Part shown: one piece after another, positions 1-64,000 of the stretch
Position numbering within the stretch: position 1 is the first letter of the stretch
How the letters are laid out: each line of letters opens with the position of its first letter
DNA from: Haloferax sp. Q22
Lineage (GTDB): Archaea > Halobacteriota > Halobacteria > Halobacteriales > Haloferacaceae
DNA length: 64,000 nucleotides
Direction: 5' to 3'
Assembly (NCBI RefSeq): GCF_001482285.1
Contig: NZ_LOEP01000033.1
Location: forward strand, 124,001 to 188,000
Program-made: the position numbers and the translations under genes
The notes under the pieces: model-generated
What the model was told of the DNA's origin: nothing
What the model saw: the letters and a program-made list of their open reading frames with translations, nothing else
The model's database searches: none

Positions 1-947
1 TGGCCGGCCGCGTCGCCGACGAGGAGTAGGCGACCGAAGTGCGGTTCGCGCAGGGCGACCTTCTTGGAGTCGGGCACGAGTTTCGCGCTGTACTCCAGTT
101 CGGTGTAGTCGTCGCCGAGCCACTGTGCGAGCAACGGGTGGGTCAGAAGCCCGTCCAGTAGCTCGTGCGGCTCCGCCTCCTCCGCGACGAGGCTGTCGAG
201 GTGGAACACCGTCCCGAGCGACAGCGTGTCGCGGTTCGTGTAGAGGAAGCCGCCGCCGCGGACGCCCTCGAACAGGTCGCCCGAGAACAGGTGCGCCGCC
301 CCCTCGTCTTCCGCCACGTCGAATCGGTCGGCGATGGCGTCTTCCGGCATGTCGACGACCGCCTTGACGCCCTGGAACCACTCGTCTGGCTCGTCCCAGT
401 CCATCAGGCCCGCGTCGCGGGCGAGTTCGGAGTTCACCCCGTCGGCCGCGACGATGATATCGGCGGTTATCGGGTCGAGTTCGTCCAGCGTGACGCCGAC
501 GATGCGGCCCTCCTCGCGGAGCAGGCCGTTGACGTGGACGCCCGTCAGGAGGCCGCCGCCGGTCTCGCGGGTCCGCTCGTGGACGCGGTCTTCGAGCCAC
601 GAGTCCATCTTCCGCCGGAGGACGGAGTCGGACCACTCGGTGTCGTGTTCGTGGAGGTCCGTGAGGTCGAACGACTCGACCTTGTCGCCGGCGATGTTGT
701 GGATGCGGTACTTCGTGATGGGCCGCTCGGCGGCCGCCTCGCGGAACCCCGGAAAGAGGTCGTCGATGGTGTACGGCGCGGACTCCTCGGCGTAGATGAG
801 CCCGCCCGAGACGTTCTTCGACCCGGCCTCGACGCCGCGTTCGAGGACGAGCGTCTCGATGCCGTAGTTGGCGAACGTCGCGGCCGCCGCCGCCCCGCCG
901 GGACCCGCCCCGACGACCAGCGCCTCGTAGTGTTCGTAATCGCTCAT
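1..947 (-). CDS. fixC: FixC, ETF:quinone oxidoreductase-like flavoprotein (C-terminus outside window)
   Basis: This FAD protein passes electrons from the FixAB flavoprotein to the membrane quinone pool. The visible part is the first 315 or so residues of a protein usually about 430-560 long. The N-terminus carries a Rossmann FAD motif, V-V-G-A-G-P-G-G, near residues 11-18. An L-L-V-G-D-A-A-G segment, the second FAD contact of the geranylgeranyl-reductase/FixC family, lies just before the window edge. The ATG overlaps the fixB stop as ATGA, so the two are translationally coupled. A related geranylgeranyl reductase would share these motifs, but the fixA-fixB context decides for FixC. Confidence 0.9.
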   Translation of the reverse strand, partial: MSDYEHYEALVVGAGPGGAAAAATFANYGIETLVLERGVEAGSKNVSGGLIYAEESAPYTIDDLFPGFREAAAERPITKYRIHNIAGDKVESFDLTDLHEHDTEWSDSVLRRKMDSWLEDRVHERTRETGGGLLTGVHVNGLLREEGRIVGVTLDELDPITADIIVAADGVNSELARDAGLMDWDEPDEWFQGVKAVVDMPEDAIADRFDVAEDEGAAHLFSGDLFEGVRGGGFLYTNRDTLSLGTVFHLDSLVAEEAEPHELLDGLLTHPLLAQWLGDDYTELEYSAKLVPDSKKVALREPHFGRLLLVGDAAG

Positions 948-2671
948 TTCGACTCACCCCGTTCGTCCGCAGCCGCGACATCGCCGGGCGTTCCGATCGG
1001 CGCGGTTCCCCCGTCGCTGGCGACCGCTGCCTCGAATCGGCCCTCCTTGAGCGCCGTCGTCAGCCGCGGCAGCACCTCGAAGAGGTCGCCCTCGATGAAG
1101 TAGTCCGAGAAGTCGCGGATGCGGGCGTCGGGGTCGGTGTTGACGGCGACGATGGTGTCCGACTCGTCCATGCCGACCTTGTGCTGGACCGCGCCGGAGA
1201 TACCCGCCGCGATGTAGAGTTTCGGCGCGACGACCTGCCCCGTCTCGCCGATTTGTCTGTCCTCGTGGGTGTACTGCTCGACGTGGCCGTCGAAGTTGAA
1301 CGACCCCGTGACGATGCCGCGGGTGACGCCGACCTCGGCGTCCTCGAACTGGTCGGCGAGGTCCAAGGCGAGTTCGATACCCTTCGTCGGGTCGTCGTCG
1401 ATGCCGCGGCCGACCGCGACGATGACGTCGTGGCCGGTCAGGTCGATACCCTCGTCCAGCTGGTCGAAGTCCGTGACGGTGACGCGGAACCAGTCGTCGT
1501 CGAGCGGGGCGTCGTGTTCGACCACGAGGCCCTCGCGGTCGGCGTCGGGTTCGGGCAGGTCGAAGCTCCCCGGGATGACCGACGCGCCCTGCGGGTGGAA
1601 CTCCCGCGTCGGGTTGTCGATACAGAGGATGGTCGAGTATTCGAAGCCTGAGAAGTCCGGCCGCTTCATGTGCAGGACGCGCTGGAACTCCTTTTTCTCA
1701 CCGGCGACGCCGGTCTTGACCGGGTTCGAGATGACCTCCTCCGTGATGTAGAGCCCAGAGCAGTCGCTGGCGAGACCGGAGTCGAGTTCGGCCTGCACGA
1801 GCGCCGAGAGGTCCCGGCCGTTGTTCGTCGCCGGGAACAGCACGTACCGCGGCTTGTCGTAGTCGCGCCACGGTTCGTCGCGGCCGCCTTGGACCTCGAA
1901 GTTCTGGTGGGTGGCACCCGCGCGAGCCATGTCGCAGAATATCTCGGTGTACGGCTTGTGCTGGAAGCGTTCGAGTCGGTCGTCCTCGCGGACGACGGCC
2001 ACGTCCGCGCCGTAGGCGATGACGTCCTCGACGTGCTTCGACACGTCGGAGCCGATGAGGACCGCGACGACCCGCTCGTCGGTCGTGTAGTCGTCGTTGT
2101 AGGTGTCCATCAGCTCGCGGGCCTTCCCGAGCATCTCCTTGGACACGTCCACGAGTTCGCCTGCCTGCGTCTCACAGTAGACCCACATGTCGCGGTAGGT
2201 CCCCCCGTGGAGCGACCGGACGTGTCGCTTGTCCCGAGTCGGGTGGTCGAGGTCCGGGTGACGCTCCTCGGGCGGCCGTTCGTCCACCTCGACTTCCGTG
2301 TCTTCCTCGTCGCTTCCCTTCACGGAGTCGATGCGGTTTCTGATGAGTCGTTTCACCGGGTCGCGGTCCTCGCCGGCCTCCTCGCGTTCGAGGAGCGATT
2401 CGAGGTCCGAGACCTCCTCGACGCTCTGGAGGGCGTTCCCGACCTCTGCAGTGCTCATCGACGCGAGGTCCATCTCGTCGGCGTCGGCCGGCTCGTCGTC
2501 GTCCTCGGAGAACTTCTCGATTCGGCTCTCGATGAGCGCGACGGCCGGCGCGCGGTTCTGCCCGCGGTGTTCGGCCTGCAGAATCTCCTCTAACTCACCG
2601 AGGTCGTCGATGTCCTTGATGGCCGGGCCGAGCTCCGAAATCTCGTAGTCGCCGGGGTCGAAGTCCGTCAC
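944..2671 (-). CDS. fixB: FixB, electron transfer flavoprotein alpha subunit with an N-terminal repeat extension
   Basis: This is the alpha subunit of the electron transfer flavoprotein; it binds FAD and pairs with FixA. It has 575 residues against about 310-330 for a usual EtfA. The core starts near residue 160 (M-W-V-Y-C-E). The C-terminal FAD domain carries G-I-S-G-A-V-Q-H near residue 490, followed by I-V-A-V-N-T-D-P-D-A. The extra first 150 residues hold two copies of a module of about 40 residues (13-54 and 76-117) and an acidic linker. The gene lies 2 bp downstream of fixA and overlaps fixC. The core assignment is secure; the role of the extension is unknown. Confidence 0.93.
   Translation of the reverse strand: MTDFDPGDYEISELGPAIKDIDDLGELEEILQAEHRGQNRAPAVALIESRIEKFSEDDDEPADADEMDLASMSTAEVGNALQSVEEVSDLESLLEREEAGEDRDPVKRLIRNRIDSVKGSDEEDTEVEVDERPPEERHPDLDHPTRDKRHVRSLHGGTYRDMWVYCETQAGELVDVSKEMLGKARELMDTYNDDYTTDERVVAVLIGSDVSKHVEDVIAYGADVAVVREDDRLERFQHKPYTEIFCDMARAGATHQNFEVQGGRDEPWRDYDKPRYVLFPATNNGRDLSALVQAELDSGLASDCSGLYITEEVISNPVKTGVAGEKKEFQRVLHMKRPDFSGFEYSTILCIDNPTREFHPQGASVIPGSFDLPEPDADREGLVVEHDAPLDDDWFRVTVTDFDQLDEGIDLTGHDVIVAVGRGIDDDPTKGIELALDLADQFEDAEVGVTRGIVTGSFNFDGHVEQYTHEDRQIGETGQVVAPKLYIAAGISGAVQHKVGMDESDTIVAVNTDPDARIRDFSDYFIEGDLFEVLPRLTTALKEGRFEAAVASDGGTAPIGTPGDVAAADERGESK
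2321..2632 (-). repeat. Duplicated module in the FixB N-terminus
   Basis: Residues 17-54 and 80-117 of FixB align without gaps over 38 positions with 12 identities. The shared pattern is L-E-x-x-L-x-x-E-x-x-G-x-x-R-x-P-x-x-x-L-I-x-x-R-I. Similarity extends upstream to E-[LV]-G at residues 13-15 and 76-78. Each copy is predicted to be helical. I do not recognise it as a named domain. Confidence 0.7.
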
Positions 2672-2673
2672 GG

Positions 2674-3555
2674 TCAGTCACCCCCCGCAGCCGCGGCGTC
2701 GCCAGCGTCGTCGCCGACCGCCGACTGCATCGCGGTCAGCACGTCCTGCATGGCACCCGTATCGTCGGGGTCGACCATCGTGGCCTCCCGCTCGGCCGGC
2801 GCTTTCGGAATCGGGTCCACCGACGAGACGATGGTCGGCGAGCCATCGAGGCCGATGTAGTCCGGGTCGACGTTGATGTCGGCGTGGTCCCGCACCGTCA
2901 GGTGCTCTTCGTAGTTCTCGGCGTGTGCTTGGGTCTCCTCACGCAGGTCCTTCAGCGTCAGCCGCTCGCCCGCCGTCCGATACGACGGCTCGAACTCGGG
3001 GTCCGCGACGACGAACGCCGGAAGCTCCGTCTCGACGGTCTCTATCTCCTCGATGTCGCCTTCGACCAGTCGCTTGGCGCGCAGGGTCCCCGCGTCCTCG
3101 TCGATGTCGAGGGAGATGACGTGCGTGACCAGCGGCATGTCGAGACACCAGTTCGTCTGCGGGCCGGTGTGGCCCGTCTCCCCGTCTGCGGTCTTGAACC
3201 CGGCGAACACTACGTCCGGCTCGCCGAGCGTCTCGATGCCCGCGCTGAGCGTGATGGCCGTCGCCCACGTGTCGGCGGCCGCCATCTCGCGGTCCGAGAT
3301 GAGGTGGAGGTCGTCGGCGTACACCGTCTCCATCGCCTCCCGTAGCACCTCCTTGTACCCCGGCGGCCCCATGCTCATCACGCTCACTCGCCCGCCGTGT
3401 CGAACCCGCGTCTGCAGCGCCGCCTGCAGCGCGAAGCGGTCGTTCGGATTCATCACTGTGGGCGTCTTCCCCCGTTCGAGATGCCCGTCTTCGTCGAACG
3501 ATACCTGGCCCTCCCGGAAGTCGGGCACACCTTTCGTAAGTACCACCATGTGCAT
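2674..3555 (-). CDS. fixA: FixA, electron transfer flavoprotein beta subunit
   Basis: This is the beta subunit of the electron transfer flavoprotein. It begins with the family N-terminus M-H-M-V-V-L-T-K-G-V-P-D and has the M-N-P-N-D-R-F-A-L stretch near residue 38, followed by G-P-P-G-Y-K-E near residue 67. The length, about 293 residues, is normal for the FixA type. I chose the ATG at 3555, which has a purine-rich GGGAG 10-15 bases upstream, over the in-frame GTG at 3564. It is the first gene of fixA-fixB-fixC and has its own TATA-like element. The acidic C-terminal tail (alanine/aspartate-rich) is typical of haloarchaea. Confidence 0.93.
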   Translation of the reverse strand: MHMVVLTKGVPDFREGQVSFDEDGHLERGKTPTVMNPNDRFALQAALQTRVRHGGRVSVMSMGPPGYKEVLREAMETVYADDLHLISDREMAAADTWATAITLSAGIETLGEPDVVFAGFKTADGETGHTGPQTNWCLDMPLVTHVISLDIDEDAGTLRAKRLVEGDIEEIETVETELPAFVVADPEFEPSYRTAGERLTLKDLREETQAHAENYEEHLTVRDHADINVDPDYIGLDGSPTIVSSVDPIPKAPAEREATMVDPDDTGAMQDVLTAMQSAVGDDAGDAAAAGGD

Positions 3556-3586
3556 TGAGAACACTCTCCCGTTAATGCTAGCTCAT

Positions 3587-3600
3587 ATTCATAATAATCT
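3587..3600 (-). promoter_or_regulatory. Probable promoter of fixABC
   Basis: On the minus strand an A/T run reading AGATTATTATGAAT is centred about 38 bp before the fixA ATG. This would place transcription start near 3567 and give a short leader containing the GGGAG sequence. It is the only A/T-rich block in the gap between the ferredoxin gene and fixA. Confidence 0.5.
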
Positions 3601-3685
3601 TTTGTGCTAGGTGGCCGGAATGTCCGCGCCGCTCACGGGGGTCGCTGTCGGCGTCCTCGCCCGCAAAAAATCGGGGTTTCTTCCC

Positions 3686-4102
<417 letters not shown>

Positions 4103-4182
4103 CTACCTGCGCCGCGGTCCCCACACGGCCTCGACGCGCCCACTCGGTGGGGTGAATAGCCCCCGGTCCGAATCACCTCGGT

Positions 4183-4662
4183 ATGGACGTGTTCCTCTGG
4201 GTCGCGCTCGCCCTCTTGGTCCTCGGCGTCGTCGGGAGCGTACTGCCACTGCTTCCCGGCGCGCTCCTCTCCGTGCTCGGCGTGGTCGTCTACTGGGTAT
4301 CGACCGGCTTTTCGGACCCCGGACCCATCGCGTTCGTCGGGCTCATCCTCGTCGGCCTCGTCGCGCTCGTCACCGACTACGCCGGCGGAATGGTCGCCGC
4401 GCGGTTCGGCGGCGCGTCGACCCGAACGTCGATTGTCGCCGGGGTCGCCGGCTTCCTGCTCATGTTCCTCATCGGCCCGCTCGGCATCTTCGTCGGCGTC
4501 GCTGGTACGGTCTTCGCCCTCGAATACCTCGAACACCAGGACGCGGAAGAGAGCGGTCGTCGCGCGCTCGTCGCCACGGTCGGCGTCCTCGCCACCGCGG
4601 CGGTGCAGGCGCTGTTAACGTTCTCGATGCTCGTCGGGTTCGTCCTCGTCGTGGTGTTCTAA
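4183..4662 (+). CDS. DUF456 family integral membrane protein
   Basis: This 159-residue, very hydrophobic protein has about five to six membrane segments. The pattern includes L-P-L-L-P-G near residues 21-26, T-D-Y-A-G-G near 65-70, and glycine-rich turns (A-G-V-A-G-F, I-G-P-L-G-I-F). These match the DUF456 family as I remember it; its function is not established. It stands alone on the plus strand, divergent from the ferredoxin gene across about 170 bp and convergent with the cyclase gene. Confidence 0.85.
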   Translation: MDVFLWVALALLVLGVVGSVLPLLPGALLSVLGVVVYWVSTGFSDPGPIAFVGLILVGLVALVTDYAGGMVAARFGGASTRTSIVAGVAGFLLMFLIGPLGIFVGVAGTVFALEYLEHQDAEESGRRALVATVGVLATAAVQALLTFSMLVGFVLVVVF

Positions 4663-4690
4663 GGCCCGCCCGGCTCCCTCCGTGACCGGG

Positions 4691-5350
4691 TTACTGCTCG
4701 TCGCGCCGCCGAATCAGCCCCGTCTCCGCGTCGGCGACCACCCGAGCGGGCGCGCCGTCGGCGTCCACGCGCAGCGGCATGACGTACAGGTCGAACGTCC
4801 GGTCGGTCGGAAGCGCGTCTAACCCGCAGAGGTTCTCGACGACGAGCAGTCCCGCCCCGAGAACCGCGTGGTGCGCCGGGACGCCGTCGCCGCCGGTCGG
4901 GTCCGGGCTAAGTGCGTCGGTGCCGACCGAGAGCCCTCGGTCCGCGCAGGCGTGCGCCGTCTCGGGCGCGAGCGCCGGGTGGTCGGGCATGCGTTCGGTT
5001 CCCCACTCATCCTCCCAGCCGGTTCGGAACACGAGGAAGTCCACGCGCGGTTCGAGGTGTTCCGGAATCGCGTCCGGCCCGATTCGCCCGCGGGGCCCCG
5101 CGTCTCGGCAGTCGGCGATCCGAGCGGTGAACCGGAGGTCGTCGACCGGGAAGTCGTCGAGGGTCGCGCCGTCCGGTTCGGTGTGTGCGGGCGCATCGAC
5201 GTGCGTTCCGGCGTGGGTCCCGAGTTCGAGCCGGGAAACGCGGTAGCCGTCGGCGTCGAAGTCGGCGTGGGGTTCGACTGTGACGGGCGGGTCGCCGGGA
5301 TACGTCGGCATCCCGGTCTCGACGCGGCGGGTGAGGTCGAGGAGGGTCAT
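4691..5350 (-). CDS. Cyclase/kynurenine formamidase-like metal hydrolase
   Basis: This 219-residue protein belongs to the cyclase superfamily, which hydrolyses formamide or related C-N/C-O bonds with a metal ion. The diagnostic motif H46-A-G-T-H50-V-D52-A-P-A-H56 supplies the metal ligands. The N-terminus, L-D-L-T-R-R-V-E-T-G-M-P-T-Y-P-G-D-P, is also characteristic. Substrate cannot be read from sequence: kynurenine formamidase is one option, but no tryptophan-catabolic neighbour supports it. It is monocistronic and convergent with the DUF456 gene. Confidence 0.85.
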   Translation of the reverse strand: MTLLDLTRRVETGMPTYPGDPPVTVEPHADFDADGYRVSRLELGTHAGTHVDAPAHTEPDGATLDDFPVDDLRFTARIADCRDAGPRGRIGPDAIPEHLEPRVDFLVFRTGWEDEWGTERMPDHPALAPETAHACADRGLSVGTDALSPDPTGGDGVPAHHAVLGAGLLVVENLCGLDALPTDRTFDLYVMPLRVDADGAPARVVADAETGLIRRRDEQ

Positions 5351-5416
5351 ACCACTCCCTACGCGGTGGTGGGTAAAACGAGTGTTCGTGTCGAGCGCGA
5401 CTGTCCGTCGTTCGGC

Positions 5417-7174
5417 TTACTTGTGCGCGAAGTAGACGACCGTCTCGTCGTCGCCGCGGTCGTCCACGCGGACGAAGCCGACACGCTCGAACTGGACGAG
5501 TTCGTCCTCGGGCACGTCGCCGAAGTCGGGTTCAGCGACGCCCGTCACGTCGCCGTCCATGGTACGCATGCGGACCGAGACGCCGTCGGTCGGAGCCCAG
5601 TGAATCACGGCCACGTCGCCCTCGCGGACCACGTCGAGGTCGTCGCCGGTGGCGACGAGCGAGTCGTCCTCGCGGCGGACCGCGCCGAAGCCCTTCAGCC
5701 AGACGCGCTCGCCCTCGGCGGGCACGTCGCCCGATTCGAGGAGGACGCTGTCGCCGACGGGGATGTCGCGGGTGCCGCGCTCCTCGAAGCTCGGGTGGAG
5801 CGGCGGGTGGGCACTGTCGGGGCCGCCCTCGACGGCGAACTCCTCACACGGGCCAGACACAGTCTGGCTGTCCGCCGAGGTTCCCTCGGCGACGTCCCGG
5901 ACGAGGAAGTACCGGTCCGTCTCGTCGTCGACGAGGTCGCGGTTGTTCGCGTAGACCGTCGACATCGAGAGGTCGACGTTCGAGGTGGAGGTGCCGAGGC
6001 CGACCATCGCGTCTACGATGGCCTGCCCGCGGATGCCGCGGCGGCGGAGGCTCTTGATGGTCGGCACACGCGGGTCGTCCCAGCCCTCGACCTCGCCCGC
6101 GTCGATGAGTTCCTTGATGCTCGACGTGGACATCTTCACGTCGTAGGCGTCGACCTGCACGTGGCCCCAGTGGACGACCTCGGGGTAGTCCCAGCCGAAG
6201 TAGTCGTAGACGAACTGCTGGCGCTTCGCGGAGTCCTGAAGGTCGATACCGCGGATGATGTGGGTGACGCCCGTGAGGTGGTCGTCGACGCCGGACTGGA
6301 AGTCGAGCATCGGCCACGCGCGGTAGTCAGCCGCCTCCTCGCGGGGGTGCGGCGTGTCTATCATGCGGAAGGCGACCCAGTCGCGCAGCGCGGGGTTCTT
6401 GTGTTCGATGTCGGTCTTGACGCGGAGGACCATCTCGCCCGAACTGTACTCGCCTGCGACCATGTCCTCGAACTCCTCGCGGGTCGTCTCGGTGTCCTTG
6501 TCGCGGTGCGGACACGGCTTTCCGTCGTTCTTCAGGTTCGAGAACGCCTCGCCCGAACACGAGCAGGTGTACGCGCCGCCCATCTCGATGAGTTCGCGGG
6601 CGTAGTCGTAGTACGTCTCCACCCGGTCGGAGGCGCGAATCACGTCGTCGGGCTCGAACCCGAGGTAGTCGATGTCGTCGAGGATGGCGTCGTACGCCGT
6701 CAGGTCCGGCCGCTTCGTCTCCGGGTCGGTGTCGTCGAACCGGACGATAAAGGAGCCGTCGTACATCTCCTTGTACGTCCCGATGACCGCGGGCATGCGG
6801 GCGTGGCCGAGGTGCCACGGGCCGTTGGGGTTCGGCGCGGCGCGCATGCGGACCTCGTCGTACGCCTCGGCGTTCGGGAGGTCGGGGAGCAGCGACTCGT
6901 CGGCCTCCTCCTCGGCTTCCATCTCGGCGAGTTCCTCGGGCGCGAGGTCTTCGAGTCGGTCGCGCTTTTCGTCGGCGGACAGCTGGTTGACCTCGGCGAC
7001 GACGGGGCCGATGAGCCCCGGAATCTCGCCGCCGTGCTGTCGGAAGTCGGGGTTCTCGCCCATCAGCGGGCCCATAATCGCGCCCACGTCGGCGTCGCTG
7101 TCGTGTTTGACTGCGTTGAGAAGCGCGTGCTTCTCGGCCTCTCGCTCGATGCGCTCTCGAAGCTCGTCGTCCAT
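5417..7174 (-). CDS. gltX: Glutamyl-tRNA synthetase, archaeal type
   Basis: This class I aminoacyl-tRNA synthetase charges tRNA-Glu, and probably tRNA-Gln for later amidation, as usual in archaea. It has 585 residues. The ATP-site HIGH motif reads H-L-G-H at 121-124 after R-A-A-P-N-P-N-G-P-W. The KMSKS loop reads K-M-S-T-S at 347-351. A zinc-binding set C204-x-C206 ... C221-P-H223 lies in the acceptor-binding insertion. The N-terminal 100 residues form the helical extension seen in archaeal GluRS/GlnRS. It follows idsA on the same strand after a 180-bp gap, as in other haloarchaea I recall. Confidence 0.97.
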   Translation of the reverse strand: MDDELRERIEREAEKHALLNAVKHDSDADVGAIMGPLMGENPDFRQHGGEIPGLIGPVVAEVNQLSADEKRDRLEDLAPEELAEMEAEEEADESLLPDLPNAEAYDEVRMRAAPNPNGPWHLGHARMPAVIGTYKEMYDGSFIVRFDDTDPETKRPDLTAYDAILDDIDYLGFEPDDVIRASDRVETYYDYARELIEMGGAYTCSCSGEAFSNLKNDGKPCPHRDKDTETTREEFEDMVAGEYSSGEMVLRVKTDIEHKNPALRDWVAFRMIDTPHPREEAADYRAWPMLDFQSGVDDHLTGVTHIIRGIDLQDSAKRQQFVYDYFGWDYPEVVHWGHVQVDAYDVKMSTSSIKELIDAGEVEGWDDPRVPTIKSLRRRGIRGQAIVDAMVGLGTSTSNVDLSMSTVYANNRDLVDDETDRYFLVRDVAEGTSADSQTVSGPCEEFAVEGGPDSAHPPLHPSFEERGTRDIPVGDSVLLESGDVPAEGERVWLKGFGAVRREDDSLVATGDDLDVVREGDVAVIHWAPTDGVSVRMRTMDGDVTGVAEPDFGDVPEDELVQFERVGFVRVDDRGDDETVVYFAHK

Positions 7175-7354
7175 TACCGTTCGCTTCCGCGGCGCGCCTA
7201 AAAACAGGCCCGGATTGCGGGGAAGGGTCCTCGCGCGGGCAGGGGTACGTGAAATGTTAGCACTTCAGAGTAAATATGAGTTACGGCGGAACTCGGGGAC
7301 GGAACGACCGAAGAAGAGATTCTCGCGGCCGCGACTCGCGGCGACGCCGCGCGC

Positions 7355-8401
7355 TCAGTAGCCGCGGGTGATGAGGTAGTCCGCGATGTCGCAGAGCAGC
7401 TCGCGGGCCTCGTTGTCCGGGAGGACGTCGAGCCGCGACTTGGCCTGTTCGGTGAGGTCTTCTGCCATCTCGCGGGCGTAGTCGATGCTGCCCGCCTCGT
7501 TCAGTTCTGCGACGGCGGCCTCGACTGCCTCCTCGGTGAGCTCCTCGGCCGTCTCGGCGTCGACGAGGTCGTCCACGTCGATGCCCTGCTGGCGCGCGTG
7601 GAGGGAGATGATGGTCTCTTTGTTCTCCACGAGGTCCGAGCCGCGCTGTTTACCGAGCTGCTCCGACGGCACGGTCAAGTCGAGCACGTCGTCTTGAATC
7701 TGGAACGCGCTGCCGGACTCGATGCCGTACTGGTAGAGCGCCTCGACGACCTCGTCGTCGGCACCCATGATGACCGCCGGAACGGCGGCCGCGGTCCCGT
7801 AGAGGACGGCCGTCTTCAGTTCGACCATCTGGAGGTACTCGTCGGGGAGCACCTCGGTGCGGCGCTCGAACTCGATGTCGAGCGCCTGCCCCTCGCAGAT
7901 CTGCGTGCAGGTGGTCGCGAGTCGGCGGACGGCTTCGAGGCCGTCGGCCGGGTCAGCGCCGGTCTTCGTCAGGAGCTCGAACGCCTTGGCGTACAGCGTG
8001 TCGCCGGCGAGGATGGCGGTCGAGTTGTCGTACTCCTTGTGGACCGCCGGAACGCCGCGACGGAGGTCGTCGTCGTCCATGATGTCGTCGTGGATGAGCG
8101 TGAACGACTGGATGACCTCGATGCTCACGGCCGCGACCATCACGTCGATGGGGTCGCCCGCGAGCGTCGGGAACGCCCGGTAGTCCTCCGACATCGGTTC
8201 GACGTCCGCGAGGGACTCCGCGGTCAGGAGTGAGACGGTCGGCCGAAGGCGCTTGCCGCCGGCTTTCAGGAGGTACCGTGAGGCCTCGTAGAGCCGTTCT
8301 GGCTCGGCCATCGGTACGTCCTCGTCGAGCGCGTCGTTGACGAGTTCGCGTCGCTCGCGAATCGCCTCGAGCACCCGCTTTTCCGTCGCGTCGGGAGTCA
8401 T
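7355..8401 (-). CDS. idsA: Short-chain polyprenyl (geranylgeranyl/farnesyl) diphosphate synthase
   Basis: This enzyme condenses isopentenyl diphosphate with allylic diphosphates to make the C20 (and possibly C15) chain for archaeal ether lipids and quinones. It has 348 residues. The first aspartate-rich motif is H-D-D-I-M-D-D-D-D-L-R-R-G. The second is Q-D-D-V-L-D-L, with G-K-Q-R-G-S-D following. The ATG at 8401 shares its A with the RNase J stop (TGATG), so the two genes are coupled; a GTG one codon upstream is less likely. Chain length cannot be fixed from sequence alone. Confidence 0.94.
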   Translation of the reverse strand: MTPDATEKRVLEAIRERRELVNDALDEDVPMAEPERLYEASRYLLKAGGKRLRPTVSLLTAESLADVEPMSEDYRAFPTLAGDPIDVMVAAVSIEVIQSFTLIHDDIMDDDDLRRGVPAVHKEYDNSTAILAGDTLYAKAFELLTKTGADPADGLEAVRRLATTCTQICEGQALDIEFERRTEVLPDEYLQMVELKTAVLYGTAAAVPAVIMGADDEVVEALYQYGIESGSAFQIQDDVLDLTVPSEQLGKQRGSDLVENKETIISLHARQQGIDVDDLVDAETAEELTEEAVEAAVAELNEAGSIDYAREMAEDLTEQAKSRLDVLPDNEARELLCDIADYLITRGY

Positions 8402-9753
8402 CACTCCACCAGCTGGATCATGTTTCCGTTCCGCGTGACGTGGACGTCGCGACCGAGGGCGTAGCCCTGACTCTCCGCGAGGTCCACGTACGGAGCGAAG
8501 CCTTTCAGGTTCTGGTGGGCCGGGATGACGTGCTGGGGCTGGAGCGCCTGCAGCATCTCGTAGTGCCCCTCCTCGCGGAGGTGGCCCGAGACGTGAATCT
8601 CGTCGTAGATGCGCGCGCCCTGCATGCGCAGGAGGCGTTCGGACTGGTAGCGCTGGCCCTCGTTCGTCGGCTCCGGGATGACCCGCGCCGAGAAGATGAC
8701 CTTGTCGCCGTCGTCAATCTCGTACGGCGTCTCGCCGCGGCCCATACGGGTGAGCATCGCGCGCGGCTCGCCCTGGTGACCCGTGACGATGGGCAGGTAG
8801 TTCTCCTTGCCCTCCTTCATGATCCGCTTGAACGTGCGGTCGACGGACTTGCGGTGGCCGTACATCCCGAGGTCGTCGGGGAGGTCGACGAAGCCGAGGC
8901 GCTCGGCGGTGCCGGAGTACTTCTCCATCGAGCGGCCGAGGAGGACCGGCTGGCGGCCGATGTCCTTGGCGAACTCGACGAGCGAGGAGACCCGAGAGAT
9001 GTGCGACGAGAACGTCGTCGCCACGATGCCGCCGTCGTAGTCCTCGACGGAGGTCATCACGTCTTTGAGGTGGCGGCGCGCGACGGACTCGGAGGGCGTG
9101 CGGCCCTTCCGGCCGGCGTTCGTACAGTCTTCGATGTACGCGAGCACGCCGTTACCCTCGCGACCGATCTCGCGGAAGCGCTTCATGTCGATGGGGTCTT
9201 CGAGGACCGGCGAGTGGTCCATGCGCTTGTCGAGACCGTAGACGACAGCGCCCTCGGGCGTGTGGACGACCGGGTTGATGGCGTCAATGATGGAGTGGGT
9301 GACGTGGACGAATTCGAGTTCCACGTTGCCGGAGTCGCCGATGGACATCGTCTCGCCGGCTTCCATCTTGACGAGGTCGTTGTTGACGTTGAACTTGTTC
9401 TCGCCCTCAATCTGCTGTTTCACCAGTTCGATGGTGAAGGGCGTCGCGACGACGGGGGCGTCGTAGCGGTGAGCGAGCTTGGAGATGGCACCGATGTGGT
9501 CGAGGTGACCGTGCGTGGGGACGATGGCCTGCACGTCTCCTTCGAGGTCGCTCATGACCCGGTCGTCCGGGATAGCGCCCATGTCGATGAGGTCGAGGCT
9601 GTGCATCTTTTCGGTCTCGACGTTGTCGTGGATGAGGACCTGCGACAGGTTGAGACCCATGTCGAAGACGACGACGTCGTCTCCGGCACGGACGGCCGTC
9701 ATCTGACGGCCGACTTCTTCGTATCCGCCTATGGTTGCGATTTCGATTTCCAT
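8401..9753 (-). CDS. rnj: Archaeal RNase J (beta-CASP metallo-ribonuclease)
   Basis: This is a metallo-beta-lactamase/beta-CASP ribonuclease of the archaeal RNase J group, a 5'-3' exonuclease in RNA decay and processing. It has 450 residues. The zinc motif H-G-H-L-D-H is at 81-86. Further metal ligands lie in V-T-H-S-I-I-D-A near residue 150 and in the C-terminal H-V-S-G-H. Beta-CASP signatures include T-F-S-S-H-I-S-R-V and I-V-T-G-H-Q-G-E-P. It is the first gene of the rnj-idsA pair; the start follows a gap of about 380 bp. Confidence 0.95.
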
Positions 9754-10012
9754 GGTTTGTGTGTCTCGATATTCCGAGCATCGAAAGCCACGATGTGGCG
9801 AAGGTGCTCACGGAAAGACGGGTGTCTGGGGGCCACCGGCCCCGGCGTCTTGCAGCTCGTCGGTCGAATGACCCCGCGTACGAGACGGCCCGAACCGGTC
9901 GATTTGGGCGCGCCCGCACTTACCCGCGGGTTTCTGGTACTGAGTTCTACTCACGGGGGTACTAAAAACTACGTGGGTTCACCGCGCCCGCACGCCCGGG
10001 CTCGTGAGAGAA

Positions 10013-10028
10013 CGTCTCACGTGAGACG
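10013..10028. repeat. Perfect 16-bp palindrome upstream of lsm
   Basis: The sequence CGTCTCACGTGAGACG equals its own reverse complement. A further GTGAGA sits 10 bp upstream at 10004-10009. It is about 80 bp before the lsm TATA box and 260 bp before rnj. It could be an operator, a dimer-binding site or a hairpin in the rnj leader. Confidence 0.7.
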
Positions 10029-10104
10029 AAGATTCCCTCGCTCGACGACGATTTCGACCCGGACGATCGGATTCGACGGCCATCTCGCACTGTCGGTCCG
10101 GCAC

Positions 10105-10114
10105 ATTTAAGATA
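10105..10114 (+). promoter_or_regulatory. TATA box of the lsm-rpl37e operon
   Basis: ATTTAAGATA is centred 27 bp upstream of the lsm ATG, so the transcript is probably leaderless. Confidence 0.75.
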
Positions 10115-10135
10115 ACTACGAGACGGATTTGATGC

Positions 10136-10366
10136 ATGAGCGGCCGACCCCTCGATGTCCTCGAAGCGTCACTCGACGAGCCGGTGACGGTTCTCCTCAA
10201 GGACGGAAACGCGTACTTCGGCGTCCTCGCTGGTTACGACCAGCACATGAACGTCGTACTCGAAGAAGCGCTGGACGAAGACACTGTGCCCGGGGATATC
10301 GAACTCGAGCAAGTCCAAGACACAACCATTATACGCGGCGATAACGTCGTCACCATCAAAGCATGA
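10136..10366 (+). CDS. lsm: Archaeal Sm-like RNA-binding protein (LSm)
   Basis: This 76-residue protein forms a ring that binds U-rich RNA and takes part in RNA metabolism and sRNA action. The Sm1 motif is visible as [20 protein letters not shown], with G, D and N at the RNA-binding positions. The Sm2 motif is I-I-R-G-D-N-V-V. The gene overlaps rpl37e by 4 bp (ATGA), an arrangement shared by many archaea. The start gives a leaderless mRNA from a well-placed TATA box. Confidence 0.97.
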
Positions 10367-10539
10367 CGGGTGCAGGAACCCCCAGCCAAGGAAAGAAGAA
10401 CAAGACGACGCACGTCAAGTGCCGTCGCTGCGGCGAGAAGTCCTACCACGTGAAGAAGAAGGTCTGCTCGTCTTGCGGCTTCGGTAAGTCGAAGAAGCGT
10501 CGGAGCTACGCCTGGCAGTCGAAGTCCGGCGACAACTAA
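10363..10539 (+). CDS. rpl37e: Ribosomal protein L37e
   Basis: This 58-residue, lysine/arginine-rich protein of the large ribosomal subunit begins [14 protein letters not shown]. The zinc ribbon is C-R-R-C at residues 20-23 and C-S-S-C at residues 35-38. The tail [10 protein letters not shown] is the family signature. It is basic, unlike nearly all other proteins in the window, as expected for an rRNA-binding protein. Its ATG lies inside the lsm stop region (ATGA), so the two are translated together. Confidence 0.96.
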
Positions 10540-10547
10540 CGACTCTC

Positions 10548-10595
10548 GACGGTCTCAGACCGTCTCTGTCTTCTCTCTCGCCGTCTGCGGCGAGA
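10548..10595 (+). terminator. Two tandem hairpins after rpl37e
   Basis: The first hairpin is GACGGTC-TCA-GACCGTC (10548-10564). After a pyrimidine-rich spacer comes the second, TCTCGCCG-TCTG-CGGCGAGA (10576-10595). Both stems are perfect. They begin 8 bases after the rpl37e stop and probably end or protect the lsm-rpl37e transcript. Confidence 0.6.
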
Positions 10596-10841
10596 ACGAA
10601 TCCGCGTTCCTGACTCCCGGTTTGTTTTCCCGACAGTGACACTCGCTAGCACCGAGTACGGCATCTTCTCTGCACCTTCGACTCGCGTTCAGATTTTGTC
10701 ACCAGTTTCATCACTACTACCCGTTGAGCCGTCGCTGTCCTCGCGGGCGACGAGTCGCGGTCACGGGTGGGTCTATTCCCATGTCACGTCTCCCGTCTCG
10801 TGTGGGTCGCACGCCGCCTCGCAGTCGCCGACGCTCGCCGA

Positions 10842-10896
10842 CTTATGCACTAATGTGTATATTTCCCGGTTTCGGAACCCGCCGTTACTGCATAAG
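10842..10896 (+). promoter_or_regulatory. Inverted repeat in the purF upstream region
   Basis: CTTATGCA (10842-10849) and TGCATAAG (10889-10896) are perfect inverted copies 39 bp apart, just upstream of the TATA box. Within the left part, TATGCAC-TAAT-GTGTATA is itself a near palindrome with one mismatch. The arrangement suggests a dimeric regulator, possibly one sensing purines, but no regulator is identified. Confidence 0.5.
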
Positions 10897-10900
10897 GACG

Positions 10901-10910
10901 GGTTTTTTAC
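10901..10910 (+). promoter_or_regulatory. TATA-like element of purF
   Basis: GGTTTTTTAC is centred 28 bp before the purF ATG, consistent with a leaderless transcript. Confidence 0.55.
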
Positions 10911-10934
10911 CCCCTCGACTCTCTACCATCTTCC

Positions 10935-12416
10935 ATGGTAACTGGGCGGGACGACTCCCACCACCACATCAGCGGACCGACCGAGAAGTGCGGTGTCGTC
11001 GGCGTCGCACTCGGCGGTCGAGACGCCGCACGGCCCCTGTACTACTCGCTATACGCCCTCCAGCACCGGGGCCAAGAGTCCGCAGGCATCGTCACCCACG
11101 ACGGGTTCCAACAGCACAGTCACGTCCAGATGGGTCTCGTCGGCGACGCGTTCGGTGCCGACGACCTCGACGGCCTGAAGGGCGAGGCGGGCATCGGTCA
11201 CGTCCGCTACCCCACCGCCGGCGACGTGTCGAAGTCGTGCGCCCAGCCGTTCGCCGTCTCGTTCAAGTCGGGGTCGCTCGGCCTCGCGCACAACGGCAAC
11301 CTCGTCAACGCCGACGAACTCCGCGACGAACTGGAGAACTTCGGCCACGCGTTCACCTCCACGGGCGACACCGAGGTCATCGCCCACGACCTCGCGCGCA
11401 ATCTCCTCGAAGAGGACCTCGTCCGCGCCGTCAAGCGGACCATGGAGCGTATCCACGGCTCGTACGCGCTCACCATCATGCACGACGAGACGGTCCTCGG
11501 CGTGCGCGACCCCGAAGGAAATCGACCGCTCTGTATCGGGAAACTCGACGACGGCTACGTGCTCGCCTCCGAGTCGGCCGCCATCGACACGCTCGACGGC
11601 GAACTCGTCCGCGACGTGAAACCGGGCGAACTCGTCGTCCTCGACCCCGACGGAAGCGGCTTCGACTCGTATCAACTGGTCGAACGCGACAACACGGCCC
11701 ACTGCTTTTTCGAACACATCTACTTCGCCCGCCCGGACTCCGTGATGAACGACACGCTCGTCTACGAGGTCCGCCGCGGGCTCGGCCGGAAGCTCTGGGA
11801 CGAAAACGGCGTCGACACCGACGTGGTCATGCCCGTCCCCGACTCGGGCCGCGCGTTCGCCTCCGGCTACGCGGAGGCCGCCCAAGAGGACGACGCGACC
11901 GTCGAGTTCGCCGAGGGGCTGATGAAGAACCGCTACGTCGGCCGGACGTTCATCATGCCGACCCAAGACGAGCGCGAGCGCGCTGTCCGCCTGAAGCTCA
12001 ACCCCATCAAGAGCACCGTCGAGGGCAAGTCCGTGACGCTCATCGACGACAGCATCGTCCGCGGGACGACCTCGAATCAGCTCGTCCAACTGCTGTACGA
12101 CGCCGGCGCGACCGAGGTCCACATGCGCATCGGCGCGCCGCCCATCGTCGCGCCCTGCTACATGGGTATCAACATGGCCACCCGCGAGGAACTCATCGCC
12201 TCGGACAAGTCCGTCGAGGAGGTCCGCGACACCATCGACGCCGACAGCCTCGGTTACCTCTCTATCGACGCCGTCGCTGAGGTGCTCGAAAAGTCCCGCG
12301 CCGACCTCTGTCTCGGTTGTGTCACCGGCGAGTATCCCTACGATATCGACGGCGAGGCGACCGACCGCGACGTGAGTCGCCCCGTCGTCGGTGCCGAAGC
12401 GCCGCTGAGCGACTGA
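10935..12416 (+). CDS. purF: Amidophosphoribosyltransferase
   Basis: PurF makes phosphoribosylamine from PRPP and glutamine, the first step of purine synthesis. It has 493 residues. An 18-residue propeptide precedes C19-G-V-V-G-V-A, the N-terminal nucleophile of the class II glutaminase domain. The PRPP loop V-T-L-I-D-D-S-I-V-R-G-T-T lies near residues 367-379. C257 (H-C-F-F-E), C408 (A-P-C-Y) and C459/C462 (L-C-L-G-C) correspond to the four cysteines that bind the [4Fe-4S] cluster in Bacillus-type PurF. A cleaved, oxygen-sensitive Fe-S enzyme is therefore likely. The gene is single, with its own promoter. Confidence 0.97.
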   Translation: MVTGRDDSHHHISGPTEKCGVVGVALGGRDAARPLYYSLYALQHRGQESAGIVTHDGFQQHSHVQMGLVGDAFGADDLDGLKGEAGIGHVRYPTAGDVSKSCAQPFAVSFKSGSLGLAHNGNLVNADELRDELENFGHAFTSTGDTEVIAHDLARNLLEEDLVRAVKRTMERIHGSYALTIMHDETVLGVRDPEGNRPLCIGKLDDGYVLASESAAIDTLDGELVRDVKPGELVVLDPDGSGFDSYQLVERDNTAHCFFEHIYFARPDSVMNDTLVYEVRRGLGRKLWDENGVDTDVVMPVPDSGRAFASGYAEAAQEDDATVEFAEGLMKNRYVGRTFIMPTQDERERAVRLKLNPIKSTVEGKSVTLIDDSIVRGTTSNQLVQLLYDAGATEVHMRIGAPPIVAPCYMGINMATREELIASDKSVEEVRDTIDADSLGYLSIDAVAEVLEKSRADLCLGCVTGEYPYDIDGEATDRDVSRPVVGAEAPLSD

Positions 12417-12753
12417 GTCTCACCCGTCTCGTTCCCCCGACCTATCGCTCCGTCTGACAGTCACCGAGAGCCTCGATAGCATAGTCAACGCCGCCTTTCT
12501 TTTCTCTCGCGCCCGTGGTTCGAACCGTACTCCGACTCGCCGAGGACCGGGTTGCGAGCGGAGTACGGAGTGCGAATCGACGGGGCGGTGGAACGCCGCG
12601 GGAGGGCCCGCACGCCCCGTCTCTGTGACCTACCGGTCGCACCACGTACTACCACCCGTCCGAATCAGTGGCCCTCGGGCCGCGCGCCCCGCCGCGGGCG
12701 TCGGGCGGGTACTCCCTTTGAACGCCCGAGCGACGGCGCTCGCCACACTTGTC
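12417..12753. other. Convergent intergenic region purF/DUF420 with a strong stem-loop
   Basis: These 337 bp lie between two converging genes and encode no convincing protein. A pyrimidine-rich tract at 12491-12510 could end the purF transcript. The main structure is the stem-loop at 12525-12568. Confidence 0.55.
12525..12568. repeat. 15-bp stem-loop between purF and DUF420
   Basis: CCGTACTCCG (12525-12534), a bulged A, and CTCGC (12536-12540) pair with GCGAG (12554-12558) and CGGAGTACGG (12559-12568) around a 13-base loop. The left arm overlaps a second palindrome, GGTTCGAACC (12517-12526). It could be a bidirectional terminator or part of a small RNA. Confidence 0.65.
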
Positions 12754-13314
12754 TCAGTAGACGACGTAGAGGAGGACGTAGACGACGTTTCCGAGGACGA
12801 ACGAGACGAGCCACAGCGACGCGGCGACGCGGCCGAACCGGGCGTGTTCGGTGCCGAAGACCTCGGTTATCGGTCGCGTCAGCGCCAACAGCAACGCGTA
12901 GTAGACGACGGGGACACAGACGACTGCGAGGAGGATGTGAATCGCCAGCGTCGGGAGGTAGACGAACTGGTAGACTGCGTCGGGGCCGGGGAACTCGGCG
13001 GTCCCCTGGACGACGACCTTGTAGAGATAGAGGACGAGGAACGTCGCAAAGAGGAGGAACGACGTGAGCATCATGCGCCGGTGGCGCTCGATTTCGCCGC
13101 GGCGGACGAACCGGACGCCGGCGAGGATGGTGACGATGGCGACAGTGCTGATGACCGCGTTCACGTGCGGAATCGCGTTCAGCACGGCCTCGGGAACAGT
13201 CGGAATCGCGGCGCGGGGAATCGCGCCGAGCGCCGCGCCGAAGACGAGCGCGAGCGACAGCACCGAGAGAATCGCAGTCAGTCCGCGGACGTGGTCGCGT
13301 GCTCGGAACTCCAT
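12754..13314 (-). CDS. DUF420 family membrane protein
   Basis: This 186-residue protein has five to six membrane helices. Conserved features of DUF420 are seen: N-A-I-P-H-V-N-A near residue 50, E-R-H-R-R-M-M-L near 78 and A-I-H-I-L near 122. These place histidines in or near the membrane. The family often sits beside heme-copper oxidase genes, but none is adjacent here, so the function is open. I use the ATG at 13314 because the 33 residues upstream look non-coding. Confidence 0.82.
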   Translation of the reverse strand: MEFRARDHVRGLTAILSVLSLALVFGAALGAIPRAAIPTVPEAVLNAIPHVNAVISTVAIVTILAGVRFVRRGEIERHRRMMLTSFLLFATFLVLYLYKVVVQGTAEFPGPDAVYQFVYLPTLAIHILLAVVCVPVVYYALLLALTRPITEVFGTEHARFGRVAASLWLVSFVLGNVVYVLLYVVY

Positions 13315-13411
13315 AGGCGTATCCGGGTGCTGCGAGGCCAAAATCGTTCGGTCGCCCGCCCGCGGCACGGCGCCTGCAAACGCCCGACATTGCCGAGTCG
13401 AAAGGAAAGTC

Positions 13412-13420
13412 ATTTAAATT
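13412..13420 (+). promoter_or_regulatory. TATA box of tRNA-Leu
   Basis: ATTTAAATT with an upstream purine-rich BRE-like AAAGGAAAG is centred about 42 bp before the mature 5' end. This would give a short 5' leader of roughly 15 bases. Confidence 0.65.
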
Positions 13421-13457
13421 ACCGCGGGGTAAACGAGAGTGCAGCAAGACACAGCGA

Positions 13458-13542
13458 GCGTGGGTAGCCAAGCCAGGCCAACGGCGCAGCGTTGAGGGCG
13501 CTGTCCTGTAGAGGTCCGCCGGTTCAAATCCGGTCCCACGCA
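13458..13542 (+). tRNA. tRNA-Leu (anticodon GAG)
   Basis: The gene folds as a class II tRNA of 85 bases. The acceptor stem is GCGTGGG/CCCACGC with discriminator A. The D stem is GCC/GGC. The anticodon stem CAGCG/CGCTG encloses loop TTGAGGG with anticodon GAG, which reads CUC and CUU. A long variable arm, TCCTGTAGAGGTCC, can pair CCT with AGG. The T arm is GCCGG-TTCAAAT-CCGGT. No intron is present and the CCA is not encoded. Confidence 0.96.
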
Positions 13543-13549
13543 TCGCATG

Positions 13550-13623
13550 TGCGGACTCACAGTCCGCAATGAGGCGGCGTAGCCGCCGAATGATGCAGGT
13601 GACGTCCCTACACGGACATCACC
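13550..13623 (+). ncRNA. Three tandem hairpins directly after tRNA-Leu (possible structured RNA)
   Basis: Eight bases past the tRNA come three stem-loops in a row. They are TGCGGACT-CAC-AGTCCGCA (13550-13568), GGCGGC-GTA-GCCGCC (13573-13587) and GGTGA-C-GTCC-CTACAC-GGAC-A-TCACC (13598-13623). The last has one internal mismatch. No protein is encoded. They could be the tRNA 3' trailer and terminator, or a co-transcribed small RNA. I could not fit box C/D or H/ACA rules convincingly. Confidence 0.45.
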
Positions 13624-13664
13624 CACGCACAATCCTTCCACAAAACTACACCCCTGAGATATTT

Positions 13665-13719
13665 CTCTCTGGGTTTCTCTGACTCACTCTCCGGAGAGGG
13701 ACTCCTCTCTGGGTTTCTC
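13665..13719. repeat. 15-bp direct repeat flanking a 12-bp palindrome
   Basis: CTCTCTGGGTTTCTC occurs at 13665-13679 and again at 13705-13719. Between them lies the perfect palindrome CTCTCCGGAGAG (13687-13698). The T-rich copies could act as termination sites after the hairpin region. Confidence 0.6.
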
Positions 13720-13785
13720 GCTATTCACCGGACAGCGGCCGTGCCGCCCTCGACTTCCGACGCCGGCGGTCGCCACGTGCCGCGA

Positions 13786-13795
13786 GTTTAAAAGG
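13786..13795 (+). promoter_or_regulatory. TATA box of the MBF1-type gene
   Basis: GTTTAAAAGG is centred 27 bp before the ATG at 13817, so the mRNA is probably leaderless. Confidence 0.75.
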
Positions 13796-13816
13796 GTCGA
13801 ACGAGTAACACGCGGC

Positions 13817-14338
13817 ATGGCCAAGTACTCGACCAACCGGGGCGGTGGTGGCGGCGACGGCGACAGTTGCGAACTCTGCGGGCGCAGCACCGCGAAGCTC
13901 CGGCGCGCGAACGTGGCCGGCGCGGACCTGCTCGTCTGCCCGGACTGCGCGCCGCACGGCGAGAACCGCCACGCGGACCGAAAGAGCGAGTCGACCGACT
14001 CCTCGCGCGACGGCTCCGAGCGGAACCGCAAGAAACGCGCCGCCCAGCGCACCGCCAAGATGTACGATAGCGCGAAGGGCGACTCCAAGCACTGGGAGGA
14101 AAAGGGGACGAACTACGAGAAAGACCGGCTCCCCTACCTCGTCTCCGGCTACGGCGGTGTCGTCGAGTCCGCCCGGCAGGACGCCGGCCTCCAACTCGCC
14201 GACCTCGCCGACGAACTCGACCTCGACGAGAAGCAACTACTCGCTATCGAACAGGGCCGCGCCACCCGGGCGAACGTCGGCGGCTCGGCCATCCGCGCCC
14301 TCGAAGAGCGCCTCGACGTGACCCTCGTCGACGAGTAG
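13817..14338 (+). CDS. Archaeal MBF1-type HTH regulator with N-terminal zinc ribbon
   Basis: This 173-residue protein combines a zinc ribbon (C-E-L-C-G near residue 18 and C-P-D-C near residue 41), a charged linker, and a C-terminal Xre/Cro-type helix-turn-helix. The HTH runs A-R-Q-D-A-G-L-Q-L-A-D-L-A-D-E-L near 117-132, then L-A-I-E-Q-G. This is the layout of archaeal MBF1 homologues, which bridge regulators and TBP in eukaryotes and bind ribosomes in archaea. The target is unknown here. It has its own strong promoter and is followed 35 bp later by alaX. Confidence 0.88.
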   Translation: MAKYSTNRGGGGGDGDSCELCGRSTAKLRRANVAGADLLVCPDCAPHGENRHADRKSESTDSSRDGSERNRKKRAAQRTAKMYDSAKGDSKHWEEKGTNYEKDRLPYLVSGYGGVVESARQDAGLQLADLADELDLDEKQLLAIEQGRATRANVGGSAIRALEERLDVTLVDE

Positions 14339-14373
14339 CACGATTTTTCTCGGTCGGGCGTCTCGACGCGCAT

Positions 14374-15564
14374 ATGTCCGACTCACTCGCACCCGAGTCC
14401 CCGACAGTCCGGGCGTTCGACGCGACGGTGACGCGCGTCGACGGTCGGTCGGTCGTCCTCGACGAGACGTACTTCTACCCCGAAGGCGGCGGTCAGCCCG
14501 CGGACCGGGGCGTTCTCGGCGGCGTCGACGTCGAACACGTCCGCACGGACGCCGACGGCGCGGTCGTCCACGACCTCGCGGCCGACCCTGATTTCGGCGT
14601 CGGCGACGAGGTGACGGGCGTCGTCGACGACGACTTCCGGACGTACTGCATGCGGGCGCACACCGCCAGTCACGTTCTCTACGGCGCGGGTCGCCGCATC
14701 TTCGACGACCTCGGCTACGGCGGCTTCGACATCTCCGCGGAGAAGGTCCGCGTCGACTTCGAGACCTCGACCGAGGTCGACGACGACGCGCTCGTCGAAC
14801 TGGAGCGCCTCGTCAATCGAGCGGTGTGGGACAGCCGCGAGGTGTCGTGGGAGGAGATTCCCGTCTCGGAGGCCCGCGAGCGCGAGGAAATCGCGTTCAA
14901 CGTCAAGACCGAGGAGGGCGTCTTCGCCGACGCCGACGAGGTCCGAGTCGTCTCCATCGACGACTGGGACTGGGCGGCCTGCGGCGGGACGCACGTCTCG
15001 AACACCGTCGAAATCGGGCCGGTCGAGGTGCTCGGCCGGTCGAACCCCGGCGAGGGACTCACCCGCGTCGAGTTCGCGGTCGGCCCCTCGGCTATCGACC
15101 GCCGCGCCGCGGTTCGAACGTCCACCTACGAGGCCGCCCGAGCGCTCGGGACGAACCTCGACGGCCTCGGAGAGTCGGCCGCCACCGTCGCGGCCGCGCG
15201 CGAAGAACTGGAGTTCGAACTCGCCGACCTGAAGTCCGAGGTACTGCGCTCCCGACTCGCGGACTTCGAGACGGTCGAACGCGACGGGTTGACGTGGAAA
15301 GTCGGCGCAGTCTCCGGCTTCGATGCGAACGAGGTCGGCGATGCGGCCAAGGAGGCCCGCGACGGCGCGGACGTGCTCGTCGCCGTCGGCGAGTCCGATG
15401 CACCGTTCGTCGTCGTCGCCAGCGCCGGTGACGCGGCCGCCGGGGATGTCGTCGCCGAGGTGACAGACGAGTTCGGCGGCGGCGGTGGCGGCGGGCCGAC
15501 CTTCGCGCAGGGCGGCGGCCTCGGCGCGCCGGCGGACGAAGTGCTGGCGTACTTACGCGACTGA
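14374..15564 (+). CDS. alaX: AlaX-L type alanyl-tRNA editing hydrolase with DHHA1 domain
   Basis: This free-standing editing enzyme removes serine or glycine wrongly attached to tRNA-Ala. It has 396 residues. The N-terminal domain resembles the linker/barrel of AlaRS (Y-F-Y-P-E-G-G-G-Q-P-A-D). The zinc site is H-T-A-S-H at about 95-99 and C-G-G-T-H at about 203-207. The C-terminal 150 residues are a DHHA1 domain ending in a glycine-rich loop (F-G-G-G-G-G-G-G-P-T-F-A-Q-G-G-G), as in AlaRS. The aminoacylation domain is absent, so it edits but does not charge. Confidence 0.93.
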   Translation: MSDSLAPESPTVRAFDATVTRVDGRSVVLDETYFYPEGGGQPADRGVLGGVDVEHVRTDADGAVVHDLAADPDFGVGDEVTGVVDDDFRTYCMRAHTASHVLYGAGRRIFDDLGYGGFDISAEKVRVDFETSTEVDDDALVELERLVNRAVWDSREVSWEEIPVSEAREREEIAFNVKTEEGVFADADEVRVVSIDDWDWAACGGTHVSNTVEIGPVEVLGRSNPGEGLTRVEFAVGPSAIDRRAAVRTSTYEAARALGTNLDGLGESAATVAAAREELEFELADLKSEVLRSRLADFETVERDGLTWKVGAVSGFDANEVGDAAKEARDGADVLVAVGESDAPFVVVASAGDAAAGDVVAEVTDEFGGGGGGGPTFAQGGGLGAPADEVLAYLRD

Positions 15565-15663
15565 GCGAAGCCCCGCGGAGCGACCGAGACTGTGGCGTGC
15601 TGACGCCCGACGGACGACCGGCGGTTCAATCATCTTTTTCAATGATGGTCCGTACTCATCACC

Positions 15664-16809
15664 ATGGAAACCGTAGGGTCTGCCACGGGTCTGACCGACG
15701 AGCAACGGGCCATCCGCGACGTGGTCCACGAGTTCGCCGTCGAGGAGATTCGCCCGACCGCCCGCGAGGCCGACGAGACGGAGACGTTCCCCGAGGACGT
15801 GTGGGACGGTCTCGCCGAACTTGACCTGACCGGCCTGACCGTCCCCGAGGAGTACGGCGGGTTCGGTGCCGACCGCGCCACCTACGCCATCGTCAACGAG
15901 GAGGTCGCCTACGGCCAACTCGCCGTCGCCACCGCGCTCTCGGTGCACTGTCTCGCCACCGAGTGCATCGCCGAGTTCGCTACCGAGGAGCAGAAAGAGA
16001 CGTGGCTCCCCGAGATGGCCCGCGGCCGGCCGGTCGGCATGTTCGGCCTCTCCGAGCCGGACGCCGGGTCGAACCCCGCGGAGATGTCGACGGTCGCCCG
16101 ACGAGAGGGCGACGAGTACGTCATCAACGGGAAAAAGCAGTGGATAACGAACGGCCAGCGCGGCGGCGTCTGCATCCTCTTCGCAAAGACCGACCCCGAC
16201 GACCCCTCGTCGGTCACGCAGTTCCTCGTTCCGAAGGAGGCCGGCTACGAGGTCGGCAAGAAAGAGGAGAAACTCGGTCTCCGCGCGTCCGACACGACGG
16301 CCCTCCTCTTCGACGACGTTCGCATTCCTGCGGAAAACCGACTCACTGAGGAGGGGAAGGGCCTCTCCGCCGCCTTCCGCATCCTGACCGGCGGCCGAAT
16401 CGGCATCGCCTCGCAGGCCGTGGGACTCGCGCAGGCCGCGCTCGACGACGCTATCGACTACGCGAACGAGCGCGAGCAGTTCGACAAGCCCATCTCGAAG
16501 ATTCAGGCGGTTCGCCACAAAATCGCCGACATGGGCACGCAGGTCCACGCCTCACGGATGCTCGTGCGCGAGGCCGCCCGCGTCGCTGACGCCGGCGACG
16601 ACCCGCGGACCGCGGCGTCCATCGCGAAATACTTCGCCAGCGAGGCCGCGGTCGACGTGACGAACGAGGCCGTGCAGGTCCACGGCGGCTACGGCTACAC
16701 CACCGATTTCGACGTGGAACGCTACTACCGCGACTCGAAGATTACGACCATCTACGAGGGGACCAGCGAGATTCAAAAAGAGATTATCGCGCGGTCGCTC
16801 CTCGACTGA
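15664..16809 (+). CDS. Acyl-CoA dehydrogenase
   Basis: This FAD enzyme introduces the alpha-beta double bond in acyl-CoA and passes electrons to ETF. It has 381 residues, the normal length. It shows G-L-S-E-P-D-A-G-S-N-P near 130 and K-Q-W-I-T-N-G near 158. F-D-K-P-I-S-K-I-Q-A-V lies near 275, and the catalytic glutamate E365 sits in T-I-Y-E-G-T-S-E-I-Q. The substrate chain length cannot be told. An ETF (fixAB) is encoded about 12 kb away and could be its electron acceptor. It is single and not in an operon. Confidence 0.94.
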   Translation: METVGSATGLTDEQRAIRDVVHEFAVEEIRPTAREADETETFPEDVWDGLAELDLTGLTVPEEYGGFGADRATYAIVNEEVAYGQLAVATALSVHCLATECIAEFATEEQKETWLPEMARGRPVGMFGLSEPDAGSNPAEMSTVARREGDEYVINGKKQWITNGQRGGVCILFAKTDPDDPSSVTQFLVPKEAGYEVGKKEEKLGLRASDTTALLFDDVRIPAENRLTEEGKGLSAAFRILTGGRIGIASQAVGLAQAALDDAIDYANEREQFDKPISKIQAVRHKIADMGTQVHASRMLVREAARVADAGDDPRTAASIAKYFASEAAVDVTNEAVQVHGGYGYTTDFDVERYYRDSKITTIYEGTSEIQKEIIARSLLD

Positions 16810-16847
16810 ACGGGCGAGCAGGCCGCTTTTTCAGCCAGTCGAGTCGC

Positions 16848-17261
16848 TCACGGACTCCGGGCGAGCGTCGGGAGTCCTCGCTCGCGGACCACGTCGACGG
16901 CGGCGACACCCGCGAGAAGCAGACATCCGACGAGCGTTACCCACGCGCCGGCTGCCGAGACGAACGTCTCGTCCCACAACTGGATGAACCGCAGGACTGC
17001 GACAGTCCCGACGACGCCGACGACGAGTTCCGCGCGGCGGGAGCGCCGTCCGGCGAGCGCGGCCACGGAGAGCAGAACGACTGTCGGGAGGAGGACGATG
17101 CCGTGGACGAGTTCCAGCCCGCTTCCCATGCCGCCGTAGTAGATTGAGATAACCGGTCCCTCGTGGGCAGGGTCGACCTGTATCCACGGGAGGAAGACGC
17201 CGGCCGCGACGACGAGCGACGGGAGGACCGGGGCGAGGCGTTCGCGGAGCGGGAATGCCAT
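16848..17261 (-). CDS. Small four-helix membrane protein, unknown
   Basis: This 137-residue protein has four predicted membrane helices separated by short charged loops. A tryptophan/proline motif, L-P-W-I-Q-V-D, follows helix 1, and the arginine-rich loop A-G-R-R-S-R-R-A-E precedes helix 3. I do not recognise a family. It lies between the convergent acyl-CoA dehydrogenase gene and the divergent HAD gene. Confidence 0.7.
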   Translation of the reverse strand: MAFPLRERLAPVLPSLVVAAGVFLPWIQVDPAHEGPVISIYYGGMGSGLELVHGIVLLPTVVLLSVAALAGRRSRRAELVVGVVGTVAVLRFIQLWDETFVSAAGAWVTLVGCLLLAGVAAVDVVRERGLPTLARSP

Positions 17262-17336
17262 ACCGAAGGCGATGCCGGTGTTCCGTATAGGCCTTCTCCC
17301 GAAGCGTCTTTTCCCCAGGGTACCCTACTGCGGGCA

Positions 17337-17891
17337 ATGACGCTCCCCGACCTCTCGGCGTTCGACGCCGTCGTTTACGACCTCGATGGGACAATCGTCC
17401 GACTCCGCGTCGACTGGGACGACGCCGCCAGCGACGCCGCGGCCGTCCTGCGGGACGCCGGCGTCGACGCCGACTCGCTGGATCTCTGGAAGATGCTCGA
17501 CGCGGCCGACGAGGCGGGCGTCCGCGACGAACTGGAGCAGGAAATCGCGGCGCACGAGCGGGAGGGGGCGTGGGTATCCGACCGCCTCCCGCTCGCGGAC
17601 CACCTCGCCGAGGACGGCGTCCCCTCCGGCGTCTGCTCGCTCAACGCCGAGGACGCCTGCCGGGTCGCGCTCGACGTGCACGACCTTTCGGACCACGTCG
17701 ACGCCGTCGTCGGCCGCGACACCGTGGCGACGCAGAAGCCCGACCCGGAGCCGTTGCTCACGACGCTCGAACGCATGGCGGTCGAGCCCGACTCAGCCGT
17801 GTTCGTCGGTGATTCCACCCGCGACGAGGTGACCGCCGACCGCGCCGGCGTCGCCTTCAGATACGTCGACGGCAGCCCGTCGGGCGTCTGA
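17337..17891 (+). CDS. HAD superfamily hydrolase (phosphatase-like)
   Basis: This 184-residue protein is of the haloacid dehalogenase superfamily. Motif I is Y-D-L-D-G-T, with nucleophile D15 and general acid D17. A threonine/serine motif II occurs in V-C-S-L-N near residue 103. The lysine is in A-T-Q-K-P-D-P-E-P near 135, and motif IV is F-V-G-D-S-T-R-D near 160. It resembles phosphoglycolate phosphatase-like proteins, but the substrate is not predictable. I use the ATG at 17337; longer in-frame sequence upstream overlaps the opposite gene and looks non-coding. Confidence 0.87.
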   Translation: MTLPDLSAFDAVVYDLDGTIVRLRVDWDDAASDAAAVLRDAGVDADSLDLWKMLDAADEAGVRDELEQEIAAHEREGAWVSDRLPLADHLAEDGVPSGVCSLNAEDACRVALDVHDLSDHVDAVVGRDTVATQKPDPEPLLTTLERMAVEPDSAVFVGDSTRDEVTADRAGVAFRYVDGSPSGV

Positions 17892-18084
17892 GACGAGGCT
17901 CAAACGAACCGGAACTCGAAGATGAAGGGCGAACAGGCGGCACGTCCGCTCCGCCGGGCGGCGTGCCGCGCTCCCGCGTCTCGCCCGGCGCCGATGCTCA
18001 ACGCACGGGGGCGCTGGCCGCGGAATGCGTGATAAATCTCCGCACCGGCGCGGGCGTTAAGCCCGCCGAGTCCTACGCTCACCC

Positions 18085-18498
18085 ATGGGATTCCCCGTTT
18101 CGTACTACTGTCCGCACTGCGGCGCGGTCGTCGAACTCGAACGCGACGGCTATCTGGCCGACAAGTCGGTGACGCCGTACCCGCTCGAAGGCTGGTCGTA
18201 CGCCGAACCGACCGACGACTTCGAAGACGCCGAGGGCGTCCGGTTCTCCTGCGGCGAGAGCGACACGCCCGCCCTGTCGTGGACCGGGGACGTGGTCGAC
18301 GCTGACGACGTGGAGAACCCCTCGCTGGCGTCACCGTGCGGCCGCGAGTTCTACCTCTCGTTCGTCAGATACGAGGACGGCCGCGAGGTCGAGGCGGTTC
18401 CCGAGAGCGACTACGTCGTCATCGGCGGGGGAGGGGCGTCCGGTCCGTCGGGCCCGCGAGGTCCGGACGCGGGGCCGCACGGTCCCAGCGGGTTCTGA
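18085..18498 (+). CDS. Haloarchaeal zinc-ribbon-like protein with glycine/proline tail
   Basis: This 137-residue protein has no family I can name. It starts M-G-F-P-V-S-Y-Y-C-P-H-C-G (C9, C12). Further cysteines occur at about C56 (F-S-C-G-E) and C84 (S-P-C-G-R-E-F), which could complete a zinc site. The C-terminus is a short collagen-like run of G-P-x repeats (G-P-S-G-P-R-G-P). A hairpin GCGGGC-GTTAA-GCCCGC sits 20-35 bp before the ATG. Soluble and probably cytoplasmic. Confidence 0.75.
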   Translation: MGFPVSYYCPHCGAVVELERDGYLADKSVTPYPLEGWSYAEPTDDFEDAEGVRFSCGESDTPALSWTGDVVDADDVENPSLASPCGREFYLSFVRYEDGREVEAVPESDYVVIGGGGASGPSGPRGPDAGPHGPSGF

Positions 18499-18603
18499 AC
18501 TTTCGGCGCGACTCGCGCACCACGAGCGCCCCGAGATGATGTCTTCGCGTCGTGCGAACGCGCGTCCCTCCGTATTCAATAGCTCACGCGTCGACTATCC
18601 ACC

Positions 18604-18951
18604 ATGGTTCCCATTCAGTCCATGTTCGGCCTCAGCGACGCGCTGTTCTTCGTCCCGTTCGTCGCCCTCGCCGTCGTCATCTTCGCGTTCGCCGGCGCGG
18701 TGGTCTACCTCGAACACAGAAAGGAGATGGCGCTCATCGAGCGCGGCCAGTACGACGAAGCCAGCCGCGACTCGCGGGCGTGGATTCTCGGCGGCGGCCT
18801 GCTCGTCCTCGCGCTCGGCCTCGGAAGCGTCGTCTCAGCGCTCCTCTCCGGTGGCGCGGTCGGCGATGGCGTGACCGCGGTGTTCGTCGGTCTCGCGGCG
18901 CTCGCGTACTATTTCTACAAGCGCCGCGCGGTCGGGACGACCGTCGCCTGA
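18604..18951 (+). CDS. Small membrane protein (DUF6249-like)
   Basis: This 115-residue protein has an N-terminal membrane helix, the cytoplasmic stretch E-H-R-K-E-M-A-L-I-E-R-G-Q-Y (near residue 37), and two more helices. The H-R-x-E-M-A-L-I-E-x-G pattern is typical of a widespread bacterial and archaeal membrane family that I recall as DUF6249. No function is known. It is convergent with rtcB. Confidence 0.75.
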   Translation: MVPIQSMFGLSDALFFVPFVALAVVIFAFAGAVVYLEHRKEMALIERGQYDEASRDSRAWILGGGLLVLALGLGSVVSALLSGGAVGDGVTAVFVGLAALAYYFYKRRAVGTTVA

Positions 18952-18973
18952 GCCGCGAAAATCGGTCGGGAAC

Positions 18974-20479
18974 TCAGCCCTTGATGTTGCAGACGGGGAA
19001 CGTCCGCGCGACCTTGTCGCCGATGCCCAACTCGTCGGAGACGCGGACGACCTCGTCCACGTCCTTGTAGACGCCCGGTGCCTCCTCGGCGACCGTCGCG
19101 CCCGACTGGGCCTTCACGTATATCTTCTCCTGCTCGCGGAGTTCGTCCTGCACTGTCTCGCCCCAGTATTCCTGTTTCGCCTTGGTTCGGCTCATGAGCC
19201 GGCCCGCGCCGTGGGCCGTCGAGCCGAAGGTGAGGTCGAGCGACTGGTCGCCGCCGCGGAGGACGTAGCTCCCCGCGCCCATGCTGCCGGGGATGATGAC
19301 CGGCTGGCCCACGTCGGCGTAGGCGGGCGGCAGTTCGGGTCGCCCCGCGGGGAACGCCCGCGTCGCGCCCTTCCGGTGGACGTAGAGTTCGCGCTCCTCG
19401 CGCTCGACGGCGTCGCCGTCTCGCACAGGTCGCCCCTCCGGGTCGACCCCAACTTCGTGAACCTCCTTCTTGGCGATGTTGTGCGCCACGTCGTACAGCA
19501 GGCGCATCTCCATGTCGCGCCAGTCGCGGTCGAACACGTCGGCGAACACCTCGCGCGTGCGGTGCATGATGAGCTGTCGGTTCACCCACGCGAAGTTGAT
19601 GGCGGCGCACATCGCGCCGTAGTACTCCTCCGCGAGCTCGGAGCCGGCGGGCGCGGCCGCGAGTTCCTTGTCCGGCAAGTCGTCGAGCAGGTCCTTGTGT
19701 TCCTTCTCGATGCGCCGGAGGTAGTCGGTGCAGGTCTGGTGGCCGAGCCCGCGGGAGCCACAGTGGATGAGGACGACGATTTGGTCGGCTTCGAGGCCGA
19801 ACGACTCGGCCACGTCCTCGCGGTAGACGTCCGTGACGCGCTGGACTTCGAGGAAGTGGTTCCCGGAGCCGAGACTGCCGATTTGGTTGCGGCCGCGGTC
19901 CTTCGCCTTCTGGGAGACGAACTCGGGGCGGGCGTCGTCGCGGAAGCCTTCGTCCTCGCAGTGGGCGAGGTCGTCGTCCGTGGCGTAGCCGGCGTCGACC
20001 GCCCACTGCATCCCGCGGGCGAGGATGTCCTCGATAGTCTCGGCGTCGCCCTTGACGACGCCGCCGCCGCCGAGGCCCGAGGGGACGGCCTCGAACAGGG
20101 CGTCGACGAGTTCCTCCTCGTGGCCCTGGAGGTCCTCGTAGGTGAGGTTCGTCGTCATCATGCGGACGCCGCAGTTGATGTCGTAGCCGACCGCGCCGGG
20201 CGAGATACAGCCGTCTGTGGTGTCGGTCGCGCCGACGCCGCCGACGGGGAAGCCGTAGCCTTGGTGGCCGTCGGGCATGCAGATGGCGTGTTTGGTGATA
20301 CCCGGCAGGTGCGTCGCGTTCCGCAGCTGTTCGAGCGTCTTGTCGTCGCCGATGTGGTCGAGCAGCGCCTCGGAGGCCAGCACCCGCGCGGGGGCGTTCA
20401 TCTCGCCCTCCTGCGGAATCTCCCAGACGTGCTCGCGAACCCGTCGCAGTTCGATGTCACCGAACTCGCGCGTTTCCAT
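18974..20479 (-). CDS. rtcB: RtcB, tRNA-splicing RNA ligase
   Basis: RtcB joins RNA ends bearing 2',3'-cyclic phosphate and 5'-OH, using GTP and Mn2+; in archaea it seals tRNA exons. It has 501 residues. Motifs in order are G-I-T-K-H-A-I-C-M-P-D-G-H-Q-G-Y-G-F-P, G-Y-D-I-N-C-G-V-R, G-S-L-G-S-G-N-H-F-L-E-V-Q, L-I-H-C-G-S-R-G-L-G-H-Q, D-V-A-H-N-I-A-K-K-E, and T-A-H-G-A-G-R with the guanylylated histidine. I start at the ATG at 20479. It lies 88 bp downstream of archease on the same strand, its known activator. Confidence 0.97.
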   Translation of the reverse strand: METREFGDIELRRVREHVWEIPQEGEMNAPARVLASEALLDHIGDDKTLEQLRNATHLPGITKHAICMPDGHQGYGFPVGGVGATDTTDGCISPGAVGYDINCGVRMMTTNLTYEDLQGHEEELVDALFEAVPSGLGGGGVVKGDAETIEDILARGMQWAVDAGYATDDDLAHCEDEGFRDDARPEFVSQKAKDRGRNQIGSLGSGNHFLEVQRVTDVYREDVAESFGLEADQIVVLIHCGSRGLGHQTCTDYLRRIEKEHKDLLDDLPDKELAAAPAGSELAEEYYGAMCAAINFAWVNRQLIMHRTREVFADVFDRDWRDMEMRLLYDVAHNIAKKEVHEVGVDPEGRPVRDGDAVEREERELYVHRKGATRAFPAGRPELPPAYADVGQPVIIPGSMGAGSYVLRGGDQSLDLTFGSTAHGAGRLMSRTKAKQEYWGETVQDELREQEKIYVKAQSGATVAEEAPGVYKDVDEVVRVSDELGIGDKVARTFPVCNIKG

Positions 20480-20566
20480 ACCGGGACAATCAACGCGGCG
20501 ACTCAATAGGATTCCGTCACGCCGCGAGCGTTCGCGGCGCGCCGCGCGACCGTCGGTAACGACGAC

Positions 20567-20977
20567 TCACACGTCGAAGACGACGTACGCCTCCCAGCCG
20601 GCGTCGGTTTCCGCCAGTCGCATCTCGGAGTAGGTGACGGCCTTCACGTCGCGGGCGTCCACGTCGGCGAAGGGGACGCCGCGCGCGGACGCCTCGACGA
20701 CCCACTCGTCGCCCTCCCGCCGGACGGTCGCCTCGTGGGCCGCGGGGAGGACGCCGCGCACGTCGCGCTCGTAGATGAGTTGGTCGAGGTAGTCGAACAA
20801 CAGCGCCTCGCGGCTCTCCGCGCGGACGGCGAACGAAAAGCGGTCGCCCGTCTCGGCGGGGTCGTCGCACATCGCGGCGGTGAGTCCGTCGGCGACGGCG
20901 GCGAAGACGGCACCGAGGCTCTCGCCGTCGGCCTCGACGGCCACGTCGGCGGTGTGGTCGCGGAGCGTGAATCCCAT
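20567..20977 (-). CDS. Archease, RtcB activator
   Basis: Archease speeds guanylylation and multiple turnover of RtcB. It has 136 residues, the usual length. It begins M-G-F-T-L-R-D-H-T-A-D-V-A-V-E-A, where the H-T-A-D segment is the family signature. The metal-binding C-terminal K-A-V-T-Y-S-E-M region is present near residue 115, and E/D residues follow. It is upstream of rtcB in the same direction, which supports a shared transcript. The start at 20977 is set by the conserved N-terminus. Confidence 0.95.
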   Translation of the reverse strand: MGFTLRDHTADVAVEADGESLGAVFAAVADGLTAAMCDDPAETGDRFSFAVRAESREALLFDYLDQLIYERDVRGVLPAAHEATVRREGDEWVVEASARGVPFADVDARDVKAVTYSEMRLAETDAGWEAYVVFDV

Positions 20978-21125
20978 ATCCGAGGGAGGGACGCCGCCGA
21001 CCCTCGTCCTTTCGGTCGGCGACGGGTGCGCGTCTCGACTCCCCGCGTTCGCGCACCGTTCGTGTCGGTGAGCTATCCGGTTCACCGACGGCGACTTCGG
21101 TCGGACCTGCAAACGGACGGTGGAG

Positions 21126-21132
21126 TTATATT
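21126..21132 (+). promoter_or_regulatory. TATA box of the GNAT gene
   Basis: TTATATT is centred 26 bp before the GTG at 21155. Transcription would start at or next to that codon, so the gene is probably leaderless with a GTG start. Confidence 0.7.
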
Positions 21133-21154
21133 CTCGCTCCGGCTACGACGGGAC

Positions 21155-21631
21155 GTGAGCGTCAACGTGGAGATGCGGGTCGACGCCCCCGGCCAGCGCG
21201 AGTACGCCGAGGAGGCGTGGGACCTGAAAGAGCGGATTCGGGTCGAGGAGGGGCTCCTGAAACAGCGACGGGGCTTCTTCATGGACGCCTACCGCCGGTC
21301 GAACACGTATCTCCTCTACGAGAACGACGCGCTCGTCGCGTTCGCCTCCACCCGGCGCGACGGCTACATCCTCTTTCTCGCGGTCTCGCCCGACGCCCGC
21401 GGCGAGGGCTACGGCAAGCGCCTCGTCGCCGAGGTCGCGAGGGAACACCCGGTCGTGACCTGTCACGCCCGGACGACGAACACGAACGCCCTCGACTTCT
21501 ACGAGCGGATGGGTTTCGAGGTCCGCCGCCGCATCGACAACTACTACGAGGACGGCGGGGCCGCCTTCTACCTCAGACTCGGCGAGGAAGCCGGCCTCAG
21601 AGAGAAGCTCTCGGAGTTCCTCCGCCGGTAA
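21155..21631 (+). CDS. GNAT family N-acetyltransferase
   Basis: This 158-residue protein has the GNAT acetyl-CoA fold. Motif A reads L-A-V-S-P-D-A-R-G-E-G-Y-G-K-R-L near residues 79-94, with the R-G-x-G-x-G-K loop for CoA. N-A-L-D-F-Y-E-R-M-G-F follows near 120. The substrate is unknown. The TATA box position supports the GTG at 21155; an in-frame ATG lies at 21173. It is divergent from archease-rtcB. Confidence 0.87.
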   Translation: MSVNVEMRVDAPGQREYAEEAWDLKERIRVEEGLLKQRRGFFMDAYRRSNTYLLYENDALVAFASTRRDGYILFLAVSPDARGEGYGKRLVAEVAREHPVVTCHARTTNTNALDFYERMGFEVRRRIDNYYEDGGAAFYLRLGEEAGLREKLSEFLRR

Positions 21632-21739
21632 CCGACCGACATCGGCGCATTCGACACAGATTCGAGAGCCGTGAGGCCGCAGTCACCCTCATTGCGTGTA
21701 TCCTTAATTTTTATTCACTTCCTAGTATATATGGTTGAT

Positions 21740-22708
21740 ATGTACATCGGAGTACTCACCGTCCCGCTCGGAGACGAACCCCTCGACGACGCGCTCGACT
21801 ATCTGTCCGGTATCGGCGTCGACGGCGTCGAACTCGCCGTCGGCGGCTGGCCCGGCGAGGACCACGTCGACCGAAGCGCCGTCCTCGCGGACGACGACGC
21901 GCAGGCCGACCTCCTCGATTCGGTCGAGAGCCGAGACCTGCAAATCAGCGCGCTCGCGACGCACAACAACCCGCTACACCCCGTCGAGGAGACGGCCGCC
22001 GAGGCCGACACCGAACTCCGCGAGGCCATCGAACTCGCGGACGCCCTCGACGTGAACACCGTCACCTGTTTCTCGGGACTCCCCGCCGGCGGCCCGAACG
22101 ACGAGGTACCGAACTGGATTACCGCGCCGTGGCCGACCGAGCACGCCGACGCCCACGACTACCAGTGGGAGGTCGCCGTCGACTACTGGTCCGAGCTCGC
22201 CGCGTTCGCCGACGACCACGGCGTCGACATCGCCATCGAGATGCACCCGAACATGCTCGTCTACGAACCGACGGGCATGCTGAAACTCCGCGAGGCGACG
22301 AACGAGCGCATCGGCGCGAACTTCGACCCCTCGCACCTCTACTGGCAGGACATCTCCATCACCGACGCGATTCGGTTCCTCGGCGAGGAGGACGCCATCC
22401 ACCACTTCCACGCGAAGGACACGAAAGTGTACGAGTCCGAGTCGCGCATCAAGGGCGTCCTCGACACGACCTCCTACGCGGACACCGCCGACCGCTCGTG
22501 GCTGTTCCGCTCTATCGGCTACGGCCACGACGAGGGCCACTGGAAGGACGTGGTCTCGACGCTCCGGATGGTCGGCTACGAGGGCGCGCTCTCCATCGAA
22601 CACGAAGACGCGCTCACGTCGTCCAAGGAAGGGCTCGAAAAGGCCGTCGACGTGCTCTCTCGCGCGGTCTTCGAAACGCAACCCGGCGAAGCCTACTGGG
22701 CGGAGTAA
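21740..22708 (+). CDS. Sugar phosphate isomerase/epimerase-like TIM-barrel protein
   Basis: This protein of about 322 residues is in the xylose-isomerase-like TIM-barrel family, which interconverts sugars, keto-sugars or inositols with a divalent metal. Likely metal ligands are visible: E167 (I-A-I-E-M-H-P-N), D196 (N-F-D-P-S-H-L), H224 (H-H-F-H-A-K-D) and E287 (S-I-E-H-E-D). I choose the ATG at 21740 because M-Y-I-G-V-L-T aligns with family N-termini; an in-frame ATG at 21731 is possible. An A/T-rich TATA region (TTAATTTTTA, 21703-21712) precedes it. It ends 3 bp before a Gfo/Idh dehydrogenase, so the two form a sugar catabolic pair. Confidence 0.88.
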   Translation: MYIGVLTVPLGDEPLDDALDYLSGIGVDGVELAVGGWPGEDHVDRSAVLADDDAQADLLDSVESRDLQISALATHNNPLHPVEETAAEADTELREAIELADALDVNTVTCFSGLPAGGPNDEVPNWITAPWPTEHADAHDYQWEVAVDYWSELAAFADDHGVDIAIEMHPNMLVYEPTGMLKLREATNERIGANFDPSHLYWQDISITDAIRFLGEEDAIHHFHAKDTKVYESESRIKGVLDTTSYADTADRSWLFRSIGYGHDEGHWKDVVSTLRMVGYEGALSIEHEDALTSSKEGLEKAVDVLSRAVFETQPGEAYWAE

Positions 22709-22711
22709 TCC

Positions 22712-23830
22712 ATGACTGACAAACTTTCCGTCGGTGTTCTCGGCTACCGCTTTATGGGCAAGGCGCACTCGAACGCGCTCGCCCGCTTGCCGATGTTCTT
22801 CCCCGACGCGCCCGACGTGGAGCGCTCCGTCATCGTCGGCCGCAACGAGGAGGCGCTCGCCGACGCCGCCGACCGCTTCGGCTTCGAATCGACCGCGACC
22901 GACTGGCGCGACGTGGTCGACGACGTGGACGTGTTCTACAACCTCGGCCCGAACCACCTCCACGCCGAACCGTCCATCGCCGCGCTCGAAGCCGGTGCCA
23001 GCGTCTTCTGCGAGAAGCCGCTCGCGCCGACGCTCGACCGGGCCGAGGCGATGCGCGACGCCGCCCGCGCGGCCGACGGCGTCGCCGGCTGTGCGTTCAA
23101 CTACCGCTTCGTCCCCGCGATTCGGTACGCGAAGGGACTCATCGAGGACGGCGAACTCGGCGAGATTCGACACGTCCGCGGGCGCTACCTGCAGGACTGG
23201 CTCGTCGACCCCGAAGCGCCGTGGTCGTGGCGGAACGACGCGGAACTCGCCGGCTCCGGCGCGCTCGGCGACCTCGGCGCGCACACGGTCGACCTCGCGC
23301 GCTTCCTCGTCCGCGACGCCGCGGGCGACATCGAACGCATCTCCGGTCACCTCCAGACGTTCGTCGACGAGCGGCCCGTCCCCGGCGGGGACGAGTACAA
23401 GCCCGTGACCGTCGACGACGCCTACACCGCGCAGGCGGAGTTCGAAAACGGCGCGGTCGGGAACTTCGAGGCCTCTCGCTTCGCCGACGGCCACAAGAAC
23501 GACCACACCATCGAGATTCACGGCTCCGAGGGGAGCCTGCAGTTCTCGCTCGAACGCCTCAACGAACTGGAGGTCAAAACCGGCGACGCCCGCGGCTACG
23601 AGACGGTGCTCGTCACCGACGAGGACGACCCCTACCTCGACCACTGGTGGCCGCCGGGCCACGTCCTCGGGTGGGAACACACCTTCGTCCACGAGAACTA
23701 CGAGTTCCTGTCGGCGGTCGCCGAGGGCGGCGAGTTCTCCCCCTCGTTCGAGGACGCCTACGAGGTCCAAGAGGTGCTCGACGCCATCGAGCGCTCCGAC
23801 GAGACCGGCGAGTGGGTTAGCCTCGGCTGA
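22712..23830 (+). CDS. Gfo/Idh/MocA family sugar dehydrogenase
   Basis: This 372-residue NAD(P)-dependent oxidoreductase acts on sugars or inositols. The Rossmann motif is V-L-G-Y-R-F-M-G-K-A-H near residues 9-19; the second glycine position is occupied by Y-R, a known variant. The catalytic E-K-P-L motif is near residue 101, and L-G-D-L-G-A-H-T-V-D near 185 holds the conserved aspartate and histidine. It is the second gene of the operon with the TIM-barrel isomerase, spaced by 3 bp. The joint substrate is unknown; inositol or keto-sugar metabolism is plausible. Confidence 0.9.
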   Translation: MTDKLSVGVLGYRFMGKAHSNALARLPMFFPDAPDVERSVIVGRNEEALADAADRFGFESTATDWRDVVDDVDVFYNLGPNHLHAEPSIAALEAGASVFCEKPLAPTLDRAEAMRDAARAADGVAGCAFNYRFVPAIRYAKGLIEDGELGEIRHVRGRYLQDWLVDPEAPWSWRNDAELAGSGALGDLGAHTVDLARFLVRDAAGDIERISGHLQTFVDERPVPGGDEYKPVTVDDAYTAQAEFENGAVGNFEASRFADGHKNDHTIEIHGSEGSLQFSLERLNELEVKTGDARGYETVLVTDEDDPYLDHWWPPGHVLGWEHTFVHENYEFLSAVAEGGEFSPSFEDAYEVQEVLDAIERSDETGEWVSLG

Positions 23831-23881
23831 CAGCGTCGAAGCGACGAAAACCGAACGGACCGCGGGCGGGTCGCCGCCCGC

Positions 23882-24730
23882 TCAGAACTCGATGACGCCC
23901 TCGTCGGTGATGACCTCGTCGATGAGGTCGACCGGCGTGGCGTCGTAGGCGGGGTTCTCCAGTTCGATGCCCTCGACGGGTTCGAGCATGACCTCGCTGG
24001 GCGAGCGAATCTCGTTTTCGAAGCGGAAGCCGCCGTCGACGACCTTCGCGCTCGAGCCGACGACCGTGACCGGCACGCCGACCTCGTTGGCGGCGGCGAC
24101 GAGCGGGAACGTCCCGATGCGGTTGTAGAGCGTCTCCTCGACGATGCAGTCCATGCCGATGATGACGCGGTCGCACTTCGGGAGGAACATCCCCGACGCG
24201 CCGTCGACCATCAGGTGCGGTTCGACCTCGTCGATGGCGGCGAGTTCGCGCGCGAACTTCCGGCCGAGGAAGCGCGGGCGGGCCTCCGTCACGTAGGCGG
24301 TGAGCTCCGCGCCGTCGGCGACGGCGAGTTCGACGGCCTCCATGACCGTCGAGGAGTAGTCGTGGGTGAGGAACGTCTGGCCGTCCTCGATGGTCGCGGC
24401 CGCCTCCTGGGCCGCGCGGCGCTTGCCCGTCTCGACGGTCTCGACCACGCGGTCGATGGTAGCGAGAGTGAGTTCCCGCGCCTCGTCGAGGTCGTCGACC
24501 TCGCCTTGGACGCTGTGAAGCACGTCCTGCAGGGCGTTGTACAACGACGCGTGCGACGGGTTCGCCCGCTTGAGCGCGCCGACGTTGCGTTCGAGGTCGC
24601 GTTCGAACTCCTCGACGGTCGCGTAGTTGCGCTCGGTCAGCTCCGCGAGCGCCCGCGTGGCCTTGACGGCGACGACCGAGGAGCTGTGCGTCTGCATCTC
24701 GCGAATCTCCTCGATGGTCTCGTCTATCAT
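23882..24730 (-). CDS. eIF2B alpha/beta/delta-like protein (ribose 1,5-bisphosphate isomerase-like)
   Basis: This 282-residue protein has the ISOCOT fold of eIF2B subunits, methylthioribose-1-phosphate isomerase and ribose 1,5-bisphosphate isomerase. The N-terminal third is helical. The Rossmann part shows T-H-D-Y-S-S-T-V near 122, V-T-E-A-R-P near 146 and I-I-G-M-D-C near 189, which contains the catalytic cysteine-aspartate region of the isomerases. The R15P isomerase serves AMP salvage with RuBisCO, but neither partner is in the window. A regulatory or isomerase role remains open. Confidence 0.82.
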   Translation of the reverse strand: MIDETIEEIREMQTHSSSVVAVKATRALAELTERNYATVEEFERDLERNVGALKRANPSHASLYNALQDVLHSVQGEVDDLDEARELTLATIDRVVETVETGKRRAAQEAAATIEDGQTFLTHDYSSTVMEAVELAVADGAELTAYVTEARPRFLGRKFARELAAIDEVEPHLMVDGASGMFLPKCDRVIIGMDCIVEETLYNRIGTFPLVAAANEVGVPVTVVGSSAKVVDGGFRFENEIRSPSEVMLEPVEGIELENPAYDATPVDLIDEVITDEGVIEF

Positions 24731-24821
24731 ACGAGAACGTCGCCGTATCGTGTGAAAGAGTTTCCGGGAGCGAGCGCCGCCGCGGTCGCGGACGCGGACC
24801 TCGGACGGGGCTCTACTCGGC

Positions 24822-25118
24822 TCAGTTCTCCGCGTCGATGTCGGTGTCTAACTCCGCTTCGGGGGGCGTCCCGCCGTCGCCCGCGTTGGTCCGCTTGGCG
24901 TAGATGAACAGGGCGACGGCGGTCACGAACCAGATGACTGCGCCGACCCGAATCGCGAACTCGGCGCGCGCGCCCCACGTCTGGAGGCCAGCGTTGACGG
25001 AGAGGACCGCGACGATGGGCGACCCGACGAGAATCGTCGTGACGAAGGTCATCTGCATGACCCACCCGTAATCGACGCCGTCCGGATTCGAGCGCTCGAC
25101 TGGTTGCACGTGTGGCAC
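24822..25118 (-). CDS. Small haloarchaeal two-helix membrane protein (DUF5822-like)
   Basis: About 98 residues from a GTG at 25118. It starts (M)-P-H-V-Q-P-V-E-R-S-N-P-D-G-V-D-Y-G-W-V-M-Q and has two membrane helices (T-F-V-T-T-I-L-V-G and A-V-I-W-F-V-T-A-V-A-L-F-I-Y). The tail is acidic and cytoplasmic. The P-D-G-V-D-Y-G-W-V-M-Q block looks like a haloarchaeal family I remember as DUF5822; function unknown. The start is uncertain because no ATG fits before residue 20. Confidence 0.65.
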   Translation of the reverse strand: MPHVQPVERSNPDGVDYGWVMQMTFVTTILVGSPIVAVLSVNAGLQTWGARAEFAIRVGAVIWFVTAVALFIYAKRTNAGDGGTPPEAELDTDIDAEN

Positions 25119-25191
25119 TATCACGGCGGCGGCTAATGCGTGCCGGTTCGCGCTCGCGACGTGCCTCCGACGGCCCGGTGCGGGTCGTCGC

Positions 25192-25698
25192 TCAGCAGGC
25201 GGCGCTTTTGGCGGTCGGCTCGGTCGGAACTTCGTAGTCGACGAGGACGCTCGACGACCCGTCCTCGTGTTCGATGACGACCCGGTAGCGCTGTCCCGCC
25301 TCACAGATGGGCTTCAGCGCGCTGTCGGTGCCGGCACCGTCGATGTGGGCGTACTCGCCCGCGGGACCGACCCGCTCGCCGCCGGTCCACACGTCCTCCC
25401 ACGCGATTCGGTTGTTGGCGTCGTCGACGACGAACACCTGACTGCCGTCTTCGATGCTACCGAACTCGTGGGTGATGTTGATGTACGCGCCGTTCGCGCC
25501 GTTGCCCGGCCCGGACGGGTGGTAGTCCACGTCGAACGACACCTGCGGTTGGGGCTCGGAGAGCACGTCTTCGAACCCCATCACCATCACGCTGACCATC
25601 GCGGCGAGGAGGACGACGATGACGACGAGGAGCGAGACGCCGACGACCGGCGAGATGCCGCGGGCCGAACGGCGTCCGGAGGGGGACAAAGCGGGCAT
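25192..25698 (-). CDS. Type IV pilin-like secreted protein
   Basis: This 168-residue protein has the haloarchaeal type IV pilin N-terminus. A positively charged leader ends in R-S-A-R-G, followed by I-S-P-V-V-G-V-S and a hydrophobic stretch of about 22 residues (near 18-42). The prepilin peptidase PibD should cut after the glycine before I-S-P. The rest is a beta-rich extracellular domain with two cysteines (near C142 and the C-terminal C168) that could form a disulfide. It could be a minor pilin for adhesion. It is single and divergent from panB. Confidence 0.85.
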   Translation of the reverse strand: MPALSPSGRRSARGISPVVGVSLLVVIVVLLAAMVSVMVMGFEDVLSEPQPQVSFDVDYHPSGPGNGANGAYINITHEFGSIEDGSQVFVVDDANNRIAWEDVWTGGERVGPAGEYAHIDGAGTDSALKPICEAGQRYRVVIEHEDGSSSVLVDYEVPTEPTAKSAAC

Positions 25699-25800
25699 GC
25701 GTCGTTCGCACGGGCGCGTTCCCCGGAGTAAAGTGTTACTTCGGGGGCGGGTCGGGAAATCCGGGCGCGCCGGCCGACCCTCCGGCGGTGCTCGGGGGCT

Positions 25801-25818
25801 GGCTGATAAGGCTGATAA
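25801..25818 (+). repeat. Tandem 9-bp repeat in the panB promoter
   Basis: GGCTGATAA occurs twice with no gap, ending 22 bp before the panB ATG. The GATAA parts fall where a TATA box is expected, so the duplication may form or modify the promoter. Confidence 0.6.
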
Positions 25819-25840
25819 CCCGGACGCGCGAACGGCACGC

Positions 25841-26650
25841 ATGGTCACGGTACGGTCCATTCGGGCGAAGGCTGGTAGCGAGCCCATCACGATGCTCACG
25901 GCGTACGACGCGCCGACCGCGAGCGTCGTCGACGAGGCGGGTATCGACATCATCCTCGTCGGCGACAGCATGGGCAACACGGCGCTCGGCTACGACTCGA
26001 CGCTCCCGGTGACCGTCGAGGACGTGGTGAGCAGAACCGCCGCGGTGGCGCGCGCGACCGACGACGCTCTCGTCGTCGCCGACATGCCGTTTCTCTCTGT
26101 CGGCGTGGACGAGGCGTCGAGCGTCGAACACTGCGGCCGGATGCTCAAGGAGGCGGACGCCGACGCGGTCAAACTGGAGTGCGGCCCCCACACCGTCGAG
26201 TTGACCGAACACCTCGTCCGACTCGGCATCCCCGTGATGGCCCATCTCGGTCTGACCCCCCAGCGCGTCAAGGAGGTTGGCTACGGCAGGCAGGGGACGG
26301 ACCGCGACGACGCACAGGAGATTCTCGACCTCGCGAAGGGCCACGCCGACGCGGGCGCGTTCTCGCTCGTCCTCGAACACGTCCCGGCGAACCTCGCAAA
26401 ACAGGTCACAGAGGCCATCGACATCCCGACTATCGGCATCGGCGCGGGCCCCGACTGCGACGGGCAGGTACTCGTCGTCGACGACGTGGTCGGAATGAGC
26501 GACCGCACGCCGCCCTTCGCGGCCCAGTTCGGTGACGTGAAATCGGAGATGGAGAAGGCGGTCGGCGCGTACAGGGACGCCGTCGAGGCCGGCGAGTTCC
26601 CGGCCGACGAACACAGCCACGTCGAAGACGACCTCGACGAACTGTACTGA
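25841..26650 (+). CDS. panB: Ketopantoate hydroxymethyltransferase
   Basis: PanB adds a hydroxymethyl group from methylene-THF to 2-ketoisovalerate, the first step to pantoate and coenzyme A. It has 269 residues, the normal size. It shows M-L-T-A-Y-D-A-P-T-A near 18-27, the Mg2+ site I-L-V-G-D-S-M-G-N near 38-46, K-L-E-C-G near 110, M-A-H-L-G-L-T-P-Q near 131 and I-G-I-G-A-G-P near 198. It is a single gene. Haloarchaea that keep PanB pair it with archaeal pantoate kinase and phosphopantothenate synthetase elsewhere. Confidence 0.95.
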   Translation: MVTVRSIRAKAGSEPITMLTAYDAPTASVVDEAGIDIILVGDSMGNTALGYDSTLPVTVEDVVSRTAAVARATDDALVVADMPFLSVGVDEASSVEHCGRMLKEADADAVKLECGPHTVELTEHLVRLGIPVMAHLGLTPQRVKEVGYGRQGTDRDDAQEILDLAKGHADAGAFSLVLEHVPANLAKQVTEAIDIPTIGIGAGPDCDGQVLVVDDVVGMSDRTPPFAAQFGDVKSEMEKAVGAYRDAVEAGEFPADEHSHVEDDLDELY

Positions 26651-26695
26651 GGGCGCTCGTCTCCGACATCCGCGCTCGCACCCGGTCTCGACGAC

Positions 26696-27478
26696 TTACG
26701 CGACGCGTCGGTCGAGGAACGTTTTCACGGCCTCGTTGAACGCCGCCGGCCGTTCGAGCATCGCGAGATGCGCGGCGTCCTCGACGGTTCCGAGTTCGCA
26801 GTCGGGCATCGTCTCCGCGAGGTACTCGTGGTACGAAAGCGGCGTGAGGCGGTCGTACTCGCCGACGAGCGCGAGCGTCGGAACCGAAATATTCCCGAGT
26901 TCGTCGCGAACGTCGAAGGTGTGACACGACAAGAAATCGCGGCGGGTGACGGCCTGTCCGGCGTCGTACATCGCTTCCTTGGAGCCCTCGACGAGTCGCT
27001 CGTCGTCGGTGTGGAACAGTTTGTCCTCGCCGTGGAGAAAGGAGACGGCGCGGTCGAAGTCGTCGTCGAGCCAGTTCAGCAGGTCCGAGAGCACGGCGAG
27101 TTTCGCGCCCGTGCCCGCGAGAACCAGCGCGTCGAGGTCGAGGTCGCGTTCGAGCGCGAGTGTCAGGACGACCGCGCCGCCGAGCGAGTTGCCGACGAGG
27201 ATGCTCGCGCCCGTCTCCTCGGCCACGGCGACCACGTCGTCGACGTAGGCCGACAGCGTCTCGTAGCCGTCGGCGGCCGTCACGTCGTCGCTGTCGCCGT
27301 GGCCGCTCAGGTCGAGCGCGGCGACCGGGTAGTCGCTCGCGAGGCGGAACTGTCCGCGCCAGACACCGTGCGCGCCGCCGCTCCCGTGAACGCAGAGGAG
27401 CGTCGGCCCCTCGCCTCCCGCGTCGCGGTATCGATAGGCTGTCTCCCGTCCGTGGTGGTCCACCGAGGCCGTCTCCAT
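26696..27478 (-). CDS. Alpha/beta hydrolase
   Basis: This 260-residue protein has the alpha/beta-hydrolase fold. The oxyanion region is V-H-G-S-G-G-A near residue 30, and the nucleophile elbow is G-N-S98-L-G-G. The acid lies in L-V-G-E-Y-D near 208 and the histidine in D-A-A-H-L near 236. Substrate is unknown; the esterase/epoxide-hydrolase-like group fits. I start at the ATG at 27478 since M-E-T-A-S-V-D-H-H-G precedes the first strand; an upstream TTG is unlikely. It is divergent from the hsp20-like gene. Confidence 0.87.
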   Translation of the reverse strand: METASVDHHGRETAYRYRDAGGEGPTLLCVHGSGGAHGVWRGQFRLASDYPVAALDLSGHGDSDDVTAADGYETLSAYVDDVVAVAEETGASILVGNSLGGAVVLTLALERDLDLDALVLAGTGAKLAVLSDLLNWLDDDFDRAVSFLHGEDKLFHTDDERLVEGSKEAMYDAGQAVTRRDFLSCHTFDVRDELGNISVPTLALVGEYDRLTPLSYHEYLAETMPDCELGTVEDAAHLAMLERPAAFNEAVKTFLDRRVA

Positions 27479-27690
27479 GACTCGAAACTGGTCGCCGAGA
27501 GCCAATAAACCCCCACGCCGGCACCGAGTTTCGACGGTCGGCCGCTTCGGGTCCCCGTGAGACCGACTGCCGTGGCCACTAGTTTGACGTTACCCCGACG
27601 CGAATAGCACGGTGAGGCGTGACGACTGTGAACCGCAATTCAACCGAAATGCGGCATATCGGTGTCGTCACCCGATTCATCGGAGAAAGA

Positions 27691-27722
27691 TTTATATATT
27701 CAAAACGCTAACTTTAGGTTAG
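27691..27722 (+). promoter_or_regulatory. Heat-shock-type promoter with CTAAC-N5-GTTAG palindrome
   Basis: A strong TATA box, TTTATATATT (27691-27700), follows a purine-rich BRE (CGGAGAAAGA). Downstream, CTAAC-TTTAG-GTTAG (27708-27722) lies at the expected transcription start, 7 bases before the ATG at 27730. As I recall, CTAAC-N5-GTTAG is the palindrome bound by the heat-shock regulator HSR1 in front of its own hsr1-cdc48-hsp20 operon in Archaeoglobus fulgidus. Overlap with the start site would suit a repressor. Confidence 0.75.
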
Positions 27723-27729
27723 ACTTACC

Positions 27730-27981
27730 ATGAGCATGCAACAGTTCGCCGGCGGGAACGAGCGGTTCATTCGCCGGTACGAATACGAAGACTGCTGGGT
27801 CATCGCGGCCGACGTGGGCCTCTCGGAAGACGAGGTCGACGTGGACATCGTCGGGTCGACGGCCATCGTCGTGGCCGACCTCGGCGACCGCGTGACCGAG
27901 ACGGAGTTCGAACTCCCCGCCGGCGGCGACGCCGACGTAGCGGTTCGAAACGGCGTGCTCACCATCACCCTCACCAAGTAA
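27730..27981 (+). CDS. Hsp20-like small protein preceding cdc48
   Basis: This 83-residue protein resembles a minimal alpha-crystallin/CS fold. Alternating beta strands end in a V-R-N-G-V-L-T-I-T-L-T-K motif, close to the G-V-L-x-I/V-x-I/V-P pattern of Hsp20 proteins. It lacks the usual N- and C-terminal arms, so it may act alone or as an adaptor. The stop codon is followed directly by the cdc48 ATG (TAA-ATG), and both share the promoter. A role with Cdc48 in protein quality control is inferred from this coupling. Confidence 0.8.
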   Translation: MSMQQFAGGNERFIRRYEYEDCWVIAADVGLSEDEVDVDIVGSTAIVVADLGDRVTETEFELPAGGDADVAVRNGVLTITLTK

Positions 27982-30246
27982 ATGAAACTCATCGTCAAAC
28001 CCCTCAAACAGAAGGACGCCGGTCGCGGACTCGCCGCCATCGACCGAGCCGCGGCCGCGGAACTCGACCTCGAAGGCGGAGATTTCATCCGCATCGACGG
28101 TCCGAACGACGGGACCGCCATCGCCCGCGTCTGGCCCGGGTACCCCGAAGACCAGGGAACGGGTATCATCCGCATCGACGGTCGCCTCCGCCAGCAGGCC
28201 GGCGTCGGCATCGACGAGCGCGTGGACGTGGAGAAAGCCGACGTGAAGCCCGCAAAACGCGTCACTATCGCGCTCCCGCAGAACCTCCGCATCGGCGGTA
28301 ACATCGGGACGTACATCCGCGATAAGCTCTCCGGCCAGCCGGTCGCGCAGGGCCAGAGCGTCCAGCTTCCGCTCGGCTTCGGCTTCATGAGCGCGTCGAA
28401 CCAGTCGGTCCCCATCAAAATCGCGTCGACGGACCCGGACGGCACCGTCGTCGTCACCGACAACACCGAGTTCCAGGTGAGCCAGAAGCCCGCAGAGCAG
28501 ATTAAAGACTCCGCGCCGGGCGACGACGGCGGTCCCTCCGTCACCTACGAGGACATCGGTGGCCTCGACAAGGAGCTCGAACAGGTCCGGGAGATGATCG
28601 AACTCCCGATGCGCCACCCCGAGCTGTTCAAGCGCCTCGGCATCGAGCCGCCAAAGGGCGTGCTCCTCCACGGCCCGCCGGGGACGGGGAAGACCCTCAT
28701 CGCGAAGGCCGTCGCCAACGAAATCGACGCCTCGTTCCACACCATCTCCGGCCCGGAGATCATGTCGAAGTACTACGGTGAGTCCGAAGAGCAGCTCCGC
28801 GAAATCTTCGAGGAGGCCACGGAGAACTCGCCCGCCATCGTCTTCATCGACGAGATAGACTCCATCGCGCCCAAGCGCAGCGAGGCCGGCGGTGACGTGG
28901 AACGGCGCGTCGTCGCTCAGCTGCTGTCGCTCATGGACGGGCTCGACGAGCGCGGCGAGGTCGTCGTCATCGGCGCGACCAACCGCGTGGACGCCATCGA
29001 CAACGCGCTCCGCCGCGGCGGGCGCTTCGACCGCGAAATCGAAATCGGCGTGCCGGACCGCGACGGCCGCAAGGAGATCATGCAGGTCCACACGCGGAAC
29101 ATGCCGCTGACCGACGACGTGGACCTCGACGCCTACGCCGACAGCACCCACGGCTTCGTCGGGGCCGACCTCGAGTCGCTGGCGAAAGAGTCGGCGATGC
29201 ACGCCCTGCGGCGCATCCGCCCGCAGCTCGACCTCGACGCCGAGGAGATAGATGCCGAGGTGCTCGAAGGCCTCAGAGTCACGGAAGACGACTTCAGACA
29301 GGCGCTCAAGAGCATCGAGCCCTCGGCGCTCCGCGAGGTGTTCGTCGAAGTCCCCGACGTGACGTGGGAGGACGTGGGCGGACTCGAATCCACCAAGGAA
29401 CGCCTTCGCGAGACCATCCAGTGGCCCCTCGAATACCCCGAGGTGTTCCAGCAGATGGACATGGACGCCGCTAAGGGTGTTCTGATGTACGGTCCGCCGG
29501 GCACGGGGAAGACCCTGCTGGCGAAGGCCGTCGCCAACGAGGCGGAGTCGAACTTCATCTCCATCAAGGGCCCCGAACTCCTGAACAAGTTCGTCGGCGA
29601 GTCGGAAAAGGGCGTCCGCGAGGTGTTCAAGAAGGCCCGCGAGAACGCCCCGACGGTGGTGTTCTTCGACGAAATCGACTCCATCGCGACCGAGCGCGGC
29701 CGCGACTCGTCGAGTTCGGGCGTCACCGAGCGCGTCGTCTCCCAACTGCTCACCGAGCTCGACGGGCTCGAAGCGCTCGAAGACGTGGTCGTCATCGCGA
29801 CGACCAACCGGCCGGACCTCATCGACTCGGCGCTCCTGCGCCCCGGCCGCCTCGACCGCCACGTCCACGTGCCCGTGCCTGACGAGGACGCCCGCCGCGC
29901 CATCCTCGACGTGCACACCCGCGAAAAGCCGCTCGCGGATGATGTCGACCTCGATAAAATCGCGTCGAAGACCGACGGCTACGTCGGTGCCGACCTCGAA
30001 GCGCTCGCCCGCGAGGCGTCGATGAACGCCTCCCGCGAGTTCATCCGGAGCGTCGAAAAGGAGGACATCGGCGAGAGCGTCGGGAACGTTCGCGTGACGA
30101 TGGAACACTTCGAGAACGCCCTCGACGAAATCGGCGCGAGCGTCACCGACGACGTGCGCCGCCGCTACGAGGAGATCGAAGAGCGCTTCCAGAAGAGCGA
30201 GGTCGAACGCGACCGCGAGACCGAAGTCGGTCGCACCTTCCAGTAA
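27982..30246 (+). CDS. cdc48: Cdc48/p97-type AAA+ ATPase
   Basis: This ring ATPase unfolds proteins, working with the proteasome in archaea. It has 754 residues. The N domain (1-190) is the double-psi barrel with Cdc48-type start K-L-I-V-K-P-L. D1 has Walker A G-P-P-G-T-G-K-T near 230 and Walker B I-V-F-I-D-E-I-D near 288. D2 has the same Walker A near 502 and V-V-F-F-D-E-I-D near 560. Arginine fingers are in R-G-G-R-F-D-R and R-P-G-R-L-D-R. The C-terminus, G-R-T-F-Q, differs from the HbYX tail expected for direct proteasome docking. It is the second gene of the hsp20-like operon. Confidence 0.96.
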
Positions 30247-30557
30247 GCGCCTCGTAACGCCCCTTCAGACGTATTTTTCGAACGCGTCCCAGCCACCGAG
30301 CGACGGCGACTGTTCGCCCACCATCCGCCCGACTCAGAGACGCGACCGTCACGTTCATATCACTCCCATCTGCTACGTAGTGGTACGCAGTTCTCGGGAT
30401 ACGGAATAATCAATGAGTTCTACGTTTATTTCACCGGAAATGCGGTGTGTCTCCCGTCGTTTGTAAAGAATGTACTCGGTCAGTAGTTGTCGGTTCGGCG
30501 CGGGACGGAGACCGGGCGGCCCGGCGGAGCGGTCGCCCGGTCGAGGTGGAGTTTCCT
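30247..30557. other. Intergenic region cdc48/bcp with an A/T-rich island
   Basis: These 311 bp between converging genes encode no convincing protein. A T-run (GTATTTTTCG) near 30280 may end the cdc48 transcript. From 30350 to 30480 the base composition becomes A/T-rich. That part contains TATA-like CGTTTATTTC (30423-30432), a small hairpin CACCG-GAAATG-CGGTG (30432-30447) and the palindrome CTACGTAG (30373-30380). It could hold a small RNA, but nothing proves this. Confidence 0.5.
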
Positions 30558-31025
30558 TCAGCCGTCGAGGTCGTCGAGGTCGGCGAGGATTTCGTCGGCG
30601 TGACCGTCGGGCGAGACGCCCTCGTAGACCCGTTCGATGGTCCCGTCGGGGCCGACGAGATACGAGTTGCGGAAGACGCCGTCGAACGTCTTGCCGAACA
30701 TGTTCTTCTCGCCGTAGGAGCCGTACGCCGACGAGACGCTGCCGTCTTCGTCCGACAGAAGTGTGAACGGGAGGTCGTACTTCTCGGCGAACGAGTCGAG
30801 GTCCGAGACGGGGTCGTCGCTGATGCCGAGAACCGCTGCGTCGCGGTCTTCGAACTCGTCCCACGAGTCGCGGAAGCCGCAGGCCTCGGTGGTACACCCC
30901 GGCGTGTCGGCGCGCGGGTAGAAGTAGACCACGACGTGTTCGCCGCGGAAGTCGGACAGCGAGACGAGATCGCCGCGCTGGTCGGGGAGTTCGAAGTCGG
31001 GGGCGTCGTCACCAATTTCGAGCAT
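30558..31025 (-). CDS. bcp: Peroxiredoxin, Bcp/PrxQ type
   Basis: This thiol peroxidase reduces H2O2 and organic peroxides. It has 155 residues from the ATG at 31025. The peroxidatic cysteine C44 is in R-A-D-T-P-G-C-T-T-E-A-C, and the resolving cysteine C49 is five residues later, the one-helix spacing of the PrxQ subgroup. The N-terminus L-E-I-G-D-D-A-P-D-F-E-L-P and the mid-motif L-L-S-D-E-D-G-S-V are typical. It is monomeric and thioredoxin-dependent in the family. It is a single gene 37 bp from the end of the GINS gene. Confidence 0.94.
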   Translation of the reverse strand: MLEIGDDAPDFELPDQRGDLVSLSDFRGEHVVVYFYPRADTPGCTTEACGFRDSWDEFEDRDAAVLGISDDPVSDLDSFAEKYDLPFTLLSDEDGSVSSAYGSYGEKNMFGKTFDGVFRNSYLVGPDGTIERVYEGVSPDGHADEILADLDDLDG

Positions 31026-31061
31026 AGCCACCAGTTCTGGCGGCGGGCAGAAGGATCTTTC

Positions 31062-32048
31062 TCAGTCGAGTTTCTCGGCCGCGCCGCGTTCGACCAGCGG
31101 GTCGGCGTTGGCCGCCGGGAGCGTCACCACGTCCTCGGTGGCGAGGTCGTACTCGCGCTCGTCGACGCCGAGGATGGTCCCCACGTCGGCGGTGATGCGC
31201 ACCGTCTCGCGCTCGTCGCCGAGGCCGGAAAGCGGGTCGTCGTCGGACGGTTCAACCGTGTCGGTATCGCCCGCTGACGGAGCCGCGGTCTCTGGGTCTG
31301 GTTCGTCCGGTGGAACCGCGGGACCGGAGTCTGAGGGGCCGGAATCAGTCGACACCGCGGCCGCCTCGGTGGCTGGTCGGTCTGTCCCCGTCTGGGTCCT
31401 CGACTCCGCGTCCGAGGCGTCATCGCCGGTTCCGCCACCCATCGCGTCCGCGAGCACGCCGCCCGCGGCCGAGTCGTCGGTTCCGGTGCCGGTCGGTGCG
31501 GTCTCCGGGTCGGGTTCGTCCGGCGGAATCGCGGGTCCGGAATCGTCAACTGCGTCCGGGGGCGACGTCGCGGGCGTCGATTCGACACCGGGAGCGCCGG
31601 CGTCCGGTTCCGCGGTCGTCACGTCGGTCGCGGCAACGGCGTCCCGCGGGGAGTCTGCGGCCGACACGTCTTCGAGCGCGGAGAGCACCGTGCCGCGGTT
31701 CTCCTCGATGCGGGCGACGAGGTCGTCGAACAGCCGCTTTTCCTCGTGGGTCAATCCGTCCGTCTCGGAGGACATCCCCGCGGCCGCGAAGCTCGCGGCC
31801 TTGACGACCTTGCCGACGCGGCGCTCGTAGATGGAGGTGACGACCTCCTCAGCGGTCTCGATTTCGTCCGTGAGTCGCCGAATCTCAGGCGAGTAGTGGG
31901 TGCCGAGCTGTTCGGCCTTCTCCTCGCGTTTCGCCTTCTGCTCGGCGATGAACTCCGCGACGTCCTCGTAGAACGACTCGCGGAGGTGCTGTAAGCTGTC
32001 TTTCTGTCGCTCCGTCCGAAGCACGCTCCTGAGGTCGTCTACGTTCAT
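31062..32048 (-). CDS. GINS complex subunit (Gins51/Gins15 type) with long acidic linker
   Basis: This is part of the replicative helicase accessory complex GINS, which links MCM, GAN/RecJ and primase. It has 328 residues. The helical A domain (1-125) starts [10 protein letters not shown] and has the E-E-K-R-L-F-D-D-L helix. The B domain (about 280-328) is [12 protein letters not shown]. Between them is a disordered linker of about 150 residues rich in D, P, T and S, with a 17-residue motif repeated at 168-184 and 239-255. Its start overlaps the priS stop (ATGA). Confidence 0.9.
31285..31547 (-). repeat. Internal repeat in the GINS linker
   Basis: D-S-G-P-A-[IV][10 protein letters not shown] occurs at residues 169-184 and 240-255 of the GINS protein, differing at one position in the core. 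The two copies bracket another acidic, glycine-rich stretch. Confidence 0.75.
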
Positions 32049-33202
32049 TCTGTCACCTTCTCGGCTCGACCGCGAGTCATGAGAAACACGCCGAGGCTCT
32101 CGTCTACTGACTGCACGCCGGAGTCGAGTGTAAAGCTATCGCCGTCGAACTCGACTTCGCCGGGGTCGGTCACTTTCACGGCGATGTCGCGGCCGCGGAA
32201 GCGGTCCGGGACCGCGTCGGACAGGGGGTCGAAGTCGTCGATTTCGTCGCGGTCGAGTGGTTCGACGACGAGCCCCGACCCGCCGTGGAGGCTCTTTGGG
32301 AGCCGAATCAGTCGCTTCGTGTCGGTCGTCACCGGTTCGTCTATCGGCGAGGTTTCGTCCTCGACGGTCTCGTGGGCGAGCGCCTCCACCAGCGTTCGGA
32401 CGCCGGGGCCGCCGGCCTCGACGTTGCCCTCGCGGACTGCATCGGGGTTGTTGCGGAACGCGCCGAGAATCGTCTTCGCGCGCCCGTCGCCGATGCCGTC
32501 GAGTTCCTTCAGCCGCGAGAGCGCGGCGTCTTCTTCCATCTCCAACAGCGCGTCCACGAATTCGAGGAGTCGCTGGTGCGTCCGTCGGCCCCATCCGCCT
32601 TCGGCCCGGAGGACCCGCTGGGTCGTCGTCCCGTGCTGTCGCGTCTCGATGAGCGCGTCGAAGTCGAGGTCGATGGCGCGGATGTAGTCGACCACCTCGC
32701 GGCGGGCCTCGCTGTCGAGGCCGCGGATCGACTCGTCGCGCACGTGGACGTGGTAGCCGCGGCCGCCGGAGAACACCGCCTGCATCTCCTCGAAGTCGAA
32801 GTCGTCTTCGAGGAGGTCGAGGAGGTCGAGGAGCGCCTCTTTTCCGGCGTCGAGCATGTCGGCGTAGCCCGTCGTTTCAGGGTCGATACCGGGGAGGTGG
32901 TCCGCGTCGATGTCGAAGACGAGGTCCGCCTCGCGCCAGCCCTTGTCGTCCATCGAGGCCGCGCCGGGGTCCGAAAACCGGGCCGACGAGAAGTAGACGT
33001 GCCGGGGCGCGCTCCGGGCGAGGTAGTCCGAGAGGTCGCCGAGGTCGAGAAGCGACTGGTGGCGGTGCATCCGCGTGCCGCCGGCCGACCACGGGATGAC
33101 GCCCCACTCACGTTCGCCCGGGGCGGGCGGGAGCGGAACGTCGGTGCTCCGGTAGTAATCGCCGAAGCGACCTTCGAGGTACTCGCGAGTGCGCCCGTCC
33201 AT
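32045..33202 (-). CDS. priS: DNA primase small (catalytic) subunit
   Basis: PriS makes the RNA primers for replication together with PriL. It has 385 residues, a full length. The catalytic D-x-D is D97-I-D99 in [19 protein letters not shown] near residue 150 is the nucleotide-binding motif, and [12 protein letters not shown] near 305 carries the third set. The protein contains no cysteine, so the zinc-binding stem known in other archaeal PriS is missing. It overlaps the GINS gene by 4 bp, a widely conserved archaeal pairing. Confidence 0.95.
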
Positions 33203-33327
33203 ACACCTCGGGTTCCGGAGGCGTGGGTAAAGCGATTACGTCTCCGCGCGTCCGTGGTCGTTTCTCTCACCACCGTGGTGTGCGTATGCTTATCATTATC
33301 GTTTGTGTATGCACCCGTGTGACCGAC

Positions 33328-34305
33328 ATGGAGTACACCTACCTCGGCGACACCGGCCTCGAAGTCTCGCGGCTCTGTCTGGGCTGTATGAACTTCGGCT
33401 CCAGCGCGGAGTGGATGATGAACGACAGGCAGGCGAGCCTCGACCTCCTCGACAGCGCGCTCGACGCCGGCATCAACTTCCTCGACACGGCGAACGCCTA
33501 CTCCCGCGGGGAGTCGGAAGAAATCGTCGGCGAGGCCATCGCCGAGCGCGACCGGGAAGAACTCGCCATCGCGACGAAGGTCTACTTCCCGATGGGCGAC
33601 GGGCCGAACAAGTCCGGGCTCTCGCGCAAGCACATCATCGACCAGGCGCACGCGAGCCTCGACCGCCTCGGCACGGACTACATCGACCTCTATCAGATTC
33701 ACCGCTGGGACGAGGGCGTCCCCATCGAGGAGACGCTTTCGGCGCTCGACTACCTCGTCGAGGAGGGCCTCGTCCGCTACGTCGGCGCGTCCACGATGAC
33801 CTCGTACCAGTTCACGCGGGCGCTGTACACCGCCGACGTGGAGAACCTCGAACGCTTCGCTTGCATGCAACCGGAGTACAACGCGGTCGACCGCCACGAG
33901 GAGGCGAATCTGCTTCCGGTCTGTGAGGGCGAGGGTATTGGCGTCATCCCGTGGTCGCCGCTCGCGGGCGGCTTCCTCACGGGCAAGTACGAACGCGACG
34001 CCGAGGTGCCCGCTGACACGCGCGCGGACTCGGACGAGTACACGTCGAACCGGTTCACCGACGAGAACTGGGCCGTCCTCGACGCGATTCGGTCGCTCGC
34101 CGAGGAGAAAGACGCCACCCCCGCGCAGGTGTCGCTCGCGTGGCTCCTCCACAAGCCCGTCGTCGACGCGCCCATCATCGGCCCGCGCCGACTCGACCAC
34201 CTCGAAGAGAACGTCGGCGCGCTCGACGTGGACCTGAGCGACGACGACGTCGAACGAATCGAGGCTCCGAAGACGCCGAGGTGGCCCGCACCGGGTAAAG
34301 ACTAA
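33328..34305 (+). CDS. Aldo/keto reductase
   Basis: This 325-residue (alpha/beta)8 NADPH-dependent reductase acts on aldehydes, ketones or sugars. The catalytic tetrad is visible: D in F-L-D-T-A-N-A-Y near 49-56, Y56, K in I-A-T-K-V near 83 and H in Y-Q-I-H-R near 126. The NADP-binding S/R region is S-L-A-W-L-L-H-K-P-V ... I-I-G-P-R-R near 280. I use the ATG at 33328. A GTG at 33319 lies at the start point predicted from the TTATCATTAT element at about 33291-33300, so a leaderless GTG start is possible. It precedes the sugar ABC operon. Confidence 0.9.
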   Translation: MEYTYLGDTGLEVSRLCLGCMNFGSSAEWMMNDRQASLDLLDSALDAGINFLDTANAYSRGESEEIVGEAIAERDREELAIATKVYFPMGDGPNKSGLSRKHIIDQAHASLDRLGTDYIDLYQIHRWDEGVPIEETLSALDYLVEEGLVRYVGASTMTSYQFTRALYTADVENLERFACMQPEYNAVDRHEEANLLPVCEGEGIGVIPWSPLAGGFLTGKYERDAEVPADTRADSDEYTSNRFTDENWAVLDAIRSLAEEKDATPAQVSLAWLLHKPVVDAPIIGPRRLDHLEENVGALDVDLSDDDVERIEAPKTPRWPAPGKD

Positions 34306-34410
34306 ACGTCGGCGAGTCCAAACTACACAAACAATAGTTATAATTCATCGGAGCCACCGTAGTTACAGATTCTCGACTGATTGAATTTCGGACTGCCGGG
34401 AATATTGACA

Positions 34411-34460
34411 AGTAATTTACTACAACACCAATAGTGGCCAGCACCAAAACTATAAATAAT
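34411..34460 (+). promoter_or_regulatory. Promoter of the sugar ABC operon with upstream palindrome
   Basis: TATAAATAAT (34451-34460) would start transcription near 34481, five bases before the ATG. Thirty bases upstream of it is AGTAA-T-TTACT (34411-34421), an 11-base palindrome. The whole 34306-34485 gap is unusually A/T-rich and also contains AACTAC (34321-34326) inverted as GTAGTT (34359-34364). These are candidate operator sites. An exact TACT-N7-GAGTA TrmB element was not found here. Confidence 0.55.
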
Positions 34461-34485
34461 CACTAATTGTAGAATACAGACTGTA

Positions 34486-36033
34486 ATGGTTGATGCTGAC
34501 TCACGCAAGGGCAAGCGTACTGGCGTCTCTCGACGCAGTTTTGTGAAAGCGGCCGGCGCATCGGGTGTCGCCGTCGGACTGGCCGGGTGCATTAGTACAG
34601 GCGGCGGTGACGACAACGGCGGTAACGGCGGGACGGACACCGACACCGACACGCCGATTAACACCGAAGAATCGACCGAGGAGATCACGCTGCAGTGGGC
34701 CGCAGACACCCGCGTCGCGGAGGCCGAAGAGGAAGTCGTGCAGGCGCTTCGGGACGCAGGCCTCCCGGAGAACATCGACATCGACATCCTCGCCGGGTCG
34801 CAGGTGACGGACAACCGGCAGGCGCAGTACCAGCAGTGGCTCTCCGGCGGTCGCTCGGAGCCGACGCTGCTCATGATGGACAGCGGGTGGACGATTCCGT
34901 TCATCGCGCGTAACCAACTGCAGAACCTCTCGCAGTCGCTCCCGGAGGAGCTGACCTCCACCATCGAAGAGGAGTACTTCGAGGCCAGCGTCTCGACGGC
35001 GAAGGGGTCGAACGGCGACCTCTACGGCCAGCCGCTGTTCCCCGACTTCCCGACGGTCCAGTACCGAAAGGACCTGCTCCGGAACGCGGGCTACACCGAC
35101 GAGGACTTCTCGACGTGGGCGACCGAGTCGATGTCGTGGGAGGACTTCTCGCGCGTCACGAAGGAGGCGCTCGACGCCAACCCCGACATCGAGAACGGCT
35201 TCACGTTCCAGGCGAACGTCTACGAGGGCCTGTCGTGCTGTGACTTCAACGAGTTCATGACCTCGTACGGCGGCGCGTACTTCGGCGGCCGCGAGAACCT
35301 GTTCGGCCCCATCGGCGACCGCCCCATCACGGTCGAAGAGGAGCCGGTCATCAACGCGATTCGGATGGTCCGGACGCTCATCCACGGCGAGGACGACGAG
35401 TACGCCCTCGACGGTATCACGGGCGGCATCTCGCCCGAGGCGGTCCTCCAGTGGACCGAGGACCCGTCCCGACAGCCCTTCACGACGGGCAACGCGGTCA
35501 TGCACCGCAACTGGCCGTACTCCATCGTCATCAACGGCGCGGAGCCGTCGGAAGAAAACGATCAGACCGGCTTCGGCGAGGATCTCGGCGTCATGCCGAT
35601 TCCGTACGGCGTCACCGCCGACGAGGCCAAGTACGAGGGTACCGGCGGCCCCGTCGCCGCCCTCGGTGGCTGGCACATGACGATGAACCCCAACTCCTCG
35701 GACGCACAGAAGCAGGCCGCAGTGCAGGTGCTTCGGACGATGCAAACCGAGCAGTTCCAGCTCGACATGTTCCGTATCATCGGCTGGATTCCGCCGCGCC
35801 CGTCGCTGCTCGAATCCGACCAGGCCGCCGAGGTGCCAATCATCGGCCGCTACCTCGACGCTCTGAAGGTCGCCGGCGAGAACGCAATTCCGCGCCCGGT
35901 CACCGTCGTCTGGCCGCAGCAGTCCGGCCGCATCTCCCAAGAGGTCAACGCCGCGTTCGCCCAGGAGAAATCCCCCGAACAGGCGATGTCCGACCTCGCA
36001 TCACAGCTCGAACAGATCGAGCAGAACGCGTAG
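34486..36033 (+). CDS. Sugar ABC transporter substrate-binding lipoprotein (Tat-exported)
   Basis: This 515-residue extracellular solute-binding protein (family 1) captures a sugar outside the cell. The N-terminus has the twin-arginine motif S-R-R-S-F-V-K-A-A-G near 15-24, then a lipobox L-A-G-C with C36 as anchor, then a glycine/aspartate/threonine linker. The mature domain shows W-L-S-G-G-R-S-E-P-T-L-L-M-M-D and Q-P-L-F-P-D-F-P-T-V-Q-Y-R-K-D, where other family members have the ligand-site strand. The substrate is unknown. It is first in an operon with two permeases and an ATPase. Confidence 0.93.
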   Translation: MVDADSRKGKRTGVSRRSFVKAAGASGVAVGLAGCISTGGGDDNGGNGGTDTDTDTPINTEESTEEITLQWAADTRVAEAEEEVVQALRDAGLPENIDIDILAGSQVTDNRQAQYQQWLSGGRSEPTLLMMDSGWTIPFIARNQLQNLSQSLPEELTSTIEEEYFEASVSTAKGSNGDLYGQPLFPDFPTVQYRKDLLRNAGYTDEDFSTWATESMSWEDFSRVTKEALDANPDIENGFTFQANVYEGLSCCDFNEFMTSYGGAYFGGRENLFGPIGDRPITVEEEPVINAIRMVRTLIHGEDDEYALDGITGGISPEAVLQWTEDPSRQPFTTGNAVMHRNWPYSIVINGAEPSEENDQTGFGEDLGVMPIPYGVTADEAKYEGTGGPVAALGGWHMTMNPNSSDAQKQAAVQVLRTMQTEQFQLDMFRIIGWIPPRPSLLESDQAAEVPIIGRYLDALKVAGENAIPRPVTVVWPQQSGRISQEVNAAFAQEKSPEQAMSDLASQLEQIEQNA

Positions 36034-36081
36034 AGCAACGTCTTTACCGAGACGTAACCAATACACACGTTATCATTTGAC

Positions 36082-37107
36082 ATGGCTACCGAACAACAAT
36101 CAGGGGAGACATTTTCCGACACCCAGCGGAGCGGCCCGTACGCGTCGGCCGTCAATTGGATGGAGTCGCTTTCCGAGACGCAGTTCGCGTACCTGCTCCT
36201 GACGCCCGCGCTCGTCCTCTTAGGGGTAATCGCCGTCTACCCGCTGGTCTCGACGTTCAGCATGTCGCTGTTCGCCGACCGGCTGACGGGGACCGCGCGA
36301 CTCGGCGAGTTCGTCGGACTGCAGAACTACGTGGACCTGTTCACCGGCGCGCGCAACTACGCGCTCCCGTCGCAGTTCCTCCCGACGTTCTCCTCGGAGT
36401 TCCCCTTCGTCACGAACATCTACTCCAGCGCGCTCGCGGTGACGCTCATCTTCACCGTGTTCAGCGTGCTGTTCGAAACGCTCATCGGCTTCGGTCAGGC
36501 GCTCATCCTCGACCAGGACTTCCGCGGTCGGCGGTGGGTCCGCGTCGCCATCATCATCCCGTGGGCCGTGCCCATCGTCATCCAGGGGATGATCTGGTAC
36601 CTGATGTTCCAGCCGAACATCGGCTTTCTCGTCGGGACGAGCGAGAACCCGGCGCTGTTGAACCAACTCGGGCTCATCGGCACGACGCCGCTTCGGAACA
36701 CCGCGGACGCGTTGTTCCTCATCATCGTGGCCGACGTGTGGAAGACCTCGGCGTTCATGGCGCTTCTCATCCTCGCGGGGATGCAGAGCATCGACCGGTC
36801 GCTGTACGACGTGGCGAAGGTCGCCGGCGCGTCGCGCTGGCAGCAGTTCAAGCTCATCACCTTCCCGCTCATCCTGCCGACGGTGCTCGTAGCGATGCTG
36901 TTCCGCACCATCGACGCGATGCGCGTCTACGGCATCATCCAGACCATGGCCGGCTGTCAGACGGTCCCGTCGCTGTCGTGTCTCGTCGTCACGACGTTCA
37001 ACACGCCGCTGTACGGGACCTCGGCGACCGTGGCGTTCGTCACCGCGGGCATCATCGCCGTCGTGGTCTCGGTGTACATCGTGAACTTCGCCAGCGAGGG
37101 TCTCTGA
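36082..37107 (+). CDS. Sugar ABC transporter permease (MalF/UgpA type)
   Basis: This 341-residue permease has six or more membrane helices. The EAA loop that docks on the ATPase reads D-V-A-K-V-A-G-A-S-R-W-Q-Q-F-K near residues 243-257, with the conserved glycine. The N-terminal hydrophilic tail is about 35 residues. A long extracellular loop with A-R-N-Y-A-L-P-S follows helix 1. It forms a heterodimer with the next gene, whose ATG lies one base after this stop. Confidence 0.93.
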   Translation: MATEQQSGETFSDTQRSGPYASAVNWMESLSETQFAYLLLTPALVLLGVIAVYPLVSTFSMSLFADRLTGTARLGEFVGLQNYVDLFTGARNYALPSQFLPTFSSEFPFVTNIYSSALAVTLIFTVFSVLFETLIGFGQALILDQDFRGRRWVRVAIIIPWAVPIVIQGMIWYLMFQPNIGFLVGTSENPALLNQLGLIGTTPLRNTADALFLIIVADVWKTSAFMALLILAGMQSIDRSLYDVAKVAGASRWQQFKLITFPLILPTVLVAMLFRTIDAMRVYGIIQTMAGCQTVPSLSCLVVTTFNTPLYGTSATVAFVTAGIIAVVVSVYIVNFASEGL

Positions 37108-37108
37108 T

Positions 37109-38068
37109 ATGTCCAACGAAACTCAGGGAGCCGGTATCGGCTCCGCCGACGCCGACATGAAGCGCGGGCCGCTCGGCCGCTGGGTCGACTCGGCCATCAA
37201 GAACCCCGACAAGGTCTACCGCGCGATGTTCTACGTCGCGATGCTGTTCTTCCTCGTCACGACGCTGTTCCCGTTCTACTGGCTGCTCGTGCTGGCGCTC
37301 ACGCCGAACAACCTCATCGCCAACATGGGGCTCGTTCCGAAGGGCTTCAACCCCGAGGTGTTCATCGCGATGTTCGACCGTGTGCCGTTCCACCTGTACA
37401 TGTTCAACAGCTTCGTGCTGGGCATCACGACCACCGTGCTCGTGTTGCTCATCGCCAGCCTCGCGGGGTACGTCTTCGGCCGCCTCCGGTTCCCCGGAAA
37501 GGGCGTGCTGATGCTCGGCATCCTCGCAATCAGCTACTTCCCGCCGGCGGCGTTCCTCATCCCGCTCTTCGAGCTGTTCACCGGGAACACGGCGATTAGC
37601 ATCGGGATGGTGACGATATCGACGCCGGACCTGTTCAACACGCCCGCACCGATGGTGTTCCCGTTCAGCGCGCTGTTCCTGCCGCTGTCGATATTCATCC
37701 TCACGACCTTCTACGGGCAGATTCCCGACGGGTTGGAGGACGCGGCGCGGGTGGAGGGGACGACCCGACTGGGCGCGCTGTTCCGCGTCATCGTGCCGCT
37801 TTCGGCACCCGGCGTGGCGACCGCGGGCGTCCTCACGTTCATCAGCGTCTACAACGAGTTCTTCTTCTCGTTCCTGATGAACAACGGCGAGGCCGACTCG
37901 TGGGCGCCTATCGTCGCGGGTATCCTGAAGTATCAGGGGCAGTTCGACACCCCGTACAACCTGATGGCCGCCGCCTCCATCGTGGGAGTCTTACCCGTGG
38001 CCATCCTTGTCATCATCGCACAGGAACGCATCGTGAGTGGACTGACTGCAGGAGCGCTGAAGGAGTAA
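37109..38068 (+). CDS. Sugar ABC transporter permease (MalG/UgpE type)
   Basis: This 319-residue permease has six membrane helices. The EAA loop is D-A-A-R-V-E-G-T-T-R-L-G-A-L-F near residues 211-225. The hydrophilic N-terminus (about 45 residues) is followed by helix 1 M-F-Y-V-A-M-L-F-F-L-V. Start and preceding stop are one base apart (TGATATG). The end is 2 bp before the ATPase ATG, whose ribosome-binding GGAG lies inside this gene. Confidence 0.93.
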   Translation: MSNETQGAGIGSADADMKRGPLGRWVDSAIKNPDKVYRAMFYVAMLFFLVTTLFPFYWLLVLALTPNNLIANMGLVPKGFNPEVFIAMFDRVPFHLYMFNSFVLGITTTVLVLLIASLAGYVFGRLRFPGKGVLMLGILAISYFPPAAFLIPLFELFTGNTAISIGMVTISTPDLFNTPAPMVFPFSALFLPLSIFILTTFYGQIPDGLEDAARVEGTTRLGALFRVIVPLSAPGVATAGVLTFISVYNEFFFSFLMNNGEADSWAPIVAGILKYQGQFDTPYNLMAAASIVGVLPVAILVIIAQERIVSGLTAGALKE

Positions 38069-38070
38069 CC

Positions 38071-39258
38071 ATGGGAGACGTAACACTCGAACACGTAAGC
38101 AAGCACTACGACGACGTAACGGCGGTCGACGACATGAACCTCGACATCGAGGACGGCGAATTTATCTGCCTCGTCGGTCCGTCGGGGTGCGGTAAGTCGA
38201 CGACCATGGAGATGATTGCGGGTCTCACCATCCCCTCGGAGGGGAAGGTGTTCATCGGGGACCGGGAGGTGACGAACCTCCCGCCGAAGGACCGCGGGGT
38301 GGCGATGGTGTTCCAGAACATCGCGCTGTTCCCCCACATGGACGTCTACGACAACATCTCCTTCGGGCTCCGCCTCCGCAACTACGACAAGGAGGAAATC
38401 GAGCGCCGCGTCGAGCGCGCCGCCGAAATCGTCCAGTTGCAGGGCATGCTCGAACGCATGCCCGACGAGATGTCCGGCGGGCAGCGACAGCGCGTCGCCA
38501 TCGCCCGCGCCATCGTCCGCAACCCCGATGTCTTCCTGATGGACGAGCCGCTCGCGAACCTCGACGCGAAGCTCCGCGTCCACATGCGGACCGAACTCCA
38601 GCGCCTGCACAAGGAACTGGACACGACCATCATCTACGTCACCCACGACCAGGCGGAGGCGATGACGATGTCCGACCGCATCGCGGTCATCGACTCCGGC
38701 CAGCTCCAGCAGATCGACCCGCCGCTCGTCTGTTACAACGAGCCGGCGAACCTGTTCGTCGCAGGCTTCATCGGCTCGCCCTCGATGAATTTCCTCGACG
38801 GCGAGGTCACAGAAGACGGGTTCGTCTCGACCAACATCGACGTGGAGTTCGACCCCGCGAACCTCGGCATCGAGGCGGGGACTGACGTCACGATGGGTAT
38901 CCGCCCCGAGGACGTGTACCTCGTCGGCGACGAGGCGCTCGTCTCGAACCCCAGCCACCGCATCGAGGCCGTGACCGACGTGCTCGAACCGATGGGCGAC
39001 GAGATATTCGTCTACCTAAAGCTCTCGGAGTCGGCCGAGACGGACCTCGAAGACACCAGCGGCGTCGCCAACGACCAACTGCTGATGAGCGTCGCCCCCG
39101 ACACCGACATCGAGGAGGACGAGGACGTGACGGTCGTCCTCGACCGCTCGCGCGTCCACCTCTTCGACACGGCGACGGGCGAGGCAATCAGCCACGGCAT
39201 CGAGACGCCCGTCCAGACGAGCGGCGCGCCCGGCACGGAAGCCGAAAGCGACGACTGA
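38071..39258 (+). CDS. Sugar ABC transporter ATP-binding protein (MalK/UgpC type)
   Basis: This 395-residue ATPase powers the importer. Walker A is G-P-S-G-C-G-K-S-T near residues 35-43. The Q-loop is V-F-Q-N, and the signature M-S-G-G-Q-R-Q-R is near 134. Walker B is V-F-L-M-D-E-P-L with D-loop A-N-L-D-A-K, and the switch histidine is in Y-V-T-H-D-Q. The C-terminal 150 residues form the TOBE/regulatory domain of the CUT1 sugar family (G-I-R-P-E-D). AAGGAG 5-10 bases upstream serves as ribosome-binding site. The C-terminus has an acidic haloarchaeal extension. Confidence 0.95.
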   Translation: MGDVTLEHVSKHYDDVTAVDDMNLDIEDGEFICLVGPSGCGKSTTMEMIAGLTIPSEGKVFIGDREVTNLPPKDRGVAMVFQNIALFPHMDVYDNISFGLRLRNYDKEEIERRVERAAEIVQLQGMLERMPDEMSGGQRQRVAIARAIVRNPDVFLMDEPLANLDAKLRVHMRTELQRLHKELDTTIIYVTHDQAEAMTMSDRIAVIDSGQLQQIDPPLVCYNEPANLFVAGFIGSPSMNFLDGEVTEDGFVSTNIDVEFDPANLGIEAGTDVTMGIRPEDVYLVGDEALVSNPSHRIEAVTDVLEPMGDEIFVYLKLSESAETDLEDTSGVANDQLLMSVAPDTDIEEDEDVTVVLDRSRVHLFDTATGEAISHGIETPVQTSGAPGTEAESDD

Positions 39259-39359
39259 CGCGCCCGTAACACGGCCCGCGTCGGTTCGTCCTCGCTCGCA
39301 CGTTCGCGACTCGCACAGCCCGCACAACGCTTATCGGAGCCACACCACATCACACATCC

Positions 39360-39563
39360 ATGGTCAACGAACTCGGTCTGTTCTACCTCGGCGGGATGAC
39401 GGTCCTGTTTTTCTTCTGGGCCTACGGCATCGTCTCGTTCCTGCTCGACCTGAAGAACAAGTTCATCCCGAAGGGCAAGCAGTACCTCCGCGGGCGACGC
39501 CGGCTGAAGGAGGAAAAGCGCCGCGAGGAAGAGCGCAAAGAGCGCGAAGAACAGCTCTACTGA
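39360..39563 (+). CDS. Small single-pass membrane protein with charged helical tail
   Basis: This 67-residue protein has one membrane helix (F-Y-L-G-G-M-T-V-L-F-F-F-W-A-Y-G-I-V-S-F) and then a highly charged K/R/E helix of about 30 residues. A TATA-like CTTATCGG about 30 bp upstream suggests a leaderless mRNA. It has no recognisable family. The charged tail could be a coiled coil or bind a soluble partner. It sits between the ABC operon and the Gfo/Idh gene, but a link is unproven. Confidence 0.7.
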   Translation: MVNELGLFYLGGMTVLFFFWAYGIVSFLLDLKNKFIPKGKQYLRGRRRLKEEKRREEERKEREEQLY

Positions 39564-39719
39564 TGCCCAGTCTCGACCCGTGCCAGTCGCCTCGTCCCGG
39601 CTCGTTGTTCGTCCCTCCCCGCGTCTCGAACGCCGCCTGAACGGGCGCTCGCGGTCGATTCTGGCAATTCAGGCCAAAGAACGTGAAACTTAACACCACC
39701 TGTAGTTAATCATCGAATC

Positions 39720-40814
39720 ATGAGTACGGAATCATCGGTCCGAGTCGGTATCGTCGGACTCGGAAACATCGGACACCACCACGCAGACCGCCTCGTCGAC
39801 CTCGGCGCGACTCTCGTCGGCGGCCTCGACATCCAGGCGGACGCCCGTCGTCGCTTCGCCGAGAAGTATGACGTGAACACCTACGAAGAGAAGTCGGAAC
39901 TGTTCGCGGAGGTCGACGCGGTCATCATCACCACCCCGAACCGCTTCCACGAGGAATACGCGGTCGCCGCGCTCGACGCGGGCCTCGACGTGCTGCTCGA
40001 AAAGCCGCTCGCGCACTCGCTCGAATCGGCCGAGCGAATCGCCGAGGCGGCCGAGGAGGCCGACGGCTTCTGCATGGTCGGCTTCAACAACCGCTTTGCC
40101 AACCCCGTCGAGGTCGTCCGCCACCACTACGAGGAGGGCCGCTTCGGCGACGTCACCCACGTCGAGGCAAACTACGTCCGCCGCCGCGGCATTCCCGGCC
40201 GCGGGTCGTGGTTCACCTCGAAGAAGGTCGCGGGCGGCGGGTCGCTCATCGACATCGGCGTCCACGCAATCGACCTCGCGCTCTACTTCCTCGACTTCCC
40301 TGAGGTCGTCGAGGTCTCCGGCGTCACCCGTTCGGAGTTCGGCGACCGCGACGACTACACCTTCGTCGAGATGTGGGGCGAGGACGTGGGCCCGGAGGCC
40401 TTCGACGTGGACGACTCCGCGAGCGCGTTCATCCGCACTGAGGAGGGAACGACCATCTCCCTCGAAGTCGCGTGGGCGACGAACCGCCCGACCAACGACG
40501 AGTTCTTCCTCCGCGGCACGGAGGGCGGCGTGCGCTTCGACCGCGCGAGCCACGACCTCCAGTTCTACGAGGACGGCGTCGGCGGCGGCAACCACCTCTC
40601 GACCGCGGACGTTGAGACGCAGGACAACGACACCCACAAGACCGAACAGGAGGCGTTCCTCGCGGCCGTCGCCGAGGGCGAACACCCCGGTCGCAACACG
40701 GTCGAACAGGGCCTCGCCGTCCAGCGCGTCATCGACGCTATCTACCGCTCGTCGGAGACGGGGAAGGCGATCCGCCTCGACGCGGTCGAGACCGAGACGC
40801 CCCCGGCGAACTGA
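39720..40814 (+). CDS. Gfo/Idh/MocA family sugar dehydrogenase
   Basis: This 364-residue NAD(P)-dependent oxidoreductase has a classical Rossmann motif, V-G-I-V-G-L-G-N-I-G-H-H-H near 9-21. The catalytic lysine is in L-L-E-K-P-L-A near 97. The conserved D-I-G-V-H-A-I-D near residue 180 carries the active-site aspartate and histidine. Its place 460 bp after the sugar ABC operon suggests that it oxidises the imported sugar or its derivative. It is only distantly similar to the Gfo/Idh protein at 22.7 kb; the two have different Rossmann loops. Confidence 0.91.
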   Translation: MSTESSVRVGIVGLGNIGHHHADRLVDLGATLVGGLDIQADARRRFAEKYDVNTYEEKSELFAEVDAVIITTPNRFHEEYAVAALDAGLDVLLEKPLAHSLESAERIAEAAEEADGFCMVGFNNRFANPVEVVRHHYEEGRFGDVTHVEANYVRRRGIPGRGSWFTSKKVAGGGSLIDIGVHAIDLALYFLDFPEVVEVSGVTRSEFGDRDDYTFVEMWGEDVGPEAFDVDDSASAFIRTEEGTTISLEVAWATNRPTNDEFFLRGTEGGVRFDRASHDLQFYEDGVGGGNHLSTADVETQDNDTHKTEQEAFLAAVAEGEHPGRNTVEQGLAVQRVIDAIYRSSETGKAIRLDAVETETPPAN

Positions 40815-40856
40815 CCACCGCGAACGCGAACACCCCACAGTCCCACTTTTCACACC

Positions 40857-41654
40857 ATGTCCGTCATCGACTCACTCAAGCGCCCGGAGCACACCGGCGA
40901 GAACCGCTGTCTGCCGTGTACCGCCGTCAACATCGCGCTGGTCGTCCTCGTCGGCCTCGCGGTTAGCGTGCTCTCGCCGCTGGTCGGCTTCGTCGTCCTC
41001 GTCGGCGGCGCGCTCGCCGTGTACCTGCGGGGCTACGTCGTCCCCGGGACCCCCTCGTTCGCGCCGCGGCTCGTCTCTGCGCTCGGCCTCGCCGAGTACT
41101 TCGAACACGGCGACGACGGCGGCCCCGACCGCCGGTCGGAGTCGCTCGACGCCAACGTCGACCCCGACGTGATGCTCTCGACGCTCCTGAACGCCGGGGT
41201 TCTCGTCGAGGAGGAAGACGGCCTGTTTCTCGCCGACGACGCCCGCGAGGAGTGGGAGTCGACGATGGCGACGCTCCGAAAGACCACCGACGAGGAACTG
41301 GCCGAGGCGGTCGCCAACGCAGTCCCGTTCGATGCGACGGTCGACGCCGAGTTCGATGGCATCTCGCTGGACGGTCCCTCGATGTCCGTGTGGATTTCGC
41401 GGCCGCAGGCCATCGCGGACGTGGCGACGCTCTACACGGTCGTCGAGCGCGGGGTCGACCCGATGGTCGCGCTCGCGGCCACGGAGCCGATGCGGATGTT
41501 CACCGAGGTCTGTCCGGACTGCGGCGGCCCGGTCGAGGAGACGACGACGCGCAACTGCTGCGGCGGCACCGCGGGGCTGTACGACTCGCCGGAACACGAG
41601 GTGCTCGGCTGTGCGGACTGCGGCGCGGTCGTCTACGAGTTCCCCGACGAGTAG
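40857..41654 (+). CDS. Haloarchaeal membrane-anchored protein with C-terminal zinc ribbon
   Basis: This 265-residue protein begins with a C-L-P-C pair (near 18-21) and then two membrane helices. A cytoplasmic region follows, ending in a zinc ribbon with C-P-D-C-G near 219-223, a C-C-G-G pair near 233 and C-A-D-C-G near 252. The middle part resembles a winged-helix-like segment (V-D-P-D-V-M-L-S-T-L-L-N-A-G-V-L), but this is weak. I do not recognise a named family. It starts 42 bp after the Gfo/Idh stop and may share its transcript. Confidence 0.75.
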   Translation: MSVIDSLKRPEHTGENRCLPCTAVNIALVVLVGLAVSVLSPLVGFVVLVGGALAVYLRGYVVPGTPSFAPRLVSALGLAEYFEHGDDGGPDRRSESLDANVDPDVMLSTLLNAGVLVEEEDGLFLADDAREEWESTMATLRKTTDEELAEAVANAVPFDATVDAEFDGISLDGPSMSVWISRPQAIADVATLYTVVERGVDPMVALAATEPMRMFTEVCPDCGGPVEETTTRNCCGGTAGLYDSPEHEVLGCADCGAVVYEFPDE

Positions 41655-41714
41655 CCGCTGCTGGCGGGGACTGACCGAGCCGAAAAGACACGAGCGGAAA
41701 CTGACGACGCGGCT

Positions 41715-42776
41715 TCAGACGATTTCGTCGCGGTTCGGAACCTCGTCGCGGCCGAGCAGAATCTCCTGTCCTTCCACGTCTTCGAGCGCGGCGACCAGTC
41801 CGCCGACCTCGACGACGCCCTCCTCGGTCTCGATGTGGAGCGACGCGACCTCCTCCGTGTCCTCGAAGGCCGTCTCGATGACGCGCCCTTCGACCACGAT
41901 GGGGTCGCCCGTCTCGATGTCGCGGCCGGAGACGGAGGCGTAGAAGTCGCCTTCTATCTCGCGGATATCCTTGACGGCCCGACGGATAGAGGCGTAGCGG
42001 CGTGGGAACGGCCGGCGCTTGCCGTTGGCGACGATAGTCTCGGCGGTGCTCCAGAGGACGGTCCCGAAGAAGCCGCTCACGAGGAAGCCGAGCGCGGAGC
42101 GGTTGAAGATGACGCCGTAGCGGTCGCGGTCATCGCGGAGGGCGTCTTGGGTCGCGTAGATGGAGTACTCGCCGTCGGCGACTGCGAGGACGGGCGAGGT
42201 GATGCCGCGGCGGGCGCGGGCGATGGTCGCCACGTCGAGGTAGTTGAACTCGTCCGGGTCGGGCGCGCGGGAGGCCGGCGTCACGAGCAGGTCGATGCTG
42301 ACGCCGCTGTCGATGGCCGCCGCGAGGTCGTCGCGGAAGCGACGAAGCAGGTCGGGCGTCAACGAGAGCACGAGTTCGTACTCCGCGGCCTCGATAATCT
42401 CCTCGATGTAGCGGAGGATGGTCGACCGCGACTTGACGAGCGAGACGGCCTCGGTGTCGCGGGCGGGGGCGGTGTAGCGCGCCTCCAGTTCCTCGATGAG
42501 CTCCTCAAGCGAGGTCTTGACGTTCGCGAAAGCGTCGTCGGGGTCGACCGCGACGATTTTCATCGGGCGCGACTCGCGGAGTTCGACGAGGCCGCGGTCC
42601 GACAGGCTCCGGACCGTGTCGTACACCCGCGGCTGGGGGATGCTGGTTCGGTCGGCGATTTCGCTCGCCGTCAACTGTCCGTGTTCGAGGACGGCCAGAT
42701 ACGCGTCTATCTCGTACTCGCCGAGGTTGAAGCGCTCACCGACTCGCTCCATGGTGAGCCGCAGTTCGTCAGCCAT
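41715..42776 (-). CDS. trmB: TrmB-family sugar-responsive transcription regulator
   Basis: This 353-residue regulator has an N-terminal winged helix, [24 protein letters not shown], near residues 34-57. It also has the TrmB-type C-terminal sugar-binding part with a PLD-like fold ([12 protein letters not shown] ... L-V-T-P). In Halobacterium, TrmB represses or activates glycolytic, gluconeogenic and cofactor genes depending on glucose. As I recall, its H. volcanii orthologue controls gluconeogenesis. The ATG at 42776 lies 27 bp after a TATA box. A perfect TrmB element precedes that box, so it likely regulates itself. Confidence 0.9.
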
Positions 42777-42798
42777 AGTCGTGACGTGTACGGCATCA

Positions 42799-42825
42799 CC
42801 TAAATCATTTACTGAAATCCGAGTA
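42799..42825 (-). promoter_or_regulatory. trmB promoter: TATA box plus exact TACT-N7-GAGTA element
   Basis: The minus strand has GATTTAGG (42799-42806) centred 27 bp before the trmB ATG. Directly upstream of it, the plus strand reads TACT-GAAATCC-GAGTA (42810-42825). This matches the Halobacterium TrmB consensus TACT-N7-8-GAGTA as I remember it. Its place just outside the TATA/BRE could allow autoregulation. Confidence 0.8.
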
Positions 42826-42905
42826 GCACGAAATTCCGAAAACAAGTGGCACAAGCCGTAGCAGGGCTGCCGTCGAGTGTCGCGGGTCGGCGGGCGGGTT
42901 GGAGC

Positions 42906-43646
42906 TCACATGTACATTCGGTCCTCGGGGAGCTCCGCCTCGCTGTCGCGGAGTCGCTCGGCGAGCTCGGCGTAGTACTGCTGGACCTCGGCCGCGAACG
43001 ACTCCAGCGGCGAGGAGTCGACGCCGAGGTCGTACACGTCGTTGGCGGCGTCGACGAGGCGGATGGCCGCCTCCACGTCGGGGACCTGCGCGTGGACGGG
43101 CGTGACGTAGACGCCGACGCCGAGGGGCGACCCGATACCGCGCTCGACGAGCGCCGCGTTGGTGCCGTCGAAGAAGCCCCGACCCATCGGGGGGATGTCG
43201 CTGTCGGCGAGTCGCGCCTCGCGGTAGTCGTCGGTGGCGATGTAGAACACGCGGTGTTCGTCCGGGCCGTGGGCCATCGGAATCCCCGAGAGGACGGCGA
43301 GTTCCTCGACTTGATTGCGCTCTGTCCACTCAAGGATGGCGTTGCCGAACTGGGTGCCGTGGACTGCCGGGACGAACAGTTCGCCGACGAGGACGGTCAC
43401 GTCGAGGTCCTCGCGGGAGAACAGTCGGGTGTGGTGTCGGGGCCGCCCGTCCTCGAAGGGGGTCACCGCCGGGAGGCCTTCGACGGTGAGGTGGCCGGTC
43501 TGTTCGAGGTCGAGGTGGTCGACGATGAAGTCGACGGCCGTGAGTCCGGCGAGTCCGAACGACGAAAAGCCACAGAGGAGTGCTCGGCTGGGCGGCGTCT
43601 CGTGGGTGATGCGGAAGTCGGGGCGGGCGCTCGTCGCGTTGACCAT
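42906..43646 (-). CDS. PAC2 family protein (proteasome assembly chaperone-like)
   Basis: This 246-residue protein belongs to the archaeal PAC2/ATP-grasp-like family related to eukaryotic proteasome assembly chaperone 2. The N-terminal core has L-L-C-G-F-S-S-F-G-L-A-G-L-T-A-V near 24-39. G-I-P-M-A-H-G near 117 and M-G-R-G-F-F-D-G-T-N near 144 follow, and the C-terminus is helical. The archaeal role is not established. It is divergent from the MscS gene across 93 bp. Confidence 0.88.
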   Translation of the reverse strand: MVNATSARPDFRITHETPPSRALLCGFSSFGLAGLTAVDFIVDHLDLEQTGHLTVEGLPAVTPFEDGRPRHHTRLFSREDLDVTVLVGELFVPAVHGTQFGNAILEWTERNQVEELAVLSGIPMAHGPDEHRVFYIATDDYREARLADSDIPPMGRGFFDGTNAALVERGIGSPLGVGVYVTPVHAQVPDVEAAIRLVDAANDVYDLGVDSSPLESFAAEVQQYYAELAERLRDSEAELPEDRMYM

Positions 43647-43739
43647 GCAGATACTGCGACGCCCCGACACTTAGCCGTTCACCGCGACCGAACCCTCGGA
43701 GTAACAACCCTTTTTTCGCCGCTCTTCGTTGCGGTTTCC

Positions 43740-44924
43740 ATGCACGGAGTCGAGGGGGTTGCCGACGCGTCGGGCGCGGTCGGCGGGACGCTGACGGCGG
43801 GGAGCCACGTCGCGGTCGCTCCGCTCCAGTCGACGGCGGTCGAACCGCCGGCGTTCGTGCCGGACTACTTCCTGTTTCCGGGGTGGCGAATCGTCGTCGC
43901 CCTCGTCATCGTCACCCTGTCGGTCGCGCTGTCGAAGTACGCTGTCCGTCTGATCGGTCGGCCGGTCGCCCGGCAGTTCCGCCGCCAGAGCGTCGCCCAG
44001 ACCATCCTGCGAATCGTTCGTCTCGCCATCGTCCTCGTCGGCGTCGGCGTCGGGGCGAACGTCCTCGGCCTCGAACTCGGCGACATCGTCCTCTCGGTGA
44101 CGGTGTTCTCGGCGGTGCTCGGTATCGTCCTCGCGCCCATCGTCGGGAGCATCATCAACGGGGTGTTCGTCCTCTCGGACCAGCCGTTCGAAATCGGCGA
44201 CATGATAGAACTCGACGACGGCACGAAGGGCTTCATCGACGAGATAACGCTGAGCTACACGAAGATATTCACCCTCGACAACACCTTTCTCGTGATGTCG
44301 AACTCGAACATCCGCGACCGCGACGTCATCAACTACTCCGCGGAAGACGAGCGGACCCGCCTGTCGCTCGACGTGCTCGTCACCTACGAGTCCGACATCG
44401 ACGCCGCCCGCGACCTCGTCGAGCGGGCCGCCCGCGACTGCGACGCGGTGGTCGAAGGCGGGCCGGACATCCGCATCGGCAGTGCCCGCTACCCGGCGAA
44501 ACCGACCGCCTACATCAACTCCTACGCCGACAACGGCGTCCTCCTGCGCCTCCGCTACTGGGCGCTGAAACCGTACAAAATCGGTCGCATCCAGTCGGAG
44601 GTCCAGACGCGCCTCTGGACGCTCGTCGAGGAGTCCGAGGCCACCGTCGAGTTCGCCTACCCGCACACCCACCTCGTCTTCGACGAGACCAGCGGGAGCC
44701 TGCACGTCACCAACGACGAGGGCGCAAACCGACGTCACGCCACCGCGTCGCCGGCACCGGGAGCGCCCACCCAACCGGTCTCTGACGGCGAGGGCCCCGA
44801 ACCCCCGGCTGACTCGGGCGACGCGGCCGACGCGACCGACGCCCCGAACTCGACGAACGCGGAGTCGGCGGCCGCCGAGACGGCGGACCCAGAATCGACG
44901 GACGCCGCCGGCGGCGACGACTGA
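43740..44924 (+). CDS. MscS-type mechanosensitive channel
   Basis: This 394-residue membrane channel opens on membrane tension during hypo-osmotic shock. Helices lie at about 50-70, 85-110 and 118-140. The pore helix TM3 region is V-F-S-A-V-L-G-I-V-L-A-P-I-V-G-S-I-I-N-G. It is followed by the beta domain motif F-E-I-G-D-M-I-E-L-D-D-G-T-K-G near 160. The C-terminal 60 residues are an acidic, alanine/proline-rich tail with no predicted fold. The start at 43740 follows a T-rich stretch. Relevant for a halophile facing dilution. Confidence 0.92.
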   Translation: MHGVEGVADASGAVGGTLTAGSHVAVAPLQSTAVEPPAFVPDYFLFPGWRIVVALVIVTLSVALSKYAVRLIGRPVARQFRRQSVAQTILRIVRLAIVLVGVGVGANVLGLELGDIVLSVTVFSAVLGIVLAPIVGSIINGVFVLSDQPFEIGDMIELDDGTKGFIDEITLSYTKIFTLDNTFLVMSNSNIRDRDVINYSAEDERTRLSLDVLVTYESDIDAARDLVERAARDCDAVVEGGPDIRIGSARYPAKPTAYINSYADNGVLLRLRYWALKPYKIGRIQSEVQTRLWTLVEESEATVEFAYPHTHLVFDETSGSLHVTNDEGANRRHATASPAPGAPTQPVSDGEGPEPPADSGDAADATDAPNSTNAESAAAETADPESTDAAGGDD

Positions 44925-45003
44925 CCGGAGAACGGCGAAAACAGTCGGAGCTGGGAACCGCATCGAAACCGGGAAAACGAATCCGAACCCGAGAGCCGCC
45001 GGC

Positions 45004-45411
45004 TCAGTCGTCCGCGCGGACGGTGATGACCGTGCAGTCGAGCTTTTCGCGGAGGAACACGTCGATGTCGGGGTCGTCGAGGAACCGCCGGAGCATCCGC
45101 CGCCAGCGGCTCGCCTGTTTCGACCCGATGACGACGATGTCGGCCTCCTCGGCGGCGACCTCTTCGAGAATCGTCTCCTCGACGAGGAAGCCTCGGCGGA
45201 CCACGTAGCGCGCGCGGACGAGCGGGCCGAACTCGGCTTCGACCGCCCGTTTGAGTTCGGTCCGCGTCACGCCGCGGTTCGACTGGTAGAGGTCGACGTG
45301 GAGGACCGTCAGTTCGGCGTCGCGCTCGCGTGCGACGCGGACGGCCTCTTCGAGCGTCGCCCGGGAGTGCTTCGAGAGGGGGTACCGAACCGGGACCACG
45401 ACCCGTGTCAT
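45004..45411 (-). CDS. Universal stress protein (UspA family)
   Basis: This 135-residue protein has the UspA alpha/beta fold. Strand 1 is M-T-R-V-V-V-P-V-R-Y and helix 1 follows. A-D-I-V-V-I-G-S-K-Q-A-S-R-W-R-R near residue 90 corresponds to the nucleotide loop. The usual G-2x-G-9x-G-S/T ATP motif is not intact (G-S-K-Q-A-S), so it may be a non-ATP type. Its neighbours are MscS and a 5'-nucleotidase, both on other transcripts. Confidence 0.85.
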   Translation of the reverse strand: MTRVVVPVRYPLSKHSRATLEEAVRVARERDAELTVLHVDLYQSNRGVTRTELKRAVEAEFGPLVRARYVVRRGFLVEETILEEVAAEEADIVVIGSKQASRWRRMLRRFLDDPDIDVFLREKLDCTVITVRADD

Positions 45412-45502
45412 ACTCCGAAGCCACTCGCTGGGTGTGCGTGAACCTTTCCCTCTCGGACGCGTTCGCCGGCGGCTGCCTCTCCGTCTCGGCCCCGCCCCAC
45501 GC

Positions 45503-46882
45503 TCAGTCGTCGGCGCGGGTGGCCGACCGGCGCTCGATGCGCCCTTCGATTGCGGCGTCAAAGCCGACCTCGCGGGCGTAGCGCGCCAGCGCGTCGTGTT
45601 GAATCTCGAACTCACCGACGCGGTGAGCCTGCGTGATGGCCGGGAACTCCTGCGTGCTGTGGAGCAGGTAGTCGCTCGTGGCGACGGTGTAGCGCGCCTC
45701 GGGGTCGATTGGCTCGCCGCCGACGAACGCCTCGACGACCTCGTCGCGGTCGTCGTCCCAGACGATGCGCGCGCCGCTGACGTGGGCGTGCCACCAGTCC
45801 GGTTCCCCGAATCCCATCTCGGCCCCGCGGGCGGCCCCGAACGCCGCCAATAGCTCCGTGCCAGTCACCTCGGCGACGACGAGGTGCTCCTCGAATGGGA
45901 CGAGACTCACGAGGTCGGCGTGGGTCACGTCGGGACCGATGGGCGGACCGGAGCGGATGCCGCCGCTGTTCTGCAGCCCCACGTCCGCGCCGGTCGCCCA
46001 GCGGTAGGCGTCGGCGATGGCGTTGCCGACGCGGCACTCGCCAGCCGCGACGGTCTCCTCGGCGCGGTCCATCGGGCGGTCGATTCGACAGAGCACCTCG
46101 TCGAGACCGGCGGCGGCGACCCGACCCGCCAGCGCCGCGACCAGCCCCTCGTCGGCCCGGTACTCGGCGGTCCGGTGGCGGACCGTCTCGATTCGGTCGG
46201 CGGTGACGCGGACCTCCCAGACGACGTGGCCGTTCGCGCCGGGGCGGACGATCGGTACGCCGTCGACCACGTCGTCGCGCTCGGCGTGGACGTGGCCCCC
46301 GAGGACGAGGTCCACGTCGCACCGGGCGACGAGTTCGTCGTCGCCGCTCCCGAGGTGTGAGAGCGCGACGACGAGGTCCGCGCCGTCGTCTCTGAGCGCG
46401 GCGGCCGCGTCGGCGGCGGCCGCGTAGGGGTCGGAGAAGCCGACGTCGGCCGCTTCCGGGTTGATAGTGCCGGTCGCGGGGTCGGTGACGCCGAAGAAGC
46501 CGAGGGTCAGCCCGTCCACCTCGCGGGTCGTTCGCGGGACGGTTCCCTCGTCGGCGGCGAACCGGCCGCCGTCCTCGCCGTGGACGTTGCTCGTGACCCA
46601 CGTCGGCCGACTCGCGGCGACGAGTTCGCGGGTCCGGCTCGGCCCGTAGTCGAAGTCGTGGTTGCCGAACGTTTCGAGGTCGGCGTCCACGGCGTCGTAG
46701 AAGTCGAGCGCCTGTCCGCCGCGCTCGACGAGCGAGAGGACGCCCGGCGCGGTGTTGTCGCCGGTGCCGACCACGAGCGTGTCGTCGCCGTCGAGGGCGC
46801 TGACGCAGCCCGCGAGGCGGCCGGCGCGTTCGGTGTCGTCGAAGACGTTCTCGATGTCGGAGTAGTGGAGGAGCCGAGGCAT
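45503..46882 (-). CDS. 5'-nucleotidase/UshA-like metallophosphoesterase
   Basis: This 459-residue protein has the two domains of UshA-type nucleotidases. The calcineurin-like metal domain shows V-V-G-T-G-D-N-T near 38, F-G-N-H-D-F near 72 and L-G-G-H-V-H near 195. The C-terminal substrate domain has the N-S-G-G-I-R motif near 304 and Y-T-V-A-T-S-D-Y near 400. Motif I reads S-D-I-E instead of D-x-H, so one usual metal histidine is a glutamate. No signal peptide is visible, so it is probably cytoplasmic. Substrate likely nucleotides or UDP-sugars. Confidence 0.9.
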   Translation of the reverse strand: MPRLLHYSDIENVFDDTERAGRLAGCVSALDGDDTLVVGTGDNTAPGVLSLVERGGQALDFYDAVDADLETFGNHDFDYGPSRTRELVAASRPTWVTSNVHGEDGGRFAADEGTVPRTTREVDGLTLGFFGVTDPATGTINPEAADVGFSDPYAAAADAAAALRDDGADLVVALSHLGSGDDELVARCDVDLVLGGHVHAERDDVVDGVPIVRPGANGHVVWEVRVTADRIETVRHRTAEYRADEGLVAALAGRVAAAGLDEVLCRIDRPMDRAEETVAAGECRVGNAIADAYRWATGADVGLQNSGGIRSGPPIGPDVTHADLVSLVPFEEHLVVAEVTGTELLAAFGAARGAEMGFGEPDWWHAHVSGARIVWDDDRDEVVEAFVGGEPIDPEARYTVATSDYLLHSTQEFPAITQAHRVGEFEIQHDALARYAREVGFDAAIEGRIERRSATRADD

Positions 46883-47000
46883 TCGCTTCTCGAATGTGGC
46901 GATGCGGGTGGATAAGAAGCCGTCGGGACGGCCCGCGGGCGGGCGAGACGGCGCGGAACCGGCGCGGCCGTCATCGCCTCGGCGCGGGTGAGCGTCGTCT

Positions 47001-47213
47001 CTACTCGCCGTCTTTCCCTTCGAGTTCGAACGCGACTTCGACCTCGGCTTGGTACTCCCGGGTCTCGACGGACGCGAGTTCGACGCCGAGTTCCTTTACC
47101 TCGACCCAGTGGACGCCCGCGAGCGTCTCCTCGGCGCGGTTAATCGCGTCGTCGACGGCGGCGTCGAAACTCTCTGCACTCCGACCGACAAGGGTGATTT
47201 TCTTGAACACCAT
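47001..47213 (-). CDS. Dodecin, flavin-binding protein
   Basis: Dodecin forms a hollow dodecamer that stores riboflavin or its degradation products. It has 70 residues, the standard size. It begins [10 protein letters not shown]. The flavin-stacking tryptophan W36 and the hydrogen-bonding glutamine Q55 of the Halobacterium protein are both conserved. The C-terminal strand is A-E-V-E-V-A-F-E-L. Single gene with no obvious flavin neighbours. Confidence 0.95.
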
Positions 47214-47332
47214 CTCGTCGGACCCTTCGTCTTACTATCACAAATAATCGTCCCCGACTCGGCGGCGAGGCGGGTGGGAAAAAGGAGGTGAACGGGACGG
47301 ACGGAGCGATCCGCGGCGCGTCGTCGCGGGAC

Positions 47333-48142
47333 TCACTCGTCGGGACGGTACGAACGAGCGGTCTCGGCGCGCGCCGCGACGAGCCGCCGGCCCCACGCCA
47401 CGGCCGATGGTTCGTAGCTCACGACCAGTGCCTCCGGGCCGCCCATGTGGTCGTAGACGACGACCGTGACCGAAGCCGTCGTCGGGCGGTCCATGACCAC
47501 GACGCCGAACCCCGGTTCGTCCTCGACCGCGGAGACGCGGACGCCGGCGTCGACGATGGCGTCGAGGCCGTCGGGGTAGCGCTTCGAAAGCCAGTCGAGG
47601 GACTCCGCCGAGAGGACGAGCGTGGCGCTGTCGCCGAGCCGCGCGAGCTGTTCGCGTGCTTCGGGCCAGATGCTGAACAGGAACGGGCCGTTGAATCCGG
47701 TGAGTGTCGTCACCTCGCTGATATCGAAATCGAGCGGGGCCCGCTGTTCCATCTCCGAAAGGTTGCTGGTGCAGACGACCGCGTTGCGGAACAGCGAGGG
47801 CGGCGGACTGACCGACTCGGGAAGGCGGTCGAGTAGTGGGACCGCGTCGAGCACGTTCGCCATCGATCGGAGCGCCTCGTCGTGTGTCTCCAAAGCGACG
47901 CGACCCGCGCTCGTGGCGACGAAGCCGCCGTTCGATCGCTCGACGAGTCCGAGCCGGACGAGGCGCTCGACGCCGCGGTCGACGGTGGACCGAGAGACCG
48001 AGAGCGCGCGGACGAGGTCGGCCTTCGAAAGCGGCTCCGACGAGAGCGCCTGGAGGAGTCGACGGCGGCGGCCGACCGCCTCGAACGCGTCGGCCGCGTC
48101 TCCGCCCTCGTCTTCGTCCTCGTCACCAATCCAACTCGACAT
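47333..48142 (-). CDS. Haloarchaeal winged-helix regulator with FilR1-like C-terminal domain
   Basis: This 269-residue regulator has an ArsR-like winged helix. It runs from R-R-R-L-L-Q-A-L-S-S-E-P-L-S-K-A-D-L near residues 25-42 to the recognition helix S-V-S-R-S-T-V-D-R-G-V-E-R-L near 48-61. The second half (about 120-260) resembles the FilR1/DUF1724-type sensor domain found in many haloarchaeal regulators. A minus-strand TATA box, CGATATACATTTG (48168-48180), precedes the ATG by about 30 bp. The target and ligand are unknown; the divergent or adjacent membrane protein genes are possible targets. Confidence 0.85.
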   Translation of the reverse strand: MSSWIGDEDEDEGGDAADAFEAVGRRRRLLQALSSEPLSKADLVRALSVSRSTVDRGVERLVRLGLVERSNGGFVATSAGRVALETHDEALRSMANVLDAVPLLDRLPESVSPPPSLFRNAVVCTSNLSEMEQRAPLDFDISEVTTLTGFNGPFLFSIWPEAREQLARLGDSATLVLSAESLDWLSKRYPDGLDAIVDAGVRVSAVEDEPGFGVVVMDRPTTASVTVVVYDHMGGPEALVVSYEPSAVAWGRRLVAARAETARSYRPDE

Positions 48143-48242
48143 CGGTATGAACGTCTCAGGGCGTACACAAATGTATATCGGGACTCCGGATATTCACCCG
48201 TATCCGGGAGGGACCGGGCGAACCTACGACCGTGCCGACGTG

Positions 48243-48902
48243 TCAACGAGGTGTTGATTCGAGCCGTTTCTGCAACGCGCCGACTACGTCGGAGAGGTGT
48301 GCAGTCCCCCAGATAGCGACGATAATCCCACCGACGGCGTCGAACACGAGGTCGAGGAGCGTGTCGTCGAGGCCGTACTGCGTCAGCACCGACCCGGTAC
48401 CTGCGAGCGCGGCGACCCCCGAGATAGCGAACTCGATGACCTCCCAGAAGACCCCGAACGCGAGGACGAAAAGCAGGATGAACACGAACATGAACCGCGG
48501 CGGCAGGTAGATGTCCGCCGTGTGCTCGTCGACCGCGCGGACGGTCGCGTAGCCGGCGGCCGCGACGACCGACGACGACAGCGCGTGCGTGAGGTGGTCC
48601 CACCACCAGACGCCCGCGTAGAAACTGGTCTCCGAACCGGGGAGGCCGACCGTGCCGAGCGCGTGGAGAAACGCCGCCGAGGATATCCAGAGCGTCAGCC
48701 CGGCGTCCATCGGGATGCGGTAGTCACGTTCGAGTAGCGCCGGGAGGTAGGTCACCCCGAGCCCGACGAGCGCGTTGACGACGATGCCGAGGTTCCCGCG
48801 GTCGAGGCCGATGAAGACGAGCCCGACGAGGACGACCTGCATCGCCCGCGAGAGCTGGCGCTGGCGTCGCGCGTCGATGTGGAGGTGCGAGCGAATCCTC
48901 AC
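48243..48902 (-). CDS. Polytopic membrane protein (DUF2238-like)
   Basis: This 219-residue protein has about six membrane helices. The central motif W-W-W-D-H-L-T-H-A-L-S-S-S near 98-110 and the later F-W-E-V-I-E-F-A and D-L-V-F-D-A-V-G-G match the YjdF/DUF2238 pattern I recall. Acid and histidine residues fall in membrane regions and could bind a metal or proton. It overlaps the upstream gene by 4 bp (ATGA), so the two are coupled. Confidence 0.75.
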   Translation of the reverse strand: MRIRSHLHIDARRQRQLSRAMQVVLVGLVFIGLDRGNLGIVVNALVGLGVTYLPALLERDYRIPMDAGLTLWISSAAFLHALGTVGLPGSETSFYAGVWWWDHLTHALSSSVVAAAGYATVRAVDEHTADIYLPPRFMFVFILLFVLAFGVFWEVIEFAISGVAALAGTGSVLTQYGLDDTLLDLVFDAVGGIIVAIWGTAHLSDVVGALQKRLESTPR

Positions 48903-49612
48903 GACGACTCACCGTCCTCCGTCGCGGAGTAGTCGTCCGTCTCCGCCGGATTCACGTCCTCGGCGACATCCGCCACCTCCTCCGGGAGCCGCTTGCGCGA
49001 CCCCGCCCGGCGGCGGAAGTAGTACTCGAACAGCAACCCAGCTGCGAGGCCGGCGACGGTGGCGGCGACGAAGTCCCACATCAGCCCGGTCTCGATGACC
49101 TCGTCGGGGCGGCCGTTCAACAGCAGGCGCGTGCCGAGGTAGAGGTCCGAGAGCCACTGGACGACTGCCCAGACGCCCGCGGCGGCCATCGTGGCGATGA
49201 CGACGAAGAAGACGGCGAACGAGTGGTTCATCCGGACTGGCGTGAACACGTCGAGTTCGACGGCGACGATGAGCGCGATGGCGGCCACCGCGAGATACGT
49301 CGAGACGCGGCCGGTAAAGGTCACGCCGCCGATGGTCTGGCCTCGAACGAGGACGCGAGCGACGAGCGGGAGCGACGCGAGCGCGACGACCTCCCACGGG
49401 AGCATCGCTCGCGGCTCGCGGAAGGCGACGGCCGGAACGACGGTGACCGCGGCGACGACGGCCGCGAAGCCGCCCCAGACGAGGTCGCCGCCGGTGACGA
49501 CGCTCCCGATGGCGACGGCGACGAGGAACCCCACGAACAGCCACGCAAGTACCGCGTTGAGCCGTCTACTCCGGACGAATTGCGCCAGCTCCGTCTGTGC
49601 GGCCTGCGACAT
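48899..49612 (-). CDS. Polytopic membrane protein, partner of the DUF2238-like gene
   Basis: This 237-residue protein has about seven membrane helices and an acidic cytoplasmic tail. The last helices contain L-M-W-D-F-V-A-A-T-V-A-G and F-E-Y-Y-F-R-R, recalling the D-L-V-F-D-A-V-G-G segment of the next gene. The two may be distant relatives or two subunits. It is upstream in a two-gene operon with a 4-bp overlap. Function unknown. Confidence 0.72.
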   Translation of the reverse strand: MSQAAQTELAQFVRSRRLNAVLAWLFVGFLVAVAIGSVVTGGDLVWGGFAAVVAAVTVVPAVAFREPRAMLPWEVVALASLPLVARVLVRGQTIGGVTFTGRVSTYLAVAAIALIVAVELDVFTPVRMNHSFAVFFVVIATMAAAGVWAVVQWLSDLYLGTRLLLNGRPDEVIETGLMWDFVAATVAGLAAGLLFEYYFRRRAGSRKRLPEEVADVAEDVNPAETDDYSATEDGESS

Positions 49613-49668
49613 GCTCGTCCGTTAGCGACGGGCTGAGAAAACGTTTGGGCGAAGACGCCCTGTTTCGA

Positions 49669-50013
49669 TTACGTGTTCGTCCCGTGAACGACCTCGTAGT
49701 CGTTCCCACCACCGTTCGACACGCCGATGATTGCCCACTCGTATGGAAGGTCGATACCGCGAAGCCGCTCTCGAAGCGCGCTGATGTGGTCGTCCCACGT
49801 CACGAAGCAGCGGAACCGATACGGTGTCTCGGTTCCGCCGTCTGCGAGCACCGGACGGCATTCGGTCGCTTCGCGCGAACTCAGTGCGGTCACGTGGACC
49901 GTACGCCACTTGCGTTCGGCCAGCATATCGGTTCCGTCGCCCGAGACGGAGTAGCCGAGCCGACCGAATATCGACCGAGCCTCCTGAACGGGAGGCATCG
50001 AAGCCTGGGCCAT
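49669..50013 (-). CDS. Small haloarchaeal protein (DUF7116-like)
   Basis: This 114-residue soluble protein shows P-V-Q-E-A-R-S-I-F-G-R-L-G-Y-S-V-S-G-D-G near the N-terminus and A-E-R-K-W-R-T-V-H-V near 32, a pattern I remember from DUF7116 proteins of haloarchaea. A minus-strand TATA element (CAATCTTTATC, about 50040-50050) is about 30 bp upstream. An in-frame ATG at 49998 is an alternative start. No function is known. Confidence 0.75.
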   Translation of the reverse strand: MAQASMPPVQEARSIFGRLGYSVSGDGTDMLAERKWRTVHVTALSSREATECRPVLADGGTETPYRFRCFVTWDDHISALRERLRGIDLPYEWAIIGVSNGGGNDYEVVHGTNT

Positions 50014-50100
50014 GCACGTCTACGTACACCCGCACCCCTGATAAAGATTGCCACGGTATGGCATACCAATAGTTGACGAACGGTCGCGCCGGGCGCTCGA

Positions 50101-50349
50101 CTACTCGTGAGCGGCGTCCCACTCCTCGGGCTTTCTGACGTTTCCACAGTTGTTGCACTCGATGCGGGCCATCGTGTCCATCGCGGTGTCGAACGAGTCG
50201 CAGTTACCGCAGAGGTATCCCCAGCGGTTCTCGGCGTCCTCGGTCGAGTACACGACGTAGAACGGTCCCTTCGAGCCTCGCTCTGGCTCGTCGGTAGCGA
50301 CGAAGACGGTCTTGCCGCTCGATACGGTCTGGGTCTGGAGTTCGGCCAT
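50101..50349 (-). CDS. Small zinc-ribbon protein (DUF5816-like)
   Basis: This 82-residue protein has a zinc ribbon, C-G-N-C near residues 47-50 and C-N-N-C-G near 65-69. The N-terminal half holds D-E-P-E-R-G-S-K-G-P-F-Y-V-V-Y. This arrangement matches the haloarchaeal DUF5816 family as I recall. It may bind nucleic acid, but this is unproven. It lies between the DUF7116-like and IscA-like genes, same strand. Confidence 0.8.
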   Translation of the reverse strand: MAELQTQTVSSGKTVFVATDEPERGSKGPFYVVYSTEDAENRWGYLCGNCDSFDTAMDTMARIECNNCGNVRKPEEWDAAHE

Positions 50350-50388
50350 GCCACCGATTGGCGCGGGGGTGGCTTAAGAAATTGGTCC

Positions 50389-50754
50389 CTACGTCCGGAA
50401 CGACTCGCCGCACCCGCAACTGCTCTCGGCGTTCGGGTTATCGACGTGGAAGCCCGCGCCCTGCAGGCCGCCCTCGAAGTCGAGGGTGGCGCCGCCGATG
50501 TAGTTCATGCTCGCGGGGTCGACGAACACGCGGAGGCCGTGCTGTTCGACGACCGTGTCGTCGTCTTCCGGTTCGTTGTCGAAGCGCATCCCGTAGGACA
50601 GCCCGGCGCAACCGCCCTGCTGGACGAATAACCGGAGGCCCGCCACGTCGGTGTCCATTGACTCTCCTTCGAGGAGGGAGACGGCTTCGTCCGCGGCCGC
50701 GGGCGTGACCGCAACCGCCACATCGCCGCCGCCACTCGCGGATTCCGTGCTCAT
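50389..50754 (-). CDS. A-type iron-sulfur carrier protein (IscA/ErpA/HesB family)
   Basis: This protein of 121 residues carries Fe-S clusters to apo-proteins. The three family cysteines are in Q-Q-G-G-C-A-G-L-S-Y near residue 50 and S-S-C-G-C-G-E near the C-terminus. The N-terminal 12 residues are a glycine/serine extension. Start at the ATG at 50754. It could serve the Fe-S enzymes in the window such as ferredoxin, PurF and the GlcDF fusion; this is inference only. Confidence 0.93.
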   Translation of the reverse strand: MSTESASGGGDVAVAVTPAAADEAVSLLEGESMDTDVAGLRLFVQQGGCAGLSYGMRFDNEPEDDDTVVEQHGLRVFVDPASMNYIGGATLDFEGGLQGAGFHVDNPNAESSCGCGESFRT

Positions 50755-50874
50755 ACGCCCCACTATACTGTGGGAACGGTTAACTGTGGCGCAGGCGGAA
50801 CCCGGTGCCGCCCCGGTAGGATGCGACTACCGGGTGCAAGTCGGCGGAAAACGAGTCGAACGAGTCGCGTTCGC

Positions 50875-52161
50875 TTACTCTTCGAACCGCTCGCGGACGC
50901 TCTGAGCGTGCGCGTCGAGCCCTTCGGCCTCGGCGAGCGTCGTAATCGTCTCCGAAAGCTCCGACAGCCCCTCGCGGTCGAGGCGCTGGACTGTCGTCGA
51001 GCGGAGGAAGTGGTCGACAGAGAGCCCGCCCTGCCGCTTTGCGCCCCCACCGGTCGGGAGGACGTGGTTCGTCCCGGAAGCGTAGTCACCGGCCGCGACG
51101 GGCGTGTACGGGCCGAGGAAGACGCTCCCCGCGGAGTCGATGCGGTCCAACAGCGCCTCGTCGTCGTCGGCCTGAATGGTCAGGTGCTCGGCGGCGTACT
51201 CTTCGGCGAATAACACCGCCTCGGACATCGACCGCGCGAGGAGGACGCCCGACGCGTCGCTTTCGAGCGCGGCCTCGATAGTCTCCGTCCGCTCGCGCTC
51301 GCCCGCCTGTCGTTCGACCTCCGCGACGACTTCTGCGGCGAGGTCGGCGTCGTCGGTGACGGCGACGACCGACGCGTTCGGGTCGTGTTCGGCCTGCGCG
51401 ACGAGGTCGGCGGCGACGAACCGCGCCTCGGCGGTCTCGTCGGCGACGACGAGCACCTCGGAGGGGCCGGCGAGGAAGTCGATGTCCACGTCGCCGCGGA
51501 CCTCAGCCTTCGCCGCCGTGACCCACTTGTTGCCCGGCCCGACGACCTTCTGGACGGCCTTCACCGTCTCCGTGCCGTAGGCGAGCGCGGCGATGCCCTG
51601 TGCCCCGCCGACCGAGTAGACCGCGTCCGCGCCCGCGACGTGCATCGCGGCGAGCGTGACGGGGTTCATCGGCTCGGCGGGCGGCGTGGCGACCGCGACG
51701 TGTTCGACGCCGGCGACCTTCGCGGGGATGACGCCCATCAGGACGCTCGACGGGTAGGCGGCGGTGCCGCCGGGGGCGTAGACGCCGACCCGGTCGAGCG
51801 GGCGGTAGCGACGCCCGAGTTCGCGGGTGCCGGCGTCGCCGAACCCCTCGCGCCAGTCCTCGGGGACCTGCTTCCCGTGGAACTCGCGGATGTTCGCCGC
51901 GGCAGCCTCGATGGCCTCGCGCACGTCGTCGTCGATTTCGTCGTAGGCGCGCTCGGCGGCGTCGGTCACGTCGATGTTGCCGACCTGGACGCCGTCGAAC
52001 TCCGTTGAGAACTCACGGACCGCCACGTCGCCCTCTCGGCGGACGCGCTCGACGATGTCGCGCACGTCGGAGCGGACCTCCTCGACCCCGGCGTCCCGCT
52101 CGAAGAAGGCGCGGCGGGCGTCGGTGCCGAGGTCGGCCAGTTCGCGAACCTCGATGTTCAT
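50875..52161 (-). CDS. hisD: Histidinol dehydrogenase
   Basis: HisD oxidises L-histidinol to histidine in two NAD+-dependent steps, the end of histidine synthesis. It has 428 residues. It shows the PROSITE-like stretch V-D-I-D-F-L-A-G-P-S-E-V-L-V-V-A-D near 235. The zinc/catalytic Q-A-E-H-D-P is near 264 and N-H-V-L-P-T-G-G near 382. The N-terminus M-N-I-E-V-R-E-L sets the start at 52161. Haloarchaeal his genes are scattered, and no other his gene is adjacent. Confidence 0.96.
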   Translation of the reverse strand: MNIEVRELADLGTDARRAFFERDAGVEEVRSDVRDIVERVRREGDVAVREFSTEFDGVQVGNIDVTDAAERAYDEIDDDVREAIEAAAANIREFHGKQVPEDWREGFGDAGTRELGRRYRPLDRVGVYAPGGTAAYPSSVLMGVIPAKVAGVEHVAVATPPAEPMNPVTLAAMHVAGADAVYSVGGAQGIAALAYGTETVKAVQKVVGPGNKWVTAAKAEVRGDVDIDFLAGPSEVLVVADETAEARFVAADLVAQAEHDPNASVVAVTDDADLAAEVVAEVERQAGERERTETIEAALESDASGVLLARSMSEAVLFAEEYAAEHLTIQADDDEALLDRIDSAGSVFLGPYTPVAAGDYASGTNHVLPTGGGAKRQGGLSVDHFLRSTTVQRLDREGLSELSETITTLAEAEGLDAHAQSVRERFEE

Positions 52162-52244
52162 ACCCCGGCTTTGCGGCCGGCGCGAAAAGACGTTGCGGAA
52201 GCGGTGGAGCGGCGCTCGCATCCCGCGCCGCAGATTCGTGGAAT

Positions 52245-52841
52245 CTACGCCACGTCGCGCTGTTCCGTGTAGGTCAGCGTTCGGTCGTCGGTCTCGATGG
52301 TCGTCTGGACCGTAATCCAGCCGTCGGCCTGCCGGACCGCGAACGCCTCGGAGTACGACAGTTTGACGCGCTTCGTCGTCGTGTACGACTCGCCGGCCGC
52401 GAGGTCGCCGACCGCTTGGGACCCGCGCCAGACCTCATCGTCCGGGTCGGTGCTGTTGCCGACGAAGATGCGACTGTAGACGGTGACGCCGGAACTGTCG
52501 GCGTCCTGTTGGTTGGTTATCGTGCTCGTCACGTCGCGGCACGTCTGACCGCACTTCTCGATGTTGTCGACGACGACGCCGAACGGCGGCACCGATTCGC
52601 TCTCGGTCGCGTCGCCGTCGTCGCTGCTGTCTCCGCTGTCGCTGCTACTGCTGTCGCTGCTGTCGCTCCCGCCGCTGTCACCGCGGTCGTCGTCGGGCGG
52701 TGCGGTCGTCTGCGTGGGGAACGCTTCGTCGGACTCGGCAGAGTCGTCCGAGAACGGTCCGACACCGGTCACGAACGCGGCCGAGATGCCGGCCGTGAGG
52801 AGGACCAGAACTGTCGCGGCGACGAGGAGTGTGCGTCTCAT
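52245..52841 (-). CDS. Secreted/membrane-anchored protein with Ser/Asp-rich linker
   Basis: This 198-residue protein has an N-terminal hydrophobic segment (M-R-R-T-L-L-V-A-A-T-V-L-V-L-L) typical of a Sec signal or anchor. A linker of S, D and G follows (about 30-80). The globular part of about 115 residues is beta-rich. A C-G-Q-T-C pair near 97-101 could form a disulfide, and the C-terminal strands resemble a CARDB-like extracellular beta-sandwich. No named function. Confidence 0.72.
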   Translation of the reverse strand: MRRTLLVAATVLVLLTAGISAAFVTGVGPFSDDSAESDEAFPTQTTAPPDDDRGDSGGSDSSDSSSSDSGDSSDDGDATESESVPPFGVVVDNIEKCGQTCRDVTSTITNQQDADSSGVTVYSRIFVGNSTDPDDEVWRGSQAVGDLAAGESYTTTKRVKLSYSEAFAVRQADGWITVQTTIETDDRTLTYTEQRDVA

Positions 52842-52911
52842 ATGAAATGGAAAGTCGGGTTTGACGGGTGTCGTTTAGCGCAGTTGTCGGCTACCGACGG
52901 GTCGCACTTAG

Positions 52912-53184
52912 TTACGCACCCGAAAAGTCGTTGGCGCGGTCGCTTAGCGTGTCCCCAAGCGACCCGTCGAGGGCCCCGTTCAGGAAGTCGCTAACGAGGT
53001 CGTGAATATCCGAGACGAACTCCGGAACCGGGCCGGGGAGTTCGCCGGGCGGCCCCTGTTGGCCGGCCTCGGACGCGGGGGACGAGTCGCGTGCGTTGTC
53101 GCTCGGTGCAGCGGCGGCGACACCCGCAGTCACGACGAGGACGGCGAGCGCGATGCCGGCGAGGGTGAGTCTACGTCGGTTCAT
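52912..53184 (-). CDS. Small exported protein, unknown
   Basis: This 90-residue protein has a clear signal peptide: M-N-R-R-R, a hydrophobic core L-A-G-I-A-L-A-V-L-V-V-T-A-G-V-A and A-A-A at the likely cut near residue 26. The mature part is short and proline/glycine/aspartate-rich (G-P-P-G-E-L-P-G-P-V-P). No family is recognised. It lies 70 bp upstream of the secreted gene at 52.2-52.8 kb, same strand; joint transcription is possible. Confidence 0.7.
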   Translation of the reverse strand: MNRRRLTLAGIALAVLVVTAGVAAAAPSDNARDSSPASEAGQQGPPGELPGPVPEFVSDIHDLVSDFLNGALDGSLGDTLSDRANDFSGA

Positions 53185-53311
53185 GGTGAATCGCTTCGGT
53201 CGCCACTCACGGAGCGACGCTCATGAATACGGGACACCGTGGTGGGCGTTTTGCGTCGGTTTCGCCGAATTTCGCCGCGGTTCGCGTCGAATTACCGCCG
53301 GTTAGGGGCCG

Positions 53312-54499
53312 CTACTGACCCAACTGCTCGCGCATGGCGGCGAACCCGGCTTCGGGGTCCACGTCCGCGCCCTGCGCCTCCAGCGCCTCGCCGAGGGCGG
53401 TCAGGAGGAACGACACGTTCTCCGGCCGCGCCGAGTGGCCCATACAGCCGACGCGGAAGATGTCGCCCGCGAGCGCGCCGAGGCCGCCGGCGATTTCGAG
53501 GTCGTAGTGTTCGAGGACGTAGTCGATGGCCGCGCCGGCGTCCACGCCGTCGGGGACGAGCACCGCGTTGAGGCTCGGCAGCCAGTACTCGTCTTCGGGG
53601 TTGAGGCCGAGGCCCATCGCCTCGACGCCGGCTTTCAGCGCGCCCGCGACCCGGCGGTGGCGCGCCCACCGCTCTTCGATGCCCTCCTCGGCGACCAGAC
53701 GGAGCGCCTCGCGGATGGCGTAGACGTTGGTGATGGGCGCGGTGTGGTGGTACGAGCGGTCGTCGCCCCAGTAGCCCTCCAGCAGCGACAGGTCGAGGTA
53801 CCACGAGCGGGGCGGCTCCTCCCGCGAGAGCACCTTGTCCATCGCGCGGTCGTTGAGCGTGAGCGGGCTCGCACCCGGCGGACACGACAGGCACTTCTGC
53901 GGGCCGGAGTAGGCCACGTCGATGCCCCAGTCGTCGACTTCGAGTTCGACCCCGCCGAGCGAAGTGACGGTGTCGGCGACGACGAGCGCGTCGTGGTCGT
54001 GGGCGATGCTCGTCAGTTCGGGGACGCCCGGTTGTTTCACACCGGTCGAGGTCTCGGCGTGGACGAACCCGAACACGTCCGGCTGGTGCTCGTCGAAGGC
54101 GTCCTGTACGTCCGCGGGGTCGAGCGGCTCGCCCCACGGCGCGTCCACGTGGACGACCTCGCCGCCGGCGCGCTCGGCCATCGACTCCATGCGCCCGCCG
54201 AAGTAGCCGTTCGTCGGGACGAGCATCGTGTCACCCGGTTCGACGAGGTTGCCGATGGCGGCCTCCATCGACGCCGACCCGGTCCCCGAGACCGGAATCG
54301 TCCACTTGTTGTCGGTGCGGAACGTGTAACGCATGAGTTCCTGCACCTCGTTCATGATGTCGATAAACGACGGGTCGAGGTGACCGACGAGCGGCGTGGA
54401 CATCGCGCGGAGGACGCGCGGATGGACGTCGCTTGGGCCGGGGCCCATCAGCGTGCGATTCGGCGGGGTGAGTTCGCCGACATCGGGTGCATCGGACAT
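53312..54499 (-). CDS. Class V aminotransferase, alanine-glyoxylate/serine-pyruvate type
   Basis: This PLP enzyme likely moves an amino group from alanine or serine to glyoxylate, giving glycine. It has 395 residues. It shows M-G-P-G-P-S-D-V-H near 18-26 and S-G-T-G-S-A-S-M-E-A near 71-80. The PLP aspartate is in V-V-A-D-T-V-T-S-L-G-G near 173-183, and the PLP lysine K202 is in S-G-P-Q-K-C-L-S. The next gene upstream on the same strand can make glyoxylate, which supports the alanine-glyoxylate reading. Phosphoserine or ureidoglycine transamination are less likely. Confidence 0.9.
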   Translation of the reverse strand: MSDAPDVGELTPPNRTLMGPGPSDVHPRVLRAMSTPLVGHLDPSFIDIMNEVQELMRYTFRTDNKWTIPVSGTGSASMEAAIGNLVEPGDTMLVPTNGYFGGRMESMAERAGGEVVHVDAPWGEPLDPADVQDAFDEHQPDVFGFVHAETSTGVKQPGVPELTSIAHDHDALVVADTVTSLGGVELEVDDWGIDVAYSGPQKCLSCPPGASPLTLNDRAMDKVLSREEPPRSWYLDLSLLEGYWGDDRSYHHTAPITNVYAIREALRLVAEEGIEERWARHRRVAGALKAGVEAMGLGLNPEDEYWLPSLNAVLVPDGVDAGAAIDYVLEHYDLEIAGGLGALAGDIFRVGCMGHSARPENVSFLLTALGEALEAQGADVDPEAGFAAMREQLGQ

Positions 54500-54627
54500 G
54501 GTCTGCCTTCACCTGCCACGCAAACCGGCAAAAGGGATGTGATTGCGGAACGCCGTGAACCGGGGTCGGCGCGTGACCCCGACCCGTGGAACTCCGGCCG
54601 GCCGGTTGAGTGCTTCGAGTAGCCCGC

Positions 54628-57600
54628 TCAGCCCGACAGCGCCTGTGCGACCTTCTCTATGGGGTGCGGCGGTCGCCGCGCCGCGTCGTCCCTGTCTTCG
54701 AGTTGCGTCCGACACGACGCGCCGGGGGCGACCACCTCGTCGCCCGGGCTCTCGTCGACCTGTTCGAACAGGATGTCTCCCATGGCCTTCGAGAGGTCGT
54801 AGTGTTCGGCCTCGTAGCCGAAGCTCCCGGCCATGCCGCAACAGCTCGAATCGAGCGGGTCGACCTCGTAGCCGACCCGCCGGAGGACGCCCACCGCGTG
54901 GTGGTCCTTGTTCAGCGCCTTCTGGTTGCAGTGGCCGTGGTAGGTGAGGGAGCCGAGTGAGCCGCCGTCGGCGACTGCGGAGGCGACGGTTCCGGCCGCG
55001 CCGTCGTCGTCGGCCGAGCGCCCACGAACCGGGAGGGCCTCGTCCAGTCGGTAGGTGTCGAGGAACTCCATGACGCCGTAGGCGGCCGCGGCGACCGGCG
55101 CGACCGAGTCGTCCGGTAGGAGGTCGGCGTACTCGTCTTGGAACATCACCGCGTCCGAGGGCTCGACGAAGACGACCGACCAGCCGTTTTCGACCGACGG
55201 CCGGAGCGTCTCGACGTTGTGGCCCGCGCGCCGCCGCGCGAGGTCGAGGAAGCCGCCGGAGTAGGCGGCGCGGCCGCTCGGCTCGACGCCCTCCGCGAGT
55301 CGGACGTGGACGCCGGCGGCCTCCAGCACGCGAACCGCTGCCTTCCCGATTTCGGGCGTGACGTAGTTCGTGTAGGTGTCGGGAAACAGGAGGACGCGGT
55401 GGTCGGCCTCCGCCGCCGGCACGCGGGGCCGTCGCGCGTCCATCCACGATTCGAGCGTGTCGCGGGTGAACGACGGGAGCGACCGGTCGGAGGCGACGCC
55501 CGCGAGTCGCTCCATCGCGGCCCGCGCGCCCGGTAGCTCGGCCGCCCAGTTCGAGACGGGCGCGAGGGCGCTCCCGACGCCGGCCAGTCGGTCGATGTTG
55601 GCGAACAGGCGCTCGCGGATCGACGCGCCTTCCTCGGCGTGGTGGGCGTGTTTCACCTCCGCTTTGAGCTTCGCCAGGTCCACGCCGGTCGGGCAGTCGT
55701 TCTGACAGCCCTTACAGCCGACGCAGAGCCCGAGGACCTCCTCTTGGAACCGGTCCGAGTGAATTTCGTCTTCCGGGAGGTCGCCGCTGATGGCCGCGCG
55801 GAGCATGTTGGCCCGCCCGCGGGTCGTCTCGACTTCGTCCTTCGAGGCGCGGTAGGTCGGACACATCGTCTCCGAGCCAGTCTGTCGGCAGGTGCCGCAG
55901 CCGTTACAGAGTTCGACGAGGTGCGAGAAGCCCCCCTCGTCCGAGAAGTCGAGCGTCGTCGCGGGCTCGATGGACTGGTAGGCCGCGCCGTACCGGAGGT
56001 TCTCGCGCATGTCCGCGCCGACGCCGCGGTCGCCGTCCGGGCCGAGGTCGTCGGGGCCGTCGCGGTAGACGACGTTTCCGGGGTTCATGCGCCACTCGGG
56101 GTCGAACGACGTCTTCAGTTCCTTGAACGCGCCCCAGAGTTCGGGGCCGTACATCTTCGGGTTCCACTCGGTCCGGGCCATCCCGTCGCCGTGCTCGCCC
56201 GAGAAGGCCCCGCGGTGGTCCAACACGAGGTCGGTCACGTCGTCGGTGATGGCGCGCATCGTCTCGATGCCCGCGCCGTCTTTCAGGTTCAGAATGGGGC
56301 GGATGTGGAGCGTCCCCGCGCCGGCGTGGGCGAAGTACGCGGCCGACGTGCCGTGGTCTTCCAGCACTTCCTCGAACGACTGGACGTACTCTGCCAACTC
56401 CTCGGGCGGGACGCTCGCGTCCTCGATGAACGGGTAGGGCTTCGGGTCGCCCGGCAGCGACATGAGAAGCGGTATCGCCGCCTTGCGGAGCTTCCAGAGG
56501 TCCGCCTGCGCCTCGGGCGTGTACGCTTCGATGGCTTCGAACGCGCCGCCGGCCGTGTCGTCGGCGTCGTCGGCGTCATCGCCCGCCGCCGGCACGTCAT
56601 CCGCCGCCGACTCGGCGTCGCCGTCTCGCAGGAAGTGCTCGTTCGCCTCGCGTATCACCGCCTCGAAGTTGCCGTGCAGTTCGGAGTCGAACTCCAGCAT
56701 CAGCGTCGCCGCCGTCCCGTCGGGAATCTCCTCGACGTACTGGGCGTACTCGCTGGACTCGGCGGCCATCCGCAACACCTCGTCGTCCATGAGTTCGACC
56801 GCGCTGGCGTCGAAGTCGAGCGCGTCGGGGACCGCGGCCATCGCCTCCACGAGGTCGTCGTAGGCGTAGAGGACGAGCGCCGTCTCCTCGGGAACCGTCA
56901 CGAGAGACACGGTGGCCTCGACCACGACGCCGAGGGTTCCCTCCGCACCGACGAACAGCTTCGAGAGGTTGATAACCGTCTCGCCGTCGTCGGTCTCGGT
57001 GACGACCTTGTGGAGGTTGTAGCCCGACACCGACCGCTTGAGGCTCGGGTACTTCCGTTCGATTTCCTCCTCGTGGTCCTCGACGAGGCCGAGAACAGTC
57101 CGGTAGAGATGGGCCTCGCGGTCGTCCTTCCCGACGATGCGGTCCCATTCGTCGCTCCCGACGACCACGTCGCGGGTGTGGACGACCGACCCGTCGGCGA
57201 GCACGACCCGCAACTCCTCGGTGTAGGCGTCGGTGATGCCGTAACGGACCGAGTGCGCGCCCGTGGAGTTGTTGCCGATGCCGCCGCCAACGGTCGCGCG
57301 GTTCGAGGAGGCGGGGTCCGGCGCGAACTTGAGGCCGTGGTCGGCGAGGCGGTCGTCGAGGTCGTCCTGCACCACGCCGGGTTGGACCCGCGCCCGCCGC
57401 GCGTCGGGGTCCACACAGACGATTTCATCCATGTACTTCGAACAGTCGATGACGACGCACCCGGGGCCGACGGTCTGTCCCGCCAGCGACGACCCCGCCC
57501 CGCGCGGGAGCACGGGCACGTCGTGTTCGGCCGCCGTCCGCACCGCGGCGCGCACGTCGTCCTCATCGCGGGGGATGACCACGCCCGCCGGGCGCGCCCG

Positions 57601-57825
57601 GTAAATCGAGCCGTCGGTCGCGTACAGCACCTGCGCGTACTCGTCGAACCGCACCTCGCCGGAGACGACATCCCGGAGGTCCGCGGCGAGGTCGGCGTGT
57701 TCGGCTACGTCCGCCACGTCGTAGTCGCGTGACTCCTGAAACCGCCGGAAGTCGCCTCGTTCCTCGCCGTCCGTCTCGGTCGCAGTTCGGGTCGCCCGCG
57801 GAGGGCCGTCGCCAGACATTATCAC
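54628..57825 (-). CDS. GlcD-GlcF fusion: FAD-linked oxidase plus Fe-S/CCG protein
   Basis: This 1,065-residue protein oxidises a 2-hydroxy acid, such as glycolate or D-lactate, and passes electrons through Fe-S clusters to quinone. Residues 60-300 form the PCMH FAD domain (P-R-G-A-G-S-S-L-A-G-Q near 112), and about 300-600 the FAD-oxidase C-terminal domain. Two 4Fe-4S motifs follow: C-N-G-C-G-T-C near 640, and C-V-G-C-K-G-C-Q-N-D-C-P near 700. The CCG part has H-G-H-C-N-Q-K near 975 and S-S-C-C-G-M-A-G near 1000. An acidic insert lies near 405-430. The aminotransferase follows 128 bp downstream. Confidence 0.93.
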   Translation of the reverse strand: MIMSGDGPPRATRTATETDGEERGDFRRFQESRDYDVADVAEHADLAADLRDVVSGEVRFDEYAQVLYATDGSIYRARPAGVVIPRDEDDVRAAVRTAAEHDVPVLPRGAGSSLAGQTVGPGCVVIDCSKYMDEIVCVDPDARRARVQPGVVQDDLDDRLADHGLKFAPDPASSNRATVGGGIGNNSTGAHSVRYGITDAYTEELRVVLADGSVVHTRDVVVGSDEWDRIVGKDDREAHLYRTVLGLVEDHEEEIERKYPSLKRSVSGYNLHKVVTETDDGETVINLSKLFVGAEGTLGVVVEATVSLVTVPEETALVLYAYDDLVEAMAAVPDALDFDASAVELMDDEVLRMAAESSEYAQYVEEIPDGTAATLMLEFDSELHGNFEAVIREANEHFLRDGDAESAADDVPAAGDDADDADDTAGGAFEAIEAYTPEAQADLWKLRKAAIPLLMSLPGDPKPYPFIEDASVPPEELAEYVQSFEEVLEDHGTSAAYFAHAGAGTLHIRPILNLKDGAGIETMRAITDDVTDLVLDHRGAFSGEHGDGMARTEWNPKMYGPELWGAFKELKTSFDPEWRMNPGNVVYRDGPDDLGPDGDRGVGADMRENLRYGAAYQSIEPATTLDFSDEGGFSHLVELCNGCGTCRQTGSETMCPTYRASKDEVETTRGRANMLRAAISGDLPEDEIHSDRFQEEVLGLCVGCKGCQNDCPTGVDLAKLKAEVKHAHHAEEGASIRERLFANIDRLAGVGSALAPVSNWAAELPGARAAMERLAGVASDRSLPSFTRDTLESWMDARRPRVPAAEADHRVLLFPDTYTNYVTPEIGKAAVRVLEAAGVHVRLAEGVEPSGRAAYSGGFLDLARRRAGHNVETLRPSVENGWSVVFVEPSDAVMFQDEYADLLPDDSVAPVAAAAYGVMEFLDTYRLDEALPVRGRSADDDGAAGTVASAVADGGSLGSLTYHGHCNQKALNKDHHAVGVLRRVGYEVDPLDSSCCGMAGSFGYEAEHYDLSKAMGDILFEQVDESPGDEVVAPGASCRTQLEDRDDAARRPPHPIEKVAQALSG

Positions 57826-57964
57826 GTATAATCGTGCAGGATAGCAAAAACCTGTGTGTGCTTCGCCACGTTTGCCCGAAGCGGTAGTCGTTCGCAGCGG
57901 GCCGACTTCGTCGCACGAGGACTGAACGGGGGCTGAGTGGGTTCTTGTCAGGGTGAGGACCCGG

Positions 57965-58777
57965 TTACTGCGGCGGGTTCCGGGGGTAGTTCCCGACGCC
58001 GGTCCGCAGTTCGCCGTCGGCGGCGACCCAGCCCTGTCGGTCCGCCGGGAGGTCGTAGGCGGTGACGTGGTCGACGTACTCGTTGTAGTTCCAGCCGCCG
58101 ACCCACCACGAGTTCGCGCCGCGGAGTTCGACGCTCACCGAGACGGTCGTCGTCTCGGGGCCGTCGTACTGCACGAACAGCATCGACTCGTAGTCGTAAC
58201 ACCGAGTGTCGTCGCTGTTGCTCGGCCAGTCACAGGGGACGAGCCGGGCGTTCTCGCGCGGTTCGAATAGGGGTTCGGTCCCCTCGGGTGCGAGCGTGTC
58301 GATGGACTGGTTCACCCGAACGTCGGCGCTGAGGTCTATGGCGTCGTGTTCGACCCGGAGCGTGTCGGAGTCGTTCCGACTGTACTCGCTCGCCGGAATC
58401 GGCTCCCAGCGGACGAGTCGGTCGTTCTCGACGACCGCCCGGTAGTACGTCGGGTCGGCGGGAATCTCGTCGGCCCGGAGGCGGAGCATCGGGCCGTACT
58501 CCGTCTCGACCACGTCGTACGCCCAGCCCGTCGGAAGCAGGTACTCGCGGGACTCGACGGCGTCGCCGACGGCCGAGGAGCCGTCGCTGACGGGCAGCGG
58601 GACGAGGACCGTCACGTTCGAAATCGGCTCGTCCGCCGAGACGCGGACGCTGTAGTCGTACTGGCTCCCGTAGGAGTCGAGATACGAGAGCCGGCCGAAC
58701 GCCCAGAGCCCGCCGGCCGCGACCGCGACCACGACGAGCGCGGCGACGACGACGATGCCGAGTGTGCGGAAATTCAT
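57965..58777 (-). CDS. Membrane-anchored extracellular protein, unknown
   Basis: This 270-residue protein has an N-terminal hydrophobic segment, L-G-I-V-V-V-A-A-L-V-V-V-A-V-A-A-G-G-L-W-A-F, that can be an anchor or uncleaved signal. The rest is a beta-rich outer domain with several N-x-S/T sequons (for example N-V-T, N-D-S, N-Q-S) and two cysteines near C181 and C192, a likely disulfide. The C-terminus is aromatic-rich (S-W-W-V-G-G-W-N-Y). I use the ATG at 58777. No named family. Confidence 0.72.
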   Translation of the reverse strand: MNFRTLGIVVVAALVVVAVAAGGLWAFGRLSYLDSYGSQYDYSVRVSADEPISNVTVLVPLPVSDGSSAVGDAVESREYLLPTGWAYDVVETEYGPMLRLRADEIPADPTYYRAVVENDRLVRWEPIPASEYSRNDSDTLRVEHDAIDLSADVRVNQSIDTLAPEGTEPLFEPRENARLVPCDWPSNSDDTRCYDYESMLFVQYDGPETTTVSVSVELRGANSWWVGGWNYNEYVDHVTAYDLPADRQGWVAADGELRTGVGNYPRNPPQ

Positions 58778-58807
58778 CTGAATCACCGGGCGGGTCGCAC
58801 CGCCCGC

Positions 58808-59383
58808 TCAGACCGCCGCCCCTCCCGCGGCGGTGCCCGCGGTCGATTCCACGTACTCGGCGAAGTCGGCGGCGAACGACTCGACCTCGTCCCAGTCGGT
58901 GTACTCGTAGTCCCGCGAGGCGTCGGTGTCGCCGGTCGAGTCCTTGGCGATGCGCTTCATCATCATCCGGGTGAGAAAGCCGTACTCGGAGTACCGAAGT
59001 GCGCCCCCGAACGCGGCCATCCGCTCGGGATGCCAGCCGCTTTCCTCGACGAACTCGTCGATGTACGTCGCGACCTCGGCGCGGGCGTCCTCGTCGTCGA
59101 GCGCCGACGACAGCGACACCTGGAAGAAGCCGTTGGGCCGCGCCTCGATGTCCTCGCGGTACTCGCGGACGAACTCGTAGACCGGCTTCGAGTGCGCGCC
59201 CAGATGAATCGACGACCCGACGAGTACCGCGTCGGCGTCGGCGACCGCCTCGCCGGCGGCGTCGTCGGCGACCGAGATGGTCCGCGCGTCGTGGCCGCGA
59301 CTCGCCAGCGCCTCCGCGATGCGCCCGGCTATCTTCTCGGTCTGTCCCTCTTTGCTCCCGTACGCGACGAGTATCGTCCCCAT
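58808..59383 (-). CDS. Flavodoxin-like protein (HemG-type)
   Basis: This 191-residue FMN protein begins M-G-T-I-L-V-A-Y-G-S-K-E-G-Q-T-E-K-I-A, where the S-K-E-G-Q-T loop binds the FMN phosphate. V-L-V-G-S-S-I-H-L-G near 53-62 and F-G-G-A-L-R-Y near 123 are typical of the Flavodoxin_5/HemG group, which oxidises protoporphyrinogen in bacteria. In haloarchaea the substrate is not certain. The ATG at 59383 sits on the conserved N-terminus. It is divergent from thiE. Confidence 0.87.
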   Translation of the reverse strand: MGTILVAYGSKEGQTEKIAGRIAEALASRGHDARTISVADDAAGEAVADADAVLVGSSIHLGAHSKPVYEFVREYREDIEARPNGFFQVSLSSALDDEDARAEVATYIDEFVEESGWHPERMAAFGGALRYSEYGFLTRMMMKRIAKDSTGDTDASRDYEYTDWDEVESFAADFAEYVESTAGTAAGGAAV

Positions 59384-59551
59384 ACAGCTCACCGCGTACC
59401 TGTTGGTTCGATCACAGCATAACCACATACACAGCCTCTCACCCCCCGAGAACCGACCGCGTCCTGATTCGGCTCGAAGTCGGCCGAGTCGATTCCGACC
59501 CGCAAGGAGGAACTATTTTGGCCGTCGGCGAATCACTCCAGAATACAACTC

Positions 59552-60196
59552 ATGAATATCTCGATGGGAACCTATCTGGTCACGCAGTCGGACCGCTCCG
59601 GCGGGCGGTCGACGCCGGACGTGGTGCAGGCCGCGGTCGACGGCGGCGTCGACGTCGTTCAACTCCGCGAGAAGCACGCGAGTGCCCGCGACCGCTACGA
59701 GATCGGGCGCGAGGTACGCACCGTGACGGCCGACGCGGGCGTGCCGCTCGTCGTCAACGATCGGGTGGACATCGCGGCCGCCATCGACGCTGACGGCGTC
59801 CACCTCGGCGACGACGACGTGCCCGTCTCGGTCGCGCGCGAGCAACTCGGCGACGACGCCATCGTCGGCCGGTCGGTCTCGACCGTCGCGGGCGCGAGAG
59901 CCGCCGAGGAGGCCGGCGCGGACTACCTCGGCGTCGGCGCGGTGTTCGCCACGGAGACGAAGAACACCGACCCCGAGCAGTCCGAAATCGGGACCGAGCG
60001 GGTGTCGGCCATCGCGGACGCCGTCTCGATTCCGTTCGTCGGCATCGGCGGCGTCACGCCCGACAACGCCGCCGACGTGGTCGCCGCCGGGGCCGACGGC
60101 GTCGCGGTCGTCTCGGCCATCACCGCCGCTGACGACCCCGCCGACGCGACACGCCACCTCGCCGACTCGGTCGCCGCTGGGAGGGACCGCCGATGA
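59552..60196 (+). CDS. thiE: Thiamine phosphate synthase
   Basis: ThiE joins HMP-diphosphate and thiazole phosphate to thiamine phosphate. It has 214 residues as a TIM barrel. It shows V-V-Q-L-R-E-K-H-A-S near 34-43, V-N-D-R-V-D near 69 and G-R-S-V-S near 109. G-V-G-A-V-F-A-T-E-T-K near 130 and G-I-G-G-V-T-P near 167 bind the phosphates. The gene overlaps thiM by 4 bp (ATGA). The start could also be the ATG at 59564. No TPP riboswitch is seen upstream; a TATA-like CTATTTTGG (59513-59521) is. Confidence 0.95.
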   Translation: MNISMGTYLVTQSDRSGGRSTPDVVQAAVDGGVDVVQLREKHASARDRYEIGREVRTVTADAGVPLVVNDRVDIAAAIDADGVHLGDDDVPVSVAREQLGDDAIVGRSVSTVAGARAAEEAGADYLGVGAVFATETKNTDPEQSEIGTERVSAIADAVSIPFVGIGGVTPDNAADVVAAGADGVAVVSAITAADDPADATRHLADSVAAGRDRR

Positions 60197-61089
60197 GCGG
60201 ACGAGACGACGCTGACGGCGCAGGTGGACAAGGCGGTTCGGACGACGCGAGCCGCGCAGACGGCGTCCCCGACGTGGCGCTGGACGAGGCACTCGCCGCC
60301 GTCGCGGGCGAGCAACCGCTCATCAACTCGGTCACGAACGACGTGACGGTCAACGACGTGGCGAACGTCACGCTCTACTGGGGCGGCCTGCCGGTCATGT
60401 CCGACGACGAGCGCGAGGTCGGCGACATGGTCGGCATCGCCGACGGCTGTCTGCTCAACATGGGGACCGTGAGCGAGTCCGGCGAAGAGACGATGCTGAC
60501 CGCCGGCCGGGCCGCCAACGAGTCCGGCGTCCCCCTCGTCGTCGACCCCGTCGGCGTCGGTGCGACCCCGACGCGCGACCGAGTCGCGGACCGCCTCGTC
60601 ACCGACCTCGACGTGGACGTGCTCAACGGCAACTACGGCGAGATATCCGCGCTCGTCGGCGACGACGCCGAGGTCCGCGGGGTCGAGTCAGTCGGCGAGT
60701 ACGCCGAAATCGCCGCCGCGGCCGTCGAGTGCGCCCGGAAGACCGGTGCGGTCGTCGTCGCCTCCGGCGAGACCGACATCGTCGCCACCGAGGAGGCAGC
60801 CTTCGAGGTCGACGCCGGCCACTCGATGATGGGCGCGGTCGTCGGCACCGGCTGTATGCTCGGCGTGACGCTCGCGGTGTTCGCGGCCGCCATGGACGAC
60901 CCGCTCGACGCGGCGCTCGCGGCGACCGCGGCGTACGGACTCGCGGGCGAACTCGCCGCCGAGGGCGCGTTCGGCGACTACCGCGGCCCGGCCAGCTACA
61001 AAATCACCTTCCTCGACGCCGTCGCGGGGCTCGCGGATGCCTCGACGCCCGACATCGCCGACCGAATCGACCGCATCGAGGTCAGATAG
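60193..61089 (+). CDS. thiM: Hydroxyethylthiazole kinase
   Basis: ThiM phosphorylates salvaged 4-methyl-5-(2-hydroxyethyl)thiazole for ThiE. It has 298 residues, slightly longer than usual because of an acidic N-terminus of about 20 residues. It shows P-L-I-N-S-V-T-N-D-V-T-V-N-D near 38 and V-D-P-V-G-V-G-A-T near 117. The catalytic G-T-G-C-M-L-G is near 218. It overlaps thiE and ends directly before the thiD ATG, so the three are co-transcribed. Confidence 0.95.
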   Translation: MSGRDDADGAGGQGGSDDASRADGVPDVALDEALAAVAGEQPLINSVTNDVTVNDVANVTLYWGGLPVMSDDEREVGDMVGIADGCLLNMGTVSESGEETMLTAGRAANESGVPLVVDPVGVGATPTRDRVADRLVTDLDVDVLNGNYGEISALVGDDAEVRGVESVGEYAEIAAAAVECARKTGAVVVASGETDIVATEEAAFEVDAGHSMMGAVVGTGCMLGVTLAVFAAAMDDPLDAALAATAAYGLAGELAAEGAFGDYRGPASYKITFLDAVAGLADASTPDIADRIDRIEVR

Positions 61090-61947
61090 ATGCCGGAGAC
61101 CGCCCCCGACCCGCGGACGCCGCCGTACGTTCTCACCATTGCCTCCAGCGACTCCGGCGGCGGCGCGGGCATCCAGGCCGACCTGAAGACGATGACCCGG
61201 CTCGGCGTCTACGGCGGGTCGGTCATCGTGGCCGCGACGGCCCAGAACACCCGTGGCGTCGAGGGCTTGCACGTCCTCCCCGCCGAGTCGATTCGCGCCC
61301 AGTACGAGGCCGTCGCAGACGACTTCGATATCGCGGCCGTGAAACTCGGGATGCTGGCGACCGCCGAGGCGGTCGAGACGGTCGCCGACTGCCTCGCCGA
61401 CTACGACGGCCCGGTCGTCCTCGACCCCGTGATGGTCGCCACCTCCGGCGACCGACTGCTGGACGAGGACGCCGTCGATGCCTACGACGCCCTGTTCGCG
61501 CAGGCGACGCTCGCGACCCCGAACGCCGACGAGGCAGAGGCGCTGACGGGCGTGTTCCCCGACTCTCCGGCGGCCGTCTCGGACGCGGCCGACTGGTTCT
61601 TCGACCGGGGTGCCGACGCCGTGCTCCTGAAGGGTGGCCACGTCGCAACCGACGATGACACCGTGGTCGACACGCTCGTCACGCCGACCGAGACAACGAC
61701 GTTCGTCAATCCGCGCATCGACGCGACGGCGACTCACGGGTCGGGCTGTACGCTTTCGAGCGCCGTGGCCGCCCACCTCGCCCGCGGCGACGACCTCGCC
61801 GACGCCGTCCGGCACGGCATCGAGTTCACGCGTGCGACCCTCGCCGAACCCGCCGACGTGGGCGAGGGCGCGGGGAGTGTGAACCACCTCGTCAGCGTCG
61901 ACGACGGCTGGACGCCCGACTCGGACGCGTCCGACGGCGACGACTAA
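61090..61947 (+). CDS. thiD: HMP/HMP-phosphate kinase
   Basis: ThiD phosphorylates hydroxymethylpyrimidine twice to HMP-diphosphate. It has 285 residues. It shows T-I-A-S-S-D-S-G-G-G-A-G-I-Q-A-D-L near 16-32, the substrate site, then V-L-D-P-V-M-V near 116. The catalytic loop T-H-G-S-G-C-T-L-S is near 214. It is the kinase only; the C-terminal ThiN domain found fused in other archaea is absent. The ATG directly follows the thiM stop (TAG-ATG). With ThiM and ThiE it supplies both halves for thiamine. Confidence 0.95.
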   Translation: MPETAPDPRTPPYVLTIASSDSGGGAGIQADLKTMTRLGVYGGSVIVAATAQNTRGVEGLHVLPAESIRAQYEAVADDFDIAAVKLGMLATAEAVETVADCLADYDGPVVLDPVMVATSGDRLLDEDAVDAYDALFAQATLATPNADEAEALTGVFPDSPAAVSDAADWFFDRGADAVLLKGGHVATDDDTVVDTLVTPTETTTFVNPRIDATATHGSGCTLSSAVAAHLARGDDLADAVRHGIEFTRATLAEPADVGEGAGSVNHLVSVDDGWTPDSDASDGDD

Positions 61948-62022
61948 CCACCGGTCGGGCCAGCGCTCCGCCTCGGTGTCCGCGGCACGCGCTTTTTTCC
62001 AGACACGTGTCGTATCACGAAC

Positions 62023-62820
62023 ATGGAAGAGACAGCAGCCGCGAACACGCTCCGTGCCCGAATCGAGGCCGGCGGCGTCGCACTCGGCGTCCTCGACAAC
62101 ACCTACAGCCCGACGCTCGTGGAGTTCTACGGCGAACTCGGTCTCGATTTCGTGTGGCTCGACCTCGAACACGGCGGGCCGAGTTCGCTCGACTCGGGCG
62201 CGATGGAGAACCTCCTCCGCGCGGCCGAACGAACCGGCATCGAGCCGCTGGTACGGCTCCCGACGACCGACCCGGCGTTCGTCCGGAAGGCACTCGACCT
62301 CGGCGTCAGGAACGTCTTCCTCCCACGCGTGGAGTCGGCCGAGGAGGTGCGCAAGGCGGTTCAGTCGGCCCGTTTCACCTACAGCGACGACCCCGGCGAC
62401 CGCGGCCTCGCGTCGCCCCGTGCCCGCCGCTGGGGACTCGCAGACGACTACGTCGAAAGTGAGGACCGCGAGACGCTCGTCGGCGTGACCATCGAGACCG
62501 CCGAGTCGCTTTCGGACCTCGACGCGATTCTCGACGTACCCGAACTGGGCTTCGTCTTCATCGGGCCGTTCGACCTCTCGGTGGCGCTCGGCCACCCCGG
62601 CGAGATAGACCACCCCGACGTGCAGGCGGCCGTCGAGCGAATCCGCTCGGCCGCGGTCGAGGCCGGCGTCCCCGTCGGCGGCCTCGGGTTTGGCATGGAC
62701 GGCGTGAATCGGAAGGCGGAGAACGGCTATCAGCTCATCAATCTCGGTAGTACCACGGGCGCGCTCAAGGGCGTCGTCGACGGCTGGTTCGACGCCGTGA
62801 CGTTCGACCGCGAAACGTAG
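62023..62820 (+). CDS. HpcH/HpaI family aldolase
   Basis: This 265-residue class II aldolase cleaves or forms 2-keto-3-deoxy acids using a divalent metal. The N-terminus has G-V-L-D-N-T-Y-S-P-T. F-V-W-L-D-L-E-H-G near 38-46 carries the catalytic histidine, and R-N-V-F-L-P-R-V-E near 97-105 follows. The metal ligand pair is E in V-T-I-E-T-A near 157 and D in F-I-G-P-F-D-L-S near 187. Members act on hydroxyheptadionate, keto-deoxy-rhamnonate or similar. Neighbours do not tell the substrate. Confidence 0.88.
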   Translation: MEETAAANTLRARIEAGGVALGVLDNTYSPTLVEFYGELGLDFVWLDLEHGGPSSLDSGAMENLLRAAERTGIEPLVRLPTTDPAFVRKALDLGVRNVFLPRVESAEEVRKAVQSARFTYSDDPGDRGLASPRARRWGLADDYVESEDRETLVGVTIETAESLSDLDAILDVPELGFVFIGPFDLSVALGHPGEIDHPDVQAAVERIRSAAVEAGVPVGGLGFGMDGVNRKAENGYQLINLGSTTGALKGVVDGWFDAVTFDRET

Positions 62821-62829
62821 CGGCCGCGC

Positions 62830-63576
62830 CTACCCTGTCGCGTCCGATCCCGAGTCGGACAGCCGCATCGCCACGCTGTACATCTCGCCCGCGGACTCCG
62901 ATTCGACCGCGTCGGCGACGCGGTCGGCCTCGTCCGCGAGCCACTTCCCCGTCTCGCCGGGGAGTTCAGCCGCCAGCGACTTCGCCACCGACGCGTGCGC
63001 CTCGACGTGGCTTTCGGACCACGGCACCGGGTCGAGCAGGGTCAGTTCGCGGTCGAAGCGCCAGCCGTACCCCGAAAACAGCGCCCTGAGCGCGTCGGCC
63101 GGATAGAACGTCAGCGCGGGCCGCCCGCGGGCCAACTGGCTCGCCGCGTTTTCGAGCGCGAACAGCTCCCGAATCGCGGCGTCGTCGGGGAGCGGTTCGT
63201 AGTCGTCGACGACGAGGTGACAGGCGGGCGCGGCGACCCGGGTTACCTCGCCCGCGACGGCGGCGAGCGACTCGGGACTGACGAGGTTGAACAGCCCGTG
63301 GGCGGTGACGATGTCCACCGAGTCGTCGGCGAGCGGGAGGCTCCGAACGTCGGCCTCCAGCACCGCGGTTCGCGCTCGGTCCGCGGGCTCGGGTGCCACC
63401 CGGTCGCGGACGATGGCGGCGTGTTCGGGGTCGTTCGTGACGGCGTAGACCCGTTTCGCGCCCGCGTCGAGGAGTCCGGCGGTCGCGTTGCCGGTCCCCG
63501 CACCGGCCTCCAGACAGACCGCGCCCCGGACCGGTCGGTCGTCGAGGGCGGCCGTAACGGTCGTTGGAACGTCCAT
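62830..63576 (-). CDS. SAM-dependent methyltransferase
   Basis: This 248-residue class I methyltransferase has motif I V-C-L-E-A-G-A-G-T-G-N-A-T near 20-32 for SAM binding. Motif II region is V-Y-A-V-T-N-D-P, and acidic D-V-R-S-L-P-L near 77 is followed by D-I-V-T-A-H-G-L-F near 88, in the usual order. The acceptor is unknown. It may sit in one transcript with the aldo/keto reductase upstream (gap about 39 bp). Confidence 0.87.
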   Translation of the reverse strand: MDVPTTVTAALDDRPVRGAVCLEAGAGTGNATAGLLDAGAKRVYAVTNDPEHAAIVRDRVAPEPADRARTAVLEADVRSLPLADDSVDIVTAHGLFNLVSPESLAAVAGEVTRVAAPACHLVVDDYEPLPDDAAIRELFALENAASQLARGRPALTFYPADALRALFSGYGWRFDRELTLLDPVPWSESHVEAHASVAKSLAAELPGETGKWLADEADRVADAVESESAGEMYSVAMRLSDSGSDATG

Positions 63577-63615
63577 TGGCGGCAGGTGGAATCGAGGTTA
63601 GACTCGTCTCGCTCG

Positions 63616-64000
63616 CTAGTGGTGCAGTTGCTCCGGAACCGGGCTCTCGTCGTGCCGGAGGCGCTCGATGAGGGACCGCTGGGCCGTCTCGTCCATGCCG
63701 TTGTACCGCGCCGCGGCGTCGAGGACCATCGCCACGAGCTTCGGGTCACCCGGCGTGACGACACTTGTGAGGCCCTGTGCGGCCGCGAAGTCGAACCGCT
63801 CGGCGATTTCGTCCGGGGCGTCGACCGGCTCGTACCAGTTGGAGAACGGTCGATCAGCCTCGGGCAGTTCGTCGGTGTCGGGCCACGGCCCGCGGGCGAA
63901 CGCCTTGATGCCGAGGGTGCCGATACCGGCCTTCTCGGCCGCCTCGAAAACGCCCGCGTAGTCGTGTTCGTCGTCGCCTTTGCCGACGACGACGGGGTTC
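63616..64000 (-). CDS. Aldo/keto reductase-like protein, C-terminal part
   Basis: Only the last 127 residues are in the window. The visible reading includes N-P-V-V-V-G-K-G-D-D-E, L-G-I-K-A-F-A-R-G-P-W, then L-T-S-V-V-T-P-G-D-P-K-L-V near the end, and it stops with P-E-Q-L-H-H. The L-G-I-K-A-F and S-V-V-T-P-G blocks match strand 7 and the cofactor loop of the aldo/keto reductase barrel. The catalytic tetrad lies outside the window. It is read upstream of the methyltransferase gene, same strand. Confidence 0.75.
   Translation of the reverse strand, partial: NPVVVGKGDDEHDYAGVFEAAEKAGIGTLGIKAFARGPWPDTDELPEADRPFSNWYEPVDAPDEIAERFDFAAAQGLTSVVTPGDPKLVAMVLDAAARYNGMDETAQRSLIERLRHDESPVPEQLHH

Follow-up and report, generated by a model that had tools for sequence, protein, structure and literature searches.

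A conserved palindrome at the Hsp20-like/cdc48 promoter of Haloferax and other haloarchaea as a putative operator of an HSR1 orthologue

In the stretch of Haloferax sp. Q22 DNA analysed here (contig NZ_LOEP01000033.1, positions 124,001 to 188,000, 64,000 nucleotides; hereafter the window), the palindrome CTAAC-TTTAG-GTTAG precedes the genes of a small Hsp20-like protein and of Cdc48, and a site of the form [ACG]T[AT]AC-N5-GTTAG occupies the same place in all 137 haloarchaeal promoters covered (84 read and 53 by position). Results of our analysis indicate that this palindrome is probably the operator of an orthologue of HSR1, the heat regulator described in Archaeoglobus fulgidus, and that the operon would be repressed and then freed by stress, the same site being present on a gene of transcription factor TFB and, in some of the species, at the hsr1 gene as well.

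Promoter layout and conservation of the palindrome

The features of the locus are collected in Table 1. The left arm of CTAACTTTAGGTTAG begins 17 nt past the start of the TATA box, the ATG of the 83-aa open reading frame is located just downstream of the palindrome, and the stop codon of this frame is adjacent to the start codon of cdc48. An earlier note on this DNA, which described the palindrome as placed directly after a TATA box at the predicted start, in front of a small gene and cdc48 with stop and start adjacent, agrees with these coordinates in both respects.

Table 1. Coordinates of the features discussed (window positions, except for hsr1)
Feature	Position	Strand	Basis or remark
Upstream element GAACCGCAATTCAACCG	27630-27646	+	conserved among aligned promoters
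TATA box TTTATATA	27691-27698	+	sequence; TTTATATA columns conserved across the alignment of 84 promoters
Palindrome CTAAC-TTTAG-GTTAG (CTAACTTTAGGTTAG), putative operator	27708-27722	.	over predicted transcription start
Hsp20-like protein, 83 aa, Pfam DUF7127	27730-27981	+	Pfam, predicted structure
cdc48 (AAA ATPase; CDC48_N, CDC48_2, two AAA domains)	27982-30246	+	domain search
hsr1 orthologue, own genome	contig C20, 74532-75182		

The exact palindrome, with a variable centre, starts 22 nt ahead of this start codon in 15/15 Haloferax genomes; the conservation at cdc48 in other Haloferax species, on which the earlier note had made its interpretation depend, is thus complete in this sample. 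It is also exact in 27 of the 28 further haloarchaeal loci, the remaining one reading ATTACCTTGAGTTAG, which gives the exact form in the window and in 42/43 loci. In the loci taken from genomes without the exact site at this place, the degenerate form is present in 41/41, with the left arms CTTAC, ATTAC, GTTAC, ATAAC, and GTAAC found outside the exact group. The expectation of the same palindrome across haloarchaea holds, then, as regards the place of the site, but the exact form is kept only in part of them. Since these 41 loci were picked for the absence of the exact site, its share among the 84 promoters is not a sample estimate. For the 53 promoters covered by position, an exact site coincides with the start of the DUF7127 gene in 53/53. 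Matches to DUF7127 were obtained in 145 genomes (132 in the sample of the order and 13 further Haloferax), of which the 137 are covered here, and 14/146 genomes of the order lack such a match. In 98/146 genomes of the order, an exact site is located no more than 30 nt from an ATG, which is not always that of this gene. The presence of cdc48 downstream was seen at loci L017-L044 and follows from position for some, not all, of the other loci.

In the alignment of 84 promoters, eight arm positions (T2, A4, C5, and GTTAG) reach 2.0 bits each, which is partly due to construction, as the same pattern was used to locate the sites, yet the site is present in 84/84. The genomes compared are related and not independent, but most positions between the TATA box and the arm are almost saturated with changes (0.1-0.5 bits), while the eight arm positions remain at 2.0 bits. 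The number of motif copies does not exceed that expected by chance: a scan of the window with up to two mismatches gave 4 matches vs. 7.24 expected, the exact palindrome has one copy in the own genome vs. two for the reversed control, and the relaxed pattern NTWACN5GTTAG has 12 matches in this genome (the cdc48 site being included twice, once per strand) vs. 14 in the control. Because the genome count is at chance level, the case for the site rests on its conservation. Among the relaxed matches in the own genome, the cdc48 promoter alone has, by eye, a promoter-like placement.

The overlap of the palindrome with the predicted transcription start and its fixed spacing to the TATA box might also fit a core-promoter (initiator) or mRNA leader element that is no protein operator. 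We regard this explanation as very improbable, as a motif with one exact copy in the own genome is no general promoter feature, and the palindrome recurs on particular genes, namely, the cdc48 operon, one TFB gene, and hsr1. Moreover, the usual distance between the TATA box and the start in archaea puts the left arm upstream of the transcription start, and this arm would be absent from the RNA.

A second conserved element, GAACCGCAATTCAACCG, is located further upstream. Its exact pattern occurs once in the own genome, and 95 matches with up to two mismatches are found there vs. 45 in the control. The core of this element, GAAC[CT][AG]C[AGT]A, is present within 110 nt upstream of the palindrome in 67/84 promoters, in 64 of these 67 at a distance of -76 to -81 relative to the left arm. 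This element is possibly the site of an activator.

The sequence TTAGGTTAG of the window resembles half of the DtxR/IdeR consensus. A DtxR/IdeR-type site was rejected, since TTGGGTTAG takes its place in most Haloferax relatives and the right flank is variable; for the same reason CTAAC-N5-GTTAG is considered the conserved unit.

The 83-aa protein belongs to the Pfam family DUF7127 (E 9.8e-57), which is its only Pfam match at E 0.001, and thus no named Hsp20 sequence family was assigned to it by Pfam; a search against NCBIfam matched no family. Its single-sequence structure model (mean pLDDT 73.4) is all-beta with seven strands, and small heat-shock or crystallin proteins account for 49 of the 50 PDB matches listed, the CS domain of SGT1 for one. 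The protein is, therefore, predicted to adopt an alpha-crystallin (Hsp20) fold in a model of moderate confidence. The label Hsp20-like given to it in the earlier note is in agreement with this predicted structure, the top PDB matches of which are alpha-crystallin domains.

The HSR1 orthologue and its linkage to cdc48

Genome G258, which we take to be that of A. fulgidus and whose operon agrees with this assignment, contains CTAAC-N5-GTTAG upstream of three consecutive genes, which encode an ArsR-type protein, Cdc48, and an Hsp20-like protein. In the Archaeoglobus-like family f21, the exact site precedes an hsr1-like gene in 12/12 fetched loci. The HSR1 motif and the proposed repression are described in PMC9133787, from which, together with the G258 operon, the A. 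fulgidus palindrome named in the earlier note can be confirmed.

With HSR1 of G258 as a query, one strong match was found in 11/11 haloarchaeal genomes (E 6.6e-36 to 8.6e-26); no other gene matched better than at E 2.6e-11. In the reverse search in G258, HSR1 was the sole match at 1e-6, which makes the two proteins reciprocal best matches. A haloarchaeal HSR1 used as a query matched in 141/146 genomes of the order at 1e-10 and in 122/122 of those of good quality; the match in G110 is weak, and the five genomes without one are less than 90% complete. The helix-turn-helix is near identical between haloarchaeal HSR1 and that of the Archaeoglobus lineage. The domain search assigned haloarchaeal HSR1 to ArsR winged-helix proteins, and Pfam HTH_Cmi2_C matches its C-terminal half; no paper that links Cmi2 with Haloferax was found in the open-access literature searched.

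The closest solved relative of haloarchaeal HSR1 by sequence is Phr (2p4w, E 1.4e-21), a related ArsR-type heat regulator of Pyrococcus furiosus. In the comparison of the predicted HSR1 model (mean pLDDT 83.7) with the PDB, Phr is also first by E-value, with a TM-score of 0.39, and SurR (2quf) is the better match of the full-length model by TM-score (0.66). Unlike Phr, haloarchaeal HSR1 is far below the cut-off of the NCBIfam Phr family NF053602 (93 vs. 320 bits), as is HSR1 of G258 itself (85.2 bits).

The suggestion that haloarchaea have an unrecognised HSR1-like repressor can thus be accepted as regards the orthologue, found in all 11 genomes searched from G258 and in all 122 of good quality, but the protein is not wholly unrecognised, because its family, arCOG01684, which includes HSR1 and Phr, has already been placed in most euryarchaea (PMC5852551). 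According to the same source, an HSR1-family protein and Cdc48 are raised by heat in Methanonatronarchaeum.

In 12/12 haloarchaeal genomes (the 11 above and G025), hsr1 is located on a different contig than cdc48 or at least 60 kb from it, so that, by gene order, in none of them does it form one operon with cdc48 and hsp20. Outside the order and family f21, an HSR1 match was found in 12/16 genomes, and in seven of these 12 (G205, G182, G175, G166, G173, G160, and G159) hsr1 is beside cdc48, while in five it is apart. The linkage in these seven genomes and its absence from the 12 haloarchaeal ones make the association of hsr1 with cdc48 look ancestral and subsequently lost in haloarchaea.

Further sites on a TFB gene and on hsr1

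In the own genome, one of the 11 TFB loci carries a symmetric site, CTTAC-N5-GTAAG, downstream of its TATA box. Among the best 30 TFB loci of the 55 genomes searched, the pattern CT[AT]AC-N5-GT[AT]AG is present within 120 nt upstream of the TFB gene in 19, including 10/10 Haloferax, with one mismatch in four and absent or weak in seven. The distance from the start of the TATA box to the arm is 17 nt in 18/19 of these promoters, the same as in the window, and elsewhere the pattern has one match in 118,593 positions. Exact sites precede TFB genes in other haloarchaea at L201-L204, L207, L209, and L210, where the open reading frames were read, and at L205 and L206, which were assigned to TFB by the place of the site in front of a TFB match. 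Further exact palindromes are found at L198 and L211-L214. At L195, L196, and L197, from three genomes of family f9 that lack DUF7127, the palindrome is on a full-length gene that is Hsp20-like by eye.

In front of hsr1, the pattern [CT]T[AT]AC-N5-GT[AT]A, which omits the last base of the site, occurs at -14 or -13 in 13/39 haloarchaeal loci and reaches the start codon, with no match in 30,888 positions elsewhere; over all 39 loci, the mean mismatch is lowest at -14. Such a distribution is as expected for an autoregulator. No match was found at the remaining 26/39 loci, and hsr1 of Haloferax has no convincing copy of the palindrome. In two Methanocellales MAGs (L337 and L365), a second degenerate copy follows 14 nt after the first one upstream of hsr1. 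The sites on TFB and hsr1, as well as the lost linkage of hsr1 and cdc48, go beyond the earlier note, the interpretation of which is supported on the sequence side by the conservation of the site, the confirmed motif, and the HSR1 orthologue.

The separation of regulator and site in the 12 haloarchaeal genomes, as well as the drift of the left arm in several families, could suggest that the site has been taken over by another haloarchaeal regulator and that the HSR1 orthologue has another role. However, every genome searched yielded a single strong match, HSR1, its helix-turn-helix has hardly changed across the lineages, and in 13 of 39 species the start codon of hsr1 is overlapped by a variant of the site, which makes the takeover by another protein improbable.

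Proposed regulation and its relation to known systems

From the site, its position and conservation, the orthology of the regulator, and the further sites, all of which are observed here, the best reading is that HSR1 would be a repressor of the Hsp20-like/cdc48 operon, of one TFB gene, and in many cases of its own gene. We infer that haloarchaeal HSR1 binds the palindrome over the transcription start as a dimer and, as a repressor, would block transcription of the Hsp20-like and cdc48 genes. Stress would release it, heat or misfolded protein being the most likely signal, and the copies of the site at one TFB gene and, in some species, at hsr1 would be used in the same way.

That HSR1 is the right regulator but responds in haloarchaea to a redox, metal, or other stress instead of heat seems unlikely, albeit less so than the alternatives discussed above. 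Among 27 HSR1 proteins, the cysteine C27 of the winged helix shows a conservation of 90% or more; it corresponds in the alignment to a tyrosine in Phr and is possibly a thiol switch, like that of SurR, a protein of the same arCOG as HSR1 (PMC9426492). Haloarchaeal HSR1 also passes the cut-off of an NCBIfam ArsR/SmtB metalloregulator subfamily (68.6 vs. 55 bits). On the other hand, its putative targets are chaperone-type genes, HSR1 and Phr are described as heat regulators (PMC9133787), and tfb2 of H. volcanii, which may or may not carry the site, is induced by heat up to eight-fold as determined by Northern analysis (PMC2121645).

Control by HSR1 in response to heat, which we prefer, could extend to a two-step cascade, a tentative proposal with a chance somewhat short of even. 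The release of HSR1 from DNA under stress would free both the Hsp20-like/Cdc48 operon and a dedicated TFB gene, and this TFB would redirect RNA polymerase to heat-shock promoters, for which the BRE and TATA box of each promoter would be enough. For hsp5, these two elements are reported to be sufficient in the heat response (Lu 2008, as cited in PMC9133787). The TFB site would link HSR1 to the heat induction of tfb2, although the site-bearing TFB may differ from tfb2. The proposed cascade is similar to the heat response through raised TFB (TFB2/TFBb, hsp5 promoter) described in PMC9133787 and PMC2121645, but the excerpts of these papers concerned with it do not name the regulator of the TFB gene, and an HSR1 operator would supply one.

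The HSR1 regulon of A. fulgidus, for which the HSR1 site and autoregulation have been published (Rohlin et al. 2005, via PMC9133787), shares with the haloarchaeal system CTAAC-N5-GTTAG over the promoter, cdc48 and small heat-shock targets, and an orthologous regulator. In haloarchaea, by contrast, hsr1 is not linked to cdc48, the small heat-shock protein belongs to the minimal DUF7127 type and is encoded upstream of cdc48, the site at hsr1 is confined to some of the species, and a further copy is found on a TFB gene.

In its section on this subject, a 2022 review states that no such heat-shock repressor mechanism has been identified in halophilic archaea (PMC9133787). Among the matches listed in our search of the open-access literature, we recognised no description of the operator or of the TFB site in haloarchaea. 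The portions consulted of papers on CsmR (PMC13286277) and nasABC (PMC8143581) contain nothing on the HSR1 regulator, those of a haloarchaeal stress review (PMC7601130) name neither HSR1 nor TFB, and those of PMC3225822 and PMC10470531 mention a Cdc48 homologue or Cdc48a without heat control. In the relevant text of PMC5437934, "HSR1" merely begins the names of strains. While the occurrence of the HSR1 family in most euryarchaea was known before, the haloarchaeal operator and the TFB site thus appear, as far as these sources go, to be undescribed.

The putative operator has been kept between the widely separated lineages Archaeoglobi and Halobacteria while the linkage of the regulator to its target was lost. 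Our results name a candidate regulator, its putative site, and as many as three probable targets for the control of heat shock in haloarchaea. If the cascade is true, a repressor of bacterial type would control a general transcription factor of eukaryotic type, in a manner like the control of sigma factors in bacteria.
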